Below, one piece after another: positions 1 to 51,363 of a DNA stretch of 51,363 bases. The position numbers were made by a program, and so were the translations under genes. The DNA lies in assembly GCA_023511915.1 (NCBI GenBank), contig JAIMAN010000013.1, forward strand, positions 1 through 51,363, read 5' to 3'. Positions within the stretch are counted from its first letter, which is position 1. Each line of letters begins with the position of its first letter. Origin of the DNA: Armatimonadota bacterium (lineage in GTDB: Bacteria; Armatimonadota; Fimbriimonadia; Fimbriimonadales; GBS-DC). The notes beneath the pieces were generated by a model. The model did no database searches. It was not told the origin of the DNA and saw nothing but the letters and a program-made list of their open reading frames with translations.

Positions 1-66
1 GCCCAAGCCGCCGAAGCCGCCAAAACCGCCGCCGCCCAAGCCGCCGAAGCCGCCAAAACCGCCAAG
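1..66. repeat. 33-bp tandem repeat inside pilQ
   Basis: Two adjacent 33-bp units (1-33 and 34-66) are nearly identical, differing in the last few bases. On the minus strand they encode an 11-residue Gly/Phe/Leu unit of pilQ. More units may lie beyond the left edge. The array could change length by slippage. Confidence 0.8.
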
Positions 67-558
67 ACCGCCGCCACCGCTCTGCAGCTCATACTGAGCG
101 TAGTTGATGAGGGTGCCTCCAAGCAGCGCGGCAATCAGCGTGGGGCTAGCGTAGTTCAGCTGCACCTTCTCGGGCAGGTTCAGACGGACGCCCTCCTCAG
201 GCGTTGTAGTGTCTACATCCGGCGCAATCGGAGTCTCTTCAGGTTGACGCACCGTGACGAAGTAGACACCACTCTCGACGCGATAGGTCAGGTTCAGCGG
301 GCGCAGGATGTTGTCCAGCGCGACGGTGAACGGCACATCCGTCAGCGAGACGGTCACTGTACCTTGCACATTCGGGTCGAGCGTGTAGCTGACGCCAACG
401 CTGTCGAACAGCTGCTTCAGTACGAAGCGCACATCCGCCTGATCGTACTTGACCGTGACTCGGCGCTGCGTGGGGTCGCCGCCCTGCTGCGCCAGCAGCG
501 GGGACGCCTGCGCCGCTACCAAAACCGCAATCGCTGCCAGTATCAGTTTGGTTTTCAT
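1..558 (-). CDS. pilQ: PilQ-type secretin, N-terminal part (runs off left edge)
   Basis: The frame is open from an ATG at 558 to the window edge, 186 codons with no stop, so this is the N-terminus of a longer protein. It starts with a signal peptide (MKTKLILAAIAVLVAAQAS, cleavage near LLAQ), then a secretin/TonB short N-terminal (STN) domain at about residues 32-105 (KYDQADVRFVLKQLFD, NILRPLNLTYRVE), then an N-type domain that breaks into a Gly/Phe-rich run at the edge. A strong Shine-Dalgarno GGAGGTAGAACG precedes the ATG. As the last gene after pilM-N-O-P it should be the outer-membrane secretin through which the type IV pilus exits. The ring-forming C-terminal domain lies outside the window. 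Confidence 0.85.
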   Translation of the reverse strand, partial: MKTKLILAAIAVLVAAQASPLLAQQGGDPTQRRVTVKYDQADVRFVLKQLFDSVGVSYTLDPNVQGTVTVSLTDVPFTVALDNILRPLNLTYRVESGVYFVTVRQPEETPIAPDVDTTTPEEGVRLNLPEKVQLNYASPTLIAALLGGTLINYAQYELQSGGGGLGGFGGFGGLGGGGFGGFGGLG

Positions 559-602
559 CGTTCTACCTCCATGCATATTACGCTTCTGCGGGTGTTCTGT
601 TT

Positions 603-1328
603 CTAAATGTCGGGCGCGCGTCCGCCGCGTCCACCGCCGGGCGCGCCCAATCCGCCTGCGCCAGGTGCGCCTGGAGGCGCGCCAGGTCCGCCGCCGCGCG
701 GCGCGCCAAAGCCTGCACCGCCGCCGCCGACATTGCCAGGCGGCTCGTAGGGTACGCGCACCTCACGCGGGTTGCCCTTCGAGCGGCGGAGAATCAGCCC
801 TGTCTCGGTAATTGATGCCACGCGGAACTCGCCGACCATATCGCCTGGATAGACGATGCGGGGCAGCTCGCCCTCCTGCTCGAGGATTGCGGAGACCGTT
901 GCCCCGATGATGATGCCCGCCACCCGACGGCGCGGCTGCGGTTCGAACGGTTCGGGCAGCTCCACCTTCGGCGGTTTGGGCGGGCTTGCCAGCACGAAGT
1001 AGCGTGCGGGGTCAAAGGCGTCCGCTTGCATCGCCTCCACCTCTTCGGGTAGGGGCGCGAACGGGTCGCGGCGCGGGGTGAACTGCGGGCGCGCCGCTGC
1101 GGGCTGGGGCGCCGCCGCCATCGTCGTTGGAGGCGGCGGCGTGAATCCGCCACTCGGAGACGGGGGCGCCAGACCACCGCCATTGCGGTCAATATCGGGC
1201 GGTGTTGGCGGCGGTTGCGACGCACTGTTGTCCCCGCCACCGCCCGTGAACACCAATAGCAGCGCGATGGCAATCACCACCAGCACAATCACCGCTACCG
1301 CCAACGCGATTTGCGTTTCCTTCTTCAT
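603..1328 (-). CDS. pilP: PilP-like type IV pilus protein
   Basis: 241 residues. It has an N-terminal membrane anchor (residues 5-28), then a Pro/Gly-rich linker, then a PilP-like segment starting at RRDPFAPL (about 86) and a compact beta domain (VAGIIIGATVSAILEQE through REVRVPYEP). The C-terminus is a Gly/Pro/Ala-rich tail of about 45 residues. Classical PilP is a lipoprotein, but no lipobox is visible here, so this one looks anchored by a transmembrane helix. In the pilus machine PilP links the PilN/PilO inner-membrane ring to the PilQ secretin. It sits between pilO and pilQ, with SD AGGTGAGCC before the ATG. The family call rests on gene order and the RDPF motif. Confidence 0.8.
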   Translation of the reverse strand: MKKETQIALAVAVIVLVVIAIALLLVFTGGGGDNSASQPPPTPPDIDRNGGGLAPPSPSGGFTPPPPTTMAAAPQPAAARPQFTPRRDPFAPLPEEVEAMQADAFDPARYFVLASPPKPPKVELPEPFEPQPRRRVAGIIIGATVSAILEQEGELPRIVYPGDMVGEFRVASITETGLILRRSKGNPREVRVPYEPPGNVGGGGAGFGAPRGGGPGAPPGAPGAGGLGAPGGGRGGRAPDI

Positions 1329-1373
1329 TCTGGCTCACCTCTGAATTCGCGTCTCATCGGCAAACTCCTGCCG

Positions 1374-2102
1374 TTAGGGACCCGACGCGCCGAAGCCCCC
1401 CCCGAAACCGCCGCCAAAGCCGCCGCCGAAACCACCCGGCGCGCCGCCCGCACCTGCCTGCGGCGAGGACGGCACATTCGGACCCGGTCGGTCGCCGTTG
1501 CGCGGGTAAACGAACGCCACGAGCGTGTAGCTACCAATCAGATTCGGGCTCATCCCCGAAATCGTTAGCCCGTCGACCAGCACCACCAAGTTCGGCACAT
1601 CGTTCCATTTTCGGACATGGTTGAGCAATCCTTCAAAGGACGACGCGCGCACTTGTACCGTGCCCAACGGAAAGACCAGCGCGAGCGCGGGAATCGCGTT
1701 CGGGTCGTTCGGGGGCGGCGGCATCGCAACGGTGTAGAGCCGCTGCACGCCCGTTTTCGCGGGCCAAGCCTCCAGTTTTTTGGCGATCTCGCGCGTCATG
1801 TCGGGATACTGCATCCACGCCTTGAGGCGGTCGCTGAGGTCGATGGTGTTGACGGGCATCTTAGCGCGGTCGATGGCTGCCAAGTCGCGGTTCGCCTGCT
1901 CCACGCGCGCTTGCGCCTGCTGCACCAGTTGCCGCGCACGGGGAATCTGTGCGACCTTCTGCTCCAGCTGGGCGATATTGTCCTCGTGATATTTGATGTT
2001 CTGCAGGGTCGGGCGGATGCCAAGCAGATAGATTGCGGCAGCCACCACGATGGTCGCCACCAGCCCGATTGAAACCTTCGCGAACATGCTGAGTCCTTTC
2101 AT
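1374..2102 (-). CDS. pilO: PilO type IV pilus inner-membrane protein
   Basis: 242 residues from the ATG at 2102, which follows SD AAGGAGGCTGAC. An upstream in-frame ATG at 2207 would overlap pilN and is unlikely. There is one transmembrane helix (residues 9-27), a coiled coil (NIKYHEDNIAQLEQKVAQI through about residue 70), then a ferredoxin-like PilO domain (MPPPPNDPNAIPALALVFPL, FEGLLNHVRKWNDVPNLV). The tail is a pure Gly/Phe repeat (GGFGGGFGGGFGG). PilO pairs with PilN in the alignment subcomplex of the type IV pilus. The gene begins 10 bp after pilN ends. Confidence 0.9.
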   Translation of the reverse strand: MKGLSMFAKVSIGLVATIVVAAAIYLLGIRPTLQNIKYHEDNIAQLEQKVAQIPRARQLVQQAQARVEQANRDLAAIDRAKMPVNTIDLSDRLKAWMQYPDMTREIAKKLEAWPAKTGVQRLYTVAMPPPPNDPNAIPALALVFPLGTVQVRASSFEGLLNHVRKWNDVPNLVVLVDGLTISGMSPNLIGSYTLVAFVYPRNGDRPGPNVPSSPQAGAGGAPGGFGGGFGGGFGGGFGASGP

Positions 2103-2112
2103 GTCAGCCTCC

Positions 2113-2985
2113 TTAGATGCCCATTCCGCGTCCACCCAAAGCCGATGGAGGCGCAGGTGCACCGCCGCCGAATCCGCCCAGCGTGGGCAGCCCACCGCCC
2201 CCACCAATACTCAGACCGGGCACACTCCCTGGCGGCGCAGGGGGTGCAATCGGCTCCTTGAGGTACGCCACCACTTGGAACGGCATCAGGTTCGCAGGCG
2301 AGCTGCCTGCTTGTGTCCCACCGCCGCCTGCAAAGCCGCCGCCGAATCCGCCGCCAGGCGTGCCCAGCGAAGGCGGGGGTGGAGGCGGCGCGCCGCCGCC
2401 AACGCCTGACAAGCCGCCCACCATCGGTCCCGCAGGCGCGCCGCCGCCAAAACCGCCAAACCCAGGCGCCGTCATCCCCGCTTGACCGCCCCCCGAAGGA
2501 TAGCCCGGCAACGACGCCGAAGTGAGGCTGACCGCCGTGAACAGCGGGCAGTTATACATCGTCTGCAAATACAGACCCAGCTCGCGAATCCCCTTCGTGA
2601 AGCCCGACAGCTGCAGCTGGTTGCCCTGCGCCACTTGCATTCCTGCGTAGCGCACGCGCGGCGAGGTGTAGCGGCTCACCTCACTGTAGAGTTCGGGGTA
2701 CTTGAGGTTGTGCTGCTGCACGCGCTTGACCCACTCCGCTTTGCCTAGCGCAATCGCCGCCGAGTCGATGAGCGCGTTCGCCTGATTGTAGAGGCTATCC
2801 ACTTGCTGCGCTTGCGCCTCTAACTCGCTCTTGCGCGCCTGCAGCTCGCGCAGCGTGCCTTGTGCGCTCACCATCCAGAACGCCATCAGCGCGTTGACCA
2901 CAATAAACAGCACCACCAGCAGCGCGATAATCTGCTTGTTGATCTTCCGCTGGCGTACATAATCGGGTACAAGGTTCAGTTTCAT
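2113..2985 (-). CDS. pilN: PilN type IV pilus inner-membrane protein
   Basis: 290 residues. The opening MKLNLVPDYVRQRK resembles the cytoplasmic PilN motif that docks on PilM. A transmembrane helix spans about 19-40, followed by a coiled coil (LRELQARKSELEAQAQQVD) and a PilN core to about residue 150. The last roughly 130 residues are Gly/Pro/Phe-rich, interrupted by a short ordered piece (PFQVVAYLKEPIAPP) at about 231. Usual PilN proteins are near 190 residues, so the low-complexity section accounts for the extra length. SD GGAGGCGG precedes the ATG, 15 bp after pilM. Confidence 0.9.
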   Translation of the reverse strand: MKLNLVPDYVRQRKINKQIIALLVVLFIVVNALMAFWMVSAQGTLRELQARKSELEAQAQQVDSLYNQANALIDSAAIALGKAEWVKRVQQHNLKYPELYSEVSRYTSPRVRYAGMQVAQGNQLQLSGFTKGIRELGLYLQTMYNCPLFTAVSLTSASLPGYPSGGGQAGMTAPGFGGFGGGAPAGPMVGGLSGVGGGAPPPPPPSLGTPGGGFGGGFAGGGGTQAGSSPANLMPFQVVAYLKEPIAPPAPPGSVPGLSIGGGGGLPTLGGFGGGAPAPPSALGGRGMGI

Positions 2986-3000
2986 CCGTGACCGCCTCCG

Positions 3001-4308
3001 TTAAAAGCTCGCGTGCAAGCCCATCCCGACCGCCACCGCCATCAGGTGCGCGTTGGCGGCGACATATTCAGGACCATGCCGCTTCACCTGCAACTGGACG
3101 CCTTTAAAGGGGTTCCCCACCACCGTAGGGATTCCTACCGCTTGGGCGATGAATTGATCCAGATTCGGCATAATTGCCCCACCGCCGCACAGCACGATGG
3201 TCTGCACATCCGCGTCGGGGTTGCGGCTGCGGAAGTATTCGATGGAGCGGCGGATCTCGCTGACCAGCTCTTCCAACAGCGGGTAAATCGCGAGGAATAC
3301 TTCCGTCTTGCGCGGGTCGGTCGGCGATTGCACAGGTAGCGCAGGCTCTGGCTCCGCAGTGGGCGCGTCTGCAGGCTCGGGTTCGCTGGGCGTCGCAAAC
3401 GGCGAGGGCGGGATGTCGGGTTCAGGCGCGGTGAACGAGCCAGGCGTCATAAACGGCGACGGCTCGGGCGCAATCGTCGGTTCGCTGCCCAAGCCCGGCG
3501 TGTAAAACCCGCCCGTGGGCATGCCAGGCACGCCGAACGGCGAGGTCGCCTGCGGGATTTGATCGATCAGCACCTCCGCCAGTTGCGCCTTGAGCTGTTC
3601 GGCGTCCGCCTCCGAAATCATCAGCCGCTCGGCAATCGCGCGGGTGAGCATGTTGCCGCCTGTAGGCAAGATGCGCGGGAAGCTGAGGTAGCCCTGACTG
3701 TAGATATCGATCGAGGTCGCCTCCGCACCGAGATTGACCACCGCCACATTCTGGTTTTGCAGGTCGGGTTGCGTGAGGAGCAGGCTGCGCGCCAACGCCA
3801 ACGGCTCGACATCGATGGCATACGGCTCCAGCCCCAACTTGTCGGCGATGTCGACCAGCCCGTCGACGGCGTCCTGCTGCGCAACCGCCAGCACGACCTC
3901 CATGTTGTCGGCGCTGGGGTTCGCGCCAGGGCGACGCACCACCTCATACGCCGACTGCACGCGCGTGTCAGCGAACGGGATGTTGCGCCCAATCTCCCAG
4001 TCCATGTGCTGCTTGAGTTCGACAGCGTTCATGCGCGGCACTTCGAGGATGCGCACCACCACCGAGTTTTGCCCTGCGAGCGCGAACGCTGCCTGCTTCG
4101 TGCCGACGCCCGTCTCGGCGAGCAGTTTCTTCAAAGTCGCCGCGACCGCCGCCTTGTCTACAACGCCTGTGCTATCGACCGCGCCTTCAGGGGTCGGCGC
4201 GATGCCGATGTTCGTCACCACAGGCGGACGCCCGGCACGCACCTCCGCTACCTTGATAAAGCGGCTCCCTAAGTCGATTCCCACGACGATGCCTGGTTGT
4301 TTCGCCAT
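3001..4308 (-). CDS. pilM: PilM actin-like pilus assembly ATPase
   Basis: 435 residues of the FtsA/actin-like fold. The phosphate-1 motif is VVGIDLGSRFIKVAEV (8-23); the second nucleotide motif is VVNLGAEATSIDIYSQG (190-206); the adenosine motif is IVLCGGGAIMPNLDQFI near 375. PilM is cytoplasmic and binds the PilN N-terminus. A Pro/Glu/Ser-rich insertion of about 80 residues (252-333) splits the actin core and is unusual; most PilM proteins are near 350 residues. It is the first gene of the operon, with SD AGGAGAACGGC and a -10 box at 4378-4383. Confidence 0.92.
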   Translation of the reverse strand: MAKQPGIVVGIDLGSRFIKVAEVRAGRPPVVTNIGIAPTPEGAVDSTGVVDKAAVAATLKKLLAETGVGTKQAAFALAGQNSVVVRILEVPRMNAVELKQHMDWEIGRNIPFADTRVQSAYEVVRRPGANPSADNMEVVLAVAQQDAVDGLVDIADKLGLEPYAIDVEPLALARSLLLTQPDLQNQNVAVVNLGAEATSIDIYSQGYLSFPRILPTGGNMLTRAIAERLMISEADAEQLKAQLAEVLIDQIPQATSPFGVPGMPTGGFYTPGLGSEPTIAPEPSPFMTPGSFTAPEPDIPPSPFATPSEPEPADAPTAEPEPALPVQSPTDPRKTEVFLAIYPLLEELVSEIRRSIEYFRSRNPDADVQTIVLCGGGAIMPNLDQFIAQAVGIPTVVGNPFKGVQLQVKRHGPEYVAANAHLMAVAVGMGLHASF

Positions 4309-4377
4309 GCCGTTCTCCTGATGCTACCGATTCTGCGGCAGGGCTACGGTTCCTACCGCCCATCCGCAACCTTCGGT

Positions 4378-4383
4378 ATTGTA
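4378..4383 (-). promoter_or_regulatory. -10 box of the pil operon
   Basis: Minus-strand GGGTACAAT lies about 70 nt upstream of the pilM ATG. It matches the GGTATAMT pattern seen before many genes here. The leader of about 65 nt is among the longest in the window. Confidence 0.5.
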
Positions 4384-4398
4384 CCCGATAACTTCAAC

Positions 4399-4438
4399 GG
4401 CGATTGCCAATCTCCTGCTGGGTGAGACGGCAATCGCC
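4399..4438. terminator. Hairpin between the ABM gene and the pil promoter
   Basis: A perfect 10-bp inverted repeat (GGCGATTGCC at 4399-4408, GGCAATCGCC at 4429-4438) encloses a second TCTC/GAGA stem. It follows the stop of the ABM-domain gene and precedes the pilM promoter, as a terminator would. No clear U-tract follows on the minus strand. Confidence 0.55.
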
Positions 4439-4463
4439 GCGAAATGTCTCAGATTCGGCAGGC

Positions 4464-4841
4464 TCAGCGGGTGATGACCTCGTAGGTGCGGAAATCGGAA
4501 CGCATCGGCGGCTCTTCGCCGCGCGCTTTGGCGGCGCGGATGTCTTCAAAGCCGCGCGTGTGCCCCTCCAGAAACTCTGGCGACTGCAGCCACGCGCGAA
4601 AATGCGCCTCGCTGTCCCAGTGGCTCACCACCAGGTAGGCGTCGCCGTCCTGCTGCGGGCGCAAGACATACATCCCGCGAAAGCCCGGCAAACGGTCAAT
4701 CGCGCGCGCCCGCGTCTTAAACAGGTACTCGAACCGCTCGCGATACTCAGGCGTGCAAGTGATGTAGTTAATCGCCACGAACCCCTCCGATTCGGGGGTC
4801 TCCACAACTGCCTGCTGCGTATGCTCCTCCATAGAAACCAT
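4464..4841 (-). CDS. Antibiotic biosynthesis monooxygenase (ABM) domain protein
   Basis: 125 residues. It has a single dimeric alpha/beta-barrel ABM domain: FVAINYITCTPEYRERFEYLF, then PGFRGMYVLRPQQDGDAYLV, SHWDSEAHFRAWLQSPEF. Related proteins include heme-degrading IsdG/HmoB types and many of unknown role; the catalytic residues cannot be assigned here. The start at 4841 is chosen because SD GGAGGCG sits just before it and the -10 box (4864-4869) leaves only a short leader; in-frame ATGs at 4880 and 4853 lie upstream of or too near that box. The BtuF-like gene upstream is a possible hint of a metal or heme link, but that is weak. Confidence 0.75.
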   Translation of the reverse strand: MVSMEEHTQQAVVETPESEGFVAINYITCTPEYRERFEYLFKTRARAIDRLPGFRGMYVLRPQQDGDAYLVVSHWDSEAHFRAWLQSPEFLEGHTRGFEDIRAAKARGEEPPMRSDFRTYEVITR

Positions 4842-4863
4842 CGTCGCCTCCATTTCTCTATAG

Positions 4864-4869
4864 AATATA
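4864..4869 (-). promoter_or_regulatory. -10 box of the ABM gene
   Basis: Minus-strand GGGTATATT. The predicted transcript starts near 4857, about 16 nt before the ATG at 4841, with an SD between. Confidence 0.5.
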
Positions 4870-4889
4870 CCCTTAGCCACGCTAAGAAA

Positions 4890-5636
4890 TCAAGTCCCCC
4901 GCCGCACACATTCAGCAATTTGCTCTAATCCATTAACCGATCGGGGCGATTCGCGTAGCACCCAGTCGGGGTTCAGTTCGTAGACGCGGCGGTTTCTGAC
5001 AGCGGGCGTGCGTTGCCAGCGCGGATGCCCAAGCACAGCGTCTGCCTTCGGACCCGCCAGCAGGATGACTTCGGGCGCGCCGCCAAGCGCGGTTTCGAGG
5101 CTCACGGCTTTGAAGCCGCTGAACGCGGACGCCAGCGCGTTGCGTGCGCCTGCGAGGGTCATCATCTCGTCGGCGAAGGTGTCGCGCCCCGCCGCCCAAA
5201 GTGGCTCGACGCTAACCGCAAACAGCGCGCTGGGGCGAAGCTTGGGCGCCTGGCGACGCACACGCGCCACCCGCGCCTGCATCGCGCTCACCAACTGAGT
5301 CGCTGCGCGCGCAGTGCCTGTCGCCGTGCCGATTGCACGGGTAAAGGCGTACAGTTTCTCGAAGCGGTTCGGGTTCGCATGCAGCACGCGCAGCCCAAGA
5401 CGCTTCAGCACGGGGATGACTCGCGCGTTTAGCACCTCGTGCGCGACCACCAAGTCGGGTTTGAGGGCGACCACCTTTTCGGGGCTGATTTGGTAGTCGC
5501 CGACTTTGGGCTTGCGCCGCGCCGCTGGGGGGTAGTCGCAAATCTCCGTCACGCCCACAACGCGCGGCTCCAGCCCCAGCGCGAACAGAATCTCGGTGAT
5601 CGACGGCGCTAATGAGACGATGCGCTGTACGCTCAT
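4890..5636 (-). CDS. BtuF-like periplasmic-binding-fold protein without signal peptide
   Basis: 248 residues spanning both lobes of the helical-backbone metal receptor (vitamin B12 / Fe-siderophore binding) family: RIVSLAPSITEILFALGL at the start, DLVVAHEV in the first lobe, a long linking helix (about 100-130), and FADEMMTLAGARNALA plus PEVILLAGPKADAVL in the second. Normal family members begin with a signal peptide or lipobox; this one starts directly at the fold (MSVQRIVSLAPS), so it may be cytoplasmic. The ATG is 2 bp after the rph stop, indicating cotranscription. No permease or ATPase genes are nearby. Confidence 0.8.
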   Translation of the reverse strand: MSVQRIVSLAPSITEILFALGLEPRVVGVTEICDYPPAARRKPKVGDYQISPEKVVALKPDLVVAHEVLNARVIPVLKRLGLRVLHANPNRFEKLYAFTRAIGTATGTARAATQLVSAMQARVARVRRQAPKLRPSALFAVSVEPLWAAGRDTFADEMMTLAGARNALASAFSGFKAVSLETALGGAPEVILLAGPKADAVLGHPRWQRTPAVRNRRVYELNPDWVLRESPRSVNGLEQIAECVRRGT

Positions 5637-5638
5637 GG

Positions 5639-6370
5639 CTATCGGTTCAGCACCTGTTCCACCGCCTGCGCTTGCAGTTTGAAAATCTGTTCCAGCCCGC
5701 CCTGTGCGAGGTCAAGCAGGCGGTTCAGTCGCTCGCGCGAGAAGGGCGCGCTCTCCGCCGTGCCCTGCACCTCCACGAACCGCCCGCGATCGGTCATCAC
5801 GATGTTCATATCGACGGCAGCCTGCACATCCTCTTCGTAGCACAGGTCGAGCAGTTCCTCGTTGCGCACGACGCCGACGCTGATCGCGGCGACGCGCTCT
5901 TGGAACGGCAGGCGGTTGAGGTAGCCCTGATCCATCATCCAGCGGCAAGCGTGCGCGAGGGCGACGAACGCGCCCGTAATCGCCGCCGTGCGCGTGCCGC
6001 CGTCCGCCTGTAGCACATCGCAGTCCAGCGTAATCGTGCGCTCGCCCAGTTGGGGAAGGTCTACCACCGCCCGCAGCGCGCGCCCAATCAGCCGCTGAAT
6101 CTCCATCGTGCGTCCTGTAGGCGTCCCGCGGGCGACCTCGCGTTGGCTGCGCTGTTTGCCCGCGCGCGGCAGCATGCTATACTCGGCGGTGATCCAGCCG
6201 CTGCCTGTACCCTTGAGAAACGGCGCGGTCTTGTCCTCCACCGTTGCGGTAATCAGCACGCGCGTGTTGCCCATCGTAATCAGGCACGACCCTTCCGCGT
6301 AGGGGTGAAAACCTGGCTCGAACTGAATCGGGCGCAACTCGTTCGCCGCTCTGCCGTCCACTCGTCGCAT
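5639..6370 (-). CDS. rph: Ribonuclease PH
   Basis: 243 residues, the normal size. RNase PH is a phosphorolytic 3' exoribonuclease that trims tRNA precursors. Family signatures are RVDGRAANELRPI at the start, GWITAEYSMLPRA, GRTMEIQRLIGRALRAV (phosphate and tRNA binding), TLDCDVLQADGGTRTAAI, and the active-site acidic segment DLCYEEDVQAAVDMN. The start at 6370 puts MRRVDGR at the N-terminus, as in homologues; an alternative GTG at 6400 would overlap the previous gene. No good SD is visible. It lies 16 bp after the Wzi-like gene and 2 bp before the BtuF-like gene. Confidence 0.95.
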   Translation of the reverse strand: MRRVDGRAANELRPIQFEPGFHPYAEGSCLITMGNTRVLITATVEDKTAPFLKGTGSGWITAEYSMLPRAGKQRSQREVARGTPTGRTMEIQRLIGRALRAVVDLPQLGERTITLDCDVLQADGGTRTAAITGAFVALAHACRWMMDQGYLNRLPFQERVAAISVGVVRNEELLDLCYEEDVQAAVDMNIVMTDRGRFVEVQGTAESAPFSRERLNRLLDLAQGGLEQIFKLQAQAVEQVLNR

Positions 6371-6386
6371 AACGGGGATAGGATAC

Positions 6387-7745
6387 CTAAAACTGCGCAC
6401 TCGCCTGCAGATACCAGCCCGCGCGGGTGGTGGGCGCGCCTGTGTCGCGCAGGCGGCTCGCGCGGTACTGCAGGCTAATCACGCCGCGCTCGGAGACCTG
6501 ATAGCCGACCGTGACGCCCAGCACATAGCCGCGCACGCCTGGGCGGTACTCATGGAAGCGACGCAGGCTCGCGTAGTCGACGGCGTAGAGCCACCGCCCT
6601 GCTTCGTGTTCCGCGCGGGCGTACAGCCCGATGCGGTTCGCGCCTATCGGATGCCCCATCGGCAGGTCTTTGTAGTAGTAAGCGTAGCGGCGTGGGTGGT
6701 TGGAGTTGTCGTAGACGCCGCCTGTGGGCGTGCCATCGGAGCGCACAAGTTCGAGAACGACCCGCGTGTTCGGCGCAGGGTGCAGCCGCGCGCCGATGAG
6801 CGTGGCGACCTTGCGCGGGGTAATTGAGGAGCCGCCGAATGCGGTGGGCGCGCGCAGGTCGTCCATCAGCCAAAACAGGTAGAGGCGGCTCTGCGCGTCG
6901 GGCTTATAGACCACGCCCACCTCCGCCAAGTAGTTGAACCAGCCTGACGCTCGCCTCGAATCGCTGTACCACTTCTGATACAGGTAGTAGGGAATGATTT
7001 GGCTCACTGCGCCTTCGGGCAGCGCAAGCGCTTTGAACGCTTCCGCCAGCGCGAGCGTCCACTGCGCCCCGAAGTCGCGCTCCAGTCGCCGCGCGCCCCA
7101 CCAAGTCGCCGCGCCGTCCTGTTCGAACTGGCTCAGAAACTGCTCGAACCGCCACTCGCCCAGCAGCGGGATGCGCACGGGGAATTGAACCGCGCCGTGC
7201 AACACGGGGGGCATTTCGTCGTTGACCAGCATGCCGCCGCTGTAGCCGCCAGCCCAGCGCAGCGTGCTGTAGCCGACCTGCCAGCGTACCGCCCCCGCCT
7301 GCTGCGTCAGCGTCGCGTAGGGGAGGGCACTGAACGCGCTGGGGTTCTCGCCCGCGCGACGGCGCGCGTCGCTCCAGACCACCTCCAGCAGGGTCTGCGC
7401 ATCAATCGCCCACGCGCCCACAATGCGGTAGGTCGCCTCCGCGGTGCGCCAGTCGCTCTGGTCGGGGAACGCGAACGCCTGCACCTCCGCCATCAGTAGT
7501 GTCGCGCGTGCGGGCAGCGACGGCGCGTCGCCCAGTTTCCAGCGGGCGACTTGCGCAGAAGGTTGCGCCTCGCGGGGCAGCGTGCGCAGGAACTCGTCCG
7601 CGCTGCGGGGCACGCGCAGCAGCGTCGCAGGCGACGGGCGTTCCCGCGCCAGGTAGTCGTACAGCGGGTCGTCGCGCGACGGGAGATGTTGCGCCATGCC
7701 CGCCGCAATCAACGCAAGCCCCGCCAGCGCGCCCCAGCGTCTCAA
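6387..7745 (-). CDS. Wzi-like capsule assembly outer-membrane protein
   Basis: 452 residues. A hydrophobic N-terminus (RRWGALAGLALIAAGMAQH) acts as signal sequence, followed by a long run of alternating beta-strand pattern rich in Trp/Tyr/Arg, ending in an aromatic C-terminus (GWYLQASAQF) typical of outer-membrane barrels. Segments such as QIIPYYLYQKWYSDSRR and PNTRVVLELVRSDGTP suggest the Wzi capsule-assembly family, which binds surface polysaccharide. A TTG start at 7745 is chosen: it overlaps the upstream stop by 4 bp (TTGA) and follows SD GGAGGGCGG. The same frame is open much further upstream, but only as a shadow of the dehydratase gene. The neighbour supports a surface-polysaccharide role. 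Confidence 0.7.
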   Translation of the reverse strand: MRRWGALAGLALIAAGMAQHLPSRDDPLYDYLARERPSPATLLRVPRSADEFLRTLPREAQPSAQVARWKLGDAPSLPARATLLMAEVQAFAFPDQSDWRTAEATYRIVGAWAIDAQTLLEVVWSDARRRAGENPSAFSALPYATLTQQAGAVRWQVGYSTLRWAGGYSGGMLVNDEMPPVLHGAVQFPVRIPLLGEWRFEQFLSQFEQDGAATWWGARRLERDFGAQWTLALAEAFKALALPEGAVSQIIPYYLYQKWYSDSRRASGWFNYLAEVGVVYKPDAQSRLYLFWLMDDLRAPTAFGGSSITPRKVATLIGARLHPAPNTRVVLELVRSDGTPTGGVYDNSNHPRRYAYYYKDLPMGHPIGANRIGLYARAEHEAGRWLYAVDYASLRRFHEYRPGVRGYVLGVTVGYQVSERGVISLQYRASRLRDTGAPTTRAGWYLQASAQF

Positions 7746-9652
7746 CTCTGAACCGCCCTCCGCTCCCCGACAGGATAGGCTACCAACTTGCCTGTGGCTA
7801 ACTCCAGCAGCATCGTGCGCGCGGCGTCCGCCTGCTCCTTCTCGCACAGGTTCAGCAGCGTCTCCAGTTGCGTTTGCAGCCAACCCCAGTCGGGCACGGT
7901 ATGTAGGCGCACACGCTTGATTTTCGGGTTCGGGGTCGCTTCCAGCACCTCTTCGTCGTAGCAGAGTTGCTCGTGCAGTTTCTCGCCGGGGCGCGCGCCG
8001 ACAATCGCGATTTTGATGTCGTGGTCGGGCACCAACCCGTAGAGTCGGATGAGGTCGTGCGCCATGTCGAGGATGCGGATGGGCTCGCCCATGTCCAGAA
8101 TGTAGAGGTCGCCGCGGCTCTGGAACGAGCCTGCGCGTAGGATGAGGTGAACCGCCTCGTTGATGCTCATAAAGTAGCGTCGCATTTCGGGGTGCGTGAT
8201 GCGCACGGGACCGCCCTGCTCGATTTGCGCTTGCAGGGTGGGCACGAGGCTGCCGCGACTGCCCAGCACATTCCCGAACCGCACAATCGCGAACTCGGTC
8301 TCCGATTGGCTTGCCAGCGCGCTGACAATCATCTCCCCGACGCGCTTGGTCGCCCCCATGATGCTCACAGGGTTGACCGCCTTGTCGGTAGAGACATAGA
8401 CGAACTTGCGCACGCCGTGCCGTGCGGCGGTCTCCGCCATCACCCAAGTGCCCAACACATTGTTCTTGATGGCTTCCACAGGGTTGGCTTCCATCAGGGG
8501 CACATGCTTATGCGCGGCGGCGTGGAACACGAGGGTCGGCTGCGCTTTGCGGAACACCGCGTCGATGCGCGCCGCGTCGCGCACATCGGCGATGATACAT
8601 TCGGGTTCGTATCCGAGCCGCGTGCAGAGTTCCTGCTCGATTTGATAAATACTGTTCTCGCCCTTGCCCAACAGCACGAGGCTGGCGGGTCCCAACTCGG
8701 CAATTTGGCGTGCGAGTTCGCTGCCGATCGAGCCGCCCGCGCCCGTAATCAGCACCCGCTCGCCCGACACATAGTCTGCGATGGGGCGCAGGTCGAACTG
8801 CACAGGCGCGCGACGCAGCAGGTCCTCGATATTCACCTCGCGAATCTGCGCCAATCGGAAGTTGCTCGCTTCTGTCGGCTGGAACGGCGGCACGATGCGC
8901 ACCCGCGCGTTGGTCGTGCGACAGATGTTGAAGATGCGCCGCACCACCTCGCCGTCCGCCGACGAGATGGCGATAATCACATCTTGTATGCCGTACTCGG
9001 CGACGATGTGGGGGATGTCTTCTGTCGTGCCCAGACACGGGTAGCCGTGGATTTGCATCGTTTGCTTGCGGGGGTCATCATCCACAAAGCCAACCACGCG
9101 CAGCTCGGCGTTCGGGTTGCGCTGAATCTCGCGCATCACGACCTCGCCCGTGTCGCCGCCGCCCACTACCAACGCACGCCGAGACGGCGACTGGTTCTGC
9201 ACATAGGCAAGATACCAGTCGTACAGGCGACGCCCAATGCGCGGCATCGACAGCAGTGTGGTCGACAGGAACCCGAACAGCACCCACTCCGCCAGCGAGA
9301 ACGGACGCCCGCTGTAGTGCGCGAACGCAAGGAACCCAACCAAGCAGGCGATACCAAGCCCGGCACTCGCCTTCATGAGCCGAAACAGATCCGTGATTCC
9401 TGCGTAGCGGCTATGGACGCGATACAGCCCCTGACTAAACAGCGCGCCCACGCCCACCAACGACAACATCGGCGCAAGCCACGCTAACAAACGCGTGTCA
9501 GGTTCTCTCCACTGAAAATCGGCGACCAATCCTATTGCGAACACCAGCGACGCCGAGATGAGCAATACATCCGTGAGTACCGCCCTCCAAAACTCTGCCC
9601 AGCGTCGCGGAGGTATCTGACCCAGTCGTCCTAATCTGCCTTTGTTCCGCAA
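7742..9652 (-). CDS. Membrane-bound NDP-sugar 4,6-dehydratase/epimerase (FlaA1/WbpM/CapD family)
   Basis: 636 residues. Four or so transmembrane helices fill the first 130 residues. A first Rossmann-like domain (ALVVGGGDTGEVVMREI) is followed by the catalytic SDR domain with NAD motif VLITGAGGSIGSELARQI and the active-site stretch YVSTDKAVNPVSIMGATKR. Family members dehydrate UDP-GlcNAc-type sugars to start the synthesis of surface glycans. The TTG at 9652 follows SD GGAGGGAAG; a more upstream TTG at 9697 lacks an SD. It is the first gene of a minus-strand run continuing into the Wzi-like gene, rph and the BtuF-like gene. Confidence 0.9.
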   Translation of the reverse strand: MRNKGRLGRLGQIPPRRWAEFWRAVLTDVLLISASLVFAIGLVADFQWREPDTRLLAWLAPMLSLVGVGALFSQGLYRVHSRYAGITDLFRLMKASAGLGIACLVGFLAFAHYSGRPFSLAEWVLFGFLSTTLLSMPRIGRRLYDWYLAYVQNQSPSRRALVVGGGDTGEVVMREIQRNPNAELRVVGFVDDDPRKQTMQIHGYPCLGTTEDIPHIVAEYGIQDVIIAISSADGEVVRRIFNICRTTNARVRIVPPFQPTEASNFRLAQIREVNIEDLLRRAPVQFDLRPIADYVSGERVLITGAGGSIGSELARQIAELGPASLVLLGKGENSIYQIEQELCTRLGYEPECIIADVRDAARIDAVFRKAQPTLVFHAAAHKHVPLMEANPVEAIKNNVLGTWVMAETAARHGVRKFVYVSTDKAVNPVSIMGATKRVGEMIVSALASQSETEFAIVRFGNVLGSRGSLVPTLQAQIEQGGPVRITHPEMRRYFMSINEAVHLILRAGSFQSRGDLYILDMGEPIRILDMAHDLIRLYGLVPDHDIKIAIVGARPGEKLHEQLCYDEEVLEATPNPKIKRVRLHTVPDWGWLQTQLETLLNLCEKEQADAARTMLLELATGKLVAYPVGERRAVQS

Positions 9653-9710
9653 GGCTTCCCTCCGTAGAAAACCGCTTCCAGCATACCGCCAGCCCAAGTG
9701 GGCTTCGTCA

Positions 9711-9716
9711 AGTATA
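9711..9716 (-). promoter_or_regulatory. -10 box of the sugar dehydratase operon
   Basis: Minus-strand AGGTATACT, about 60 nt before the TTG at 9652. The tRNA-Ser promoter fires the opposite way from 9764. Confidence 0.5.
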
Positions 9717-9763
9717 CCTACCTCCTCTCAGGGTCATGCATCCCGTTTAGCAGACGAATCGGG

Positions 9764-9769
9764 TATAAA
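9764..9769 (+). promoter_or_regulatory. -10 box of tRNA-Ser
   Basis: GGGTATAAAT lies 11 nt before the tRNA 5' end, the right spacing for a start just upstream of the tRNA. No convincing -35 is visible. Confidence 0.5.
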
Positions 9770-9780
9770 TTCGTTAGCGT

Positions 9781-9872
9781 GGAGCGGTGCCCGAGCGGCT
9801 GAAGGGACACGACTGGAAATCGTGTAGGCTCCGAAAGGGGTCTCGTGGGTTCGAATCCCACCCGCTCCGCCA
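9781..9872 (+). tRNA. tRNA-Ser (anticodon GGA)
   Basis: A 92-nt class II tRNA. The acceptor stem pairs GGAGCGG (9781-9787) with CCGCTCC (9862-9868), followed by an encoded GCCA end. The anticodon arm ACGACTGGAAATCGT carries GGA, reading UCC/UCU. There is a long variable arm as expected for serine, and the T-arm loop is GTTCGAATC. Confidence 0.96.
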
Positions 9873-9903
9873 CCCTTAACGCCCTCTTAACGCCCCAAGC
9901 AGG

Positions 9904-9909
9904 TATAGT
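9904..9909 (+). promoter_or_regulatory. -10 box of the alkaline phosphatase gene
   Basis: AGGTATAGTT is 19 nt before the ATG at 9929. The SD GGGAGGCG sits in the short leader. Confidence 0.5.
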
Positions 9910-9928
9910 TCTCTGGGAGGCGACCACT

Positions 9929-11416
9929 ATGCATGAACGCTATACACGCAGGGAGATTCTTCGCCTGGGCTTCGCAGGCGCGACAGGGCTTGCCCTTACG
10001 AAACTGACCCCCGCGCAAGGTAGTCCCCGCAGCGCAGGGCGCGTCAAAAACATCATCTTCATGGTCTCGGACGGCATGAGTGCGGGCGTGCCGTCGCTGG
10101 CGGACGAGTTTGGTAAAGTCGTGCGCGGCAAAGGTTCGTTCTGGTATCAACTGCTCCAAAACCCCGATGCGACGCTCGGCTTTTTCGATATGGCTGCGCT
10201 CAACTCGCTGGTGACCGACTCGGCGTCCGCCTCCAGCTCGTGGGGCAGCGGCAGCCGAATCTTCAACGGGCAAATCAATGTGCTGCCCGACGGCACGCGC
10301 CTGACCCCGATTGCCCAAATCGTCAAGCAAGCAGGCAAGAAGGTCGGGCTGGTGACCACCACGCGCATCACGCACGCGACGCCCGCAGGCTTCGCCGCTG
10401 TGCAGCCCCGCCGCGACGACGAAGACGACATCGCCCCACAGTACCTGAATGTGGTCGATGTGCTGATGGGCGGTGGACTGCGCCATTTTGCCCCCAACCG
10501 CCGCAAAGACGGCAAAGACCTCATCAAAACCTACCAAGACGCAGGCTACGCCTACTGGAACACGCGCGACCAAGCCGTCAGCAACGCTCGCCCCGAAAAG
10601 GTGCTGGGGCTGTTCTACGACTCGCATGTGCCCTACACGGTAGACCATATCCACTCGGACGAACTCAAGCGCACGGTTCCCACGCTTGCCGAGATGACGC
10701 GCAAGGCGCTGGAGATTCTGGGCGACGCGCCCAACGGCTTCCTGCTGCAGGTGGAGGGCGGGCGCGTCGATCACGCCGCGCATGCTAACGACGCCGCGGG
10801 CATCATGTGGGATCAGCTCGCCTTCGACGACGCAGTGGAAGTCGCCTACGAGTTCGTCGCCAAGCGCAACGATACGCTGCTGGTCATCACCAGCGACCAC
10901 GGCAACTCGAATCCGGGTCTGAACGGCATGGGCGGCGAGTACGAGGCGTCCAACAAGGCGATGGCGATGCTGCAGCATGCGAAGTGTTCATTCGAGGAAC
11001 TGCCGAACAAACTCCGCAGCGCGGGCAGCGGGGACGAGGTGCGCGACATCCTGAAAGCGCAGCTGGGCATCGAAATCAACGGCGAGGAGGCGAACGCGCT
11101 CGCGGGCGCGGTCAAGGGCAACCTGCCGCCCATCTGGAACCGCCAGCACCGCAACCTGCAGGGGCTACTGGGGCAGATCCTCAGCAACTACAACGGCTAC
11201 GGTTGGGTCGGCACCTCGCACACGGCGGACTACACTTGGATTACCGCGCTCGGCGCAGGGCGCGAAGCGTTCCACGGGCTGATTCGCAACACCGACGCCT
11301 TCTACAAGATGCTCGCGCTGTTCGGGCTGTCGCACAAGAACCCCAGCATGACGCCCGAAGAGGCGCGCAAGTATATATCGCACGCGCCGCGCATCCGCAC
11401 GGCAGACTGGGCATAG
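9929..11416 (+). CDS. Alkaline phosphatase, Tat-exported
   Basis: 495 residues of the PhoA-like superfamily. The N-terminus has a twin-arginine pattern (TRREILRLGFAGATGLAL) ending near AQG, implying folded export. Metal and catalytic motifs follow: NIIFMVSDGMS (first Asp, 48), VTDSASASS with the nucleophile Ser at 98, GGRVDHAAHANDA and TSDHGN for the other metal ligands. It hydrolyses phosphate monoesters outside the cytoplasm. The ATG at 9929 with SD GGGAGGCG is used; an earlier in-frame ATG at 9845 lies inside the tRNA gene. The gene ends 3 bp before the convergent trmB. Confidence 0.93.
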   Translation: MHERYTRREILRLGFAGATGLALTKLTPAQGSPRSAGRVKNIIFMVSDGMSAGVPSLADEFGKVVRGKGSFWYQLLQNPDATLGFFDMAALNSLVTDSASASSSWGSGSRIFNGQINVLPDGTRLTPIAQIVKQAGKKVGLVTTTRITHATPAGFAAVQPRRDDEDDIAPQYLNVVDVLMGGGLRHFAPNRRKDGKDLIKTYQDAGYAYWNTRDQAVSNARPEKVLGLFYDSHVPYTVDHIHSDELKRTVPTLAEMTRKALEILGDAPNGFLLQVEGGRVDHAAHANDAAGIMWDQLAFDDAVEVAYEFVAKRNDTLLVITSDHGNSNPGLNGMGGEYEASNKAMAMLQHAKCSFEELPNKLRSAGSGDEVRDILKAQLGIEINGEEANALAGAVKGNLPPIWNRQHRNLQGLLGQILSNYNGYGWVGTSHTADYTWITALGAGREAFHGLIRNTDAFYKMLALFGLSHKNPSMTPEEARKYISHAPRIRTADWA

Positions 11417-11419
11417 GCG

Positions 11420-12337
11420 TTAGCCCCCGCACGCCTCGCGCACGGCGTCCAGCGCGCGTTGCACGCCAACCGTCGGCACAACGCCGCAGCCGGGCGCGGG
11501 GCGAATGCGCCATTCGCCCCCCTCGCGCACGACCTCGATCCAAAAGTGCTGCGTCAGGTCGTCCTCCACGACCACCACGCGCGTCATCGCAATCTGGCGG
11601 GCGGGGTCGTAGCGCGTCTCCTTGAACACCACATGCACGCCCTCGTCCACATCGGCGGGCTGAAACCGCGCAGGGTCAAACTGCTGCACACGGTAGGTCT
11701 CCATCGGCACATCCTCCAAAAGCGGCACGGGGCAGTGTTGGACTTTGGTCAGCGTCAGCTCATAAAACCGCGACTGCCCCTCCGCCAGCCACTTGCGTTC
11801 GTACTTGGTGCCCACCTGCGGGGGCACAGTGCGGGCATAGGCGGTAAACCCCGTGTCGGTCAGGTTGCCCAGCACCCACTGAAAATACTCGGCGTGGTCG
11901 GTCAGCAGGTAGCACGCGCCGCCCGCCTGCAGACGGCTGTTGATGAGTTGCAGCTGCGTCTGGGTCAGCAGGCGGTGCTTGTGATGGTGCTTTTTGGGCC
12001 AGGGGCACGGGAACAGCGTGTAGACGCGGGCGAGGCTCTGGGGGGCTATAGCTCGCCACAGGATCGGTCGCGCGTCGCCCAGCAGCACGCGCACATTGGT
12101 CAGCCCCGCCGCGGCGATTCGGCGCAGGGCGCGCTGCACGCCTTCCCACTCCAGCTCGATGCCCACGAAGTCGCGTTCGGGGTGCTGCTGGGCGCGCGCC
12201 ACGAGGTAGTCGCCGCTGCCGAAGCCGATTTCCAGCTCCACAGGCGCGACGCGCCCGAACAGACGCGTCCAACACAGCGGACGCTCCACCTCGCGCCACC
12301 CGATCAGGGGCTTCAGGGAACGGTAGTACGCACGCAC
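11420..12337 (-). CDS. trmB: tRNA (guanine-N7-)-methyltransferase with C-terminal extension
   Basis: 305 residues. The SAM-binding core is clear: VELEIGFGSGDYLVARAQQ, FVGIELEWEGVQRALRR, RVYTLFPCPWPKKHHHKHRL (the PDPW-KxRH motif in variant form), and LLTDHAEYFQWVL. It methylates G46 of tRNA. Ordinary bacterial TrmB is 210-240 residues; here about 90 extra C-terminal residues form a beta-rich segment (YRVQQFDPARFQPADVDEG, MTRVVVVEDDLTQHFWIEV) that resembles the extra domain of some thermophile TrmB proteins. The GTG start is 3 bp after the response-regulator stop. Confidence 0.9.
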   Translation of the reverse strand: MRAYYRSLKPLIGWREVERPLCWTRLFGRVAPVELEIGFGSGDYLVARAQQHPERDFVGIELEWEGVQRALRRIAAAGLTNVRVLLGDARPILWRAIAPQSLARVYTLFPCPWPKKHHHKHRLLTQTQLQLINSRLQAGGACYLLTDHAEYFQWVLGNLTDTGFTAYARTVPPQVGTKYERKWLAEGQSRFYELTLTKVQHCPVPLLEDVPMETYRVQQFDPARFQPADVDEGVHVVFKETRYDPARQIAMTRVVVVEDDLTQHFWIEVVREGGEWRIRPAPGCGVVPTVGVQRALDAVREACGG

Positions 12338-12340
12338 GGG

Positions 12341-12991
12341 CTAAATTAAACCCCGCTTGACCGCCAGCAGCGCGGCTTCCGTGCGCGAGTTGACCTGCAA
12401 CTTGAACAGGATGCTGGAGATGTAGTTCTTGACGGTCTTTTCCGAGAGGAACAGCGTGTCGGCGATTTCGCGGTTGCGCTTGCCCTCCGCCATCAGGCGC
12501 AGGATTTCGGTCTCGCGCGCGGTGAGTTCGCAGATGAGGTCTGGGGCGTCTTCGGCGGCGGCGCGGATGCGCTGGAACTCTTGAATCACGCGCGTGGCGA
12601 CGGCGGGGTGCAGCAGCGACTCGCCGCGCGCCGCCGCGTGGATGCCCTCCACAAGCTCGTCGGCGGGGCTGTCCTTGAGGAGGTAGCCGACCGCGCCCGC
12701 TTTGATCGCCTCGAACACATGCTGGTCGTCGCCGAAGACCGTCCAGATGACCACCTGCACATGGGGCACGGCGCGCTTGATACGGCGGGTCGCCTCGATG
12801 CCGTTCAGGCGCGGCATCTGGATGTCCATCAGCACCACCTGCGGCTCGAACTGCAGCGCGAGTTGCACAGCATGCTCGCCGTCGCCCGCGACGCCCACAA
12901 GGTCAAGGCTCGGCTCGTCGTGCGCCAGCTCTTCGAACGCCCGCTGCAGGCGCGGGTCATCTTCCGCCAGAAGGGTGCGTATCCGTTCCAT
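12341..12991 (-). CDS. NarL/LuxR-family response regulator
   Basis: 216 residues. The receiver domain has the acidic pair ED-D (10-12), the phosphoacceptor Asp56 in VVLMDIQMP, and Lys106 in GYLLKD. The C-terminal LuxR-type HTH runs LTARETEILRLMAEGKRNRE to KNYISSILFKLQV. The ATG at 12991 starts MERIRTLLAEDDP and overlaps the kinase gene by 35 bp, so the pair is translationally linked. Without a target site near it, the regulon is unknown. Confidence 0.93.
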   Translation of the reverse strand: MERIRTLLAEDDPRLQRAFEELAHDEPSLDLVGVAGDGEHAVQLALQFEPQVVLMDIQMPRLNGIEATRRIKRAVPHVQVVIWTVFGDDQHVFEAIKAGAVGYLLKDSPADELVEGIHAAARGESLLHPAVATRVIQEFQRIRAAAEDAPDLICELTARETEILRLMAEGKRNREIADTLFLSEKTVKNYISSILFKLQVNSRTEAALLAVKRGLI

Positions 12992-14138
12992 TGCTCGGCT
13001 GCACAGGCACGCGGGCAAGCACTGTCGTGCCTTGCCCACGCGCGCTTTGGATGGTCAGTTCGCCGCCCAGCGTGCGAATCCTCTCGCGCATGTTGCTTAG
13101 CCCCATGCCTTCCAGCACGGCAGCGGGGTCGAAGCCGTCGCCGTCGTCGGCGACGCGCATCTCCAGCCAGCCGTCGCGCCACGCGCACGCCACCCATAGG
13201 TTCTGCGGGCGTCCTGCGTGCTTCATCACATTGCTCAGCGCCTCCTGCATCACGCGCGTCAGCATCAGCGTCTGCAGCGGGGTCAGCTCGGGCATCGCGT
13301 CGGGGCAGTCGCAGTGCAGCTGTGCGCCCAGCCGTTGCGCCACGCGCTCGGCGGTTTGGCGGATAAACACGCGCATATCGGTCGTTTCGGGCGCACGCCG
13401 CTGCTGAATCGTCTGGCGCGTGTCGTCCAGCGCGGCGCGCAGGATGTCGATCTGCTCTTGCAGGGCGCAATCGGCGGCGGTGTCGGCGTGCGGCTTCAGT
13501 CGTCGTCGTAGGGACTCCAGCCCCCGAATCGCGCTCACAAGGTGGTGCCCCAACCCGTCGTGGAACTCACGGGCGATGCGCTCGCGCTCCTGCGCCAAGT
13601 CGTACTGCTCGCGCAGCTCCGCCAGCTCCATACGGTACTCCGCGTGGCTGCGGTAAACTTGGTGAATCAGCCAGCTGACCAGGCTCACGGCGGCGATACG
13701 GAACCCGAAGTCGTTCCACTGGTCGGGCGCAAGCGGCGCGCTCGCCCAGCCATAGCCGACGGCGGTCAGCCCCAACGCAAACAGCAGCAATCGGGTGGGC
13801 ATCACTGCCGCCTCAGAGGTCAGCAACGCGAAGTAAAGCAGCCAGATTTGGCTCTCGAACCCGCCTGTGAAGCGCGTCGCCAGCGTAATCAGCGACAAGT
13901 CGAACAGCACCAGCGGCAGCGTGAGGCGGTACATCACGCGCGGGTCTTTCAAGCCGACCCAAGTGCGCGCCGCTGCCGAGACCAGCGCAAGCGCAATCAG
14001 CAGTCCCAGCTGCTCCCACGACAGCACGAACCTGCCCTGCAGTTTGCCGACTACGCCCCAGAAAGCCGCCGCGCCCACAATCACCCACACGGGCAGATTC
14101 ACCCGCGTGAACCGCCGATACTCGGGCAAAGTCGCCAT
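12957..14138 (-). CDS. HisKA_3 sensor histidine kinase (NarX/DesK type)
   Basis: 393 residues. Five or six hydrophobic helices (18-160) form a membrane sensor without a large extracytoplasmic domain. A short coiled coil leads to the dimerization/phosphoacceptor box ERERIAREFHDGLGHHLVSA with His193. The HATPase domain carries MQEALSNVMKHA (N box), MRVADDGDGFD and EGMGLSNMRERI (G boxes). It should phosphorylate the overlapping NarL-type regulator. SD AGGAGTC precedes the ATG at 14138. The HMA protein gene ends only 8 bp upstream on the same strand, so the operon may respond to metal. Confidence 0.93.
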   Translation of the reverse strand: MATLPEYRRFTRVNLPVWVIVGAAAFWGVVGKLQGRFVLSWEQLGLLIALALVSAAARTWVGLKDPRVMYRLTLPLVLFDLSLITLATRFTGGFESQIWLLYFALLTSEAAVMPTRLLLFALGLTAVGYGWASAPLAPDQWNDFGFRIAAVSLVSWLIHQVYRSHAEYRMELAELREQYDLAQERERIAREFHDGLGHHLVSAIRGLESLRRRLKPHADTAADCALQEQIDILRAALDDTRQTIQQRRAPETTDMRVFIRQTAERVAQRLGAQLHCDCPDAMPELTPLQTLMLTRVMQEALSNVMKHAGRPQNLWVACAWRDGWLEMRVADDGDGFDPAAVLEGMGLSNMRERIRTLGGELTIQSARGQGTTVLARVPVQPSNGTDTHPSGGR

Positions 14139-14146
14139 GCAGACTC

Positions 14147-14362
14147 CTATCGGGAGGGAGTAAAGCCTGCCGCTTCAATCGCCTGTTGCAGTTGCGCTTC
14201 GCCCACACGCGCCGAGTCGAACACCACGCGCACCGTCTTCTGCAGCAAGTCCACTTCCACCTGCTGCACGCCGTGGATGTCGTCCAGCGCACGGTGTATC
14301 GAGCGCACGCACCCCTCGCACTCCATATCGGGGGTGTGCCAAACGACCTCCTTCAGATCCAC
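14147..14362 (-). CDS. HMA-domain metal chaperone (CopZ-like)
   Basis: 71 residues forming one heavy-metal-associated domain. The metal motif is DMECEGCVRSIHRAL (CxxC at 15-18), then QQVEVDLLQKTVRVVFD and LQQAIEAAGF as in CopZ/Atx1 folds that carry Cu(I). The GTG at 14362 is only 6 nt after a TATAAT box, so the mRNA is probably leaderless. No copper ATPase is in the window. It heads a run into the two-component genes, which makes metal sensing a reasonable guess. Confidence 0.88.
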   Translation of the reverse strand: MDLKEVVWHTPDMECEGCVRSIHRALDDIHGVQQVEVDLLQKTVRVVFDSARVGEAQLQQAIEAAGFTPSR

Positions 14363-14368
14363 ACCGTA

Positions 14369-14374
14369 ATTATA
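14369..14374 (-). promoter_or_regulatory. -10 box of the HMA gene (leaderless)
   Basis: Minus-strand CGGTATAAT ends 6 nt before the GTG start at 14362. It overlaps the stop codon of birA. Confidence 0.6.
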
Positions 14375-15101
14375 CCGCGCTGGCGTAGTAAGTGTTATAG
14401 GTTTCCCCGCTGGGCAGGCGCAGGGCGAGTTGGAAGTCGGGGCGTACCTGTAGCGCGACGCCGATGGGCTGGTCGGGCAGGTCTTGGACGCGGTAGGCGC
14501 GCCCTACGGTGTCGTCGCGCGCCTGCCAACGCGCGTGTACCTGCGCGGGCGCGTCGTACCACAGCGTCAGCAAGCCACGCAGGTGGTCGCTTATTGCCGC
14601 AATCAGCGCGGCGCGCTCGGATTCCGAAACGCGCTCCCCAGCCCCTCGTCCGCCAGCCTGCCCCACCGAAATCGCCGTCGCCGCCAGTTCAGGGGGGAAC
14701 ACGCCCTGCGCAAGGTTCACTCCGATACCGACGACGGCGACGCCCTCCACCACCTCCGCCAGCACGCCGCCCAGTTTGCGCCCGTGCAGCAGCAGGTCGT
14801 TCGGGTACTTCAGGCGCACGGGGGGTAGGTCGGGGTAGTGGGCTTCCAGCGCGTCGGCGGTCGCCAGCGCAGCGCACACGCCCACCACCCCCACAGGCTC
14901 AGGCAGCGGCGCGTCCCACAGAATCAGCGACACCAGTAGGCTCTGCCCAGGCGCATCGAGCCACTGTGCGCCTTGCCTGCCCCGCCCTGCGGTCTGGTGG
15001 TCGGCGCACACGGCGTCGTAGCGGCGGTCGCCCCCCTCGACCAACTCGCGGGCGCGCCGCTGCGTGGTGTCAATCGTCGCGTGCCACTCGATGCGCGTCA
15101 T
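14370..15101 (-). CDS. birA: Biotin--[acetyl-CoA-carboxylase] ligase, catalytic form
   Basis: 243 residues covering the ligase core only; the N-terminal DNA-binding domain of E. coli BirA is absent, so it should not repress transcription. Motifs are TIDTTQRRARELVE, AGRGRQGAQW (biotinyl-AMP loop, residues 38-47), VRLKYPNDLLLHGRKLGGVL and GIGVNLAQ. It attaches biotin to carrier-protein lysines, and a candidate substrate is encoded at 17806-18312. It follows the SGNH gene by 6 bp. Confidence 0.93.
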   Translation of the reverse strand: MTRIEWHATIDTTQRRARELVEGGDRRYDAVCADHQTAGRGRQGAQWLDAPGQSLLVSLILWDAPLPEPVGVVGVCAALATADALEAHYPDLPPVRLKYPNDLLLHGRKLGGVLAEVVEGVAVVGIGVNLAQGVFPPELAATAISVGQAGGRGAGERVSESERAALIAAISDHLRGLLTLWYDAPAQVHARWQARDDTVGRAYRVQDLPDQPIGVALQVRPDFQLALRLPSGETYNTYYASAV

Positions 15102-15107
15102 CGCCGC

Positions 15108-15746
15108 CTACTGCACCTTCACGCCGACCGCCTCCAGCCACGCCTGCGCAATCAGCGTATGCCCCGCCTCGGACGGATGCACGCCGTCGGGCGCCCAGAA
15201 GTCGGGCGGGCGTTTGCGCGATGCCGCGCTGAACCGCTGATCCAGCGGCACAAGCGTCGCGTTGAACTCGCTTGCCAGCCGACGCACGACCTCTATCTTG
15301 GGGTTCAGGTCTTCGCGCCACGCGGCGCGGTCGGGCGGCGTGTGCAGCACGAACGGCTCCATTAGCAGGATCTGCGCCTTCGTGCGCTCGCGCGTGAGTT
15401 GCAGCAGCGCGCGATAGTCGCGCTCGAACGCCTCCACAGCCGTCGGGTCGTTCGAGTCGTACCGCCGCCAAGTGTCGTTGATACCGATCAAGATGGAAAC
15501 CCAGTCGGGCTGCAGGTCGATGCAGTCGCTTTTCCAGCGGGCGAGTAGGTCGCGCACGCGGTTGCCGCTGATGCCTCGGTTCACAAAGCGCAGGCGGCGT
15601 TCGGGGTAGAGGGCGTTCAGCCAGTTCGCCACGACGCGCGGGTAGCCCCAGCCCAAGTGGTTCGGGTCGGCGCGCTCGCGTCCGCCGTCCGTGATGCTGT
15701 CGCCCTGAAACAGCACGAGGCTGTTCTCGGCAATACGCAGGCTCAT
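15108..15746 (-). CDS. SGNH/GDSL-family hydrolase
   Basis: 212 residues. Block I is LVLFQGDSITDGG (Ser17), block II NRGISGNRV, block III ILIGINDTW, and block V WAPDGVHPSEAGH with the Asp/His pair. Such enzymes cleave esters or acetyl groups on lipids and glycans. No signal peptide is seen from the ATG at 15746, so it should be cytoplasmic. The frame is open upstream but overlaps the divergent Uma2 gene, so the start was moved in to MSLRIAENS. Confidence 0.9.
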   Translation of the reverse strand: MSLRIAENSLVLFQGDSITDGGRERADPNHLGWGYPRVVANWLNALYPERRLRFVNRGISGNRVRDLLARWKSDCIDLQPDWVSILIGINDTWRRYDSNDPTAVEAFERDYRALLQLTRERTKAQILLMEPFVLHTPPDRAAWREDLNPKIEVVRRLASEFNATLVPLDQRFSAASRKRPPDFWAPDGVHPSEAGHTLIAQAWLEAVGVKVQ

Positions 15747-15791
15747 ACCCAACAGGTTCGCGCCCTGCGTGCAGGCTCCTGCCCCGCAAGG

Positions 15792-15797
15792 TATACT
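15792..15797 (+). promoter_or_regulatory. -10 box of the Uma2 gene (leaderless)
   Basis: AGGTATACT ends 7 nt before the ATG at 15805, too close for a Shine-Dalgarno, so the transcript probably starts at or next to the AUG. Confidence 0.6.
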
Positions 15798-15804
15798 TGA
15801 ACTG

Positions 15805-16410
15805 ATGTCGCTCCCAACGGCGCAGATTACGGCTCCCGAAGACGCGGCGGCGCGCTCGCTTGCCGTGCAGCGCGTGCGCTTCACGCCCGAAATGCTCCAC
15901 CAACTGCGGGAACTGGGAGTCCTCGACGCGCAGACCCGCTATGAACTCATCGAAGGAGACATCTACCCAACAACGCCCGAAGGACCTGAACACGCCGCGC
16001 TGGGTACCGCGCTCGCCTACCGCCTGATGGAACGGCGCAGCACAGACTGGCATGTGCGCATCGAGAAACCGCTGCGCTTGGGCGACAGCGAGGTCATCCC
16101 CGACCTTGCCGTCGTACCAGGTCGCCCCAGCGACTACCGCACACATCACCCCGAAACCGCGCTGCTGATTGTGGAGATTGCCCATAGTTCGCTGCCGCGC
16201 GACCGCCTGCTGAAACTGCCCCTGTACGCTCGCGCAGGCGTGCCCGAGTACTGGATTGTGAACCTCGCGGAGCGGCAGGTGGAGGTCTACCGCACGCCCG
16301 CAGGCGACTCGTATCAAAGCGTGCAGGTCTACACGGCGGAGGCAACGCTTGCGCCGCGGTTCGCGCCCGACTGGACGCTCCCGGTACACGACCTGCTCGA
16401 CGGCGCATAG
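15805..16410 (+). CDS. Uma2-family (DUF820) putative PD-(D/E)XK nuclease
   Basis: 201 residues. The Uma2 fold is recognised from YELIEGDIYPTTPEGPEH, the acidic VIPDLAVVPG, then ALLIVEIAHSS and RLLKLPLYARAGVPEYWIV, which supply the D...ExA...K residues of a restriction-endonuclease-like core. Uma2 proteins are numerous in cyanobacteria, Deinococcota and Armatimonadota genomes; their biological job is not established. The start at 15805 (MSLPTAQIT) directly follows the -10 box. An ATG at 15769 lies upstream of that box. Confidence 0.88.
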   Translation: MSLPTAQITAPEDAAARSLAVQRVRFTPEMLHQLRELGVLDAQTRYELIEGDIYPTTPEGPEHAALGTALAYRLMERRSTDWHVRIEKPLRLGDSEVIPDLAVVPGRPSDYRTHHPETALLIVEIAHSSLPRDRLLKLPLYARAGVPEYWIVNLAERQVEVYRTPAGDSYQSVQVYTAEATLAPRFAPDWTLPVHDLLDGA

Positions 16411-16435
16411 CCCACCCACACAACGGAGGGAACCG

Positions 16436-17809
16436 ATGGAGACTCGCACGGAAGCCTTGCTGACGGAGTTGCGCAACGCGCTGCAACAGCCTGACGGCGC
16501 ACTGAAAGACCTCTTGGATGCGTACGCACCCCAAGACTTGGCGGAGGCGATTACGCTGATGGACAGCTCCGCCGAACAAGCGCACGCGCTTATGCAGATG
16601 GACGAAACCGTCGCCTCCGAGATCCTCGAATACTTGGAGCCGTCGCTGGTCGACGAGATTTTCGAGCATATCCCGCTGGAGAAAGCCGCGCGCCTGCTGC
16701 AACTGATTCCTGCCGACGACGCCGCGCAAATCATCGACGAACTGGACGAGGCGAAGGCGAACGCGCTCCTGCAGCAAATGGCGCCCCCAGAAGCCCGCGA
16801 GGTGCGCGAACTGCTGGAGTACCCCGAAAACACCGCAGGACGCCTGATGGTGCGCCAGTATGTGCGCGTGCGCCCCGACTGGACCGCCGAGATGGCGCTG
16901 GACTACCTGCGACAGGTCGGCAGCGAGATCGAGACCATCTACTACCTCTATGTGGTGGACGCGCGACAGCGGCTGATTGGCGTCTGCTCGCTGCGCGATG
17001 TGGTCGTCAGCGACCCCAGCAAGCGCATCGAACAAATCATGGAACCCGACCCCGTCGTCGTGCAGCCCGAAACCGATCAGGAAGAGGTCGCGAACCTGCT
17101 CTCCAAGTACGACCTGCTCGCCGTGCCCGTCGTGGACGAACTGGGGCGGATGCTGGGCATCGTCACCGTCGACGATGTGGTCGATATTCTGGTGAGCGAG
17201 AGCACGGAAGATGTGCTGAAACTCGGCGGCGTGGAGGCGACCGAAGAGCCGTACTTTCGGCAGACCCCGTGGCAATTGGTGCAAAAGCGCGTGCGCTGGC
17301 TGGTGTTTTTGTTTGTGGCACAGCTCTTTTCGGGCGCGGTGCTGCGCACCTACGATGAGACGATTCAAGAGGTCACCGCGCTGGCGTGGTTCATCCCGTT
17401 GCTGATCGGTTCTGGAGGCAACGCGGGCGCGCAGACGACTACCACGATTACCCGCGCGATTGCGCTGGGCGAGGTGCGCTGGCAGCAGGTGCTGCGCGTG
17501 ATGATGCGCGAGTTCCGCACAGGGCTGCTGCTTGGCGGCTTGGTCGGGGTAATCGGCATCCTGAACGCGCTGCTGTGGACGCGCGCGGGCTATGCGTGGG
17601 ACGCGCAACTGCGCATCGCGCTCACGGTCGGGCTGGCGCAGGTGGGGATTATCACGCTGGCGACCACTGTCGGCGCGTGCCTGCCTCTGATTGCCAAGCG
17701 ACTGAATATCGACCCTGCAGTGATGTCCGCGCCGTTCATCACGACGGTGGTGGACGCCTCGGGGCTGCTGCTCTACTTCACGCTGGCGCGGCTGATTGTG
17801 TTCCACTAA
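16436..17809 (+). CDS. mgtE: Magnesium transporter MgtE
   Basis: 457 residues, the usual size. Order: N-terminal helical domain (LKDLLDAYAPQDLAEAITLM to about 130), two CBS domains that sense Mg2+ (about 130-255; LIGVCSLRDVVVSD, MLGIVTVDDVVDILV), a plug helix, and five transmembrane helices with the pore signature LLIGSGGNAGAQTTTTITRA and the last-helix motif FITTVVDASGLLLYF. It is a Mg2+-gated channel. SD GGAGGGAACCG fixes the ATG at 16436, 26 bp after Uma2. Its stop overlaps the convergent biotinyl gene by 4 bp. Confidence 0.95.
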   Translation: METRTEALLTELRNALQQPDGALKDLLDAYAPQDLAEAITLMDSSAEQAHALMQMDETVASEILEYLEPSLVDEIFEHIPLEKAARLLQLIPADDAAQIIDELDEAKANALLQQMAPPEAREVRELLEYPENTAGRLMVRQYVRVRPDWTAEMALDYLRQVGSEIETIYYLYVVDARQRLIGVCSLRDVVVSDPSKRIEQIMEPDPVVVQPETDQEEVANLLSKYDLLAVPVVDELGRMLGIVTVDDVVDILVSESTEDVLKLGGVEATEEPYFRQTPWQLVQKRVRWLVFLFVAQLFSGAVLRTYDETIQEVTALAWFIPLLIGSGGNAGAQTTTTITRAIALGEVRWQQVLRVMMREFRTGLLLGGLVGVIGILNALLWTRAGYAWDAQLRIALTVGLAQVGIITLATTVGACLPLIAKRLNIDPAVMSAPFITTVVDASGLLLYFTLARLIVFH

Positions 17810-18312
17810 GGCGCGTCGGGCGCGATCTCCACCAGCACCGCGCCTTCCTGCACGAGGTCGCCCTCGCGGGCACTCAGGCGCGCCACGACGCCGGCAAACG
17901 GCGCGCGCAACGCCTGCTCGGTCTTCATCGCCTCCAGCACCAGCAGCCGCTGCCCTGCCTCCACCCGCGCGCCCTGCTCCACGAAGACCTTGCTCACCAG
18001 CCCCGGCATCGGCGCGGTCAGCACGCCCTCCGCGCTGGAGTGCGCCGATGAAGCGTCCCCCGCGAACGCCTCCACCCGCTGGAACCGATAGACGCGCCCG
18101 CGATACTGAATCTCCAGCCCCTGCGCCGTGCGCACAAACGCCAGCGCGACGCGCCCCGCCTCGGTATGCAGCACGAGGCGGTTGTCGGCAATCTCGGCGT
18201 GCTGCACCGCGCGCTCCATACTGTCGGGCAGCGTAATGCGCCACCCCGTGCCGTCAGGCTGCGCCGTCAGCGCAAGCGTCGCATCACGATACCGAAACTC
18301 TGCCTTATACAT
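17806..18312 (-). CDS. Biotinyl carrier protein (acyl-CoA carboxylase type)
   Basis: 168 residues. The N-terminal beta-rich half (YKAEFRYRDATLALTAQPDG to about 85) resembles the domain preceding the carrier in acyl-CoA carboxylase alpha chains. The C-terminal half is a biotinyl domain: LTAPMPGLVSKVFVEQGARV, then LLVLEAMKTEQAL with the target Lys130 of the AMK motif. It looks like the tail of a carboxylase alpha subunit encoded as a separate gene, but no biotin carboxylase or carboxyltransferase gene is in the window. The ATG at 18312 overlaps the end of the nucleotidyltransferase gene by 8 bp. BirA at 14370-15101 is the likely modifying enzyme. Confidence 0.85.
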   Translation of the reverse strand: MYKAEFRYRDATLALTAQPDGTGWRITLPDSMERAVQHAEIADNRLVLHTEAGRVALAFVRTAQGLEIQYRGRVYRFQRVEAFAGDASSAHSSAEGVLTAPMPGLVSKVFVEQGARVEAGQRLLVLEAMKTEQALRAPFAGVVARLSAREGDLVQEGAVLVEIAPDAP

Positions 18313-19192
18313 CGCCGTACCCTGCCAAGTTGCCGAACGCCCGCCGATACTCCGCTGCCGTGCCGAAGTCCAGCCCGCTGTGCCCCGACTCAATCAGATA
18401 GGCGGGCATCTGTTCCAGCAGGCGTTGCTGCGCGTAGGTCAGCGTCCACTCGCCGCCGTCGGGGCTGTAGTGCGCCGCGATTTGCTCCAGCGTGTCCCAC
18501 AGCGCGGGCGGGAAGGCGTACACGCCGTTGTGCGCGAAAAACTCGTCCGCGCCCAGCCCCGCCGTGCGCAGGTGCTGCTGCGCATACGCCTGCGTCGGCT
18601 TCTCGCAGAGTTGCAGCAGGCGGTACGCGCGGGGCGTTTCCGTCGGCGCGCCCTGCAAAATGCCGTACTGGGCGACCTTGCCCGCAGGAACCCGATGCAC
18701 GCCGTACACAGGCGCGTGAACTTGATCGTAGAGGCGCGTCGCCTCCGTAATCGCCGTCGGACGCTCCAGCGGCAGCATAATGTGGTCGCCCAGCAGCACC
18801 AGCACGGCGTCCCCGCAAGCGAACGCCCGCGCACACCAGACCGCGTGCCCCAGCCCCCAGAGCCACGGCTGCTCGATGAACTGGATGTGGGCGCGCAGAC
18901 GCTGCAGCGATTCGTAAGTGGCTTGAAGCGCAGGGCTTTTCGCACGGGCAGGCGCATAGCGTTCGCCGCCGCCCTCCAAAAACGACTCGTACACGGGGCG
19001 ATTCTCAGGCGAGACGACGACCCCAATTTGCTCGATGCCCGCGGCAAGCAGCGACTCGGCAATCAGTTGCAGCCCTGTCGTCAGCTTGCCGTCAGACAGC
19101 ACGAATGGCATCAACCCCTTTGGCAAGACAACACTGATTGGGTACAGGCGCGTACCCAACCCTGCCATCGGCACGATGGCTTTGCGAATCAT
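18305..19192 (-). CDS. GalU-like sugar-1-phosphate nucleotidyltransferase
   Basis: 295 residues. The nucleotide-binding signature is IVPMAGLGTRLYPISVVLPK (7-26), followed by GLQLIAESLLAAGI, WGLGHAVWCARAF and VLVLLGDHIML for the metal-binding Asp, and HNGVYAFPPALWDTL in the acceptor half. The closest family is UTP-glucose-1-phosphate uridylyltransferase, making UDP-glucose, though the sugar is not certain from sequence. The ATG at 19192 places the motif at the N-terminus. The pairing with a biotinyl protein is odd. Confidence 0.88.
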   Translation of the reverse strand: MIRKAIVPMAGLGTRLYPISVVLPKGLMPFVLSDGKLTTGLQLIAESLLAAGIEQIGVVVSPENRPVYESFLEGGGERYAPARAKSPALQATYESLQRLRAHIQFIEQPWLWGLGHAVWCARAFACGDAVLVLLGDHIMLPLERPTAITEATRLYDQVHAPVYGVHRVPAGKVAQYGILQGAPTETPRAYRLLQLCEKPTQAYAQQHLRTAGLGADEFFAHNGVYAFPPALWDTLEQIAAHYSPDGGEWTLTYAQQRLLEQMPAYLIESGHSGLDFGTAAEYRRAFGNLAGYGDV

Positions 19193-19250
19193 CCCATAAG
19201 TCGTCGGGGAAGAAGCATGCGCCTCTCCCCCGTTGCGTGCGTGTCGCGTC

Positions 19251-19403
19251 TTACTTGTTGTGTCCCGAGCAGCAGGACGCCTTCTCTGGGGTGGATACTG
19301 CCGCCGTAGGAGTCGTGCTGCCGCCCTTCGCACCGACGATCAACGCCGCAGCGCCTGCGCCCAGCAGGGCTGCCAAAGTCAGAACCAGACCGATCTTATT
19401 CAT
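19251..19403 (-). CDS. 50-residue exported or membrane-anchored peptide with C-terminal CCSGH
   Basis: A short gene: ATG at 19403, TAA at 19251-19253. It has its own SD (TGGAGGCC) and a strong -10 box, GGGTATAAT, at 19420-19425, so it is probably real. The product starts MNKIGLVLTLAALLGAG, a single hydrophobic helix to about residue 24, then a short Ser/Thr/Ala linker and the end KASCCSGHNK with vicinal Cys44-Cys45 and His48. That could bind a metal or form a disulfide. I do not recognise a family. It lies 58 bp upstream of the GalU-like gene and divergent from infB. Confidence 0.7.
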   Translation of the reverse strand: MNKIGLVLTLAALLGAGAAALIVGAKGGSTTPTAAVSTPEKASCCSGHNK

Positions 19404-19419
19404 AGTGGCCTCCAGCGGT

Positions 19420-19425
19420 ATTATA
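19420..19425 (-). promoter_or_regulatory. -10 box of the CC-motif peptide gene
   Basis: Minus-strand GGGTATAAT, 17 nt before the ATG at 19403. It is divergent from the infB box at 19456. Confidence 0.6.
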
Positions 19426-19455
19426 CCCTATTAGCGCGTTTTGCAACCCGTTGGG

Positions 19456-19461
19456 TATAAT
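19456..19461 (+). promoter_or_regulatory. -10 box of infB
   Basis: GGGTATAAT, 33 nt before the infB ATG. The leader includes a GAGGGG Shine-Dalgarno. Confidence 0.55.
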
Positions 19462-19493
19462 CATCGTCAGCCTTGATGAGGGGTTGAGAGCCG

Positions 19494-21428
19494 ATGGCGA
19501 AAACGAAACTATCGATACGAGAACTGGCAGAGGAAATAGGCGTCTCCACCAGCCGCCTGAAGGAGATTTTGGCGGAGCTGGGCGTCGACGAGCGCGAGTG
19601 GAAGCAAGGTCTGGACGAGGAGACCGCGCAGCTGGTCAAAGAGATGGCGCAGGAACTCGTCGGCAACCTAAAAACGCTGGTGCTGCCGCGCGAGTTGACT
19701 GTGCGCGACCTCGCCGAGGCGATGGAACGCGCCCCAACCGAAATCCAGAAGCATATCATGGTCAAGCACGGCAAGCTGGTGACCCCTGTGCAGAAGTTAG
19801 ACCCCGAGCTTGCCGAGAAGGTCGCCGCCGACTTCGGGCTGACCGTGCAGTGGGAGACGCCCAAGCCTGCCGAAAAACCCGCCGCCCAACCCCCCGCCCA
19901 AGCTGCTGTGGTCGGCGCACAGCCCCGACCGCCCGTGGTCACCATCATGGGGCATGTTGACCACGGCAAGACGAGCCTGCTGGACTATATCCGCAAGACG
20001 CGCGTCGCCGAGCGCGAGTTCGGCGGCATCACGCAGCACATCGGCGCGTACCAAGCCGAAGTGAACGGCAAACTCATCACCTTTTTGGATACGCCTGGAC
20101 ACGAGGCGTTTACCGCTATGCGCGCCCGCGGCGCACAGGTCACCGACATCGTGGTGCTGGTCGTCGCCGCCGACGACGGCATTATGCCCCAAACCGTAGA
20201 AGCCATCAACCACGCCAAAAACGCGAAAGTGCCCATCATCGTCGCCATCAACAAAATCGACAAGCCCGACGCGAACCCCGACCGCGTGCTGCAGCAACTC
20301 ACCCAGTACGAACTTGTGCCCGAAGCGTGGGGCGGCGACACCATCTGCGTGCCCGTCTCCGCCCTCACAGGCGAGGGCGTGGACACCCTGCTGGAGATGA
20401 TTCTGCTCGTGGCGGAGATGGCGGAACTCAAGGCAGACCCTAAAGCCGAGTTCCAAGGCGCAGTTATCGAAGCCAAACTCGACAAAGGGCGCGGTCCCGT
20501 AGCGACGATTCTGGTGCAACAGGGCACGCTCAAGCGCGGCGACATCCTCGTCGTCGGCAAAACTTGGGGCAAAATCCGCGCGATGTTCGACCACACGGGT
20601 AAGCAACTCGACAGCGCGACGCCCGCCACGCCCGTCGAAATCATGGGACTCAACGAAGTGCCCGTCGCAGGCGACCGCGCCGAACGAGTCGACACCGAAG
20701 CGCGCGCCCGACAAATCGTCGAGGAGCGACTCGAAGCCGAAAAACGCCCCGAAGTCGCCCGACCCACCCGCCGCGTGAACCTCGCCGAACTCTTCAAACA
20801 GATGCAGGCAGGCGAGACCAAATCGCTCAACCTCATCCTCAAGGCGGACACCTACGGCTCGGTGGAAGCCATCCGCGACGCGCTGCTCAAACTCGACAAG
20901 CCCGAAGGCGTCGAGATGAAAATCATCAACGCCAATGTGGGCAACATCACTGAAGCGGACATCGACTTCGCGATTGCCGCCGACGCCGTCGTGCTGGGCT
21001 TCAATGTGAAGGTGGAGACCAACGCCCAGAACAAAGCCAAAGCGAACCGCGTCGATGTGCGCACCTACCGCATCATCTACGAGTTGCTTGAGGAGATGGA
21101 GAAGGCGCTGCACGGGCTGCTGGAACCCGAATTCAAAGAGGTCGCTTTGGGCACAGCAGAGGTGCGCGCCGTGTTCAAACTCTCGCGCGGGGTGGTCGTC
21201 GCGGGCTGCTATGTGCTGGAGGGCAAAATCGTGCGCAACGCCCCTGCCCGCCTGATTCGCGGCGGCGAGGTCGTCCACGAAAGCAAAATCAGCACCCTGC
21301 GCCACCTCAAGGAAGACCGCCGCGAAATCGCCGCAGGCTACGAATGCGGCATCACGCTGGAAGGATTCGACGGCTACCAAGAGGGCGACCGCATCGAGTG
21401 CTACGAAGTCCAGGAAGTGGCGCGCTAA
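19494..21428 (+). CDS. infB: Translation initiation factor IF-2
   Basis: 644 residues, shorter than E. coli IF-2 (890) because the N-terminal region is brief. Two IF2_N-like helical modules ([20 protein letters not shown] at 5-24, and [20 protein letters not shown] at 67-86) precede a Pro/Ala linker. The GTPase domain has G1 GHVDHGKTS (153-161), [13 protein letters not shown]3 DTPGHEAF and G4 [10 protein letters not shown]. Domains II-IV follow with [14 protein letters not shown]-like text ([20 protein letters not shown]) and the fMet-tRNA-binding C2 domain ending [18 protein letters not shown]. It is transcribed alone here; nusA and rbfA are not adjacent. Confidence 0.97.
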
Positions 21429-22115
21429 TCAGTCCCGAAAGCGGTAGCGCAGGAGCGTCCAAATCGCCTCCAGCCCGTCTGTCCAGCGGATCTTCTTGCC
21501 TTCCGCCTTGCGCCGCGGGCGGTAGTGCAGCAACTCCACCTCGCGAATCGGCACGCCGCGCTTGAGCGACTTCGCCGTGACCTCGGGGCAGAACTCGAAT
21601 CGCTCGCACTTGAGGTTCATCGAGCGCAGCAGGTCGGTGCGGAACGCCTTGTAGCAGGTCGCCTCGTCCGTGAGCGGGTAGCGAAACAGGATGCGCACCG
21701 ACCATGCCAATAGGATATTCGCGATTTTGTTCGGCAGCGGCATCTCGCGCGGCAAGCCCCTGAAAAAGCGCGAGCCGTACACCACCTGCGCCTCGCCCTT
21801 GATAATCGGCGCCACCACCTTCGGGATCTCGTTCGGGTCGTACTCCAAGTCGGCGTCTTGGATGATGAGGATGTCGCCTGTGGCGTGCTGCAGCGCGGTG
21901 CGAATCGCCGCCCCCTTGCCCCGATTGCGCTCGTGGCGCAACGCGACAATATCGCGCTGCTCGGCGAGGATGTCGGGCGTCTTGTCGGTGGAACCGTCGT
22001 CGACGACGATAATCTCCTTGCGGAACGGGGCGCGACGCAAACGCTCCAACAACTCCAGCAGCGTGCCTTCCTCGTTGTAGATCGGCACGACGACCGTAAT
22101 CAGCGGCTCATCCAT
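21429..22115 (-). CDS. Family 2 glycosyltransferase (DPM1-like)
   Basis: 228 residues. The GT-A fold shows ITVVVPIYNEEGTLLELLER at the start, EIIVVDDGSTDKTPDIL, NRGKGAAIRTALQHATGD, and the DxD-type motif IIQDADLEYDPNEI. YKAFRTDLLRSMNLKCERFE is typical of the dolichol/polyprenyl-phosphate mannose or glucose synthase group. There is no C-terminal membrane domain, so it is a peripheral cytoplasmic enzyme. It is convergent with infB with no gap between stops. Confidence 0.92.
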   Translation of the reverse strand: MDEPLITVVVPIYNEEGTLLELLERLRRAPFRKEIIVVDDGSTDKTPDILAEQRDIVALRHERNRGKGAAIRTALQHATGDILIIQDADLEYDPNEIPKVVAPIIKGEAQVVYGSRFFRGLPREMPLPNKIANILLAWSVRILFRYPLTDEATCYKAFRTDLLRSMNLKCERFEFCPEVTAKSLKRGVPIREVELLHYRPRRKAEGKKIRWTDGLEAIWTLLRYRFRD

Positions 22116-22138
22116 CGGCGACTCTTGCGCATCTTAAG

Positions 22139-22144
22139 TATACT
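22139..22144 (+). promoter_or_regulatory. -10 box of the TlpA-like gene
   Basis: TATACT, 21 nt before the ATG at 22165, with SD GAGGTGAT in the leader. Confidence 0.5.
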
Positions 22145-22164
22145 ATCCCCACGAGGTGATTCCG

Positions 22165-23253
22165 ATGCGATATGCAATTACCGTAGCAGCACTCACGCTT
22201 GCGCTCAGCGGTTGGGCGCAGACGCTCACGGTGGGCGACCCCGCCCCTGCCCTGCCCGTCGCCAAATGGGTCAAGGGACAACCCGTCAAGGAGTTCCAAC
22301 AAGGCAAGGTCTATGTCGTGGAGTTCTGGGCGACTTGGTGCGGTCCGTGCCGACAGACCATCCCCCACCTGACCAAACTTGCCGAGAAATACAAGGATAA
22401 GGTCACGATTATCGGCGTCAGCGTATGGGAGCGCGCCGACGCGAACGACCCGAACGCCCACATCCAGCGCGTCGAGAAGTTCGTGCAAGACATGGGCAAC
22501 CAGATGAACTACACCGTCGCGGTGGACGGCGCGCAGGGCGTCATCGCCAAAACCTGGATGGAAGCCGCGGGGCAAAACGGTATCCCAGCCGCCTTCGTCA
22601 TCGACCAGCAGAAGCGCATCGTCTGGATTGGACACCCGATGGACAACATGGACACGGTGCTGGACAAAGTGCTGGCGGGCAACTTCGACTGGAAAGCGGA
22701 AGCGGAACGGCAAAAGCGTTTCCGCGAGCAGATGGAAGCCATCCAAGCCGACTACGCGGAGTATGTCCAACTCATGCAGCAGCGCAAGTACGCGGACGCG
22801 CTCGCCAAACTCGATGCGATGATTCCCAAATACAGCGAGTTCGCCTCCGATTTGAAGGTGACGCGCTTCGAGACCCTACTGCGTGTGGACGAGAAGCAGG
22901 CGTATGCCTACGCGCTGCAACTTGCCCAGAACGAGTTCAAAGATAACGCGCAGGTGCTGAACATCCTCGCGTGGACAATCGTGGACGACGAGACCCAGCC
23001 GCCGCTCAAGTCGCCCGACTACCAGGCGGCGATTACGATTGCGCGGCGCGCCGTCGAGCTGACCAAAGAGGGGGATGCCTCCATCCTCGACACGCTCGCC
23101 TACGCCTATTTCAAGAGCGGGGATGTGCAAAGCGCGCTCAAGTACCAGAAGATGGCGGTAGACCTCGCCGAGAAAGACCCTGCGATGCCCGCTGAGGCGA
23201 AACAAGAGATTCGCGCCCGCTACGAGAAGTTCCAGAAAGCGGCGCAGAAGTAG
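22165..23253 (+). CDS. TlpA-like thioredoxin-fold protein with helical repeat domain
   Basis: 362 residues. A signal peptide (RYAITVAALTLALSGWAQ) leads into a TlpA/ResA domain: VGDPAPALPVAKWVKG, YVVEFWATWCGPCRQTIPHL with active Cys59 and Cys62, and GIPAAFVIDQQKRIVWIGH. From about 185 on, helices with TPR-like spacing (QRKYADALAKLDAMIPKY; LAYAYFKSGDVQSALKYQKM) form a scaffold for a partner. It probably acts on thiols outside the cytoplasm, possibly in cytochrome c maturation like ResA, though ccmE/ccmF lie far away. The ATG at 22165 is preferred over GTG at 22156 because the SD covers the latter. Confidence 0.9.
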   Translation: MRYAITVAALTLALSGWAQTLTVGDPAPALPVAKWVKGQPVKEFQQGKVYVVEFWATWCGPCRQTIPHLTKLAEKYKDKVTIIGVSVWERADANDPNAHIQRVEKFVQDMGNQMNYTVAVDGAQGVIAKTWMEAAGQNGIPAAFVIDQQKRIVWIGHPMDNMDTVLDKVLAGNFDWKAEAERQKRFREQMEAIQADYAEYVQLMQQRKYADALAKLDAMIPKYSEFASDLKVTRFETLLRVDEKQAYAYALQLAQNEFKDNAQVLNILAWTIVDDETQPPLKSPDYQAAITIARRAVELTKEGDASILDTLAYAYFKSGDVQSALKYQKMAVDLAEKDPAMPAEAKQEIRARYEKFQKAAQK

Positions 23254-23277
23254 TCGTCTTCGCGGGATGGCGTTCAG

Positions 23278-23303
23278 AGTGCGGAAGCTTCGGCTTCCGC
23301 ACT
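23278..23303. terminator. Bidirectional hairpin terminator with TTCG loop
   Basis: A perfect 11-bp stem (AGTGCGGAAGC / GCTTCCGCACT) closes a TTCG tetraloop, placed between the convergent TlpA-like and DUF5682 genes. A related hairpin recurs at 34922-34940, so this may be a dispersed repeat serving as a terminator. Confidence 0.75.
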
Positions 23304-23311
23304 TCGGGATT

Positions 23312-25591
23312 CTACCCCCGCGCGGGGGCGTTGGTCAGCCACGCGAGTTGTTCCCACACGGCGACGACCTGCTCGCGGGTCAGCCCCACCTCCGATACAG
23401 GGGACTCGGCGCGCGGGGCGTCGCCTTCCAGGATGCGCAGCAGCGTGTCGGTCAGGTAGTGGATGTCGTGCTGCGAGAGGCGGCTGAACGCGCGGCGCAA
23501 CATCGGCAGCGATTGCACAAACAGCTCGTCGGGCAGGCTCATCACGAACTCGTGCATCGCCTGCACGAAGGGGCGCGAACGGGGCGCTGCGCCCCCTTGC
23601 GACATCAGCAGACCTTCCAGAAACGCCGCCGCCTGTTCGGGGGGCGTCGCAGGCGACAGGAACCGCCGTGCCCGCAACCACAACGCCTCATCCTGCATCC
23701 GCACAAAGCCCAGCAGCCCCAAACCCAGCCCCGCCACATACGCATGCGCCCGCTCGCTCAGCGCGGTCTCCCGCAGATTCTCCAGCCACAAGGCGGTCTC
23801 CAGATAGGGCAGTTTGTGCGCGAGTTCGTGCAGCAGCTGCATGCCCTCGCCGACCTGTCGCGCCTCGTCGTCGCCGCAGTCGGCAGCGGGCAGCAGGTGC
23901 AGGCACGCGCGGGTGTAGACGCGCTGCAGCAGCGGTTCGAACATCGCCTGTTGCACCGCCCGTGCTGCGCCGTACTCAATCAGCCCTGCCAGCTGGTAGG
24001 CGGCGCGGGCAAGGCTGACGAAATCGCCGTCGCGCACGGACGCCTCGTCCAGCGCACGCAGCGCGTCGTCGTACAGCTCGGGCAGCTCGCACAGCACGGC
24101 TTCCAGCGCAGCCGCGCTCACTTGCGCCAGCGCGTCGCGCTGCTGCAGGCGCGGGGCGATACGGCGCGTGGCGACCTCGCGCAGCGTGTTGCCGTAAATC
24201 GTCGCCTCCACCAGCGCGACATCGGTCAGCGGCGTCCACTGCAGCCGCCACTTCTCCTGCAGGCGCGCCAGCTGCCGATAGGTCGCCGCCTCGCCCGAAG
24301 TCAGGTCGGCGAACGGAATCTTGGCGACCAGCAGCCGATGCAGGAAGATGGACTGCTGCACGGCGTGCGGCTCGGCGAGGTTCAGGCGCAGGTCGGTCGG
24401 GTCGTCCTTGACAGGGATGCGCAGCTCGTGCGTGAGGCGGTAGAACTCGGCTTGGATGGGCGGCTGGATGGCGGCGGGCGAGACGCTCCCGACGCGCTCG
24501 CCAATCAGCAGGCGTTTGAGGGGCGCTTGTACGCGCTCGGCGTGCCCGCGCCCAAAAGCGGCGATGGCGGCGTCGATGGTCTCGTCGTAGCCGGGTTCGG
24601 GCTTGCCACGCAGCGCAGCGAGTTGCTTGGCAAGCCGAAAGGCTTCGATGGCGTCGGCGTGCGAGGCGACATCGCCCTGCAGCTTCATCGCGTTCACCAG
24701 GCGCGTTAGCGTCGCCAGCGTCGCGTTTTCCAGACCGCCCAGCTCCCAAGCGTCTTGGTAGAACTGCGGCGCGCGGTTGCCCGCGCCGTAGCCGAGTTGC
24801 TCCGACAGGCGCGGGAACGAGTACGGCGTGATGACGAACTCGGCGGGGCGCGCCTGCAGCAGCGGGTGATTCGGGTCGTACTCGGCGCGGAAGTCGGGCT
24901 GCGCGAACGCCGCCGCGTGCGCCGCGCCCACCACCAGCACGATGCGCTCTGGCGGGACGCCCGACGCCTCCACATGGCGCCACATGTAGGCGTTGCGTAG
25001 CGCGTTGTTGTCGTCGATGCCGCTCGCCTGCACCACCAGCTCGCCCCACTCCTGCGTGAGTTGCAGCAGGCGCGCGGGGTCGCGCAGGCAGCTCTCATAC
25101 AGGCACTCCCACCACGCCTCGTGGCTCTGGAAGCCCAGCCGCTGCGCGACGATTTCGTACAGCGACGGCTCGTGGGCGTCGGCGGTGGGGTCGTGGGGGG
25201 CGTCTTCGGCGTCGGGCGGGGTCTGCTCGTCAGGCTCCTGCGCCTCCAGCGATGCGCGGGCAGGGATGTCGCAAAAGCGCGCCTCAATGCCCAGTTCCCG
25301 CGCCGTGCGCAGCGCGACCAGTTCGGGCGAGTAGTCGCAAAACGGGTAGAACACCACCTGCGGCGCGGCGTCGGCGATCGCCTGCTTGATTTCGGGCGGG
25401 CGGTACGCCAGCAGCGCGAACGGCGCGACGGCATCGGGCGCGGTCAGCGCGTCAATCAGGTGGTTCGCGTCGTCAGGTCCTTCGATCAGCACCAAGCGCG
25501 GGCGCACCGCGCGAATGACCGCCGCTGTCGCGCGGGCAATCGCAGGCGAGTGGTGGCGCACAGGAACCACATGCACCCCGCGAACGCGCAC
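23312..25591 (-). CDS. DUF5682-family protein
   Basis: 759 residues from the GTG at 25591; the longer open frame upstream only shadows the MoxR gene. The start HVVPVRHHSPAIARATAAVI, the IEGPDDANHLID motif and IVLVVGAAHAAAF match DUF5682 as I know it. The N-terminal third has an alpha/beta pattern with conserved His and Asp residues reminiscent of TraB/erythromycin-esterase-like folds; the rest is helical. An Asp/Glu/Pro-rich loop spans about 115-135. Function is unknown. Homologues are typically encoded with MoxR ATPases and VWA proteins; the AAA+ gene lies 11 bp upstream here, but no VWA gene follows. Confidence 0.8.
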   Translation of the reverse strand: MRVRGVHVVPVRHHSPAIARATAAVIRAVRPRLVLIEGPDDANHLIDALTAPDAVAPFALLAYRPPEIKQAIADAAPQVVFYPFCDYSPELVALRTARELGIEARFCDIPARASLEAQEPDEQTPPDAEDAPHDPTADAHEPSLYEIVAQRLGFQSHEAWWECLYESCLRDPARLLQLTQEWGELVVQASGIDDNNALRNAYMWRHVEASGVPPERIVLVVGAAHAAAFAQPDFRAEYDPNHPLLQARPAEFVITPYSFPRLSEQLGYGAGNRAPQFYQDAWELGGLENATLATLTRLVNAMKLQGDVASHADAIEAFRLAKQLAALRGKPEPGYDETIDAAIAAFGRGHAERVQAPLKRLLIGERVGSVSPAAIQPPIQAEFYRLTHELRIPVKDDPTDLRLNLAEPHAVQQSIFLHRLLVAKIPFADLTSGEAATYRQLARLQEKWRLQWTPLTDVALVEATIYGNTLREVATRRIAPRLQQRDALAQVSAAALEAVLCELPELYDDALRALDEASVRDGDFVSLARAAYQLAGLIEYGAARAVQQAMFEPLLQRVYTRACLHLLPAADCGDDEARQVGEGMQLLHELAHKLPYLETALWLENLRETALSERAHAYVAGLGLGLLGFVRMQDEALWLRARRFLSPATPPEQAAAFLEGLLMSQGGAAPRSRPFVQAMHEFVMSLPDELFVQSLPMLRRAFSRLSQHDIHYLTDTLLRILEGDAPRAESPVSEVGLTREQVVAVWEQLAWLTNAPARG

Positions 25592-25602
25592 AGCGGGCGA
25601 CT

Positions 25603-26691
25603 CTACAGCGACTTCAGCCAGCGCTGCGTCTCCTGCAACTCGCGCCATACCCGTCCCTCGCGCTTTTTGGCGACCGTCTCCAGATACTCGGTCAGCGCCT
25701 CGAGGTCGCTCTTGTCCTCTTTGACGATTGCGCCCACCAGCAGGCGCATCACATGCTGCCCGTTCACGACGCCCTCGCCGAAGTGGGTCGCCAACAGGCA
25801 GCCGCCAAACAGCACGCTGACCGCCTCGGCGGTACTCATCACGGTGGAGGGCGACTTCACCTTCTGCTCGCCGTCCAGCGTCTGCCCCTGCCGCAGCTCT
25901 TGGAACACCGTCACCAGCGTTTCGACGAGTTCGTCGGGCAGGTCGGCTTGCATTGCGTGGTCGGCAAGCATCTCTTGCGTGCGCTGGCGCACGACCGCCA
26001 TTTCCTGCTGCAGGTCGCTCAGCACGGGCAGCTCCACGAAGTTGAAGCGTCGCTTCAGCGCGGACGACATCTCGTTCACCCCGCGGTCGCGCGTGTTGGC
26101 AGTGGCGATGATGTTGAACCCGCGGCGGGCGTACTCGATGTGCTCCAGTTCGGGAATCGCTATTGCCTTCTCCGAGAGAATGGAAATCAGCGCGTCCTGC
26201 ACTTCGGAGGCGCAGCGGGTGATCTCCTCGAAGCGGGCGATTGTGCCCGTGCGCATCGCGGTCAGCACGGGGCTGGGCACCAGCGAACGGTCGGTGGGTC
26301 CCTCCGCCATCAGCAGGGCGTAGTTCCAGGAGTATTTGATTTGGTCTTCGGTGATACCTGCCGTGCCCTGCACGGTGAGTTGCGAGTTGCCGCAGATGGC
26401 GGCGCTGAGGTGTTCCGAGACCCACGACTTGGCAGTGCCCGGCTCGCCGACCAGCAGCAGGGCGCGGTCGCTGGCAAGCGTGGCGATGGCGACTTGGATG
26501 CGGTCACGGTCGCCGACATACTTCGGGCGGATGTTTAGGGCAGCGTCGCCCATGATGAACTTCTCGACGGCGCGGGGCGAGAGGTTCCAGCCTATCGGCT
26601 TGGAGTAGGCATCCCACGCATGCAGACGCTCCAGCTCGTCTTTGCAGCGCACCTCAGCGGGGGCGCGAATCACGGCATCCACTGCGCTCAT
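25603..26691 (-). CDS. MoxR-family AAA+ ATPase
   Basis: 362 residues. Walker A is LLLVGEPGTAKSWVSEHL (about 78-95); the MoxR hallmark region TGTIARFEEITRCASEVQDA is Walker B-like, with FEEI where many have LDEI/LDEV. Sensor 1 is FNIIATANTRDRGVNEMSSA, and SALKRRFNFVELP supplies the arginine-finger area. MoxR ATPases remodel protein complexes with VWA-domain partners. The ATG overlaps the upstream HTH gene stop by 4 bp (ATGA), so translation is coupled. DUF5682 is the presumed partner. Confidence 0.9.
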   Translation of the reverse strand: MSAVDAVIRAPAEVRCKDELERLHAWDAYSKPIGWNLSPRAVEKFIMGDAALNIRPKYVGDRDRIQVAIATLASDRALLLVGEPGTAKSWVSEHLSAAICGNSQLTVQGTAGITEDQIKYSWNYALLMAEGPTDRSLVPSPVLTAMRTGTIARFEEITRCASEVQDALISILSEKAIAIPELEHIEYARRGFNIIATANTRDRGVNEMSSALKRRFNFVELPVLSDLQQEMAVVRQRTQEMLADHAMQADLPDELVETLVTVFQELRQGQTLDGEQKVKSPSTVMSTAEAVSVLFGGCLLATHFGEGVVNGQHVMRLLVGAIVKEDKSDLEALTEYLETVAKKREGRVWRELQETQRWLKSL

Positions 26692-26993
26692 GGCGGGGGA
26701 ATTGTACCCGTATGAGACAGTCGGCAGGCAGTTTCTGTATCCGCCCTATCCCATGCCTCCAAACTCAGGAGAAGCCACCCGACCTCTTCTGCGACCTCGT
26801 ACAGCTGCTCCAGATCCACTTTCGGTTCTGGAGCGGCGCTTGTGGGCTGAAAGGCGAGGTTAAGCTCTCTGGTGCGACGGGGCTTGGCAGGGGGCGGCTC
26901 CACATCGAGGAGTCCCAGCCGAATCCACTCGCGGATGACTTCTTCGGTCGTGTCGAGTCGGCGCGCCGCTTCCGAGATGGACACTTTGGGCAT
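26688..26993 (-). CDS. Small MerR-like HTH protein
   Basis: 101 residues. The N-terminal 31 residues (VSISEAARRLDTTEEVIREW, IRLGLLDV) form a MerR/excisionase-like helix-turn-helix. A Pro/Arg-rich linker follows, then a predicted helix DLEQLYEVAEEVGWLLLSLE that could dimerise. There is no effector domain. It is the first gene of the HTH-MoxR-DUF5682 operon and is a candidate local regulator or adaptor. The ATG at 26993 lies 9 nt after a TATAAT box, so the mRNA is leaderless or nearly so; an ATG at 27014 lies upstream of that box. Confidence 0.75.
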   Translation of the reverse strand: MPKVSISEAARRLDTTEEVIREWIRLGLLDVEPPPAKPRRTRELNLAFQPTSAAPEPKVDLEQLYEVAEEVGWLLLSLEAWDRADTETACRLSHTGTIPPP

Positions 26994-27002
26994 GGCAAGT
27001 GT

Positions 27003-27008
27003 ATTATA
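27003..27008 (-). promoter_or_regulatory. -10 box of the HTH-MoxR-DUF5682 operon (near-leaderless)
   Basis: Minus-strand CGGTATAAT, with 9 nt between the box and the ATG at 26993. Confidence 0.6.
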
Positions 27009-27024
27009 CCGCATGCGCTGCTGT

Positions 27025-27825
27025 TTATCGCACCCCCTTCTCCCGCAGCAGGGCGTCTATCCAACGCGCATCGTCCTCACTAAACGCAGGCGGCGGCGGG
27101 TCGCGACGATAGTCCACACGCGCCTCATACGCCCCGTCCACATAACACTGCGCCACCACCGCCTGCACATCCAACCGCGCAGGCTTGTCGTCAGGCAACA
27201 ACGGAATCGGAACCACAGGCAACCGCTCCCGCACCGTGCGCGGGTACACATAAAACTGCGCAGGGTCATAGTAGGCGTGAATGCTAATCAGGTAGTGCCA
27301 GCCGTTGGGCACTTCGGCGTGCAGCAGTTCCAGCGGGGCAGCGAGGGTGTATTCGCCGCCGCGTAGCAGGTCGATCTCCACCAAGTTCACTGCGCTGTGC
27401 AGGATTTCACGCTGCTTGCGCAGGTAGAGGCTGCGCCCTTCCGAGCGCGTATCTTTGTTGGAGGGGCTAAGGATTTCAATCACCGTCACGAGGCGCATCT
27501 CGTCCTCGCGGTCGAGGATTTGAATAAACCCCTCCGTGTGCGGGATAATGTTCGTGTGGAGGACAACAGGCGCGTCGCATTCAGGTTCCAGCACAGCGAC
27601 GCCCTTGTCGGGATAGGGCGGCTTGCGGCGAAGCACAGCAACATCGGGGATGATGTCGCGGGCGGCGAACTCCAAGTAGACGCGCTCCTCAATCGCGGCG
27701 ATGTATCGGGGGCGTATCTGTGGCTGAAGCGCGTTGCGAATATAGGTAATCACGCTGTGGTGGACATCGTTCCACAGCGCGCGGTCTTCGAGGTAGGGGT
27801 TCATGCCTGGAAACGGGTTCGCCAT
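27025..27825 (-). CDS. DUF4058-family protein
   Basis: 266 residues. The opening PFPGMNPYLEDRALWNDVHH and the central RLVTVIEILSPSNKD are the signatures of DUF4058, a family common in cyanobacteria and planctomycetes. The VIEILSPSNK segment plus the preceding IIPDVAVLRR recall the D/ExK arrangement of Uma2-type nuclease-like folds, but activity is not shown. SD GGTGAG precedes the ATG at 27825. A palindrome overlaps its promoter (27834-27853). It ends 31 bp before the HTH gene. Confidence 0.88.
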   Translation of the reverse strand: MANPFPGMNPYLEDRALWNDVHHSVITYIRNALQPQIRPRYIAAIEERVYLEFAARDIIPDVAVLRRKPPYPDKGVAVLEPECDAPVVLHTNIIPHTEGFIQILDREDEMRLVTVIEILSPSNKDTRSEGRSLYLRKQREILHSAVNLVEIDLLRGGEYTLAAPLELLHAEVPNGWHYLISIHAYYDPAQFYVYPRTVRERLPVVPIPLLPDDKPARLDVQAVVAQCYVDGAYEARVDYRRDPPPPAFSEDDARWIDALLREKGVR

Positions 27826-27833
27826 GCACTCAC

Positions 27834-27853
27834 CTGAGGTAAGTATACCTCAG
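27834..27853. promoter_or_regulatory. Palindrome over the DUF4058 -10 box, candidate operator
   Basis: CTGAGGTA (27834-27841) and TACCTCAG (27846-27853) form a perfect 8-bp inverted repeat with a 4-bp spacer. The minus-strand TATACT box (27842-27847) is inside it, and the HDOD gene stop codon is at its edge. A dimeric repressor bound here would block the promoter. A terminator is less likely because no U-tract follows. Confidence 0.55.
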
Positions 27854-28695
27854 ATGCGCAACGCTTCCTGCACGCGCACAACCTCTTGCACAATCGCCTG
27901 TTTCAAGCCCTCATACTGCGCATCGGAGACGCCCAGCGACTGCTTGACAGTTGGGGGCATCTCGTACAGTACGGGTGCGCCCAGCGCAAACCCCGCCTGA
28001 TGCGCCAGCACATTCGCCGCGTGAATCAGACACCCCAGCGGGCACTCGTCGAAGCTCACATCCTCATGGTGACGGCGCAGCGGCTCGCGCATGCTCTCAG
28101 GCAGGTTCCACTGCTCGGCAAGGAGGTTGCCCACCTCCACATGCGTGTAGCCCAGCACCTCACGCTCGGCGTCGCGAAGCGGAATTGCACGCTCCAACGC
28201 GAGGGTGAGAATCTGGTCGAACTCGTTGGGCAGGAACCTGTCCATCACGAGCCTGCCTGAGTCGTGGAGCAAGCCTGCGAGGAACGCCTCTTCAGGGTCG
28301 CGCCAGCCCTTGAGTTTCGCCAGCACGCGCGCCGCGCTCGCCGTCGCCAGCGAGTGCTGCCAGAACACCAGCCGATCGAACCGTTTCGACGCCCCGCGCA
28401 CGGAGGTCATCTGCTGATACGCCTGCCCGACCACAATCGAGCGCACCGCCGACAGCCCCATCACCGAAATCGCCTGCGAAACGGTCTTGATTTTGCCTGG
28501 CGCGCCGTAGTACGCGCTGTTTGCGCTCTTGAGCAACTTCGACGCCAGCCCCGCATCGCGCTCAATCAGCGCGCCAATTTGCCGCGGCGAAGCGTTCGGA
28601 TTGTCCACCAGCCGAAGCACCTGACTGGTCACTTGCGGGAGCATCCCCAGCCCTGGTGTACGCGCCACCCGTATCGCCAGTGCGCTCAGTTCCAT
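27850..28695 (-). CDS. HDOD-domain signalling protein
   Basis: 281 residues. The HDOD domain is clear: LPQVTSQVLRLVDNPNASPR, IERDAGLASKLLKSANSAYY, VSQAISVMGLSAVRSIVVGQ and AFLAGLLHDSGRLV. HDOD proteins are HD-like folds lacking most metal ligands and act as scaffolds in signalling, chemotaxis and pilus control. No other domain is attached. The ATG at 28695 follows SD GGAGGCG; the frame is open further upstream but that region is the divergent YqiJ-like gene. Confidence 0.88.
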   Translation of the reverse strand: MELSALAIRVARTPGLGMLPQVTSQVLRLVDNPNASPRQIGALIERDAGLASKLLKSANSAYYGAPGKIKTVSQAISVMGLSAVRSIVVGQAYQQMTSVRGASKRFDRLVFWQHSLATASAARVLAKLKGWRDPEEAFLAGLLHDSGRLVMDRFLPNEFDQILTLALERAIPLRDAEREVLGYTHVEVGNLLAEQWNLPESMREPLRRHHEDVSFDECPLGCLIHAANVLAHQAGFALGAPVLYEMPPTVKQSLGVSDAQYEGLKQAIVQEVVRVQEALRI

Positions 28696-28756
28696 CTGTC
28701 CACGCCTCCAAAGAGAGATATTCCACATCTGCGGGCGCAATTCACTGCGAAGATTC

Positions 28757-28764
28757 AGTATAAT
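28757..28764. promoter_or_regulatory. Overlapping divergent -10 boxes
   Basis: Plus-strand TATAAT (28759-28764) serves the YqiJ-like gene at 28781; minus-strand TATACT (28757-28762) points at the HDOD gene. They share four base pairs, so the two promoters should exclude each other. Confidence 0.5.
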
Positions 28765-28780
28765 TGGATGGGAGACGGGG

Positions 28781-29644
28781 ATGTCGCTCGCGACGCTACT
28801 GGAGTGGTGGAACTTTGTGTTCGCCCTGCCGCTGGCAGTGGGGGGTGTCTTGCTGCTGGGGCTGGCGCTGTCGGGGATGATTGACCTCAGCAGCGACCAA
28901 GCAGACAGCGACGCCGATGCGCACGCCGACGCAGGCGACGCCCACCACGGCGATGCTGACGCACATGCCGACGACGCGGGGGATCTGCACGCCGACGCAG
29001 GCGACGCGCACGGCGACCACGCCGAGAGCGCGGATGGCAAACACGGCATCGTCAAAACGCCCTACAGCAGCCACGACGACCATGCCGCCGCCGAGAAACC
29101 GCTCTGGCTCAAGGTGTTGAACCTGTTCGGCATCGGGATGGGGCTGCCCATCTCGATGGGGCTGCCGCTGCTGATGATGATGTGGGGCGCGGTCGGACTG
29201 ATTGCCAACCGCATCTTGGAGCCGTTGCTGCAACTGCCCGTGCTATTCGCGCCGCTGTCGATGGGCGTCGCGCTGATGACGATGGCGTTCGCAGGGCGCA
29301 CGGCGGGGCTAATCATTCGGCGTGTTCTGCGCGACGAGGCGCCCCCGATTGTCGACAAGTACGGGCTTGTGGGCAGCACGGGACGCGCCGTGTACGAAAT
29401 CACGCCCGACGGCGGCGTCGCCCATGTGCGCGACCGCTACGGCAACCTGCACCGCATCGTGTGCCGCGCCGCGCCAGGCGAGCCGAATATCCCCGCCGAC
29501 ACGCCCATCCTCGTCGCCCGCTACGACGAGCAGACCCACCTCTACTGGGTGGAGCGCAACCCGCTCGAACTACCCGACGATTCGCACGGGGTACACTCTT
29601 CAGTGCAACAACACATCGGAGGACAGACCTTAAACGGAGGATAG
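28781..29644 (+). CDS. YqiJ-like membrane protein with Asp/His-rich loop
   Basis: 287 residues. One N-terminal membrane helix (about 13-33) is followed by a loop at 38-90 made almost only of Asp, Ala, His and Gly, then two membrane spans (about 112-140 and 150-175) and a C-terminal OB-like beta domain (YGLVGSTGRAVYEITPDGG). The position just before a flotillin gene matches the E. coli yqiJ-yqiK pair. Such OB-fold (NfeD/YqiJ) partners work with flotillin in membrane domains. The Asp/His loop could bind divalent metals. It ends 3 bp before the flotillin ATG. Confidence 0.75.
   Translation: MSLATLLEWWNFVFALPLAVGGVLLLGLALSGMIDLSSDQADSDADAHADAGDAHHGDADAHADDAGDLHADAGDAHGDHAESADGKHGIVKTPYSSHDDHAAAEKPLWLKVLNLFGIGMGLPISMGLPLLMMMWGAVGLIANRILEPLLQLPVLFAPLSMGVALMTMAFAGRTAGLIIRRVLRDEAPPIVDKYGLVGSTGRAVYEITPDGGVAHVRDRYGNLHRIVCRAAPGEPNIPADTPILVARYDEQTHLYWVERNPLELPDDSHGVHSSVQQHIGGQTLNGG
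29592..29597 (+). promoter_or_regulatory. Possible internal -10 box for flotillin
   Basis: GGGGTACACT lies within the end of the YqiJ-like gene, 50 nt before the flotillin ATG. It matches the local pattern but could be chance. Confidence 0.3.
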
Positions 29645-29647
29645 ACG

Positions 29648-31483
29648 ATGCATAGCTGGTTCATCCTGATCGGCTTGGCGTTGATGCTGCTGGCTGGCTT
29701 CGGCGGCAGCGTGTTTGGGAACGCTTGGGGACCGTTGCTACAAATCGCTTCGCTGGGCGTGGGCTTCGCGCTCGTGATCATCGGGTTCATCTTCCTGATG
29801 ATCTCCAAGTTCTATGTGCGCCCGTCAGCGAACATGGCGTATGTGCGTACCGGGTTCGGCGGACGGCGCGTGGTGCTGGACAGCGGCGCGCTGGTGTTCC
29901 CGTACCTGCATACCCTCGTGCCCGTCTCGCTGGAGACAATGAAACTGGAAGTGGAGCGCAAGGGACCCGACGCGCTCATTACCCGCGATAACCTGCGCGT
30001 GGATGTGAAAGCCGAGTTCTACATCAAGGTGCAGCCCGAAGTGGACGCGATTCTGAACGCGGCGCGCTCGCTCGGCGACAAATCCGTCAACGCGCAGTCC
30101 GTCTCGCAACTGGTGTTCGAAAAGCTCGTCTCCGCGCTGCGCAGCGTGGCGGCGACCAAAGACCTCGTGGAGATCCACGCCCAGCGCGACGCCTTCGCCA
30201 GCGGCGTGCAGCAACTCGTGCGCTCCGACCTCGAACAGAACGGGCTAACGCTGGAGTCGGTCACCATCTCGCGCTTAGACCAGACCTCACAGGAGCTGCT
30301 CTCGGACAACAACATCTTCGACGCGCAGGGCAAGCGCAAAATCACCGAGATCACGCAAGCCGCGCTGGTGGAGCGCAACCGCCTCGAACAGGAGGCGCGA
30401 CGCGAAATCACCCTCAAAAATGTGGAGACCCAGAAGGAGATTCTGGAGCTGGAACGCCAGCGCGCGGAAGCGGAAGCTGCCCAGCAAGCCGAAGTCGCCA
30501 AAGTGCAAGCCGAGAAACAGCGCGAGGCGGACACCTACAAAATCGAGCAGCAACGCCAAGTGCAAGAGGCGCAAATCCAGCAGGAGCAAGCCGTGCGCGT
30601 CGCCGCCATCGAACGCGACCGACTGTTGCTGCTGCGCCAGCAAGAGCTGCAGAAGACCGACATCGACCGCGAGAAAGCCGTCGAACTGGCACAACGCGAG
30701 AAGGAAATCGCTGTCGCCGAAGCCGAACGCCAACGCGCCGACGCCGAAAAGCAAGCCCTCGAAGCGCAGGCGGAGCGCGAACGCGCCAAGCAGCAGGTCA
30801 TCACCGTCGAGCAGCTCGCCGCCGCCGAACGCGAAGCGCAATCCAAACTCATCGCCGCCAAACAGCAAATCGAACAGGAGCGCATCAAGCGCGAGACCGA
30901 TGTGCAGGTGAACGCCTTCGCGGAGGTGAAAAAAGCCGAAGCGCAGAAGCAAGCGGCGGAGCTGGAGGCGCAGGCGATTCTCACCCGCGCAGAAGCGGAA
31001 GCCAAAGCGCGCGAGCAGGTCGCCCGCGGCGAGACCGCCGTCAAAATGGTCGATGTGAACATCGCCCGCGAGCAGGTGGAAGTCGAACGCGCCCGCGTGG
31101 AAGTCGAACGCCAAGCGCTGGAGTACCGCCAGACCTACAGCGAAGCCGCGCTGAAGTTCGAACTCGAGAAGTTCCGCATCGAGGCGCAGCGCGATGTGCA
31201 GGTCGAACTGGCGCGCGCGATTGGCGAGTTCATGAGTCGCGGGAACATGAACATCTTCGGCGACCCCGAAACGCTCGCCCGCATGACCGAGCAGTACGCG
31301 CGGGGCTTGGGGCTGGGCGTGGCGGTCGACGGCGCGCTGTCGGGGCTACAAGCGATGGGCGATGGCAACGGCAAACTTGGCGAGATGGCGCAGCAACTCA
31401 TGTCCATCGCCCAGCGCATCGGCGCGGTGCGCATGCAAGCCCAAACCGACGCCGTGCAACCCGCCGACCAGAAGAGCGAGTAG
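29648..31483 (+). CDS. Flotillin/YqiK-family protein
   Basis: 611 residues. Two N-terminal hydrophobic spans (5-25 and 33-53) anchor it; an SPFH/band 7 domain follows (ANMAYVRTGFGGRRVVLDSG to about 230), then a very long charged coiled coil rich in Ala, Glu, Gln and Arg (about 235-530) and a tail with GLGLGVAVDGALSGLQ. Flotillins multimerise and organise membrane microdomains. The transmembrane N-terminus and a YqiJ-like gene immediately upstream fit the YqiK subtype. SD GGAGGATAG precedes the ATG. Confidence 0.93.
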   Translation: MHSWFILIGLALMLLAGFGGSVFGNAWGPLLQIASLGVGFALVIIGFIFLMISKFYVRPSANMAYVRTGFGGRRVVLDSGALVFPYLHTLVPVSLETMKLEVERKGPDALITRDNLRVDVKAEFYIKVQPEVDAILNAARSLGDKSVNAQSVSQLVFEKLVSALRSVAATKDLVEIHAQRDAFASGVQQLVRSDLEQNGLTLESVTISRLDQTSQELLSDNNIFDAQGKRKITEITQAALVERNRLEQEARREITLKNVETQKEILELERQRAEAEAAQQAEVAKVQAEKQREADTYKIEQQRQVQEAQIQQEQAVRVAAIERDRLLLLRQQELQKTDIDREKAVELAQREKEIAVAEAERQRADAEKQALEAQAERERAKQQVITVEQLAAAEREAQSKLIAAKQQIEQERIKRETDVQVNAFAEVKKAEAQKQAAELEAQAILTRAEAEAKAREQVARGETAVKMVDVNIAREQVEVERARVEVERQALEYRQTYSEAALKFELEKFRIEAQRDVQVELARAIGEFMSRGNMNIFGDPETLARMTEQYARGLGLGVAVDGALSGLQAMGDGNGKLGEMAQQLMSIAQRIGAVRMQAQTDAVQPADQKSE

Positions 31484-31491
31484 CCGCGCTT

Positions 31492-31623
31492 GTAGGGGCA
31501 GACCTTCGTGTCTGCCCCGCTGCCCCGCGCAAACAACCGTAGGGGCAGACCCCCGTGCCTGCCCTGCTTTGTGCCTGCCCCGAATGCGCGACAATGGGGG
31601 CAACCACACAGGGTTGCCCCTAC
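31492..31623. repeat. Cluster of hairpin repeats with GTAGGGGC ends
   Basis: Three imperfect copies occur between the convergent flotillin and CARF-HEPN genes. The first is a perfect 9-bp stem, GGGGCAGAC (31495-31503) with GTCTGCCCC (31510-31518); the second (about 31540-31565) is decayed; the third pairs GGGGCAACC with GGTTGCCCC (about 31597-31620). Related copies lie at 34813-34838 and, interrupted, at 43839-44075. They may double as terminators. Confidence 0.75.
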
Positions 31624-31652
31624 ACATGCTCCACATGCGACGCATGCACGTG

Positions 31653-32795
31653 CTACTGCCCAGCCATCTGCTGTGCGAGTTGCTCAATCTGCTTCACGAC
31701 CTCCTCCGCGTTCTGGCGTATTGACGCGGCGGAACGCACCTGCCCCTCCGCGCGACCGAACCCGCAGTGGGCAAGGTCGTTGCGGATTGTGATAATCTCA
31801 CTCCAAAGGCGAGCCTCCTTCAGCGCTTTATTTATATTTAGCTGATCTTCCATTCGTTTACGCTCTTTCGCATCTCGCCAGTCCTTCCCTTCTTTGTGCA
31901 GATGATAACTCACGACCCACTCGCGCGCCAGAGTCATCGCTTGCACGATGTGGTTCTGATCCAGATACCAGCGGATGAGCGCGGCTTGCGTGGGCAGGCT
32001 GTCGTCTTGGAACGGCGCGTAGGCAGCGGCAATCTTGTCCAGAAGCAGAGTCAGTGGCGGCGTCCACTGAGAGACTTCTGATCTTGCCCGCTTCTGTTTT
32101 TCAATCAGATTGTTGACGGACTTAGGCAGGTTCGGTACACGCGCCAAGAGCAGGTCGTCAGACACCTCCTCCAACGCCGCGCCGAAATTCTTGAGCGCAA
32201 GAGGCAGATTTTCTGTATACGCGCTCTTGTTCCGATGAGCCGCGTCCTGAACATCCTTGATCAGCTGTCCCAGCTCGCTGGAGTTGCCTGTTGCCATGAA
32301 CATCTTCGCCGCCGCAAGCCAGTCAAGCAGGTCTGCGAAGGGCGTGAGGTCAAACACAGGTGCGCCCCGATCATCTCGCGCCTCGTATGCCCCATAGAGG
32401 ACATACTGCACTTTCACGCCTTTGACCTGCTTGAGGTAGGCAATCGTGAGCAGGGCAATCATCGGCAGCGAGCGAAAACTATGCGTAATATCGAAGGCAA
32501 TCTCGTCGCCCTCGTGTACGGCGTTGCTAATGGCAGTAAAAATCTGCCATAGCTTCGCTTCACTCTTGCTATCGGGGATGTCGATTTCTATCGTCTGGGT
32601 ATGCCCCTGTAATTTTTGGCTCAATTTATCCCAGTGCTTTGCACGCGCTTCCTCTGTAAGCAGCACACAGGTCACTTCTGGCTTGAGCCAGTGGACAAAC
32701 GCCTCCTGCACGAAAGTGGCCTCGTAGGTCTGGTCGTTCCATCGATAGTTGACCTGATGGTAATCCGTAGTGCCCAGAAAAGTTATCAGCTTCAT
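31653..32795 (-). CDS. CARF-HEPN ribonuclease (TM1812/Csx family), orphan
   Basis: 380 residues. The N-terminal CARF domain starts KLITFLGTTDYHQVNYRW and carries the family motif IAFDITHSFRSLPMIALLTI (99-118), known from TM1812/Csx CRISPR ancillary proteins that bind cyclic oligoadenylate. A helical middle leads to a C-terminal HEPN domain whose catalytic RxxxxH is IRNDLAHCGFG (Arg338, His343), a general RNA-cutting site. In type III CRISPR immunity Cas10 makes the activator. No cas10, cas effector or CRISPR array is in this window. Base composition is visibly lower in GC than the neighbours, suggesting transfer. SD AAGGAGGC precedes the ATG. A HEPN abortive-infection role without CRISPR is the main alternative. 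Confidence 0.85.
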   Translation of the reverse strand: MKLITFLGTTDYHQVNYRWNDQTYEATFVQEAFVHWLKPEVTCVLLTEEARAKHWDKLSQKLQGHTQTIEIDIPDSKSEAKLWQIFTAISNAVHEGDEIAFDITHSFRSLPMIALLTIAYLKQVKGVKVQYVLYGAYEARDDRGAPVFDLTPFADLLDWLAAAKMFMATGNSSELGQLIKDVQDAAHRNKSAYTENLPLALKNFGAALEEVSDDLLLARVPNLPKSVNNLIEKQKRARSEVSQWTPPLTLLLDKIAAAYAPFQDDSLPTQAALIRWYLDQNHIVQAMTLAREWVVSYHLHKEGKDWRDAKERKRMEDQLNINKALKEARLWSEIITIRNDLAHCGFGRAEGQVRSAASIRQNAEEVVKQIEQLAQQMAGQ

Positions 32796-32810
32796 CGCGG
32801 TTGCCTCCTT

Positions 32811-32848
32811 GCCGTAGTGTCGGCAGTGTGTAAGTACGGCAGCGTGTG
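32811..32848. promoter_or_regulatory. Repeated CGGCAG motifs upstream of the CARF-HEPN gene
   Basis: CGGCAGTGTG (32821-32830) is repeated as CGGCAGCGTG (32837-32846), 16 bp apart, inside an inverted pair GCCGTA (32811-32816) / TACGGC (32835-32840). It occupies the leader of the CARF-HEPN gene and could be an operator. No clear -10 box of the local type was found here. Confidence 0.35.
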
Positions 32849-32887
32849 CGGGATTCCTGCCGTTTCCCTGTTAAACTCCTGTAAAAT

Positions 32888-33784
32888 TCACCTCCCCACA
32901 GACGCCTGCTCCGCGTGCGCCCCGTGTCGCGCCCGCCATGCGCGCACGAGGCGGTTGGGCTGCAAGGGCGCGCGCAGAAAGAGCGTGCCGATACTGAACG
33001 CTCGCGCGCCCAGCGCCCACAGCTCCTCCAAGTCCTGCAGGGTGTAAATGCCGCCGCCCGCGATGATGGGCAGCCGCGTGTGGGCGCGGAGCTGCTGCAC
33101 CGCCTCGCGCACGAAGGGGCGTATCGGCTCACCCGACACCCCGCCCCCACCCAGCCGCGCCAACGGTGACGGTCGCTCGCCGAAAACCAGTCGCCACGGC
33201 ACGGCGTTAATCGCATGCACGGCATCGGCGACGCCCTCCACCGCCTGCGCAATCGCCACATAGGGCTGGTCGTAGCCAACCTTGACAATCAACGGATGCC
33301 CCGCCTCGTGCAGCGCGCTGGCAATCGCCTGCACATGCTGTACCGTGTCCGCCTCGCAGTGCGCCACATTCGGGCACGAGGCGTTCAGCTCGATGCCCGC
33401 AATCTGTAGCCCGCGCAGCTTGTCGGCGAACGCCTGCGCCTCCTCGACGCTTTCGGGGTAGACCGACACAATCGTCTGCAGCCCCATTCGTCGCATGCGG
33501 GGGTAGCAGGCGCGAATCCACCAGTCGATGCCTGGATTGGTCAGCCCGACGGCGTTCACTGTGCCGCCGCGAATCAGGCGCACGCAGCGCCACGGGGCGT
33601 ACCAGCGCAAATTGCCCACGCGCGGGCGCAGCGTGAGCGTCTTGACGACAATCGTGAAGTCGTGCGGGTTCAGCAACCCCACCCAGCGCAGCGGATACTC
33701 CCACCACCAGCCGCGCCCATCGAAGCCCAACGCGCCGCTGCCCGTTAGAAACTCTACCCGCTCGCCGTTCGAAAGCGTAATCAC
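32888..33784 (-). CDS. Dihydroorotate dehydrogenase-like flavoprotein
   Basis: 298 residues of the FMN TIM-barrel DHODH class. Seen: NAVGLTNPGIDWWIR, GIELNASCPN (FMN/substrate Asn), PLIVKVGYDQ (flavin Lys), LGGGGVSGEPIRPFV and LPIIAGGGIYTLQDLEEL (phosphate loop). It may oxidise dihydroorotate in pyrimidine synthesis, but no pyr gene is nearby and class-specific residues are unsure. The GTG at 33784 lies 7 nt after a TACACT box, so it should be leaderless. Confidence 0.85.
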   Translation of the reverse strand: MITLSNGERVEFLTGSGALGFDGRGWWWEYPLRWVGLLNPHDFTIVVKTLTLRPRVGNLRWYAPWRCVRLIRGGTVNAVGLTNPGIDWWIRACYPRMRRMGLQTIVSVYPESVEEAQAFADKLRGLQIAGIELNASCPNVAHCEADTVQHVQAIASALHEAGHPLIVKVGYDQPYVAIAQAVEGVADAVHAINAVPWRLVFGERPSPLARLGGGGVSGEPIRPFVREAVQQLRAHTRLPIIAGGGIYTLQDLEELWALGARAFSIGTLFLRAPLQPNRLVRAWRARHGAHAEQASVGR

Positions 33785-33791
33785 CGTCCCA

Positions 33792-33797
33792 AGTGTA
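33792..33797 (-). promoter_or_regulatory. -10 box of the DHODH-like gene (leaderless)
   Basis: Minus-strand GGGTACACT, with 7 nt to the GTG at 33784. Confidence 0.55.
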
Positions 33798-33819
33798 CCC
33801 GTTTTTTGGAAAAAAGGGC

Positions 33820-33825
33820 TATAAT
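33820..33825 (+). promoter_or_regulatory. -10 box of the PhyH gene (near-leaderless)
   Basis: GGCTATAAT with 9 nt to the ATG at 33835. An A/T-rich block (TTTTTTGGAAAAAA) sits between this and the divergent box at 33792. Confidence 0.6.
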
Positions 33826-33834
33826 TCGGCTACT

Positions 33835-34782
33835 ATGGCGTACTTACCGAGAGCTGTGGAGCGCGCTGACCGCTACAAGGTCAAGGTAGACGAATATATC
33901 CACTACCGTCGCGAGGGCTACCTGAAGGTCGAAGGGCTGGTGTCGAAGGAAGATGTCGCCAAGTTGTACGAGTGGGCGATAGACCAGTGGGAGAACAAGG
34001 TGCAAAGTTCTGCCACTTGGTCGCCGAACCCGTCCCGCGTGCATCAGCTGCACCGCGTCGACCCCGTCGCAGAGTGGGGGCTGTTGCACCCGCGCATCCT
34101 TGATGTGCTGGAGGCGCTCATTGGTCCCGATGTGCTGGCGCTGCAAACGATGCTGTTCCACAACCCGCCAGGCACAGGCGGACAGGGCTGGCATCAAGAC
34201 TCGTGCTACATCACGACCTATCCCGACACGCTGATTGGCGCGTGGCTCGCGCTTGACCCCGCCGATGAGGAGAACGGCTGCCTGTGGGTCGTGCCCGGGT
34301 CGCACTTTGAACCCATCTATCCGCCCGACGCGATTCCCCACGCCCATGTGCAGGCAGTGAACGCTTTTGAAGACCTACACGAGGTGCAGAATGTGAGCCA
34401 CTTGGACGACGAGGTGAACACGCTGACGCACATCGTGCGCAAGTATCCGCCGCCGATTCCTGTGCGGATGGCGCCGGGCGATGTGCTGTTTTTCGATGGG
34501 CACATCCTGCACCGCTCGTATCCGAACCGCACTTCGGATCGCTGGCGTCGGGCGTTTGTGAACCATTACTGCAACGCGCGCTCGTGGGCGCCGTGGAATC
34601 ACGGCAAACCGTATGAGGGCGACAGCGCGAACTATCTACACATCTTGGCGCGGGGCAACACGCACCTGCCGTTCGCCAAGCCGCAGTTCGGCACGGAGGT
34701 TCACCTGTACGAGCCGAGCCGCGACGGTAGCCCGCCCCCACGCATGATGGGCGACCTGGAAGGCAACATGGGGATGGGTTAG
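33835..34782 (+). CDS. Phytanoyl-CoA dioxygenase (PhyH) family protein
   Basis: 315 residues. The Fe(II)/2-oxoglutarate oxygenase facial triad is visible: GWHQDSCY gives His120 and Asp122, and GDVLFFDGHILHRSYPNRT gives the distal His226 and a 2-oxoglutarate-binding Arg nearby. NGCLWVVPGSH is also typical of the family. The substrate cannot be read from sequence; bacterial PhyH proteins hydroxylate diverse small molecules. The start at 33835 directly follows the -10 box. Confidence 0.9.
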   Translation: MAYLPRAVERADRYKVKVDEYIHYRREGYLKVEGLVSKEDVAKLYEWAIDQWENKVQSSATWSPNPSRVHQLHRVDPVAEWGLLHPRILDVLEALIGPDVLALQTMLFHNPPGTGGQGWHQDSCYITTYPDTLIGAWLALDPADEENGCLWVVPGSHFEPIYPPDAIPHAHVQAVNAFEDLHEVQNVSHLDDEVNTLTHIVRKYPPPIPVRMAPGDVLFFDGHILHRSYPNRTSDRWRRAFVNHYCNARSWAPWNHGKPYEGDSANYLHILARGNTHLPFAKPQFGTEVHLYEPSRDGSPPPRMMGDLEGNMGMG

Positions 34783-34958
34783 AGACCTATCGCCGCGCTG
34801 TGAGCGAGGTATGTAGGGGCGCACAGCGGTGCGCCCTGCAGTTCCCCCTCCCCCACTTTGCGGGCGAGGGGAGCTGCGCGCCATCCCCTCTGGAGTGCTG
34901 AAGCGCCAGCTTCAGCGCACCGCGGAAGCTCCGCTTCCGCACTCCATAAGCATCCTTA
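34783..34958. repeat. Gene-free stretch with two hairpin repeats
   Basis: No gene is seen. A GTAGGGGC-type hairpin lies at 34817-34836 (GGGCGCAC / GTGCGCCC, AGCG loop). A two-lobed structure at 34892-34945 has outer arms GGAGTGC / GCACTCC, with inner stems GCTGAAGC / GCTTCAGC and GCGGAAGC / GCTTCCGC; the second lobe is the hairpin type seen at 23278-23303. They may terminate the PhyH transcript. Confidence 0.75.
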
Positions 34959-35128
34959 TACCAATCGCCGAGCCAGAGTTCATAACTGCCCCCCTTAAGT
35001 TTCCCCCCGCATCGCGAGGGGAACCAAGCCGCGCGCCCATTCAGTTCCCCCTGCGAGCAGGGGGAACCTTAAGGAGGGGGTCTTCACTCTCACTTGTTTT
35101 TTTGCGAACTATGGCTGCGCGGTTAGTA
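34959..35128. mobile_element. MITE-like element, copy 1 (decayed right end)
   Basis: About 170 bp, starting TACCAATCG and ending near CGGTTAGTA, a damaged match to the expected CGATTGGTA. Inside are GTTCCCCCTGCGAGCAGGGG-type hairpins and the run AGGAGGGGGTCTTCA, shared with copy 2 at 43855-44061. It has no coding capacity. Its right end contains the stop codon of xseB, so the insertion may have set the C-terminus of that gene. Confidence 0.6.
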
Positions 35129-35374
35129 AGTGCCTATGGAGTCGTTGCACGGCTCGACAATCACGCTGCCGTCGCTGGCTTGGCGAATGGCAGTGATGCG
35201 CTGCTCGGCGTCCGCAAGGTACTGCTCGCAGTATAAGCGTAGGCGTTGTCCCTCCTCGTAGAGGCGTACCGTCTCATCGAGGGGCAGCTCGCCCGACTCC
35301 AGCGTGCGCACAATCGTTTCCAGGCGCGTCATCGCCTGCTCGAAAGTCATCGGCTCATTCTGTGCGTTCGTCAT
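35123..35374 (-). CDS. xseB: Exodeoxyribonuclease VII small subunit
   Basis: 83 residues. MTFEQAMTRLETIVRTLESG, ELPLDETVRLYEEGQRL and LYCEQYLADAEQRI are the two-helix signature of XseB, which assembles on XseA to degrade single-stranded DNA. The ATG at 35374 overlaps the xseA end by 20 bp. The last codons and stop coincide with the right end of a MITE-like element. Confidence 0.93.
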   Translation of the reverse strand: MTNAQNEPMTFEQAMTRLETIVRTLESGELPLDETVRLYEEGQRLRLYCEQYLADAEQRITAIRQASDGSVIVEPCNDSIGTY

Positions 35375-36770
35375 GGTGCATAACCTCCGTAATGGTGGCG
35401 CGAAGTGCGCCGTCGGCAAGCATGATTTCGATGGGCTGGTGCGCCGAGACCTGCGCGACGCGCGTCAACACAGCGTGCGTGTGCGGGTCGCGCAGCAGGG
35501 CGTAGCCGCGCTGCAGCACGGCGTAGGGGCTGACCGAGTCGAGCGTGGCGGCGAGGGCGGTCAACCGCTGTCTGTGCATCGCAACGCGCTCGGCGACCTG
35601 CTGCACGATGGCGCGTTCAGCGCGGGCGAGTTGCTCGCGGGCGCGTGCAAGGCGCGCTTCGGGACTGCACTGCGCAAGGCGCGCGGCGTAGCCCAGCAGC
35701 GTCTTGTGGCGTCGGTCGAGGGCGCGGGCGCACGCCTGCTCAAGGCGCGTGTGGGCGGCGGAAAGGCGATCCCGCGGACGCACCAGCAGCGATTCGGGGC
35801 GCGCCAGCGGAAGCCGCGCGTCCAGCCGCTGCAGCGTGTCGCGCCGTTGGGCAATCGCTCCGCGCGTCGCCCGTTCGACCCGCTCTGCCAGTTGGCGCAG
35901 CTGCTCGCAGAGTTCCTCACGGCTGGGAAACACCCTCTGCGCCGCCGCGCTGGGCGTGGGCGCGTGATCGTCCGCTGCGAAGTCGGTCAGCACCGTGTCG
36001 GGTTCGTGCCCCACCGCGCTGACGACAGGAATGCGCGAATGGGCAACCGCGCGCACGACCGCCTCGTCGTTGAACGCCCACAGATCCTCAATCGAGCCGC
36101 CCCCACGCGCCAGAATCAGCACATCGATGACGCCCACAGCCCGCTCGACGGCGTCCGAGTTCGCCAGTGCAAGCGCAGCAACCAACGACACAGGCGCGCC
36201 CTCGCCCTGCACACTCGCAGGCAACACCACAATCGGTATCCCCGCGTGTCGCTCGCGGGCGATGCGCACGATGTCGTGTAGCACCGCGCCCTCCAGCGAA
36301 GTGATGACGCCCACCCGTCGCGGGTACTTTGGCAGGGGACGCCTGCGCTCCGCAGCGAACAGCCCCTCCGCCTCCAACTTGCGCTTGGTCAACTCGTACT
36401 GCTGCCACAACATGCCCGCGCGGTTCTCAACAATCACTGCCTCTGCCCGCAACTGGTAGATGCCCCGCGGCGGGTAGACATCGATACTGCCGAGCGCACA
36501 GACCATCTCACCGTTCTGGGGGTGTATCCTCAACCGCGACAGGGCGTAGCCCCATATCACGCACGATAACTGGCTCTTTTCGTCGCGCAGGGTGAAAAAG
36601 GCATATGGGTTCCCGTTGCGGTCTGTAAGCACAGTCCACGAGGCAACCTCTCCCCGCACCAAGATGCCCTTCAGCGCAGGATCCGACTCTAACCTTTGTT
36701 TAACACGCGCGTTAACCTCTGAAACCGTGAGTACTGGTTCTGCTCCCAGTGGGTCTTGCTCGAACGCCAC
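35355..36770 (-). CDS. xseA: Exodeoxyribonuclease VII large subunit
   Basis: 471 residues. The N-terminal OB domain (LTVSEVNARVKQRLESDPAL, ILVRGEVASWTVL) precedes the catalytic domain: VGVITSLEGAVLHDIVRIAR, IDVLILARGGGSIEDLWAFN, IPVVSAVGHEPDTVLTDFAA and DDHAPTPSAAAQ. A long Arg/Ala coiled coil completes it. Together with XseB it cuts single-stranded DNA in both directions. A GTG start at 36770 with SD GGAGGTG is used. Confidence 0.96.
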   Translation of the reverse strand: MAFEQDPLGAEPVLTVSEVNARVKQRLESDPALKGILVRGEVASWTVLTDRNGNPYAFFTLRDEKSQLSCVIWGYALSRLRIHPQNGEMVCALGSIDVYPPRGIYQLRAEAVIVENRAGMLWQQYELTKRKLEAEGLFAAERRRPLPKYPRRVGVITSLEGAVLHDIVRIARERHAGIPIVVLPASVQGEGAPVSLVAALALANSDAVERAVGVIDVLILARGGGSIEDLWAFNDEAVVRAVAHSRIPVVSAVGHEPDTVLTDFAADDHAPTPSAAAQRVFPSREELCEQLRQLAERVERATRGAIAQRRDTLQRLDARLPLARPESLLVRPRDRLSAAHTRLEQACARALDRRHKTLLGYAARLAQCSPEARLARAREQLARAERAIVQQVAERVAMHRQRLTALAATLDSVSPYAVLQRGYALLRDPHTHAVLTRVAQVSAHQPIEIMLADGALRATITEVMHHDERTE

Positions 36771-36787
36771 TGCACACCTCCGTCATT

Positions 36788-36793
36788 AGTATA
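36788..36793 (-). promoter_or_regulatory. -10 box of xseAB
   Basis: Minus-strand CGGTATACT, 17 nt before the GTG at 36770, with an SD between. Confidence 0.5.
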
Positions 36794-36822
36794 CCGTATT
36801 TGATACCAGCAAGTTCCTGCAG

Positions 36823-38250
36823 TTAGTCGTCAAACGGCGATTCGTCGTCGGGTTGGCGTTCCTCGCGAGGTGCGCCGAGTGCAAGCCCGACCGCCTCTTG
36901 TACGGTGCGTGCGGGCAGGGCGGTCAGCGGCAGGCGTTCGTGCGGGCGTTGCAGGTTGCTACGGGGCACAATCGCATGCCGAAACCCCAGTCGCGCAGCT
37001 TCGTGCAGACGCGCCTCCATGCGGGGGACGCCGCGCACCTCGCCGCCCAGCCCCACCTCGCCGAACACCACCAAGTCGGGGCGCAGCGGGCGGTTGCGCA
37101 TCGCCGACGCGACGGCAACCAACACCGCCAAGTCCGCCGCAGGCTCGAACACGCGCACGCCGCCCGCGGCGTTCACGAACACATCATGCGACAACATCCG
37201 AAAGCCCAGCCGCTTCTCCATCACCGCCAGCACGAGGCTCACCCGCTCGTAGCTTAGCCCCGTGATGACGCGCCGCGGGGTGTTCAGAAACGACGGCGTG
37301 GTTAGCGACTGGATCTCCACCAGCATCGCGCGGCTGCCCTCCAGCAGCGGGAACACCACCGAGCCGGGCGCGTCGGTCGCCCGCTCCGCCAGCAGCCGCT
37401 CCGACGGGTTCGGCACAGGCGCAAGCCCCTCCGCCTGCATATCGAACACCCCCACCTCGTCCGTCGCGCCGAAGCGGTTTTTGCTTGCGCGCAGCACCCG
37501 AAACAGCCCCTGCGGGTCGCCCTCGAAATACAGCACCACATCCACCAGATGCTCCAGCACTTTGGGTCCCGCAATTGCGCCCTCTTTGGTGACATGCCCA
37601 ATCAGGAACAGCGCGACCTCTTGCTCTTTGGCGACCTGCTGCAGGGCGGTGGCGCAGGCGCGCACTTGGGCGACCGTGCCCGGCGGGTTGTCAATCTGCG
37701 TCGTGTAGAGCGTCTGCACCGAGTCAATGACGGCGACGACGGGCTGGGTGGTCTGAATCAGGTGCAGCGCGGTCTCCAGTTCGGCGGTTGCGGCGGCGTG
37801 CAGGTTCGGGCTGAGCGTGCGCAGGCGTCGGGCGCGCATCTGCAACTGGCGCAGCGACTCCTCGCCCGTCAGGTACAGCACCGTGCCGTGTTGGGTCAAC
37901 CCCTGCGCCGCCTGCAACAGCAGCGTGCTTTTGCCGATCCCAGGCTCGCCGCCGAGCAGGATGAGCGAGCCTGGCACCACGCCCCCGCCCAGCACGCGGT
38001 CGAACTCGTCGATGCCTGTGGGCAGGCGCGTTTCGGCGGCGTCGCTGAGCTGGACAAGCGGCTGCGCCTGCACAGGTGCCGCGCTCGGCGAGCGCGCACG
38101 CTCCCGCCCAGACGCGCCTGCGCTTCGCGTCGGGGCGACGAGCTCCTCTTGCAGCGTGTTCCACGCGCCGCATTCGGGGCACTGCCCCATCCAACGCGGC
38201 GTCGCATAGCCGCACGCCGTACACACATACTGCGAACGCGCCCGCGCCAT
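36823..38250 (-). CDS. radA: DNA repair protein RadA
   Basis: 475 residues. An N-terminal C4 zinc finger (YVCTACGYATPRWMGQCPEC) is followed by the RecA-like ATPase: GGEPGIGKSTLLLQAA (Walker A), VAVIDSVQTLY (Walker B), and the RadA-specific KNRFG (ASKNRFGATDEVG). The C-terminal Lon-like domain has VFVNAAGGVRVFEPAADLAV. RadA promotes branch migration in recombination. The ATG at 38250 lies 7 nt after a TACAGT box; the open frame upstream is the divergent transpeptidase gene. Confidence 0.96.
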   Translation of the reverse strand: MARARSQYVCTACGYATPRWMGQCPECGAWNTLQEELVAPTRSAGASGRERARSPSAAPVQAQPLVQLSDAAETRLPTGIDEFDRVLGGGVVPGSLILLGGEPGIGKSTLLLQAAQGLTQHGTVLYLTGEESLRQLQMRARRLRTLSPNLHAAATAELETALHLIQTTQPVVAVIDSVQTLYTTQIDNPPGTVAQVRACATALQQVAKEQEVALFLIGHVTKEGAIAGPKVLEHLVDVVLYFEGDPQGLFRVLRASKNRFGATDEVGVFDMQAEGLAPVPNPSERLLAERATDAPGSVVFPLLEGSRAMLVEIQSLTTPSFLNTPRRVITGLSYERVSLVLAVMEKRLGFRMLSHDVFVNAAGGVRVFEPAADLAVLVAVASAMRNRPLRPDLVVFGEVGLGGEVRGVPRMEARLHEAARLGFRHAIVPRSNLQRPHERLPLTALPARTVQEAVGLALGAPREERQPDDESPFDD

Positions 38251-38257
38251 CGCCCTA

Positions 38258-38263
38258 ACTGTA
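38258..38263 (-). promoter_or_regulatory. -10 box of radA (leaderless)
   Basis: Minus-strand GGGTACAGT with 7 nt to the ATG at 38250. Its divergent neighbour is only 14 bp away. Confidence 0.5.
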
Positions 38264-38277
38264 CCCCATCGGCGCGG

Positions 38278-38283
38278 TAAACT
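38278..38283 (+). promoter_or_regulatory. -10 box of the L,D-transpeptidase gene (leaderless)
   Basis: CGGTAAACT with 7 nt to the GTG at 38291. The match is weaker than others. Confidence 0.4.
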
Positions 38284-38290
38284 ATCTGGC

Positions 38291-38908
38291 GTGCGCTGGG
38301 TGATTCGGCTATTGGTGCTGGCGGCGATTGGGCTGATTCTGTACGCGGGTTGGCGGCGGCTTACGCCCGCGCCCCCACCCGACTGGGCGCGGCTGGAGGC
38401 GAAGGCGCGCGCGTTCTGCACCGAGCGCGGGCTACCCTATCCGCTCCAGCACCCGTCCATCCGCATCGAGAAGGGCGCACGACGCTTGACGCTGCTGGAG
38501 CAGGGCGCGGTCGTCGCACAGTTCCCGATTGCGCTCGGCTCCGCTCCCAGCGGGCACAAACAGCGCGAAGGCGACCGCAAGACCCCCGAAGGCGATTACT
38601 TCGTGTGCGAAAAGCATGTCAGTCGCAGGTTCTACCTGTTTCTGGGGCTGAGCTACCCGAACGCCCGCGACGCGCAAGCGGGCTATCGGGCGGGGCGCAT
38701 CACGCAAGCGCAGCTGCAGGCGATTGAATCGGCAATCCGCGCGGGTAAGTGCCCGCCGTGGGATACGCCGCTGGGCGGGGCGATTGGCATTCACGGCGGC
38801 GGAACCGCACGCGACTGGACGCTCGGCTGCATCGCCGTCGACGACGCGCACATCGAGCTGCTCTACATGCTGGTTCCCGTCGGCTGCCCTGTGCAGATTA
38901 CGCCGTAA
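38291..38908 (+). CDS. L,D-transpeptidase (YkuD family)
   Basis: 205 residues. An N-terminal membrane anchor (4-20) leads to a YkuD domain: IRIEKGARRLTLLEQG, RKTPEGDYFV, and the active site IGIHGGGTARDWTLGCIAV with His168 and Cys180. It cross-links or attaches peptidoglycan through a meso-diaminopimelate. A segment between 120 and 155 is longer than in many family members. The start is GTG. Confidence 0.93.
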   Translation: MRWVIRLLVLAAIGLILYAGWRRLTPAPPPDWARLEAKARAFCTERGLPYPLQHPSIRIEKGARRLTLLEQGAVVAQFPIALGSAPSGHKQREGDRKTPEGDYFVCEKHVSRRFYLFLGLSYPNARDAQAGYRAGRITQAQLQAIESAIRAGKCPPWDTPLGGAIGIHGGGTARDWTLGCIAVDDAHIELLYMLVPVGCPVQITP

Positions 38909-38910
38909 GG

Positions 38911-38916
38911 TACACT
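38911..38916 (+). promoter_or_regulatory. -10 box of metY (near-leaderless)
   Basis: AGGTACACT with 10 nt to the ATG at 38927. Confidence 0.5.
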
Positions 38917-38926
38917 TGCATACGCG

Positions 38927-40231
38927 ATGAGCGCAGAACCGCGACAATTTGGCTTCGAGACGCGCATGCTACATGCGGGGCACATCCCCGACCCCTACAC
39001 GGGGGCGCGCGCCGTACCGATTTATCAGACCACCTCGTTCGTGTTTGACGACCCCGACTACGCAGCACAACTGTTCGAACTCAAGCAGTACGGCAACATC
39101 TACACGCGCATTATGAACCCGACCACCGCCGTGTTCGAGGAGCGCATGGCGAGCTTAGAGGGGGGCACGGGCGCGGTGGCGACCGCCAGCGGCATGGCAG
39201 CGCAGTTTCTGACCTTCTACACCCTGCTGCAACCGGGCGACGAGATTGTCAGCTCCGCGCACCTGTACGGCGGCACGACCACCCAGTTCACGCACACCTT
39301 CCAGAAGATGGGCGTGACGGTCAAGTTCGTAGACCCCAGCGATTTCGCGGCGTGGGAACGCGCGATTACCCCCAAAACGCGCGCCCTGTACGGCGAGACC
39401 ATCGGCAACCCGAAAGGCTCGATTCTGGACATCGAACGGCTGGCGCAACTGGCGAACGCGCACCGCATTCCCCTGATTGTGGACAACACCTTTGCCACGC
39501 CGTACCTGTGCCGCCCGATTGAGTGGGGCGCAACGATTGTGGTGCATTCCGCCACGAAGTTCATCGGCGGGCACGGCAACTCCATCGCGGGCGTGGTCGT
39601 CGAATCGGGCAAGTTCGACTACAGCCACTTTCCCACAATCGCTGCCCCGTCGGGCGCGTATCACGGGCTGAAGTTCTACGAGACCTTCGGGCACTACGGG
39701 TTCCTGATGAAACTCCGCGCGGAGACGCTGCGCGATGTGGGCGCGTGCCTCTCGCCGTTCAACGCCTTCCTGCTGATTCAGGGGCTGGAGACGCTGTCGG
39801 TGCGGATGGAGCGCCATGTGGCGAACGCGCAGGCGGTCGCCCGCTTCCTGGCGGAGCATCCGCGCGTGGCGTGGGTCGCCTACGCAGGGCTGCCCGACCA
39901 CCCCGACTACGCCCTCGCGAAAAAGTATACGCCTCTGGGACCAGGCGCGGTCTTCTCGTTTGGCGTCAAGCCCCCCGTCGGGATGGACGCCCGCGAGGCA
40001 GGCAAGCGGTTCATCCAGAACCTGCAACTCTTCTCGCACCTCGCGAATGTGGGCGATGTGCGCAGCCTCGTGATTCATCCTGCCTCCACCACCCACCAGC
40101 AACTCAGCGATGAGGAGCTGCGCATCGCGGGCATCGGTCCCGAAATGATCCGCCTCTCCATCGGGCTGGAGACCGTAGACGACCTGCTGTGGGACTTAGA
40201 CCGCGCCCTGTGGAGCATCGATAAGGAGTGA
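38927..40231 (+). CDS. metY: O-acetylhomoserine aminocarboxypropyltransferase / sulfhydrylase
   Basis: 434 residues, the length expected for MetY. It is a PLP enzyme of the Cys/Met metabolism family: FETRMLHAGHIPDPYTGARA, YTRIMNPTTAVFEERMASLE, ATASGMAAQFLTFYTLL, YGETIGNPKGSILDIE, and the PLP lysine in VVHSATKFIGGHG. It makes homocysteine or methionine precursors from acylated homoserine and sulfide. The CoA-binding protein gene begins 4 bp downstream. Confidence 0.94.
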   Translation: MSAEPRQFGFETRMLHAGHIPDPYTGARAVPIYQTTSFVFDDPDYAAQLFELKQYGNIYTRIMNPTTAVFEERMASLEGGTGAVATASGMAAQFLTFYTLLQPGDEIVSSAHLYGGTTTQFTHTFQKMGVTVKFVDPSDFAAWERAITPKTRALYGETIGNPKGSILDIERLAQLANAHRIPLIVDNTFATPYLCRPIEWGATIVVHSATKFIGGHGNSIAGVVVESGKFDYSHFPTIAAPSGAYHGLKFYETFGHYGFLMKLRAETLRDVGACLSPFNAFLLIQGLETLSVRMERHVANAQAVARFLAEHPRVAWVAYAGLPDHPDYALAKKYTPLGPGAVFSFGVKPPVGMDAREAGKRFIQNLQLFSHLANVGDVRSLVIHPASTTHQQLSDEELRIAGIGPEMIRLSIGLETVDDLLWDLDRALWSIDKE

Positions 40232-40235
40232 GCCT

Positions 40236-40766
40236 ATGGAGACGCTGGCGTGTGCGATTCGGCTGAACACTATCCTGCCGCCTGAGTTGCAGGCGCGCTA
40301 CCAGAACCCCGACGCGATTCGGCGCGTGCTGCGCCAAGCACGCACGATTGCGATTGTCGGCGCGTCCACCGACGCCTACAAGGCGAGCCACATGGTCATG
40401 AGCTATCTGCAGGCGGAGGGCTATCGGTGCATCCCCGTGAACCCGAACGCCGACGCGATTCTGGGCGAGCGGTGCTACCCCGATGTGGCAAGCATTCCCG
40501 ATGCAATTGATGTAGTGGACATCTTCCGCCCCGCGCACGAGTGCCCTGCAATCGTGGAGCAGGCGATCGCCAAAGGCGCATGGTGCGTCTGGTTCCAACT
40601 GCGCATCGTGAACTTGGAGGCGGCGGCACGCGCCGAGCAAGCGGGGCTGACTGTGATTATGGATCGCTGTATCAAGATGGAGCATGGTCGCTACGCGGGC
40701 AGTCTGCACTGGGTCGGCATGAATACCGAGATCATCACCGCCCGCAAAATGCGCCGCTGGTTCTGA
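40236..40766 (+). CDS. CoA-binding domain protein (YccU-like)
   Basis: 176 residues. A Rossmann CoA-binding domain: TIAIVGASTDAYKASHMVM, GYRCIPVNPNADAILGERCY, PDAIDVVDIFRPAHECPAIV, and GAWCVWFQLRIVNLEAAARA with MDRCIKMEH. The family is common, of unclear function, and often linked to sulfur or acyl-CoA metabolism. SD AAGGAGTGAG overlaps the end of metY, so they form an operon. Confidence 0.9.
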   Translation: METLACAIRLNTILPPELQARYQNPDAIRRVLRQARTIAIVGASTDAYKASHMVMSYLQAEGYRCIPVNPNADAILGERCYPDVASIPDAIDVVDIFRPAHECPAIVEQAIAKGAWCVWFQLRIVNLEAAARAEQAGLTVIMDRCIKMEHGRYAGSLHWVGMNTEIITARKMRRWF

Positions 40767-40780
40767 CGCGAAAAGTGGGG

Positions 40781-40786
40781 TATACT
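40781..40786 (+). promoter_or_regulatory. -10 box of the ECF sigma / bamA / skp operon
   Basis: GGGGTATACT, about 68 nt upstream of the sigma-factor ATG. It is followed at once by the 9-bp direct repeats at 40787-40812. Confidence 0.5.
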
Positions 40787-40812
40787 TGCCCTGAAACGCC
40801 TGTTGCCCTGAA
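40787..40812 (+). repeat. Direct repeat TGCCCTGAA x2 in the sigma-operon leader
   Basis: TGCCCTGAA occurs at 40787-40795 and again at 40804-40812, a 17-bp period. Placed on the transcription start, it could be a regulator site or a feature of the leader RNA. Confidence 0.5.
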
Positions 40813-40853
40813 GAGTCTAATATTCGCAGGGCGTGGTTGCGAGAGTGCGATGG

Positions 40854-41408
40854 ATGGACGAGACGATCGAGTTTGAAGCGCTCGTGGCGACCTATGAGCG
40901 GCGCATCTACAATCTGCTCTTGCGGATGGTGAACGACCCCGAAGACGCGGCAGACCTGACGCAGGAGACCTTCTATCGCGCCTTTCGCGCCTTCCATCGA
41001 TTTCGCGGCGACTCGCAGCCCTACACTTGGCTGTATCGTATCGCGGTGAACTTGGCGAACGACCACCTCGAAAAGCGCGCCCGCATCCGCAAACGCGAGG
41101 TGGAGTTAGCCGCGCTGGAGTTCACCGACGACGGCGAGCCAACAGGCTGGGATCCGCCCGACACGGCGCCCACGCCTGAAGAACACCTGCTGCAGCAGGA
41201 ACTCATCGAGAAGGTGCGCACGCTGATTCAGCAGATGCCGCCTGATTACCGCGAGATTATCCTGCTGCGCGAGTACGAAGAGATGTCCTACGAAGAGATG
41301 GCGGAGGCGCTGGGCATCACGCTGGAAGCGGTGCGGAGCCGATTGGCGCGCGCCCGCGCCTGGCTACGGATGCGCCTCGCGCCCTACATGCAGGAGGAGG
41401 AACGCTGA
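40854..41408 (+). CDS. ECF (sigma-70 family) RNA polymerase sigma factor
   Basis: 184 residues. Region 2: FEALVATYERRIYNLLLRMV, DPEDAADLTQETFYRAFRAF and FRGDSQPYTWLYRIAVNLAN; region 4: LIQQMPPDYREIILLREYEE and YEEMAEALGITLEAVRSRLA. It has no anti-sigma factor next to it; the next gene is bamA, whose ATG overlaps its stop. That suggests envelope-stress control of outer-membrane assembly. The ATG at 40854 is preferred; GTG at 40833 is possible. Confidence 0.93.
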   Translation: MDETIEFEALVATYERRIYNLLLRMVNDPEDAADLTQETFYRAFRAFHRFRGDSQPYTWLYRIAVNLANDHLEKRARIRKREVELAALEFTDDGEPTGWDPPDTAPTPEEHLLQQELIEKVRTLIQQMPPDYREIILLREYEEMSYEEMAEALGITLEAVRSRLARARAWLRMRLAPYMQEEER

Positions 41409-43198
41409 TGTTCACAAGGAACGCTGCCCGCTACGGAATGGCAGGAGTGATGCTGTGCATAAGTTTGCTGCTGGGGTTGGCGCAAGAGCGGCGCGTGGAG
41501 AGCGTCGCCGTGCGTGGTCTGCGCAACATCTCGGAAACCGCCGTAATCACCGCGCTGCGCCTCAAACCCGGCGAGCCGTTCACCGAAGCGACCTTAGAAA
41601 GCGACCGCCGCGCCATCGAAGCGATGGGGCTGTTCAGCGCTGTGCGCCCGCGCGTCGAACAGACCGAGACGGGCGTGCGCGTCGAGTTCGAAGTCGTCGA
41701 GAACCCGCTCATCCGCGAAGTGCGCTTCACAGGCAATACGGTGTTCAGCGCGGAGCAACTGCTGGAAGTGGTGCGCAACAAGCCCGGCTTCGTGTTCAAC
41801 ACCAACTTCGCCGAGTCGGACATCCGCGCGATTCGCGACGCCTACCAGCGCGCGGGCTACCTCGTGCTGCCCGAAGGCTACACCCCGCCCGACTATGAGA
41901 ACGGCATCCTAACCATCGCGCTGAGCGAGCTGCGCGTCGGCGAAATCCGCGTGGAGGGCAACACCAAAACGCGCACGAATGTTATCTTGCGCGAAATGCG
42001 CACCAAACCGGGCGACCTGTTCAACACGCAACGCTTCCAACGCGATGTGAGTCGCCTCTACAACACGGGCTACTTCGACCAAATCGCGCCCGAAGACTCG
42101 CTTGCCGCGCCTGGGGTCATCGACCTCACGCTGAAGGTCAAAGAGCGTCCGACGGGCAGGCTGAATGTTGGGTTTGCCATCGACTCGCGCCGACGGCTGA
42201 TTGGGCTGGCGGAGGTCTTCGAGACCAACTTTCGCGGCACGGGACGCACGGTCGGAATCAACTTCCAAAGCACAGGCGGGCGCAACGGCAGCAGCATCGA
42301 GGTGCTGTTCACTGAGCCGTACCTGGATCGGCATCGCACCGCGCTGTCGGTCTCGCTGTATAACAAGCTGGTCTACCGCTTCACCTCGAACTTTTTTGGG
42401 GGGCAGTTAGACCCGAACTTGGAGCAGCAGTACGACGAGCGTCGGCGCGGGATAACGCTGGGGCTGTCGCGCCCGCTGAGCGAGCTGCTGACAGCATCGG
42501 TCGGGCTGCGCGCGGAAGATGTGAACACGAACCGCGTGGCGACCAATCAAGGCGGCGGCTTCATCCGCCAAGACGGCACGCTGACCAGCCTCAGCCTGCG
42601 CGGCGTCTACAACAACCGCGACTTCGATTTAGACCCCGCGCAAGGACAGTACCTCGCGCTGGCGCTGGAGCCAGGCTTCACCAACATCCGCTCCGCCGAG
42701 CAGCAGTTCATCGATTCGGGCGTGGTGAAGCTGGGGCAATCGAGCTTCCTGCGCGCGTCCATCGACTACCGCCTCTACTACAGCCCGCAGGGACGGCGCA
42801 CGCAGCCCGACGATCGGCGGCAAGTGTTCGCTATTCGTGCATACTATGGCACGATTTCGGGCACAGTGCCGTTTTTTGAGCAGTTCTTCATCGGCGGCGC
42901 GGAGACCCTGCGCGGCTACCCTGAAGACCGATTCTGGGGCAAAAACGCTGCGCTGCTGAGCTTCGAGTTCCGCCAGCCCATCGAGAAGGCGTTCACGGCG
43001 GTGTTTTTCGTGGACATCGGGCACGCATGGGGCGGCTACCCCAGCGTGAACGACTTCACCCAGCGCGACAGATTCCGCCCTGAAATCGGCTACGGCTTGG
43101 GCGTGCGCGTGCGCACCCCACTGGGTCCCCTGCGCATCGACTATGGCATCGGGCGCGACGGGGGACGCACCCACTTCAGCGTGGGACAGGTCTTCTAA
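41408..43198 (+). CDS. bamA: Outer-membrane protein assembly factor BamA (Omp85)
   Basis: 596 residues. Signal peptide (MAGVMLCISLLLGLAQ), then three POTRA domains (starting near RVESVAVRGLRNISETAV, REVRFTGNTVFSAEQLLEVV and GEIRVEGNTKTRTNVILREM) instead of the five in proteobacteria. The 16-strand barrel follows, with NYNNRDFDLDP-like text (GVYNNRDFDLDPAQGQYLAL), the conserved ETLRGYPEDRFWG loop, and a final ...GGRTHFSVGQVF strand ending in Phe. It folds and inserts outer-membrane proteins. The start overlaps the sigma-factor stop by 1 bp. Confidence 0.94.
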   Translation: MFTRNAARYGMAGVMLCISLLLGLAQERRVESVAVRGLRNISETAVITALRLKPGEPFTEATLESDRRAIEAMGLFSAVRPRVEQTETGVRVEFEVVENPLIREVRFTGNTVFSAEQLLEVVRNKPGFVFNTNFAESDIRAIRDAYQRAGYLVLPEGYTPPDYENGILTIALSELRVGEIRVEGNTKTRTNVILREMRTKPGDLFNTQRFQRDVSRLYNTGYFDQIAPEDSLAAPGVIDLTLKVKERPTGRLNVGFAIDSRRRLIGLAEVFETNFRGTGRTVGINFQSTGGRNGSSIEVLFTEPYLDRHRTALSVSLYNKLVYRFTSNFFGGQLDPNLEQQYDERRRGITLGLSRPLSELLTASVGLRAEDVNTNRVATNQGGGFIRQDGTLTSLSLRGVYNNRDFDLDPAQGQYLALALEPGFTNIRSAEQQFIDSGVVKLGQSSFLRASIDYRLYYSPQGRRTQPDDRRQVFAIRAYYGTISGTVPFFEQFFIGGAETLRGYPEDRFWGKNAALLSFEFRQPIEKAFTAVFFVDIGHAWGGYPSVNDFTQRDRFRPEIGYGLGVRVRTPLGPLRIDYGIGRDGGRTHFSVGQVF

Positions 43199-43236
43199 CG
43201 ACCAACAAGGAGTACACTCATGACACGGAGGTTAAC

Positions 43237-43842
43237 ATGAAAACTCTCTTCGGATGGCTACTGATGATCGGATGCGTGCTGACCGCGCACGCACAAGCAT
43301 TTGGCGTCGTGGACTACGAGCGCGTGATTAACGAATCGACCTTTGTGAAGACCAGCTTGGAACGGCTGCAGGCGCTGGAGACGCGCTATCGCGGCGTGCT
43401 ACAGACCCTACAGGAGAACATCGTGCTGACCAACGAAGAGCGTCAGGAGCTGGCGAATTTACTGCTGGCAGAAAACCTTAACGACGAGCAGCGCAAGCGC
43501 GTCGACCAACTCACACAGGCAGCACGGCAACGCGCGGGCGAACTGCAGCAGCTCCGCCAGAAACCGCAACCCTCAGAGACCGAGAAAGCCGCGTTGGAGC
43601 GGTTCACCCAAATGGAGGCGGTCGGACGCGAAGCGATTCAGAGCCTCGCCCAGCAACTCAGCCAGCAACTGGAGCAGCAACTCCAGCAGAGCCGCGAGCA
43701 GGTGCGTCAAGCCGTGCGCGAGACCATCGCACAAGTCGCTAAAGAGAAGCGGCTGTCCCTCGTCTTCAGCACGGAAGCCGTCCTCTACGCCGAGAACGAC
43801 ATCACCAACGATGTCATCAAGCGTCTGAACGAGCGCAAGTAG
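43237..43842 (+). CDS. skp: Skp/OmpH-family periplasmic chaperone
   Basis: 201 residues. A signal peptide (KTLFGWLLMIGCVLTAHAQA) leads to FGVVDYERVINEST, the Skp N-terminal strand, then a long Gln/Glu/Arg coiled coil (about 38-170) and the closing strand RLSLVFSTEAVLYAENDIT. It holds unfolded outer-membrane proteins for BamA, encoded 38 bp upstream. The TAG stop is part of a GTAGGGGC hairpin repeat. Confidence 0.88.
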   Translation: MKTLFGWLLMIGCVLTAHAQAFGVVDYERVINESTFVKTSLERLQALETRYRGVLQTLQENIVLTNEERQELANLLLAENLNDEQRKRVDQLTQAARQRAGELQQLRQKPQPSETEKAALERFTQMEAVGREAIQSLAQQLSQQLEQQLQQSREQVRQAVRETIAQVAKEKRLSLVFSTEAVLYAENDITNDVIKRLNERK

Positions 43843-44075
43843 GGGCAGACCTAATACCAACCGCGTGGGCGGAGTTTACAATTGCCCCCCTCCTGCAGGT
43901 TCCCCCCGCTTCGCGAGGGGAACCGAGAACGGGGCGCATGGGCGGTCTCCCCGCTTCGCGAGGGGAGCCGCGCACGGGTTCGGTTCCCCCTGCGAGCAGG
44001 GGGAACCGAAGGAGGGGGTCTTCAATCTCGTTTTTTTGTAAACTGTGTCCCCCGATTGGTATAAGTGTCTGCCCC
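43839..44075. repeat. GTAGGGGC hairpin repeat split by an insertion
   Basis: The left arm GTAGGGGCAGACC (43839-43851) and right arm GTGTCTGCCCC (44065-44075) match the intact hairpin at 31492-31518. Here 213 bp separate them, occupied by the MITE-like element and its TAA flanks. Confidence 0.7.
43855..44061. mobile_element. MITE-like element, copy 2 (intact ends)
   Basis: 207 bp bounded by TACCAACCG and CGATTGGTA, flanked on both sides by TAA (43852-43854, 44062-44064), a likely target duplication. Subterminal GTTTACAA / TTGTAAAC also pair. Inside are three CG-rich hairpins of the CCCCGCTTCGCGAGGGG / CCCCCTGCGAGCAGGGGG type and AGGAGGGGGTCTTCA shared with copy 1. It has one more internal unit than copy 1 and no transposase gene. 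Confidence 0.65.
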
Positions 44076-44151
44076 ATTCGGGAGCTGAAATCACACCGCA
44101 AACGCGCTTGTCTGCAGGAAACACCCATCCCGCAAGGAACTGATTCGCGCG

Positions 44152-45627
44152 ATGTACCTGTTAGGCGTGGATGTGGGCACTTCGGGCGTGAAGGCGCTGC
44201 TGATTGACCCGTCGGGCGCGGTGGTCGCCAGCGCGAGCGAGTCATATCCGCTTCATACGCCACGCCCGCTGTGGGCGGAGCAGAACCCCGACGACTGGTG
44301 GCACGGAACCTGCACGGCGATACGGCGCGTGCTGGAGCAATCGGGGATTTCTGCCAGCGAGGTGCGCGGCGTCGGCTTAAGCGGGCAGATGCACGGCTCG
44401 GTCTTCCTGGACGAGCGCGGCGAGTCGATACGCCCCGCGCTGCTATGGTGCGACCAGCGCACCGCCGATGAGTGCGCATGGATTACCGAGCGCGTCGGAC
44501 AGGAGACCATCCTGCAGACGACGCTCAACCCCGTGCTGACGGGCTTTCAGGCGGGCAAGATTATCTGGCTGCGCCGCCACGAGCCTGAAAACTATGCCCG
44601 CATCCGACAGGTGCTGCTGCCGAAGGACTTCATCCGCTATCGGCTCACGGGCAAGTCGGCGACGGAGGTCTCGGATGCGTCGGGCACTGCACTGTTCGAT
44701 GTGCCGCGCCGCGACTGGGCGTATGACATGCTGGACACGCTGGAGTTGCCGCGCGAATGGTTCCCCAAAGCCTACGAGTCGCCAGAGATTACAGGTCGGA
44801 TTACGGCGCAGGCGGCGCAGGCGACAGGCTTGGCGGAGGGCACGCCTGTGGTGGGTGGCGCGGGCGACCAAGCGGCGGGCGCGGTGGGCGTCGGTGTCGT
44901 GCAAGCGGGGCGCGCCTCCGTGTCGGTGGGCACCAGCGGCGTGGTGTTCGCGCACCTGCAGCAGCCGCAGGTAGACCCCCAGTACCGCACGCACACTTTC
45001 TGTCATGCTATGCCGGGCGCGTGGCATGTGATGGGCGTGATGCTGATGGCGGGCGGCGCGCTGCAGTGGTATCGCGAGACCTTCGCGCCCGACGCGCCGT
45101 TCGATACGCTGGTGGGCGAGGCGGATGGGGTTCCTGCAGGCGCGGAGGGGCTACTGTTCGCGCCGTATCTGTCGGGCGAGCGCACGCCGTACCCTGACCC
45201 GCAGGCGCGCGGGGCATTTGTGGGGCTGACGCTGGCGCACACCCACGCGCATACAACCCGCGCCGTGCTGGAAGGCGTGGCGTTCGGGCTGCGCGACTCG
45301 CTGGAGATCCTGCGGGCGATGGGCGTCTCGCTGCACGAGTTGCGTATCACAGGCGGCGGCGCGAAAAGCCCGCTCTGGCGGCAAATCCTCGCCAGCGTGT
45401 TCGGGCAGCCCGTGCACACCTTGCAGGCGGAAGAGGGTCCCGCCTACGGCGTCGCGCTACTGGCAGGGGTGGGCGTCGGCGTGTGGGGCTCCGTGCCCGA
45501 AGCGTGCGCGGCGACCGTCCAACTCGCCGACACGACCGCGCCCAACCCCGACGACCAAGCGGTCTACGAGCAACTCTACCCCCGCTATCGGCAACTGTAC
45601 CCCGCATTGCAACCGTTTTGGGCGTAG
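44152..45627 (+). CDS. xylB: Xylulokinase
   Basis: 491 residues of the FGGY kinase family. YLLGVDVGTSGVKALLIDPS is the ATP phosphate loop; EQNPDDWWHGTCTAIR, GLSGQMHGSVFLD (xylulose-contact region) and WCDQRTADEC are typical of XylB; GGAGDQAAGAVGVGV and ELRITGGGAKSPLWRQILAS are the second lobe signatures. It phosphorylates D-xylulose. No xylose isomerase or transporter is adjacent. The start is ATG at 44152 with AAGGAA upstream. Confidence 0.93.
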   Translation: MYLLGVDVGTSGVKALLIDPSGAVVASASESYPLHTPRPLWAEQNPDDWWHGTCTAIRRVLEQSGISASEVRGVGLSGQMHGSVFLDERGESIRPALLWCDQRTADECAWITERVGQETILQTTLNPVLTGFQAGKIIWLRRHEPENYARIRQVLLPKDFIRYRLTGKSATEVSDASGTALFDVPRRDWAYDMLDTLELPREWFPKAYESPEITGRITAQAAQATGLAEGTPVVGGAGDQAAGAVGVGVVQAGRASVSVGTSGVVFAHLQQPQVDPQYRTHTFCHAMPGAWHVMGVMLMAGGALQWYRETFAPDAPFDTLVGEADGVPAGAEGLLFAPYLSGERTPYPDPQARGAFVGLTLAHTHAHTTRAVLEGVAFGLRDSLEILRAMGVSLHELRITGGGAKSPLWRQILASVFGQPVHTLQAEEGPAYGVALLAGVGVGVWGSVPEACAATVQLADTTAPNPDDQAVYEQLYPRYRQLYPALQPFWA

Positions 45628-45697
45628 TCTCGTACAAATTAGCAGGAATCCGCACAGCGGAGTAGGATCGATACACCATACCAATATCGGGGGACAT

Positions 45698-46450
45698 ATG
45701 ACGATGCATGCACAAGGATTGCAGATACCGAACCATCAGGTGTATGGTTTTGCGTCGCTGTTGGTGCCTGGCTTAGGGCACTTTTTGCAGCGTGCGCCGT
45801 TTCGGGGCGCGCTTTGGCTCCTGGGCGCACTGACCCTGTGGTACTTGCTTGCGCTCTCCCTCTCGTCGTGGGTCTACTTCGAGGTTCCGCCGTCGTTGCT
45901 CGCGCCTATCGCTACGCTCTACCATTGCGCCAGTATGTACGCGGCGATGGCGCACGCCTACCAGGTACAACGCGAGCAGACACCCCTACACGCGGCGCAG
46001 GAGATGATGCCTGTGTACCTCTGGAAGCAGGTCATCGGCGGCGCGTTGGCTCTCGTGGGTGTGGTTGCGGTCTTGTTGCTCAGCGGCTCGTTTGCGGATT
46101 ATGTATTTAGTTGGCTTTCCAGCCAAGCGCACGGTAGAGGTTGGTTATCACGCCCCACTTGGGGTCACTTCCTGAGCCAGTCGGTGATTCTGTGGGGCAT
46201 GACCGCGCTGGGCGTGTGGCTGTTTCGGGCAGGGCATGCGGAGAGCGAAACGGCACAGCAAGCCCTGTGCGAGCGCGCGGTGGTCGCCTACACTTTGCAA
46301 CACGGCGGGCGCATCACCGTCGCGGAGGCGAGCGTCGCCGCACAAATATCGTTGCACGAAGCGCGCAACCTTCTCGAAAACCTCGTGCTGCAACGCTATG
46401 CAACCGAGGGCGAGGAAGACGGAATCGTGTATTACTACCTGACGCGCTGA
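45698..46450 (+). CDS. Four-TM membrane protein with C-terminal winged helix
   Basis: 250 residues. The N-terminal FASLLVPGLGHFLQRAPFRG motif marks the TM2/PGL-p-HF type domain. About four hydrophobic spans follow (36-58, 66-86, 105-130, 160-178). The last 60 residues form a winged-helix-like domain (GGRITVAEASVAAQISLHEA, RNLLENLVLQRYATEG) resembling those in other short membrane proteins of this group. The cytoplasmic winged helix could bind DNA or a protein. No further function can be read. It lies 70 bp after xylB. Confidence 0.75.
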   Translation: MTMHAQGLQIPNHQVYGFASLLVPGLGHFLQRAPFRGALWLLGALTLWYLLALSLSSWVYFEVPPSLLAPIATLYHCASMYAAMAHAYQVQREQTPLHAAQEMMPVYLWKQVIGGALALVGVVAVLLLSGSFADYVFSWLSSQAHGRGWLSRPTWGHFLSQSVILWGMTALGVWLFRAGHAESETAQQALCERAVVAYTLQHGGRITVAEASVAAQISLHEARNLLENLVLQRYATEGEEDGIVYYYLTR

Positions 46451-46490
46451 CCGTGCTACCACATCGGCGGGGGAGAATCCCACGCCCCGA

Positions 46491-46537
46491 CCCTCCCTGA
46501 CATCGGGGAGGGAAGCCTCCCCCGTCAACGGGGGAGG
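46491..46537. terminator. Double hairpin between convergent genes
   Basis: A first stem pairs CCCTCCC (46491-46497) with GGGAGGG (about 46506-46512); a second, very stable one pairs CCTCCCCCGT (46516-46525) with ACGGGGGAGG (46528-46537). They lie between the membrane-protein stop and the prepilin-like gene stop and could stop transcription from both sides. No U-tract is seen. Confidence 0.6.
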
Positions 46538-46546
46538 TGGTCTACT

Positions 46547-47344
46547 TCACAAGTTGATGCTCCACTGGTTGTCGTCGATGGCGCGGTAGGTCTGCGCGAA
46601 GCGCACATGCTTGGCGTGTCCATCGGCGTACAAGGCTGCCGTGCCGCCCTGATAGCGCGTCTTCGCGATTTGCTCGTCCCAGTTGCCGCAGTTGCTGGCG
46701 TTCGGGAACAGACTGCACGGCGGCTGCGCGCGCCCTTTCGACCAGTGGTACGGGTGGTTCACATCGGTCGTCTCCGCCCACGGGTCTAAGCACATGTCGA
46801 AGAACTCCGACACCCAGAACGGGTCGTTCGGGTTGTTGACGGGCAGTGGATTGGGCGGCGTGACGCCCGTGATGCGCGTCCACGGGTCGCCGCGCAGGAT
46901 AGCGTAGATGGTGCTTGTGGGGCGCGTGACTTCCGCCAGTCGGCGCGGCATGCCCGTGAAGAAGCCGTTGTCGGTGAACGACCCCCACATCGCGGGCACG
47001 CTGCGGTCAGGGTCGGACGGATCCCACCAGATGTTCTGCTTATTGCGCAGCCCGCGATCCATCTTGATATACGGCTCCAGCGACGCTTGGTAGTTATGCA
47101 CTGCCCAGTAGTTGACCGTGCTGGGAATCCCGTTGATGATTGCCATTGTGAACGGGTAGCCCTCGTCGTAGTCGTTCAGGTACATCTGGACTGCCGTCCC
47201 GATTTGACGCAGGTTGCTCAAGCACTGCGTCTGTCGCGCTTTCGCGCGCGCCTGTGCGAACACAGGGAACAGTATCGCCGCCAGAATCGCGATAATCGCA
47301 ATCACGACCAGCAGCTCGATTAGCGTAAAGCCGTTGCGTTTCAT
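46547..47344 (-). CDS. Prepilin-like protein with H-X9-DG type C-terminus
   Basis: 265 residues. The leader [20 protein letters not shown] is a class III signal with Gly at the cleavage site and Glu at +5 of the mature protein. After the pilin helix come [20 protein letters not shown] and a variable globular part; the end [17 protein letters not shown] is the H-X9-DG-like motif common in Planctomycetota, Verrucomicrobiota and Armatimonadota. It could be exported via the pil system at the window start. The ATG at 47344 has SD GGAGGCTATGCA. Confidence 0.9.
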
Positions 47345-47462
47345 TGCATAGCCTCCTATCGGTTGTGTGTGCCTGCCAACGATGGCAGTGCAATCACAAG
47401 CGGAGTGGCTCCGCTCGCGCCTTGGTAGCATCGCCGACGCAGGGTGCGTCCGCGCATGCGCC
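47345..47462 (-). other. Short gap with two compact hairpins
   Basis: AGCGGAG/CTCCGCT (47399-47415) and GACGCA/TGCGTC (47436-47450) are perfect stems with 3-nt loops. They may separate the CPVC-motif gene from the prepilin-like gene. No -10 box of the local type was seen in the gap. Confidence 0.45.
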
Positions 47463-47768
47463 CTACAGCGCGACGATAGGGGGCGCGCGAATCGTGCAGG
47501 AGTGGTTGGCAGGCGACGCGGGCAGAATCATCGCGTAGCGTGGCAGCGCAGTGAGTTCCACCCACGCAATCGCCAAAACGGGGTTCAGAACCGCCTCAGG
47601 CTGTGTGACCTGCCCGTGCGTCGAGTGGAACAGACACACGGGACATTCGCGGAGCGCGGCGTGGCTGCTGTCCTCGATGGCGAAGTGCAGCAGTTCGGCG
47701 GATAGAATCGTCATCAGCCAAACCACTGCCGCCCAGACCGCCACACGCCGCAACGCCAGCCTGTGCAT
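47463..47768 (-). CDS. Small membrane-anchored CPVC-motif protein, unrecognised
   Basis: 101 residues. An N-terminal hydrophobic segment ([19 protein letters not shown]) is followed by [14 protein letters not shown], where Cys42, Cys45, His48 and His51 could form a metal site, and a second hydrophobic stretch ([17 protein letters not shown]). It resembles small DUF2946-type metal-linked proteins in layout only. The ATG at 47768 lies 6 nt after TATACT, so it is leaderless; the longer open frame upstream overlaps ccmE. Confidence 0.6.
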
Positions 47769-47774
47769 AGCCGT

Positions 47775-47780
47775 AGTATA
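47775..47780 (-). promoter_or_regulatory. -10 box of the CPVC gene (leaderless)
   Basis: Minus-strand GGGTATACT with 6 nt to the ATG at 47768. Confidence 0.55.
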
Positions 47781-47802
47781 CCCCACAACCGCGCCGATGG
47801 GG

Positions 47803-47808
47803 TATAAT
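47803..47808 (+). promoter_or_regulatory. -10 box of ccmE (near-leaderless)
   Basis: GGGGTATAAT with 9 nt to the ATG at 47818; divergent from the box at 47775. Confidence 0.65.
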
Positions 47809-47817
47809 ACGGTCGCT

Positions 47818-48195
47818 ATGAAACTCGGCAGTATCATAACGCTTGTGCTGGTACTTGCGGGGATTGCGTTCACCGTGCGGGCGTTTGTTGCCAACACCAG
47901 CCCTTATGTGAAGGTCGCCCAGTTGGAGACGCGCGGGCAAAATGTTCACCTGCCGCTCAAACCGCTTCAGGAGACCGCGCAGTTCGACATCAAGACGATG
48001 ACGCTCACCTTTGAGGGCGAAGACGAAACGGGGCGCGTGAAGGTGGTCTACCCGAAGGGCAAGCCGAACAACTTCGAGGCAGCGACACAGGTCGTCGTGA
48101 TCGGCAGCTACAAGGACGGCGTGTTCTACGCGGAAGACATGCTGGTCAAGTGCCCCAGCAAGTATCAGGGCGAGACCCAGACCGCCCGCAATTAG
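47818..48195 (+). CDS. ccmE: Cytochrome c maturation heme chaperone CcmE, Cys variant
   Basis: 125 residues. An N-terminal anchor (5-25) precedes the OB fold: FDIKTMTLTFEGEDETGRVK, VVYPKGKPNNFEAATQVVVI and GSYKDGVFYAEDMLVKCPSK. Ordinary CcmE binds heme covalently through His in HxxxY; here the site is Cys112-P-S-K-Tyr116, a CxxxY form known from some deltaproteobacteria and archaea. CcmF follows 57 bp downstream. The ATG follows the -10 box at once. Confidence 0.9.
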   Translation: MKLGSIITLVLVLAGIAFTVRAFVANTSPYVKVAQLETRGQNVHLPLKPLQETAQFDIKTMTLTFEGEDETGRVKVVYPKGKPNNFEAATQVVVIGSYKDGVFYAEDMLVKCPSKYQGETQTARN

Positions 48196-48252
48196 GCGCG
48201 AACGGGTCGCTTATAAATCGCTGGGCGTTGTGCCCAGCCGATGAGGTGGTCT

Positions 48253-50625
48253 ATGGCTATCGGATATGGCGTTGTATGGGCGGGCGTGCTGTGTGCGCTC
48301 GCGTCGATTGGGTTGTACCTGCTCAGCGGCAAGTCCCCCGCGCTGTTGCGTTGGGCGCGTGTGGCATTCGTGGGCGCGTTCGCCGCGATTGTTGCCGCCG
48401 AAGGGCTGCTCATCTACGCGCTGCTCACAGGGCGGTACGACCTGCAGTATGTGTTCAGTTTCAGCGAGGAGTCGCTGACGCCGCTGTTCAAGGTTGCCAG
48501 CGCGTGGGCGGGTCAAGAGGGTAGCTTCCTGCTGTGGGCGTTGTGGTTGGGCATCTACGGCTTAATCCTGATGCGCACCGCAGGGGGCTACGAGCGCTGG
48601 GTGATGACCGTGTACGGCGGCGTGGTGCTGCTGCTGATGGCGATATTGGCGTTCCAAAGCCCGTTCGCGCCGTTGCCGAAGCCTGACCCTGCGCCTGCCG
48701 TGTGGCCCCCGCGCGACGGAGTCGGGCTAAACCCCGTGCTGGAGAACCCGTGGATGAAGATTCACCCGCCGATTATCTTCGCGGGGTTCGCCGCGCTGAC
48801 CGTGCCGTTCGCGTATGCGATTGCCGCGCTGTGGCGCAACGAGTATCACGAGTTCGCCGTGCGGGTGCGCCCGTGGGCGATATACTCGGCGACGATGCTC
48901 GGCTTCGGGCTGGCGCTCGGCGGCTACTGGGCATACGAGACGCTCGGCTGGGGCGGCTTCTGGGCGTGGGACCCTGTGGAGAACAGTTCGTACTTCCCGT
49001 GGCTGTTTATGGCGGCGGGCATGCACGGGCTGCTGCTGCAACTCAATCGTGGGCGGATGGTGCGCTGGAACCCGCTGCTGCTCGCGCTGCCGCACCTGCT
49101 GTTTCTGTACGGCACTTTCCTGACGCGCAGCGGCGCGCTGGCGGAGGTCTCCGTGCATTCGTTCGTGAACATGGAGACCAACGCGCTGAAAATCCTGCTG
49201 GGGATGCTGATTGGCAGCGCGCTGCTGACGCTGGGGCTGTGGGCGTGGCGCTATCGGCAGATGCCGCTGCCCGCGCCGAACCAGACCAAAGGCGTCTCGC
49301 GCGAGGCGGCGGTGCGTTGGGGGATTGTGCTGCTCAGCATCTCCGCGCTGATTAGCCTGATTGGAACCTCATGGCCGCTCATCACCAAAGCCGTTGGCAA
49401 GCAGATGGAGGCGCTCAAGCCCGAGTTCTACAACCAAGTGCATATCCCGTGGATTGTGGTCACGGCAATCGTGTTGGCAGCCGCGCCAATCCTCACCTGG
49501 CGCGGGATGACGCTGGATCAGGCGTTGGAGCGGCTGACCAAGAGTTGGCTGGCAGCGGTTGCAACGGGCTTCGTGTTGTTCTTCTTGGGCTTCCGCGAGC
49601 CGATTACGCTGCTGATTTGCACGCTGGTCGCGTTCACGGCGTATGCGAACGCGGGCGCAATCTGGCGGCGGTTCCGCGCCTCACGCCTGACGCTGGGCGG
49701 GTTCATCACGCACTTGGGGCTGGCGTTGGCGATTCTGGGGCTGATTCTCTCCTACGGCTACGAGCGCAAGGAGCGCGTGGTCATTCTGCAGGGGCAGGAC
49801 ACCTTCGCGATGGGCTACAAGTGGCGCTACTTGGGCATGACGGGCAACGAGAAGTTCCCTGGCGACCCGCTGGCGGACAAGTTCAACCGCGTGCGCATCG
49901 AGATTGCCTCGCACGACGAGAAGTTCGTCGTGGAGCCGCGCTTCTACCAAGACCAGCGGCGCGAGACGGGCAACAATGTCGTCTGGCCCGCGATTATCCG
50001 CTGGTGGGATCACGATTTGTATGTGTCGTTTTTCGCGCCGCCGCAGATCGATGTCAGCCCGCTGACGCTGGGGCTGCACGCGGGCGAGAAGGGCACGGTG
50101 GAAGGCTACACGATTGAGTTTCTCGGCTTCCAGACGGGCGGCGCGATGGGCGCAGAGGGCTTCCGTGCGATTGCCAGAGCGCGGGTGAGCCACCCCGACT
50201 GGAAACAGCCCGTAGAAGTGGCGCCGTTCCGCGTGGTGACGGAAGGGGGTGTCGTGCCGATTCCCGTCGCGTTGCCTGACGGGGCGCAGCTCCTGGTCGG
50301 GCAGATGGATGTCAATCGGCGGCTGGTGCAGTTCCAGCTGGTGATGGTGCCGAACAAGCCCGAGACCGCGCCACGCTGGGTCATTCCGCTGGAGGTGTAT
50401 TACAAGCCGTTCACGATTCTGGTGTGGCTGGGTCCGCCGTTGACGCTGCTGGGCGGGCTGATGGCGACGCTGCGTCGGGCGCGCGATGTGCGCTACGGGG
50501 TCGCCCGCAGCACGGGCGAGCCGTTCCCCGCCCCGACGCCGAAGCCTGTCAAGCCGCGCGGACGCGCCCCACGACGCCTGAAAGAGCCTGTGACGGCTCA
50601 CTCGGAGACGCGCGCCAGCGGGTAG
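48253..50625 (+). CDS. ccmF: Cytochrome c-type biogenesis protein CcmF
   Basis: 790 residues with about 15 membrane spans. The heme-handling WWD motif is GWGGFWAWDPVENSSYFPWL; HPPIIFAGFAALTVPFAYAI and GTFLTRSGALAEVSVHSF carry further CcmF landmarks including likely heme-ligand His residues. A periplasmic beta-rich domain lies at about 510-700 before the last helix. CcmF takes heme from CcmE and joins it to apocytochrome. The ATG at 48253 follows SD GAGGTGGT. No ccmH or ccmG follows within the window. Confidence 0.94.
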   Translation: MAIGYGVVWAGVLCALASIGLYLLSGKSPALLRWARVAFVGAFAAIVAAEGLLIYALLTGRYDLQYVFSFSEESLTPLFKVASAWAGQEGSFLLWALWLGIYGLILMRTAGGYERWVMTVYGGVVLLLMAILAFQSPFAPLPKPDPAPAVWPPRDGVGLNPVLENPWMKIHPPIIFAGFAALTVPFAYAIAALWRNEYHEFAVRVRPWAIYSATMLGFGLALGGYWAYETLGWGGFWAWDPVENSSYFPWLFMAAGMHGLLLQLNRGRMVRWNPLLLALPHLLFLYGTFLTRSGALAEVSVHSFVNMETNALKILLGMLIGSALLTLGLWAWRYRQMPLPAPNQTKGVSREAAVRWGIVLLSISALISLIGTSWPLITKAVGKQMEALKPEFYNQVHIPWIVVTAIVLAAAPILTWRGMTLDQALERLTKSWLAAVATGFVLFFLGFREPITLLICTLVAFTAYANAGAIWRRFRASRLTLGGFITHLGLALAILGLILSYGYERKERVVILQGQDTFAMGYKWRYLGMTGNEKFPGDPLADKFNRVRIEIASHDEKFVVEPRFYQDQRRETGNNVVWPAIIRWWDHDLYVSFFAPPQIDVSPLTLGLHAGEKGTVEGYTIEFLGFQTGGAMGAEGFRAIARARVSHPDWKQPVEVAPFRVVTEGGVVPIPVALPDGAQLLVGQMDVNRRLVQFQLVMVPNKPETAPRWVIPLEVYYKPFTILVWLGPPLTLLGGLMATLRRARDVRYGVARSTGEPFPAPTPKPVKPRGRAPRRLKEPVTAHSETRASG

Positions 50626-50630
50626 GTGAG

Positions 50631-51363
50631 TTACCGCATCTGCCGTCCGCCGAGTAGGTACAGCGTGTGGGCGGCGTCGGCGCGGCGGATAGGCGCGTCG
50701 GGCTGGAAGCGCACGCCGTCGGGCGTGAACGCCTCGAAGCCGTCCCAAATCGCGGGCGAAACGCGCCGCGCGTGCAAAAGCGCGATGAAGGGCAGGTCGG
50801 GGTCGTCGTCGCGCACATCCACAAACGGCGACCGCTGCCCCTGCACGGGCTGCCACTCGTCTGGCTCCAGCACCGCCAGCGCGCGCGTTAGCCAGCGCAC
50901 GAAGTCGCGCCGCCTAATCGGCTCGTCGGGATTGAAACGGCGGTTCTCTGTGCGCTCGATGACGCCCAGCAGGAACAGGTTCTGCACAGGCACAGCGTAG
51001 GGATGCCCGAAGACCACATCGGTGAACGCCAGCCCCTGAAACCGCTCTTCGGGCAGGTCGGGTCGGGCAGTGCGCAGGTGCTTCCACAAAAGGCGCGCCG
51101 CCTCGCCCCGCGTCAACGGCGCGTCAGGCTCCATCCGCTCGCTGGGGAAGTAGCCGCGCGCCGCCAGAAACTGAATCGCCTCGAAAAAGCGCGTGTCGGG
51201 CGTGACATCGGGGAAGTAGTAGATATATTGCTTGAACTGGCGCAGCAAGATGCGCTGTATCTCGGCGGGGTCAATCCGTTGCAGGGGGACGCCCGTCTGC
51301 AGGCTCAGCACCGCCGCGACGCCCGCCGCCTGACCCATATTCATCCGCACAGGCTCCATGCGC
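50631..51363 (-). CDS. C-terminal part of an FAD-dependent oxidoreductase fused to SLH domains (runs off right edge)
   Basis: The reading frame is open at the right edge and ends at 50631. The first residues (MEPVRMNMGQAAGVAAVLSL) match the end of the FAD_oxidored family (the RMEPV-x-M-x-xGQAAG signature), so the flavin domain must lie outside the window. About three S-layer homology-like repeats follow (FPDVTPDTRFFEAIQFLAAR, FTDVVFGHPYAVPVQNLFLL, FVDVRDDDPDLPFIALLHAR, each followed by an F.PD.P..R... segment). SLH domains hold proteins at the cell surface. It is convergent with ccmF, 5 bp apart. Confidence 0.8.
   Translation of the reverse strand, partial: RMEPVRMNMGQAAGVAAVLSLQTGVPLQRIDPAEIQRILLRQFKQYIYYFPDVTPDTRFFEAIQFLAARGYFPSERMEPDAPLTRGEAARLLWKHLRTARPDLPEERFQGLAFTDVVFGHPYAVPVQNLFLLGVIERTENRRFNPDEPIRRRDFVRWLTRALAVLEPDEWQPVQGQRSPFVDVRDDDPDLPFIALLHARRVSPAIWDGFEAFTPDGVRFQPDAPIRRADAAHTLYLLGGRQMR

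Follow-up and report, generated by a model that had tools for sequence, protein, structure and literature searches.

VirB7 of Xanthomonas has been described as a stand-alone N0 domain with a disordered segment; it forms oligomers, for which an additional ring has been proposed (PMC3093366). In the mitochondrial type II system, parts of the secretin N-module are described as separate proteins, GspDN1-3, of which GspDN1 may contact GspD (PMC8134430), and RcpC of the Tad pilus is described as forming an extra periplasmic ring between the membranes that touches the secretin (PMC12307814). In Neisseria, PilP is reported to bind PilQ at the first strand and helix of the N0 domain (PMC3441751). Here we describe a protein, X, encoded between pilP and pilQ in an Armatimonadota bacterium (Fimbriimonadales), in the gene order pilM-N-O-P-X-Q-aroKB of what is probably a type IV pilus alignment operon. 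Searches of open-licence PMC papers returned no description of X, apparently an uncharacterised type IV pilus component kept across a phylum with few cultured members.

The pilus locus and protein X

The window, the whole stretch of DNA analysed (51,363 nucleotides), is an entire contig (G000:C97:1-51363) whose end falls within the tail repeat of X, and all of its pil genes lie on the minus strand. PilM (3001-4308) matched TIGR01175 with 209.8 bits (cut-off 133) and also PilM_2, while PilN (2985-2113) was assigned from a family profile that matched PilN of 3jc8 (E 1.1e-9) and from an AlphaFold2 model. The GspM/PilO-like PilO (2102-1374) was called from operon order and a weak T2SSM match (E 3e-4, below cut-off). 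Operon order also placed the PilP-like protein (1328-603), which has an inner-membrane anchor, a Pro-rich linker and an HR-like domain; a Pfam search gave no match for it, and its family profile reached the GspC HR domain 3oss at E 0.013 only. In favour of a type IV pilus, four matches to PilT-family ATPases above the TIGR01420 cut-off were found in the genome. Against it, one study is reported to have moved Armatimonadetes filament systems to T2SS (PMC6668835), and the secretin of one related locus, L012, scored 165.3 bits for GspD vs 158.7 for PilQ, both below the respective cut-offs.

The open frame at 576-1 (likely start codon at 558, MKTKL...) holds the 5' part of the gene for X. Read from the sequence alone, it had been taken for a segment of PilQ; it is instead the start of a separate protein, the secretin being encoded by the next gene. 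Its sole Pfam match was to STN/N0 (250-462, placed by Pfam STN and by transfer through alignment from an AlphaFold2 model of the L012 orthologue, in which N0 spans residues 33-103 at pLDDT 95-97). X had no match to PF03958 (Secretin_N), and its alignment to PilQ covers only the start of N1; nor did it match the secretin barrel domain PF00263, which is found in the next gene, and complete orthologues stop after the tail. In relatives whose loci show the end of X, it is complete and a protein of its own, 193-310 aa long, with a secretin of ~540 aa following, and in our genome a second contig, C121, holds the C-terminus of X (...GGGGFGR, stop) with the true secretin gene directly after it. The layout of X is a signal peptide, a secretin-type N0, the beginning of N1 and a disordered Gly/aromatic tail; a lipobox Cys was absent at the signal peptide of the X orthologues listed. 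X is easily misannotated as PilQ. The present analysis corrects that error and explains assembly breaks at the X tail. A search of plasmid records returned partial matches of <60% identity in 10 records (Acinetobacter, Escherichia, Neisseria), one of them annotated PilQ.

The N0 of X is nearest to that of PilQ both by sequence (4ar0, E 8.8e-11) and by fold, and X aligned with the PilQ N-terminus over 151 columns (hhalign 99.9%, E 4e-31); Foldseek with the X N0 also returned 3ady (DotD) and 2l4w (VirB7), at E 1.2e-2 each. By profile comparison, X and the N-terminal half of the adjoining PilQ are paralogues, with a presumed direction of descent. A split PilQ that lost its N0 to X was not supported, as PilQ keeps an N0-like region of its own.

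Among 20 regions anchored on PilM, five ended before PilQ and were left uncounted; X was present in 13 of the 15 that reached it, in the order M-N-O-P-X-Q, and the other two were of a compact type that resembles the second pilMNOPQ set of our genome (below). The X matches in L164, L165 and L170 score 15-21, and the call there also leans on position and tail. This distribution suggests that X is a pilus part, without description in the open-licence papers searched, that is kept across very distant members of the phylum. In some genomes orphan and tandem copies of X also occur, distant from the pil genes, and a fixed structural part leaves these unexplained.

Glycine-rich segments along the operon

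The claim, made from the sequence alone, that Gly-rich stretches occur on PilN, PilO, PilP and the frame that follows was borne out by a Gly-segment score of 12.8 for PilP, 12.0 for PilO, 9.8 for PilN and 16 for the 576-1 frame, with 4.0 for the next best of 44 ORFs in the window (a list from which the 576-1 frame itself is missing, a longer spurious plus-strand ORF having taken its place). Over 400 kb from a relative with a complete genome and the same GC, two of 329 ORFs scored at least 6 and one at least 9. Compact homologues exist, as had been supposed, in the same genome: a second pilMNOPQ set on contig C98 (PilM 388, PilN 200, PilO 218 and PilP 218 aa) is without X and has no Gly segment above 5.3 on the same score. 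The background ORFs of the close relative and this compact operon together reject Gly tails as a general genome habit, and the compact operon provides an internal control for what the tail adds. At the DNA level, GGFGG-type sites numbered 40 genome-wide against 40 in a reversed-pattern control, no excess, so the signal lies in their clustering: 18 of the 40 are at the C97 and C121 contig ends (~4.8 of 2730 kb).

The segments differ in kind. PilP carries a Gly/Pro/Ala-rich tail (621-728) and PilO a GGFGGG tail (1380-1454) with a tandem repeat at 1388-1433. The PilN stretch, first described as about 130 residues, is Gly-rich as claimed, but it divides into a Gly/Pro-rich insertion between strands 3 and 4 of the folded domain (residues ~158-233, 2287-2514; AlphaFold2 pLDDT mostly <50), which gives the score, and a Gly/Pro-rich C-terminal tail delimited on the AlphaFold2 model (residues 243-290, 2116-2259). 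PilM does contain a Pro-rich insertion (residues 251-333, 3310-3558, from alignment with the compact paralogue), although not within 1-2985, where it had been located. It comprises 83 residues with 24 Pro, is cytoplasmic and not Gly-rich, and does not belong with the set.

We scored these genes in 70 loci, each required to have at least five of the six. A score of at least 6 was reached by X in 68/70, the PilQ loop in 60/67, PilP in 51/67, PilO in 42/70, PilN in 37/70 and PilM in 0/70, leaving 33/70 loci for PilN, 28/70 for PilO and 16/67 for PilP below that score. The loci were mostly picked by a match to X or PilM, so that the figure for X is biased, and the PilM-anchored regions are the X-independent test. 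The tails recur in relatives, and the idea that they might be absent from all close ones fails. Many relatives lack those of PilN, PilO and PilP, so these tails cannot all be indispensable to a single common mesh.

Composition, the basis of the original suggestion, is shared only in part. X tails combine Gly with F, M or Y and have 0.2% Pro, the PilN, PilO and PilP segments contain 12-14% Pro and ~9% Ala, and the loop in PilQ N1, also Gly-rich, has 9% Gln. Spread of a single DNA repeat through the operon was not supported: 15-mers common to X and the PilN, PilO and PilP segments numbered 9, 8 and 6, with 6.0, 11.2 and 4.2 expected from synonymous shuffling. Nor was a coevolving composition of X with these three, since no covariation exceeded the control (Met rho was 0.39, but 0.40 with their non-Gly parts too). 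Between the X tail and the PilQ loop the correlation was modest, with a Tyr rho of 0.42 that is uncorrected for 30 tests or shared ancestry. In the usual topology the Gly-rich parts of PilN, PilO, PilP and PilQ are on the periplasmic side, and this placement on interacting proteins fits the linking role that had been proposed.

The tail of X and its possible roles

The visible start of the X tail in the window (1-81), Gly/Phe/Leu in composition, contains a 33-bp perfect tandem repeat; the tail resumes on C121 after a gap. Tails are 20-109 residues long and disordered in the model of the L012 orthologue. Composition was taken from 65 of the 70 X proteins (the window and L009 being left out for contig ends, L004 for a suspected collapsed repeat, and L005, which is cut, and L119 for scores below 10); the tails are 65% Gly, and their hydrophobic residue drifts between F, M and Y at a similar spacing in which 3-5 dominates. 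The L119 tail is Ser-rich, and L166 has an Asp-Leu repeat. Together with Gly/Ser/Asn spacers, Arg and few acidic residues or Lys, this regularity fits a sticker-and-spacer composition.

The tails might be neutral low complexity that is tolerated and does nothing more: in a GC-rich genome, slippage would lengthen runs of Gly codons wherever periplasmic ends and loops allow it, and X may act through its N0. Slippage inside X is supported, as had been proposed together with the gene-to-gene spread that failed: recurrent 24-mers within X tails stood at 18% against 6% expected after synonymous shuffling, the repeat at the contig end is perfect, and PilN, PilO and PilP have their tails in some relatives and lack them in others. 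However, 22 of 68 X tails have no recurrent 24-mer, the other ORFs of the same-GC relative are without such tails, and the X tails persist in nearly all of the loci scored, with their spacing held through the shifts of hydrophobic residue, despite a folded part whose identity falls to ~20-30%. The charge pattern described below also argues against neutrality, and we consider this explanation rather unlikely.

Within the tail, conservation is highest at the C-terminal end. We compared ends in 78 X proteins, 66 of the 70 (without the window, L004, L005 and L009) and 12 of the 13 PilM-anchored ones (without L170, where unknown bases disturb the tail). Their last 60 residues contain no Lys and 0.6% Asp+Glu; low acidic content in score-found segments is partly favoured by the segment finding, and this set uses the fixed 60-residue window. 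Arg is focused at the very end, at 19% over the last five positions vs 1.3% at -41 to -60; it is among the last six residues in 68/78, and the final residue is R, F, Y or W in 71/78. Such an end, on a gene directly 5' of pilQ, could belong to a helper that resembles a pilotin or chaperone. Its Arg/aromatic terminus would be a recognition signal towards peptidoglycan, the secretin or a receptor in the outer membrane, with the Gly tail no more than a long tether across the periplasm. A tether, however, needs no evenly spaced aromatics, and pilotins are lipoproteins, whereas the listed X orthologues lack the lipobox Cys; this role appears fairly improbable. That X is an exported Gly/aromatic surface adhesive or coat with N0 as secretion handle is very doubtful, for although the orphan and tandem copies would suit it and Fimbriimonas pili, in a non-motile strain, are thought to serve attachment (PMC4072686), a single copy at a constant position ahead of pilQ points to a structural part, and N0 folds are described as modules that envelope transporters have in the periplasm (PMC3093366).

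The reading that we prefer, and to which we give about an even chance, makes X an accessory part in the periplasm: its N0 would dock at the junction of PilP and the secretin, and its tails would provide weak multivalent contacts. X would be exported to the periplasm, with the disordered Gly/aromatic/Met tail in place of the remainder of a secretin. Its N0, modelled like all of our AlphaFold2 structures as a monomer, would dock where PilP meets the N0 of PilQ and there either add a layer or stand in for the diverged N0 of the secretin itself. Tails around the ring might then engage in weak, reversible aromatic and Arg contacts with one another and with the Gly-rich loop of PilQ N1, and perhaps also with Gly-rich stretches on PilN, PilO and PilP, whose Pro/Ala-containing parts would be mainly flexible spacers. 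The result would be a compliant collar that holds the inner- and outer-membrane parts together during filament movement, with the PilM insertion probably a separate matter. Against this reading speak the missing covariation of the X tail with the PilN, PilO and PilP segments, the patchy presence of those segments, the orphan and tandem X copies, the near-equal GspD and PilQ scores of the L012 secretin, the published move of Armatimonadetes systems to T2SS, and the deviating tails of L119 and L166.

A duplicated secretin N0 ring bearing a dense prion-like Gly/aromatic/Arg brush could form a cohesive yet permeable periplasmic gasket round the moving filament, phylum-wide, in which the stickers drift (F, M, Y, or Tyr/Arg in Gly/Ser/Asn) and the physical property is kept. 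We think this quite unlikely; if true, it would be a bacterial envelope counterpart of the nuclear-pore low-complexity mesh. Low-complexity domains are little studied in the bacterial periplasm, and X suggests one held there by composition and not by sequence.

Comparison with known systems

PilQ N0/N1 (Neisseria, 4ar0/4av2) resembles X in N0 fold and sequence, and the neighbouring PilQ, whose gene adjoins that of X, aligns with it through the signal peptide, N0 and the start of N1. Unlike PilQ, X has an incomplete N1 and a Gly/aromatic tail instead of a barrel domain, and a true PilQ with its own N0-like region is present too. VirB7 (Xanthomonas, 2l4w) and DotD (Legionella, 3ady), as described, are like X small envelope proteins that combine one N0 with a disordered segment and assist a machine spanning the envelope. 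They serve type IV secretion, however, and are lipoproteins with the disordered part N-terminal, whereas X is linked to a pilus, shows no lipobox in the orthologues listed and has its tail at the C-terminus. GspDN1-3, on the published description, are Secretin_N pieces of the N1-N3 type from which N0 has been lost, while X is of N0 type, tailed and additional to the N0 of the secretin. RcpC, described as anchored in the inner membrane, offers an analogy of place only, with no homology implied. In eukaryotic prion-like, FET-type and FG-type domains, aromatics are spaced by Gly (or Gly/Ser/Asn), with Arg and few Lys or acidic residues. The X tail is like these in composition only, being periplasmic, bacterial and joined to a secretin N0.

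The Gly-rich segments of the operon

The window is contig G000:C97 in full (51,363 bases). Five reading frames on the minus strand open the locus: PilM (4308-3001), PilN (2985-2113), PilO (2102-1374), PilP (1328-603), and an open frame at 576-1 that is the 5' part of a further gene, here called X; the identities of PilO and PilP come mainly from gene order. The Gly-rich stretches claimed by the sequence-only reading are present and lie far beyond background. With one Gly-segment score for all ORFs, and at least 6 counted as Gly-rich, PilP scored 12.8, PilO 12.0 and PilN 9.8; the next of the 44 window ORFs scored 4.0. A complete relative, sampled over 400 kb, had 2 ORFs among 329 that reached 6. 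The genome has 40 GGFGG-type DNA sites, 18 of them here or on contig C121, where the locus continues; since the total of 40 equals that of the reversed-pattern control, only the clustering is informative.

The approximately 130 Gly-rich residues ascribed to PilN exist, but as two pieces: the AlphaFold2 model has two strands, a helix and a third strand; a disordered insertion (158-233) separates these from the fourth strand (234-242), after which comes the tail (243-290). The Pro-rich insertion of 80 residues reported for PilM was also found (83 residues), but it is separate from the Gly-rich set. By the usual topology, which we take to hold here, every Gly-rich part of the operon is periplasmic and PilM cytoplasmic. 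PilM frames of ~700-800 aa occur in a few families (L165 148-2547, L166 292-2607 and L167 448-2538, in G003, G002 and G007); in these the PilM profile matches as two halves with a long insertion between.

Among related loci, a score of at least 6 was found for X in 68/70, the PilQ loop in 60/67, PilP in 51/67, PilO in 42/70, PilN in 37/70 and PilM in 0/70. The two X exceptions are L005, at a contig end, and L119, with a Ser-rich tail. With 12-14% Pro and about 9% Ala, the PilN, PilO and PilP segments resemble spacers more than the X tail does; the PilQ loop has 9% Gln. The proposed spread of a repeat from gene to gene was not supported by a 15-mer comparison, in which X shared no DNA repeat with PilN, PilO or PilP above expectation; with the PilQ loop it shared 62 15-mers vs 42 expected, and at 1 of 14 loci the count lay above that of every shuffle. 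Composition of the X tail covaried modestly with that of the PilQ loop, and not beyond control with that of the PilN, PilO and PilP segments.

Identity and tail of X

The fourth Gly-rich protein, previously read as PilQ, is a separate protein, and the secretin is the next gene in relatives. X has 193-310 aa in most loci showing its end, with a stop after the Gly-rich tail, and in near relatives a secretin of about 540 aa follows. In this genome the X tail closes on C121 with ...GGGGFGR and a stop, so it is known as two pieces with a gap between. The same contig carries the secretin and a gene that fuses shikimate kinase with 3-dehydroquinate synthase. Assembly breaks lie within or near X at window position 1, the ends of L005 and L009 and the start of L050, and the PilQ of this genome is on the separate 6-kb C121. 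Gene callers see a fragment of X at such broken contigs and may name it PilQ. No description of X was found in the open-licence papers searched.

The AlphaFold2 model of the L012 orthologue shows a signal helix, an N0 at 33-103 (pLDDT 95-97), a short helix at 139-145 and an unstructured tail (pLDDT below 50). By sequence the nearest N0 is that of PilQ (4ar0, E 8.8e-11), as it is by fold. An hhalign comparison aligned X over 151 columns with the N-terminal region of the neighboring PilQ (probability 99.9, E 4e-31), covering the signal peptide, N0 and N1 as far as its first helix. X thus looks like a duplicate of the secretin's front half, its tail placed after the start of N1. True PilQ has a long insertion with the Gly-rich loop within N1, its 69-position Secretin_N match spanning residues 131-309. 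We infer the direction and time of the X/PilQ duplication.

The tail has a median length of 71 residues (range 20-109, n=65). Over their last 60 residues, 78 X proteins average 65% Gly, 13% F/Y/W, 0.4% Pro and 0.6% Asp+Glu, with Lys at 0.0%. The chain closes with R in 39 of them, with F in 20, with Y in 10 and with W in 2, and Arg makes up 19% of the last five positions vs 1.3% at -41 to -60. The main non-Gly residue is F in 43/65, M in 9/65, Y in 6/65 and another in 7/65. Several distant families have Gly/Ser/Asn tails with Tyr and Arg, and the repeated Asp-Leu of L166 is an exception to the rule. Because composition and end are kept while the sequence drifts, we take the tail to be probably under selection for a physical property. 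Recurrent 24-mers cover 18% of tail positions vs 6% after synonymous shuffling, which supports slippage as a source of this drift; 22 of 68 tails have none. A further Gly-rich C-terminal stretch lies at a contig start (L018 1-233, G000:C5), upstream of a tatC-like gene named by eye.

Distribution of X and compact operons

An X profile with the tail removed matched 263/291 Armatimonadota genomes (184/194 of good quality), the matches in distant families being partly secretins or other N0 proteins. Outside this phylum the search extended to plasmid records, 10 of which gave partial matches of less than 60% identity. Independently of X, PilM was searched in 42 genomes, mostly picked for weak or missing X matches, and 20 regions were fetched. 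The PilM-to-PilQ span was complete in 15, and X lay between PilP and PilQ in 13 of these; in the compact operons of the remaining two (L152, L153), a long secretin comes straight after PilP. This genome also has a compact set (L148 2596-7813, G000:C98; PilM 388, PilN 200, PilO 218, PilP 218 and secretin 710 aa), with Gly scores of 2.0-5.3 and no gene between P and Q, hence without X. This set, lacking both, serves as a good internal control: X and Gly-richness occur together and are not a genome-wide habit.

Copies of X away from pilMNOPQ form head-to-tail triplets at L053 1-2911 (G091:C87) and L054 3109-5417 (G094:C101), the latter adjoining genes for DNA gyrase A and a beta-lactamase-family protein. 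There is a pair after a GidA gene (L055 3484-4874), single copies with GGY/GGW tails (L056 5772-6584, L062 5815-6615) and a second X downstream of aroKB (L058 1870-2640). Strings of N0/STN matches occur in single open frames of 343, 547 and 998 aa (G091:C106:131556-132479, G241:C9:17784-18593, G039:C264:2538-3230).

The machine and a possible role for X

Against the GspD and PilQ families the secretin gives similar scores, each below its cut-off, and one study moves Armatimonadetes systems to T2SS (PMC6668835). Four PilT-family ATPases in the genome speak for a pilus.

Gene order, the identity of N0, paralogy with PilQ, predicted disorder, the conserved composition and end of the tail, and absence from compact operons are directly supported, and X as a dedicated part of the machine is much safer than a collar mechanism. 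In that mechanism the N0 of X would dock at the PilP/secretin junction, and a ring of tails would make weak multivalent contacts that may hold the trans-periplasmic assembly together during movement. We consider the whole explanation, machine part, docking and collar together, evenly balanced between right and wrong. In Neisseria, the PilP C-terminal domain is reported to bind the PilQ N0, with the largest shifts near its first strand and helix (PMC3441751), and secretin N-domain pieces can exist as separate proteins and may contact the secretin (PMC8134430). X resembles Xanthomonas VirB7, in which a stand-alone N0 is joined to a disordered segment; VirB7 oligomerises, and an extra ring was proposed for it (PMC3093366).

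Follow-up and report, generated by a model that had tools for sequence, protein, structure and literature searches.

Insertion sequences of the ISL2, IS1031, and IS427 groups of the IS5 superfamily generate a 3-bp target duplication of the form TNA. Other described repeats close to the present locus are the bacterial type II MITEs, for example, the Correia element, Chunjie, and QMITE2 (reviewed in PMC10969869), and the REPINs and GTAG REPs (PMC3116915, PMC3733652). In the window, by which we mean the whole analyzed stretch of 51,363 nucleotides from an Armatimonadota bacterium, a 207-bp element (positions 43855-44061) starts with TACCAACCG, finishes with CGATTGGTA, and splits a hairpin repeat. 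This element is very probably a non-autonomous DNA transposon, i.e., a MITE, belonging to a family for which we found no description, in Fimbriimonadales (Armatimonadota). Its parts and its surroundings are listed in Table 1.

Table 1. Coordinates of the element, its target repeat, and neighboring features in the window
Feature	Position	Strand	Basis
Intact hairpin repeat GTAGGGGCAGACCTTCGTGTCTGCCCC, empty-site equivalent, paralogous copy	31492..31518	+	
Further, less regular copy of the GTAG-tagged hairpin repeat	31539..31564	+	
Second MITE copy, 170 bp, both TIRs recognizable, flanks TTA / AGT	34959..35128	+	
Upstream gene, OmpH/Skp-like	43237..43842	+	PF03938
Left half of split GTAG-tagged hairpin repeat (REP-like), GTAGGGGCAGACC	43839..43851	+	Sequence
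Target-site duplication TAA, left copy	43852..43854	+	Sequence; flank agreement across copies
Left terminal inverted repeat TACCAACCGCGTGGGCGGAGTTTACAA	43855..43881	+	Aligned ends
Core, REPIN-like repeat between CCCCCCTCC and GGAGGGGGT, approximate borders	43885..44020	+	Core-only copies elsewhere
Hairpin 1 GGTTCCCCCCGCTTCGCGAGGGGAACC	43898..43924	+	
Hairpin 1b TCTCCCCGCTTCGCGAGGGGAGCC, approximate boundaries	43946..43969	+	
Hairpin 2 TTCGGTTCCCCCTGCGAGCAGGGGGAACCGAA	43979..44010	+	
Right terminal inverted repeat, minus-strand reading TACCAATCGGGGGACACAGTTTACAA	44036..44061	-	
Target-site duplication TAA, right copy	44062..44064	+	Sequence
Right half of split hairpin repeat GTGTCTGCCCC	44065..44075	+	Sequence, fold of joined flanks
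Downstream gene, FGGY carbohydrate kinase	44152..45627	+	PF00370, PF02782

The first-pass annotation had described a hairpin repeat that is intact at one place in the window and split at another by a 207-bp element with TAA on both flanks, and the sequence confirmed this description. When the flanks of the split repeat were joined on one TAA, the length and the predicted stem were identical to those of the intact repeat (-17.7 kcal/mol each), with the loop CTAAGT in the rejoined repeat versus CTTCGT in the intact one. The boundaries proposed from this before/after comparison therefore hold: the joined flanks restore the hairpin, and the TAA duplication is supported by many copies and by a second before/after comparison (locus L102), in which a 223-bp MITE is nested, at TTA, in the end of a 172-bp-type MITE. 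The empty-site equivalent in the window is a paralogous repeat and not the orthologous site; the sequence expected at a true empty site across 43839-44075 would be GTAGGGGCAGACCTAAGTGTCTGCCCC. The left half of the split repeat, GTAGGGGCAGACC, occurred in the window three times exactly and once with one mismatch, against 0.05 expected, and within the window the repeat has the properties of a GTAG REP, namely, a palindrome of 20-40 bp with GTAG at one end and several copies. The 207-bp element landed in the loop of this GTAG-type REP hairpin, at its TAA. The presence of RAYT-like genes in the own genome of the window and in its relatives suits this reading of the target, and no regular GTAG hairpin was seen beside the better-scoring RAYT-like gene. 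A general preference for hairpin targets was rejected after the flanks had been joined at all element pairs, since the REP loop was a single case and not a rule.

The GTAG of the split repeat overlaps the TAG stop codon of the upstream OmpH-like gene, and the end of this gene, AAGTAG, was also found in relatives. Among the named relatives that have the element, the nearest is KatS3mg018, a complete genome of Fimbriimonadales (Armatimonadota). In it, the homologues of the ompH-like gene and of the FGGY kinase gene do not adjoin each other but lie at 2.227 and 1.785 Mb, approximately 440 kb apart, and KatS3mg018 therefore offers no orthologous empty site. The cluster of REP and MITE sequences at 43842-44142 is therefore located at a synteny breakpoint.

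Inverted ends of the sequence TACCAAYCG had been noted earlier, and this motif was present three times in the window versus 0.27 expected, a number reached in 0 of 100 shuffles. However, the 9-bp tip is only the outermost part of a terminal inverted repeat (TIR) of approximately 27 bp; in the window copy, about 27 positions match between one end and the other, with one gap (a one-base indel). The alignment of exact ends gave the consensus TACCAAYCG, a variable middle, and RAGTTYAYAA, and TNA stood directly outside 24 of the 26 exact ends. Neither of the two outcomes that the first-pass annotation had named as refuting its reading was observed: copies elsewhere terminate at the same base as the window element, with TNA outside, and the same ends were found at dozens of loci. 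The own genome has 34 matches to the pattern TACCAAYYG-N9-AGTTY and KatS3mg018 has 40, against none to the reversed pattern used as a control; in each of 11 other congeners, there were 0-1 matches. When 84,980 species genomes were scanned, a set that may omit records close to the own genome, KatS3mg018 and Armatimonadetes bacterium DC were the only ones with multiple copies of the TIR end; in the latter, three of four loci hold paired elements flanked by TTA/TTA or TAA/TAA. Lone pattern matches in Bacteroidota, Pelagibacteraceae, Paenibacillus, and one viral contig had no partner end and were taken as chance. Phage and plasmid collections yielded no matches to the element, and the TIR tip TACCAA was not recognized as that of a named IS.

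The own genome consists of 2.73 Mb in 122 contigs. A BLAST search with the element returned 99 matching pieces from it, and these, merged with the TIR-pattern matches, represent 57 places holding the element or its core; this number is probably a lower bound because several of the places sit at contig ends. Using an ungapped TIR model, 56 loci were read, and two ends were assigned to 17, one end to 25, and no end to 14; the 17 are likewise a lower bound, as the window copy itself was scored as one-ended owing to the indel at its right end. The copies are short (element sizes of 135-207 bp), non-coding, and multicopy, and they share TIRs with constant ends and a target duplication of fixed length (3 bp, TNA), all of which are properties of MITEs. 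TNA was found on both sides in 31 of 41 non-redundant element pairs (pairs of 300 bp or less), and the middle base was equal in 24 of these 31 (0.35 expected, p = 1.4e-6; a first count had given 27 of 35). Agreement so far over chance demonstrates a 3-bp TNA target duplication and speaks against a duplication of TA only, whereas the disagreement in the remaining 7 of 31 pairs indicates that some copies have decayed or recombined.

The second copy in the window had been reported to have a decayed right end. This is only partly correct: its right TIR, TACTAACCGCGCAGCCATAGTTCGCAA, is recognizable, and it is the matching flank that has been lost. Dense small palindromes surround this copy at 34880-35140 (GGAGTGCTGAAG..., GCGGAAGCTCCGCTTCCGC, and, on both sides, ACTCCATA ... 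TATGGAGT). At L094:1049-1946 in KatS3mg018, MITEs of the 220-223-bp type form a head-to-tail row of four, with one TTA common to neighbors. One copy of the TACCAA-ended family contains a nested MITE of a different kind, whose TIR is CTTAAAGGGGTAGGTTTTTT; in KatS3mg018 and bacterium DC, CTTAAAGGGGTAGGTTTTTT also bounds DDE_Tnp_1 transposase frames, of 392 and 400 codons, respectively, and a parent is therefore at hand for that family (L141:2150-2400, L202, L204, and L205). Several TACCAA-ended copies (L132:2285, L134:2376, and L140:2600) are interrupted by a MITE-like element of a third kind, one end of which is near TGATAAGGGTAC and which carries the hairpins CCCTCACCCC and GGAGTGCGGAAG.

The interior of the element is a separate repeat family, a point that the first-pass annotation had missed. 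In most copies, the core consists of two GGTTCCCC hairpins in inverted orientation with a short spacer. The window copy has three hairpins, of which hairpin 1b is an extra, diverged duplicate of hairpin 1 that is missing from most copies. Single-strand DNA folding gave z = -8.1. Core-only loci with sharp edges and no recognizable TIRs were found in the own genome (L227, L233, L235, L248, L250, L252, L266, and L268), and such copies end sharply at CCCCCTCC/GGAGGGGG. In the congener G001, the core forms tandem arrays with a spacing of approximately 105 bp and without TIRs (L058 and L063); the loops in these arrays differ from those of the own genome, but the stems are kept. The core was also found in the congeners G009 and G012, and a pattern scan of G001, G009, and G012 did not find the TIRs, apart from one match in G001. 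Pairing is kept in the upper stem of hairpin 2 although its sequence varies among species: the own genome has CTGC/GCAG, G001 and G009 have CTAC/GTAG, and G012 has CTT/AAG. Conversely, the same TIRs in KatS3mg018 enclose at least two other cores, in elements of approximately 172 and 223 bp, in addition to a few GGTTCCCC cores. The core-only copies without TIRs and the occurrence of the same TIRs around other cores show that shell and core are distributed separately. The core occurs as a unit of two inverted REP-like hairpins, including in core-only copies and arrays, as a REPIN does; a GTAG foot or an association with RAYT genes was not found for it, and we therefore call it REPIN-like only.

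The element has no coding capacity, in agreement with the earlier remark that it contains no transposase, and its dependence on a transposase elsewhere is a reasonable expectation. However, the genome search for a transposase with matching inverted repeats, which had been suggested as a check, found none: searches with PF13359, PF01609, and PF13340 did not detect a gene flanked by these TIRs. PF13359 (DDE_Tnp_4) was absent from all 13 genomes of the genus, and the TIRs flanked none of the PF01609 (DDE_Tnp_1) and PF13340 (DUF4096) genes that the own genome, KatS3mg018, and bacterium DC contain; IS5-type genes are present in the genomes examined, in surroundings other than these TIRs. Long TIR pairs proved to be other IS elements nested in MITEs. 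Among the candidates inspected near lone TIRs, L117 (1825 bp) and L112 (1431 bp) were unrelated IS genes nested in MITEs, and at L043, a DDE_Tnp_1 IS that has a TIR of its own had inserted in the arm of a MITE. At L138:2090-2385, a 92-codon frame (protein P0001) directly adjoins a lone TIR. P0001 had no usable identification in Pfam, NCBIfam, PDB, plasmids, or 113 genomes of the order, in which two other genomes (L223 and L224) matched it only weakly, and it may be what is left of the missing transposase. The parent element may be lost from the sampled genomes. Since no transposase with these TIRs was found, we infer the mobility of the element as a historical one.

Because RAYT-like genes occur in all four genomes examined and the core resembles a REP doublet, the element might also be regarded as a repeat of the REPIN/REP type moved by RAYT (Y1 tyrosine transposase), its outer TACCAA ends being part of a longer palindrome. 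This is very unlikely given that the core can be separated from the outer ends, as seen from the core-only copies and from the unrelated cores within the TIRs of KatS3mg018, and that the RAYT loci carry neither GGTTCCCC repeats nor TIR-like ends. Moreover, a 3-bp target duplication such as that observed is typical for DDE elements and not for Y1 transposition; for the TIR shell, movement by RAYT is already largely refuted, and the core might be moved in this way. The target duplication also bears on an origin from an IS630/Tc1-mariner-type element, which would duplicate TA and for which TNA would be a target preference only. Although the element starts with TA and P0001 gives, by eye, the impression of a slight likeness to the IS630 DDE domain, such an origin is improbable: the flanks share the middle base of TNA far more often than by chance, which is unexpected for a TA-only duplication, and P0001 is unmatched in Pfam and NCBIfam, its only relatives in the order being two weak ones.

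A structured RNA or terminator repeat kept for its function, and not a transposon, would fit the strong fold and the variation of the hairpin 2 upper stem with pairing kept. It would not account for constant ends, TNA duplication, and insertion within other repeats, and the element had no Rfam match and no terminator-like site on the gene strand; we consider there to be little chance that this explanation is correct, although the core hairpins may serve a function after insertion.

For the MITE favored here, the trans mover is most likely an IS5-type DDE transposase, this superfamily being the one that the TNA target signature suits best. The transposase, supplied in trans, would bind the TIRs and excise the element, which would then be joined at TNA with a 3-base stagger. 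Either the TIR element would have taken up the two-hairpin REPIN-like repeat or the repeat would have inserted in the TIR element, the composite being amplified afterwards; we infer both this composite history of shell and core and the order of events. More broadly, the TIR shell might repeatedly have picked up whatever hairpin repeats were plentiful in its host (three or more core types in KatS3mg018 and the GGTTCCCC core in the own genome), so that TIR/DDE and REPIN-like systems spread each other as a composite, a scenario that we put forward only tentatively and that we think rather doubtful.

No paper on MITEs of this lineage was found, and the present analysis provides clean boundaries, a TNA target rule, and a copy inventory for it. 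A bacterial MITE can be composite, with an independently spreading hairpin repeat as its middle. Since core and shell differ in host range, repeat annotation by similarity only is misleading, and since several copies sit at contig ends, the family probably fragments assemblies too.

Compared with known systems, the family resembles type II MITEs in size, TIRs of 20-30 bp, target duplication, high copy number, lack of coding capacity, and the many decayed copies without ends, but it differs from them in its 3-bp TNA duplication, its TIR sequence, which was not recognized, its interior, which is an independent repeat, and its autonomous partner, which was not found. The 3-bp TNA duplication is shared with the ISL2, IS1031, and IS427 groups of the IS5 superfamily; in contrast to these groups, no transposase with such ends was found here, and we therefore did not file the family, whose parent was not found, under IS5. 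The core is like REPINs in having two inverted hairpins with a short spacer between them, and the split target repeat begins with GTAG as GTAG REPs do, whereas the core has no GTAG foot and was not found beside RAYT genes, and TIRs and a target duplication set the MITE shell apart. The element is thus of an ordinary kind and represents a new MITE family, and its composite structure is the noteworthy point.
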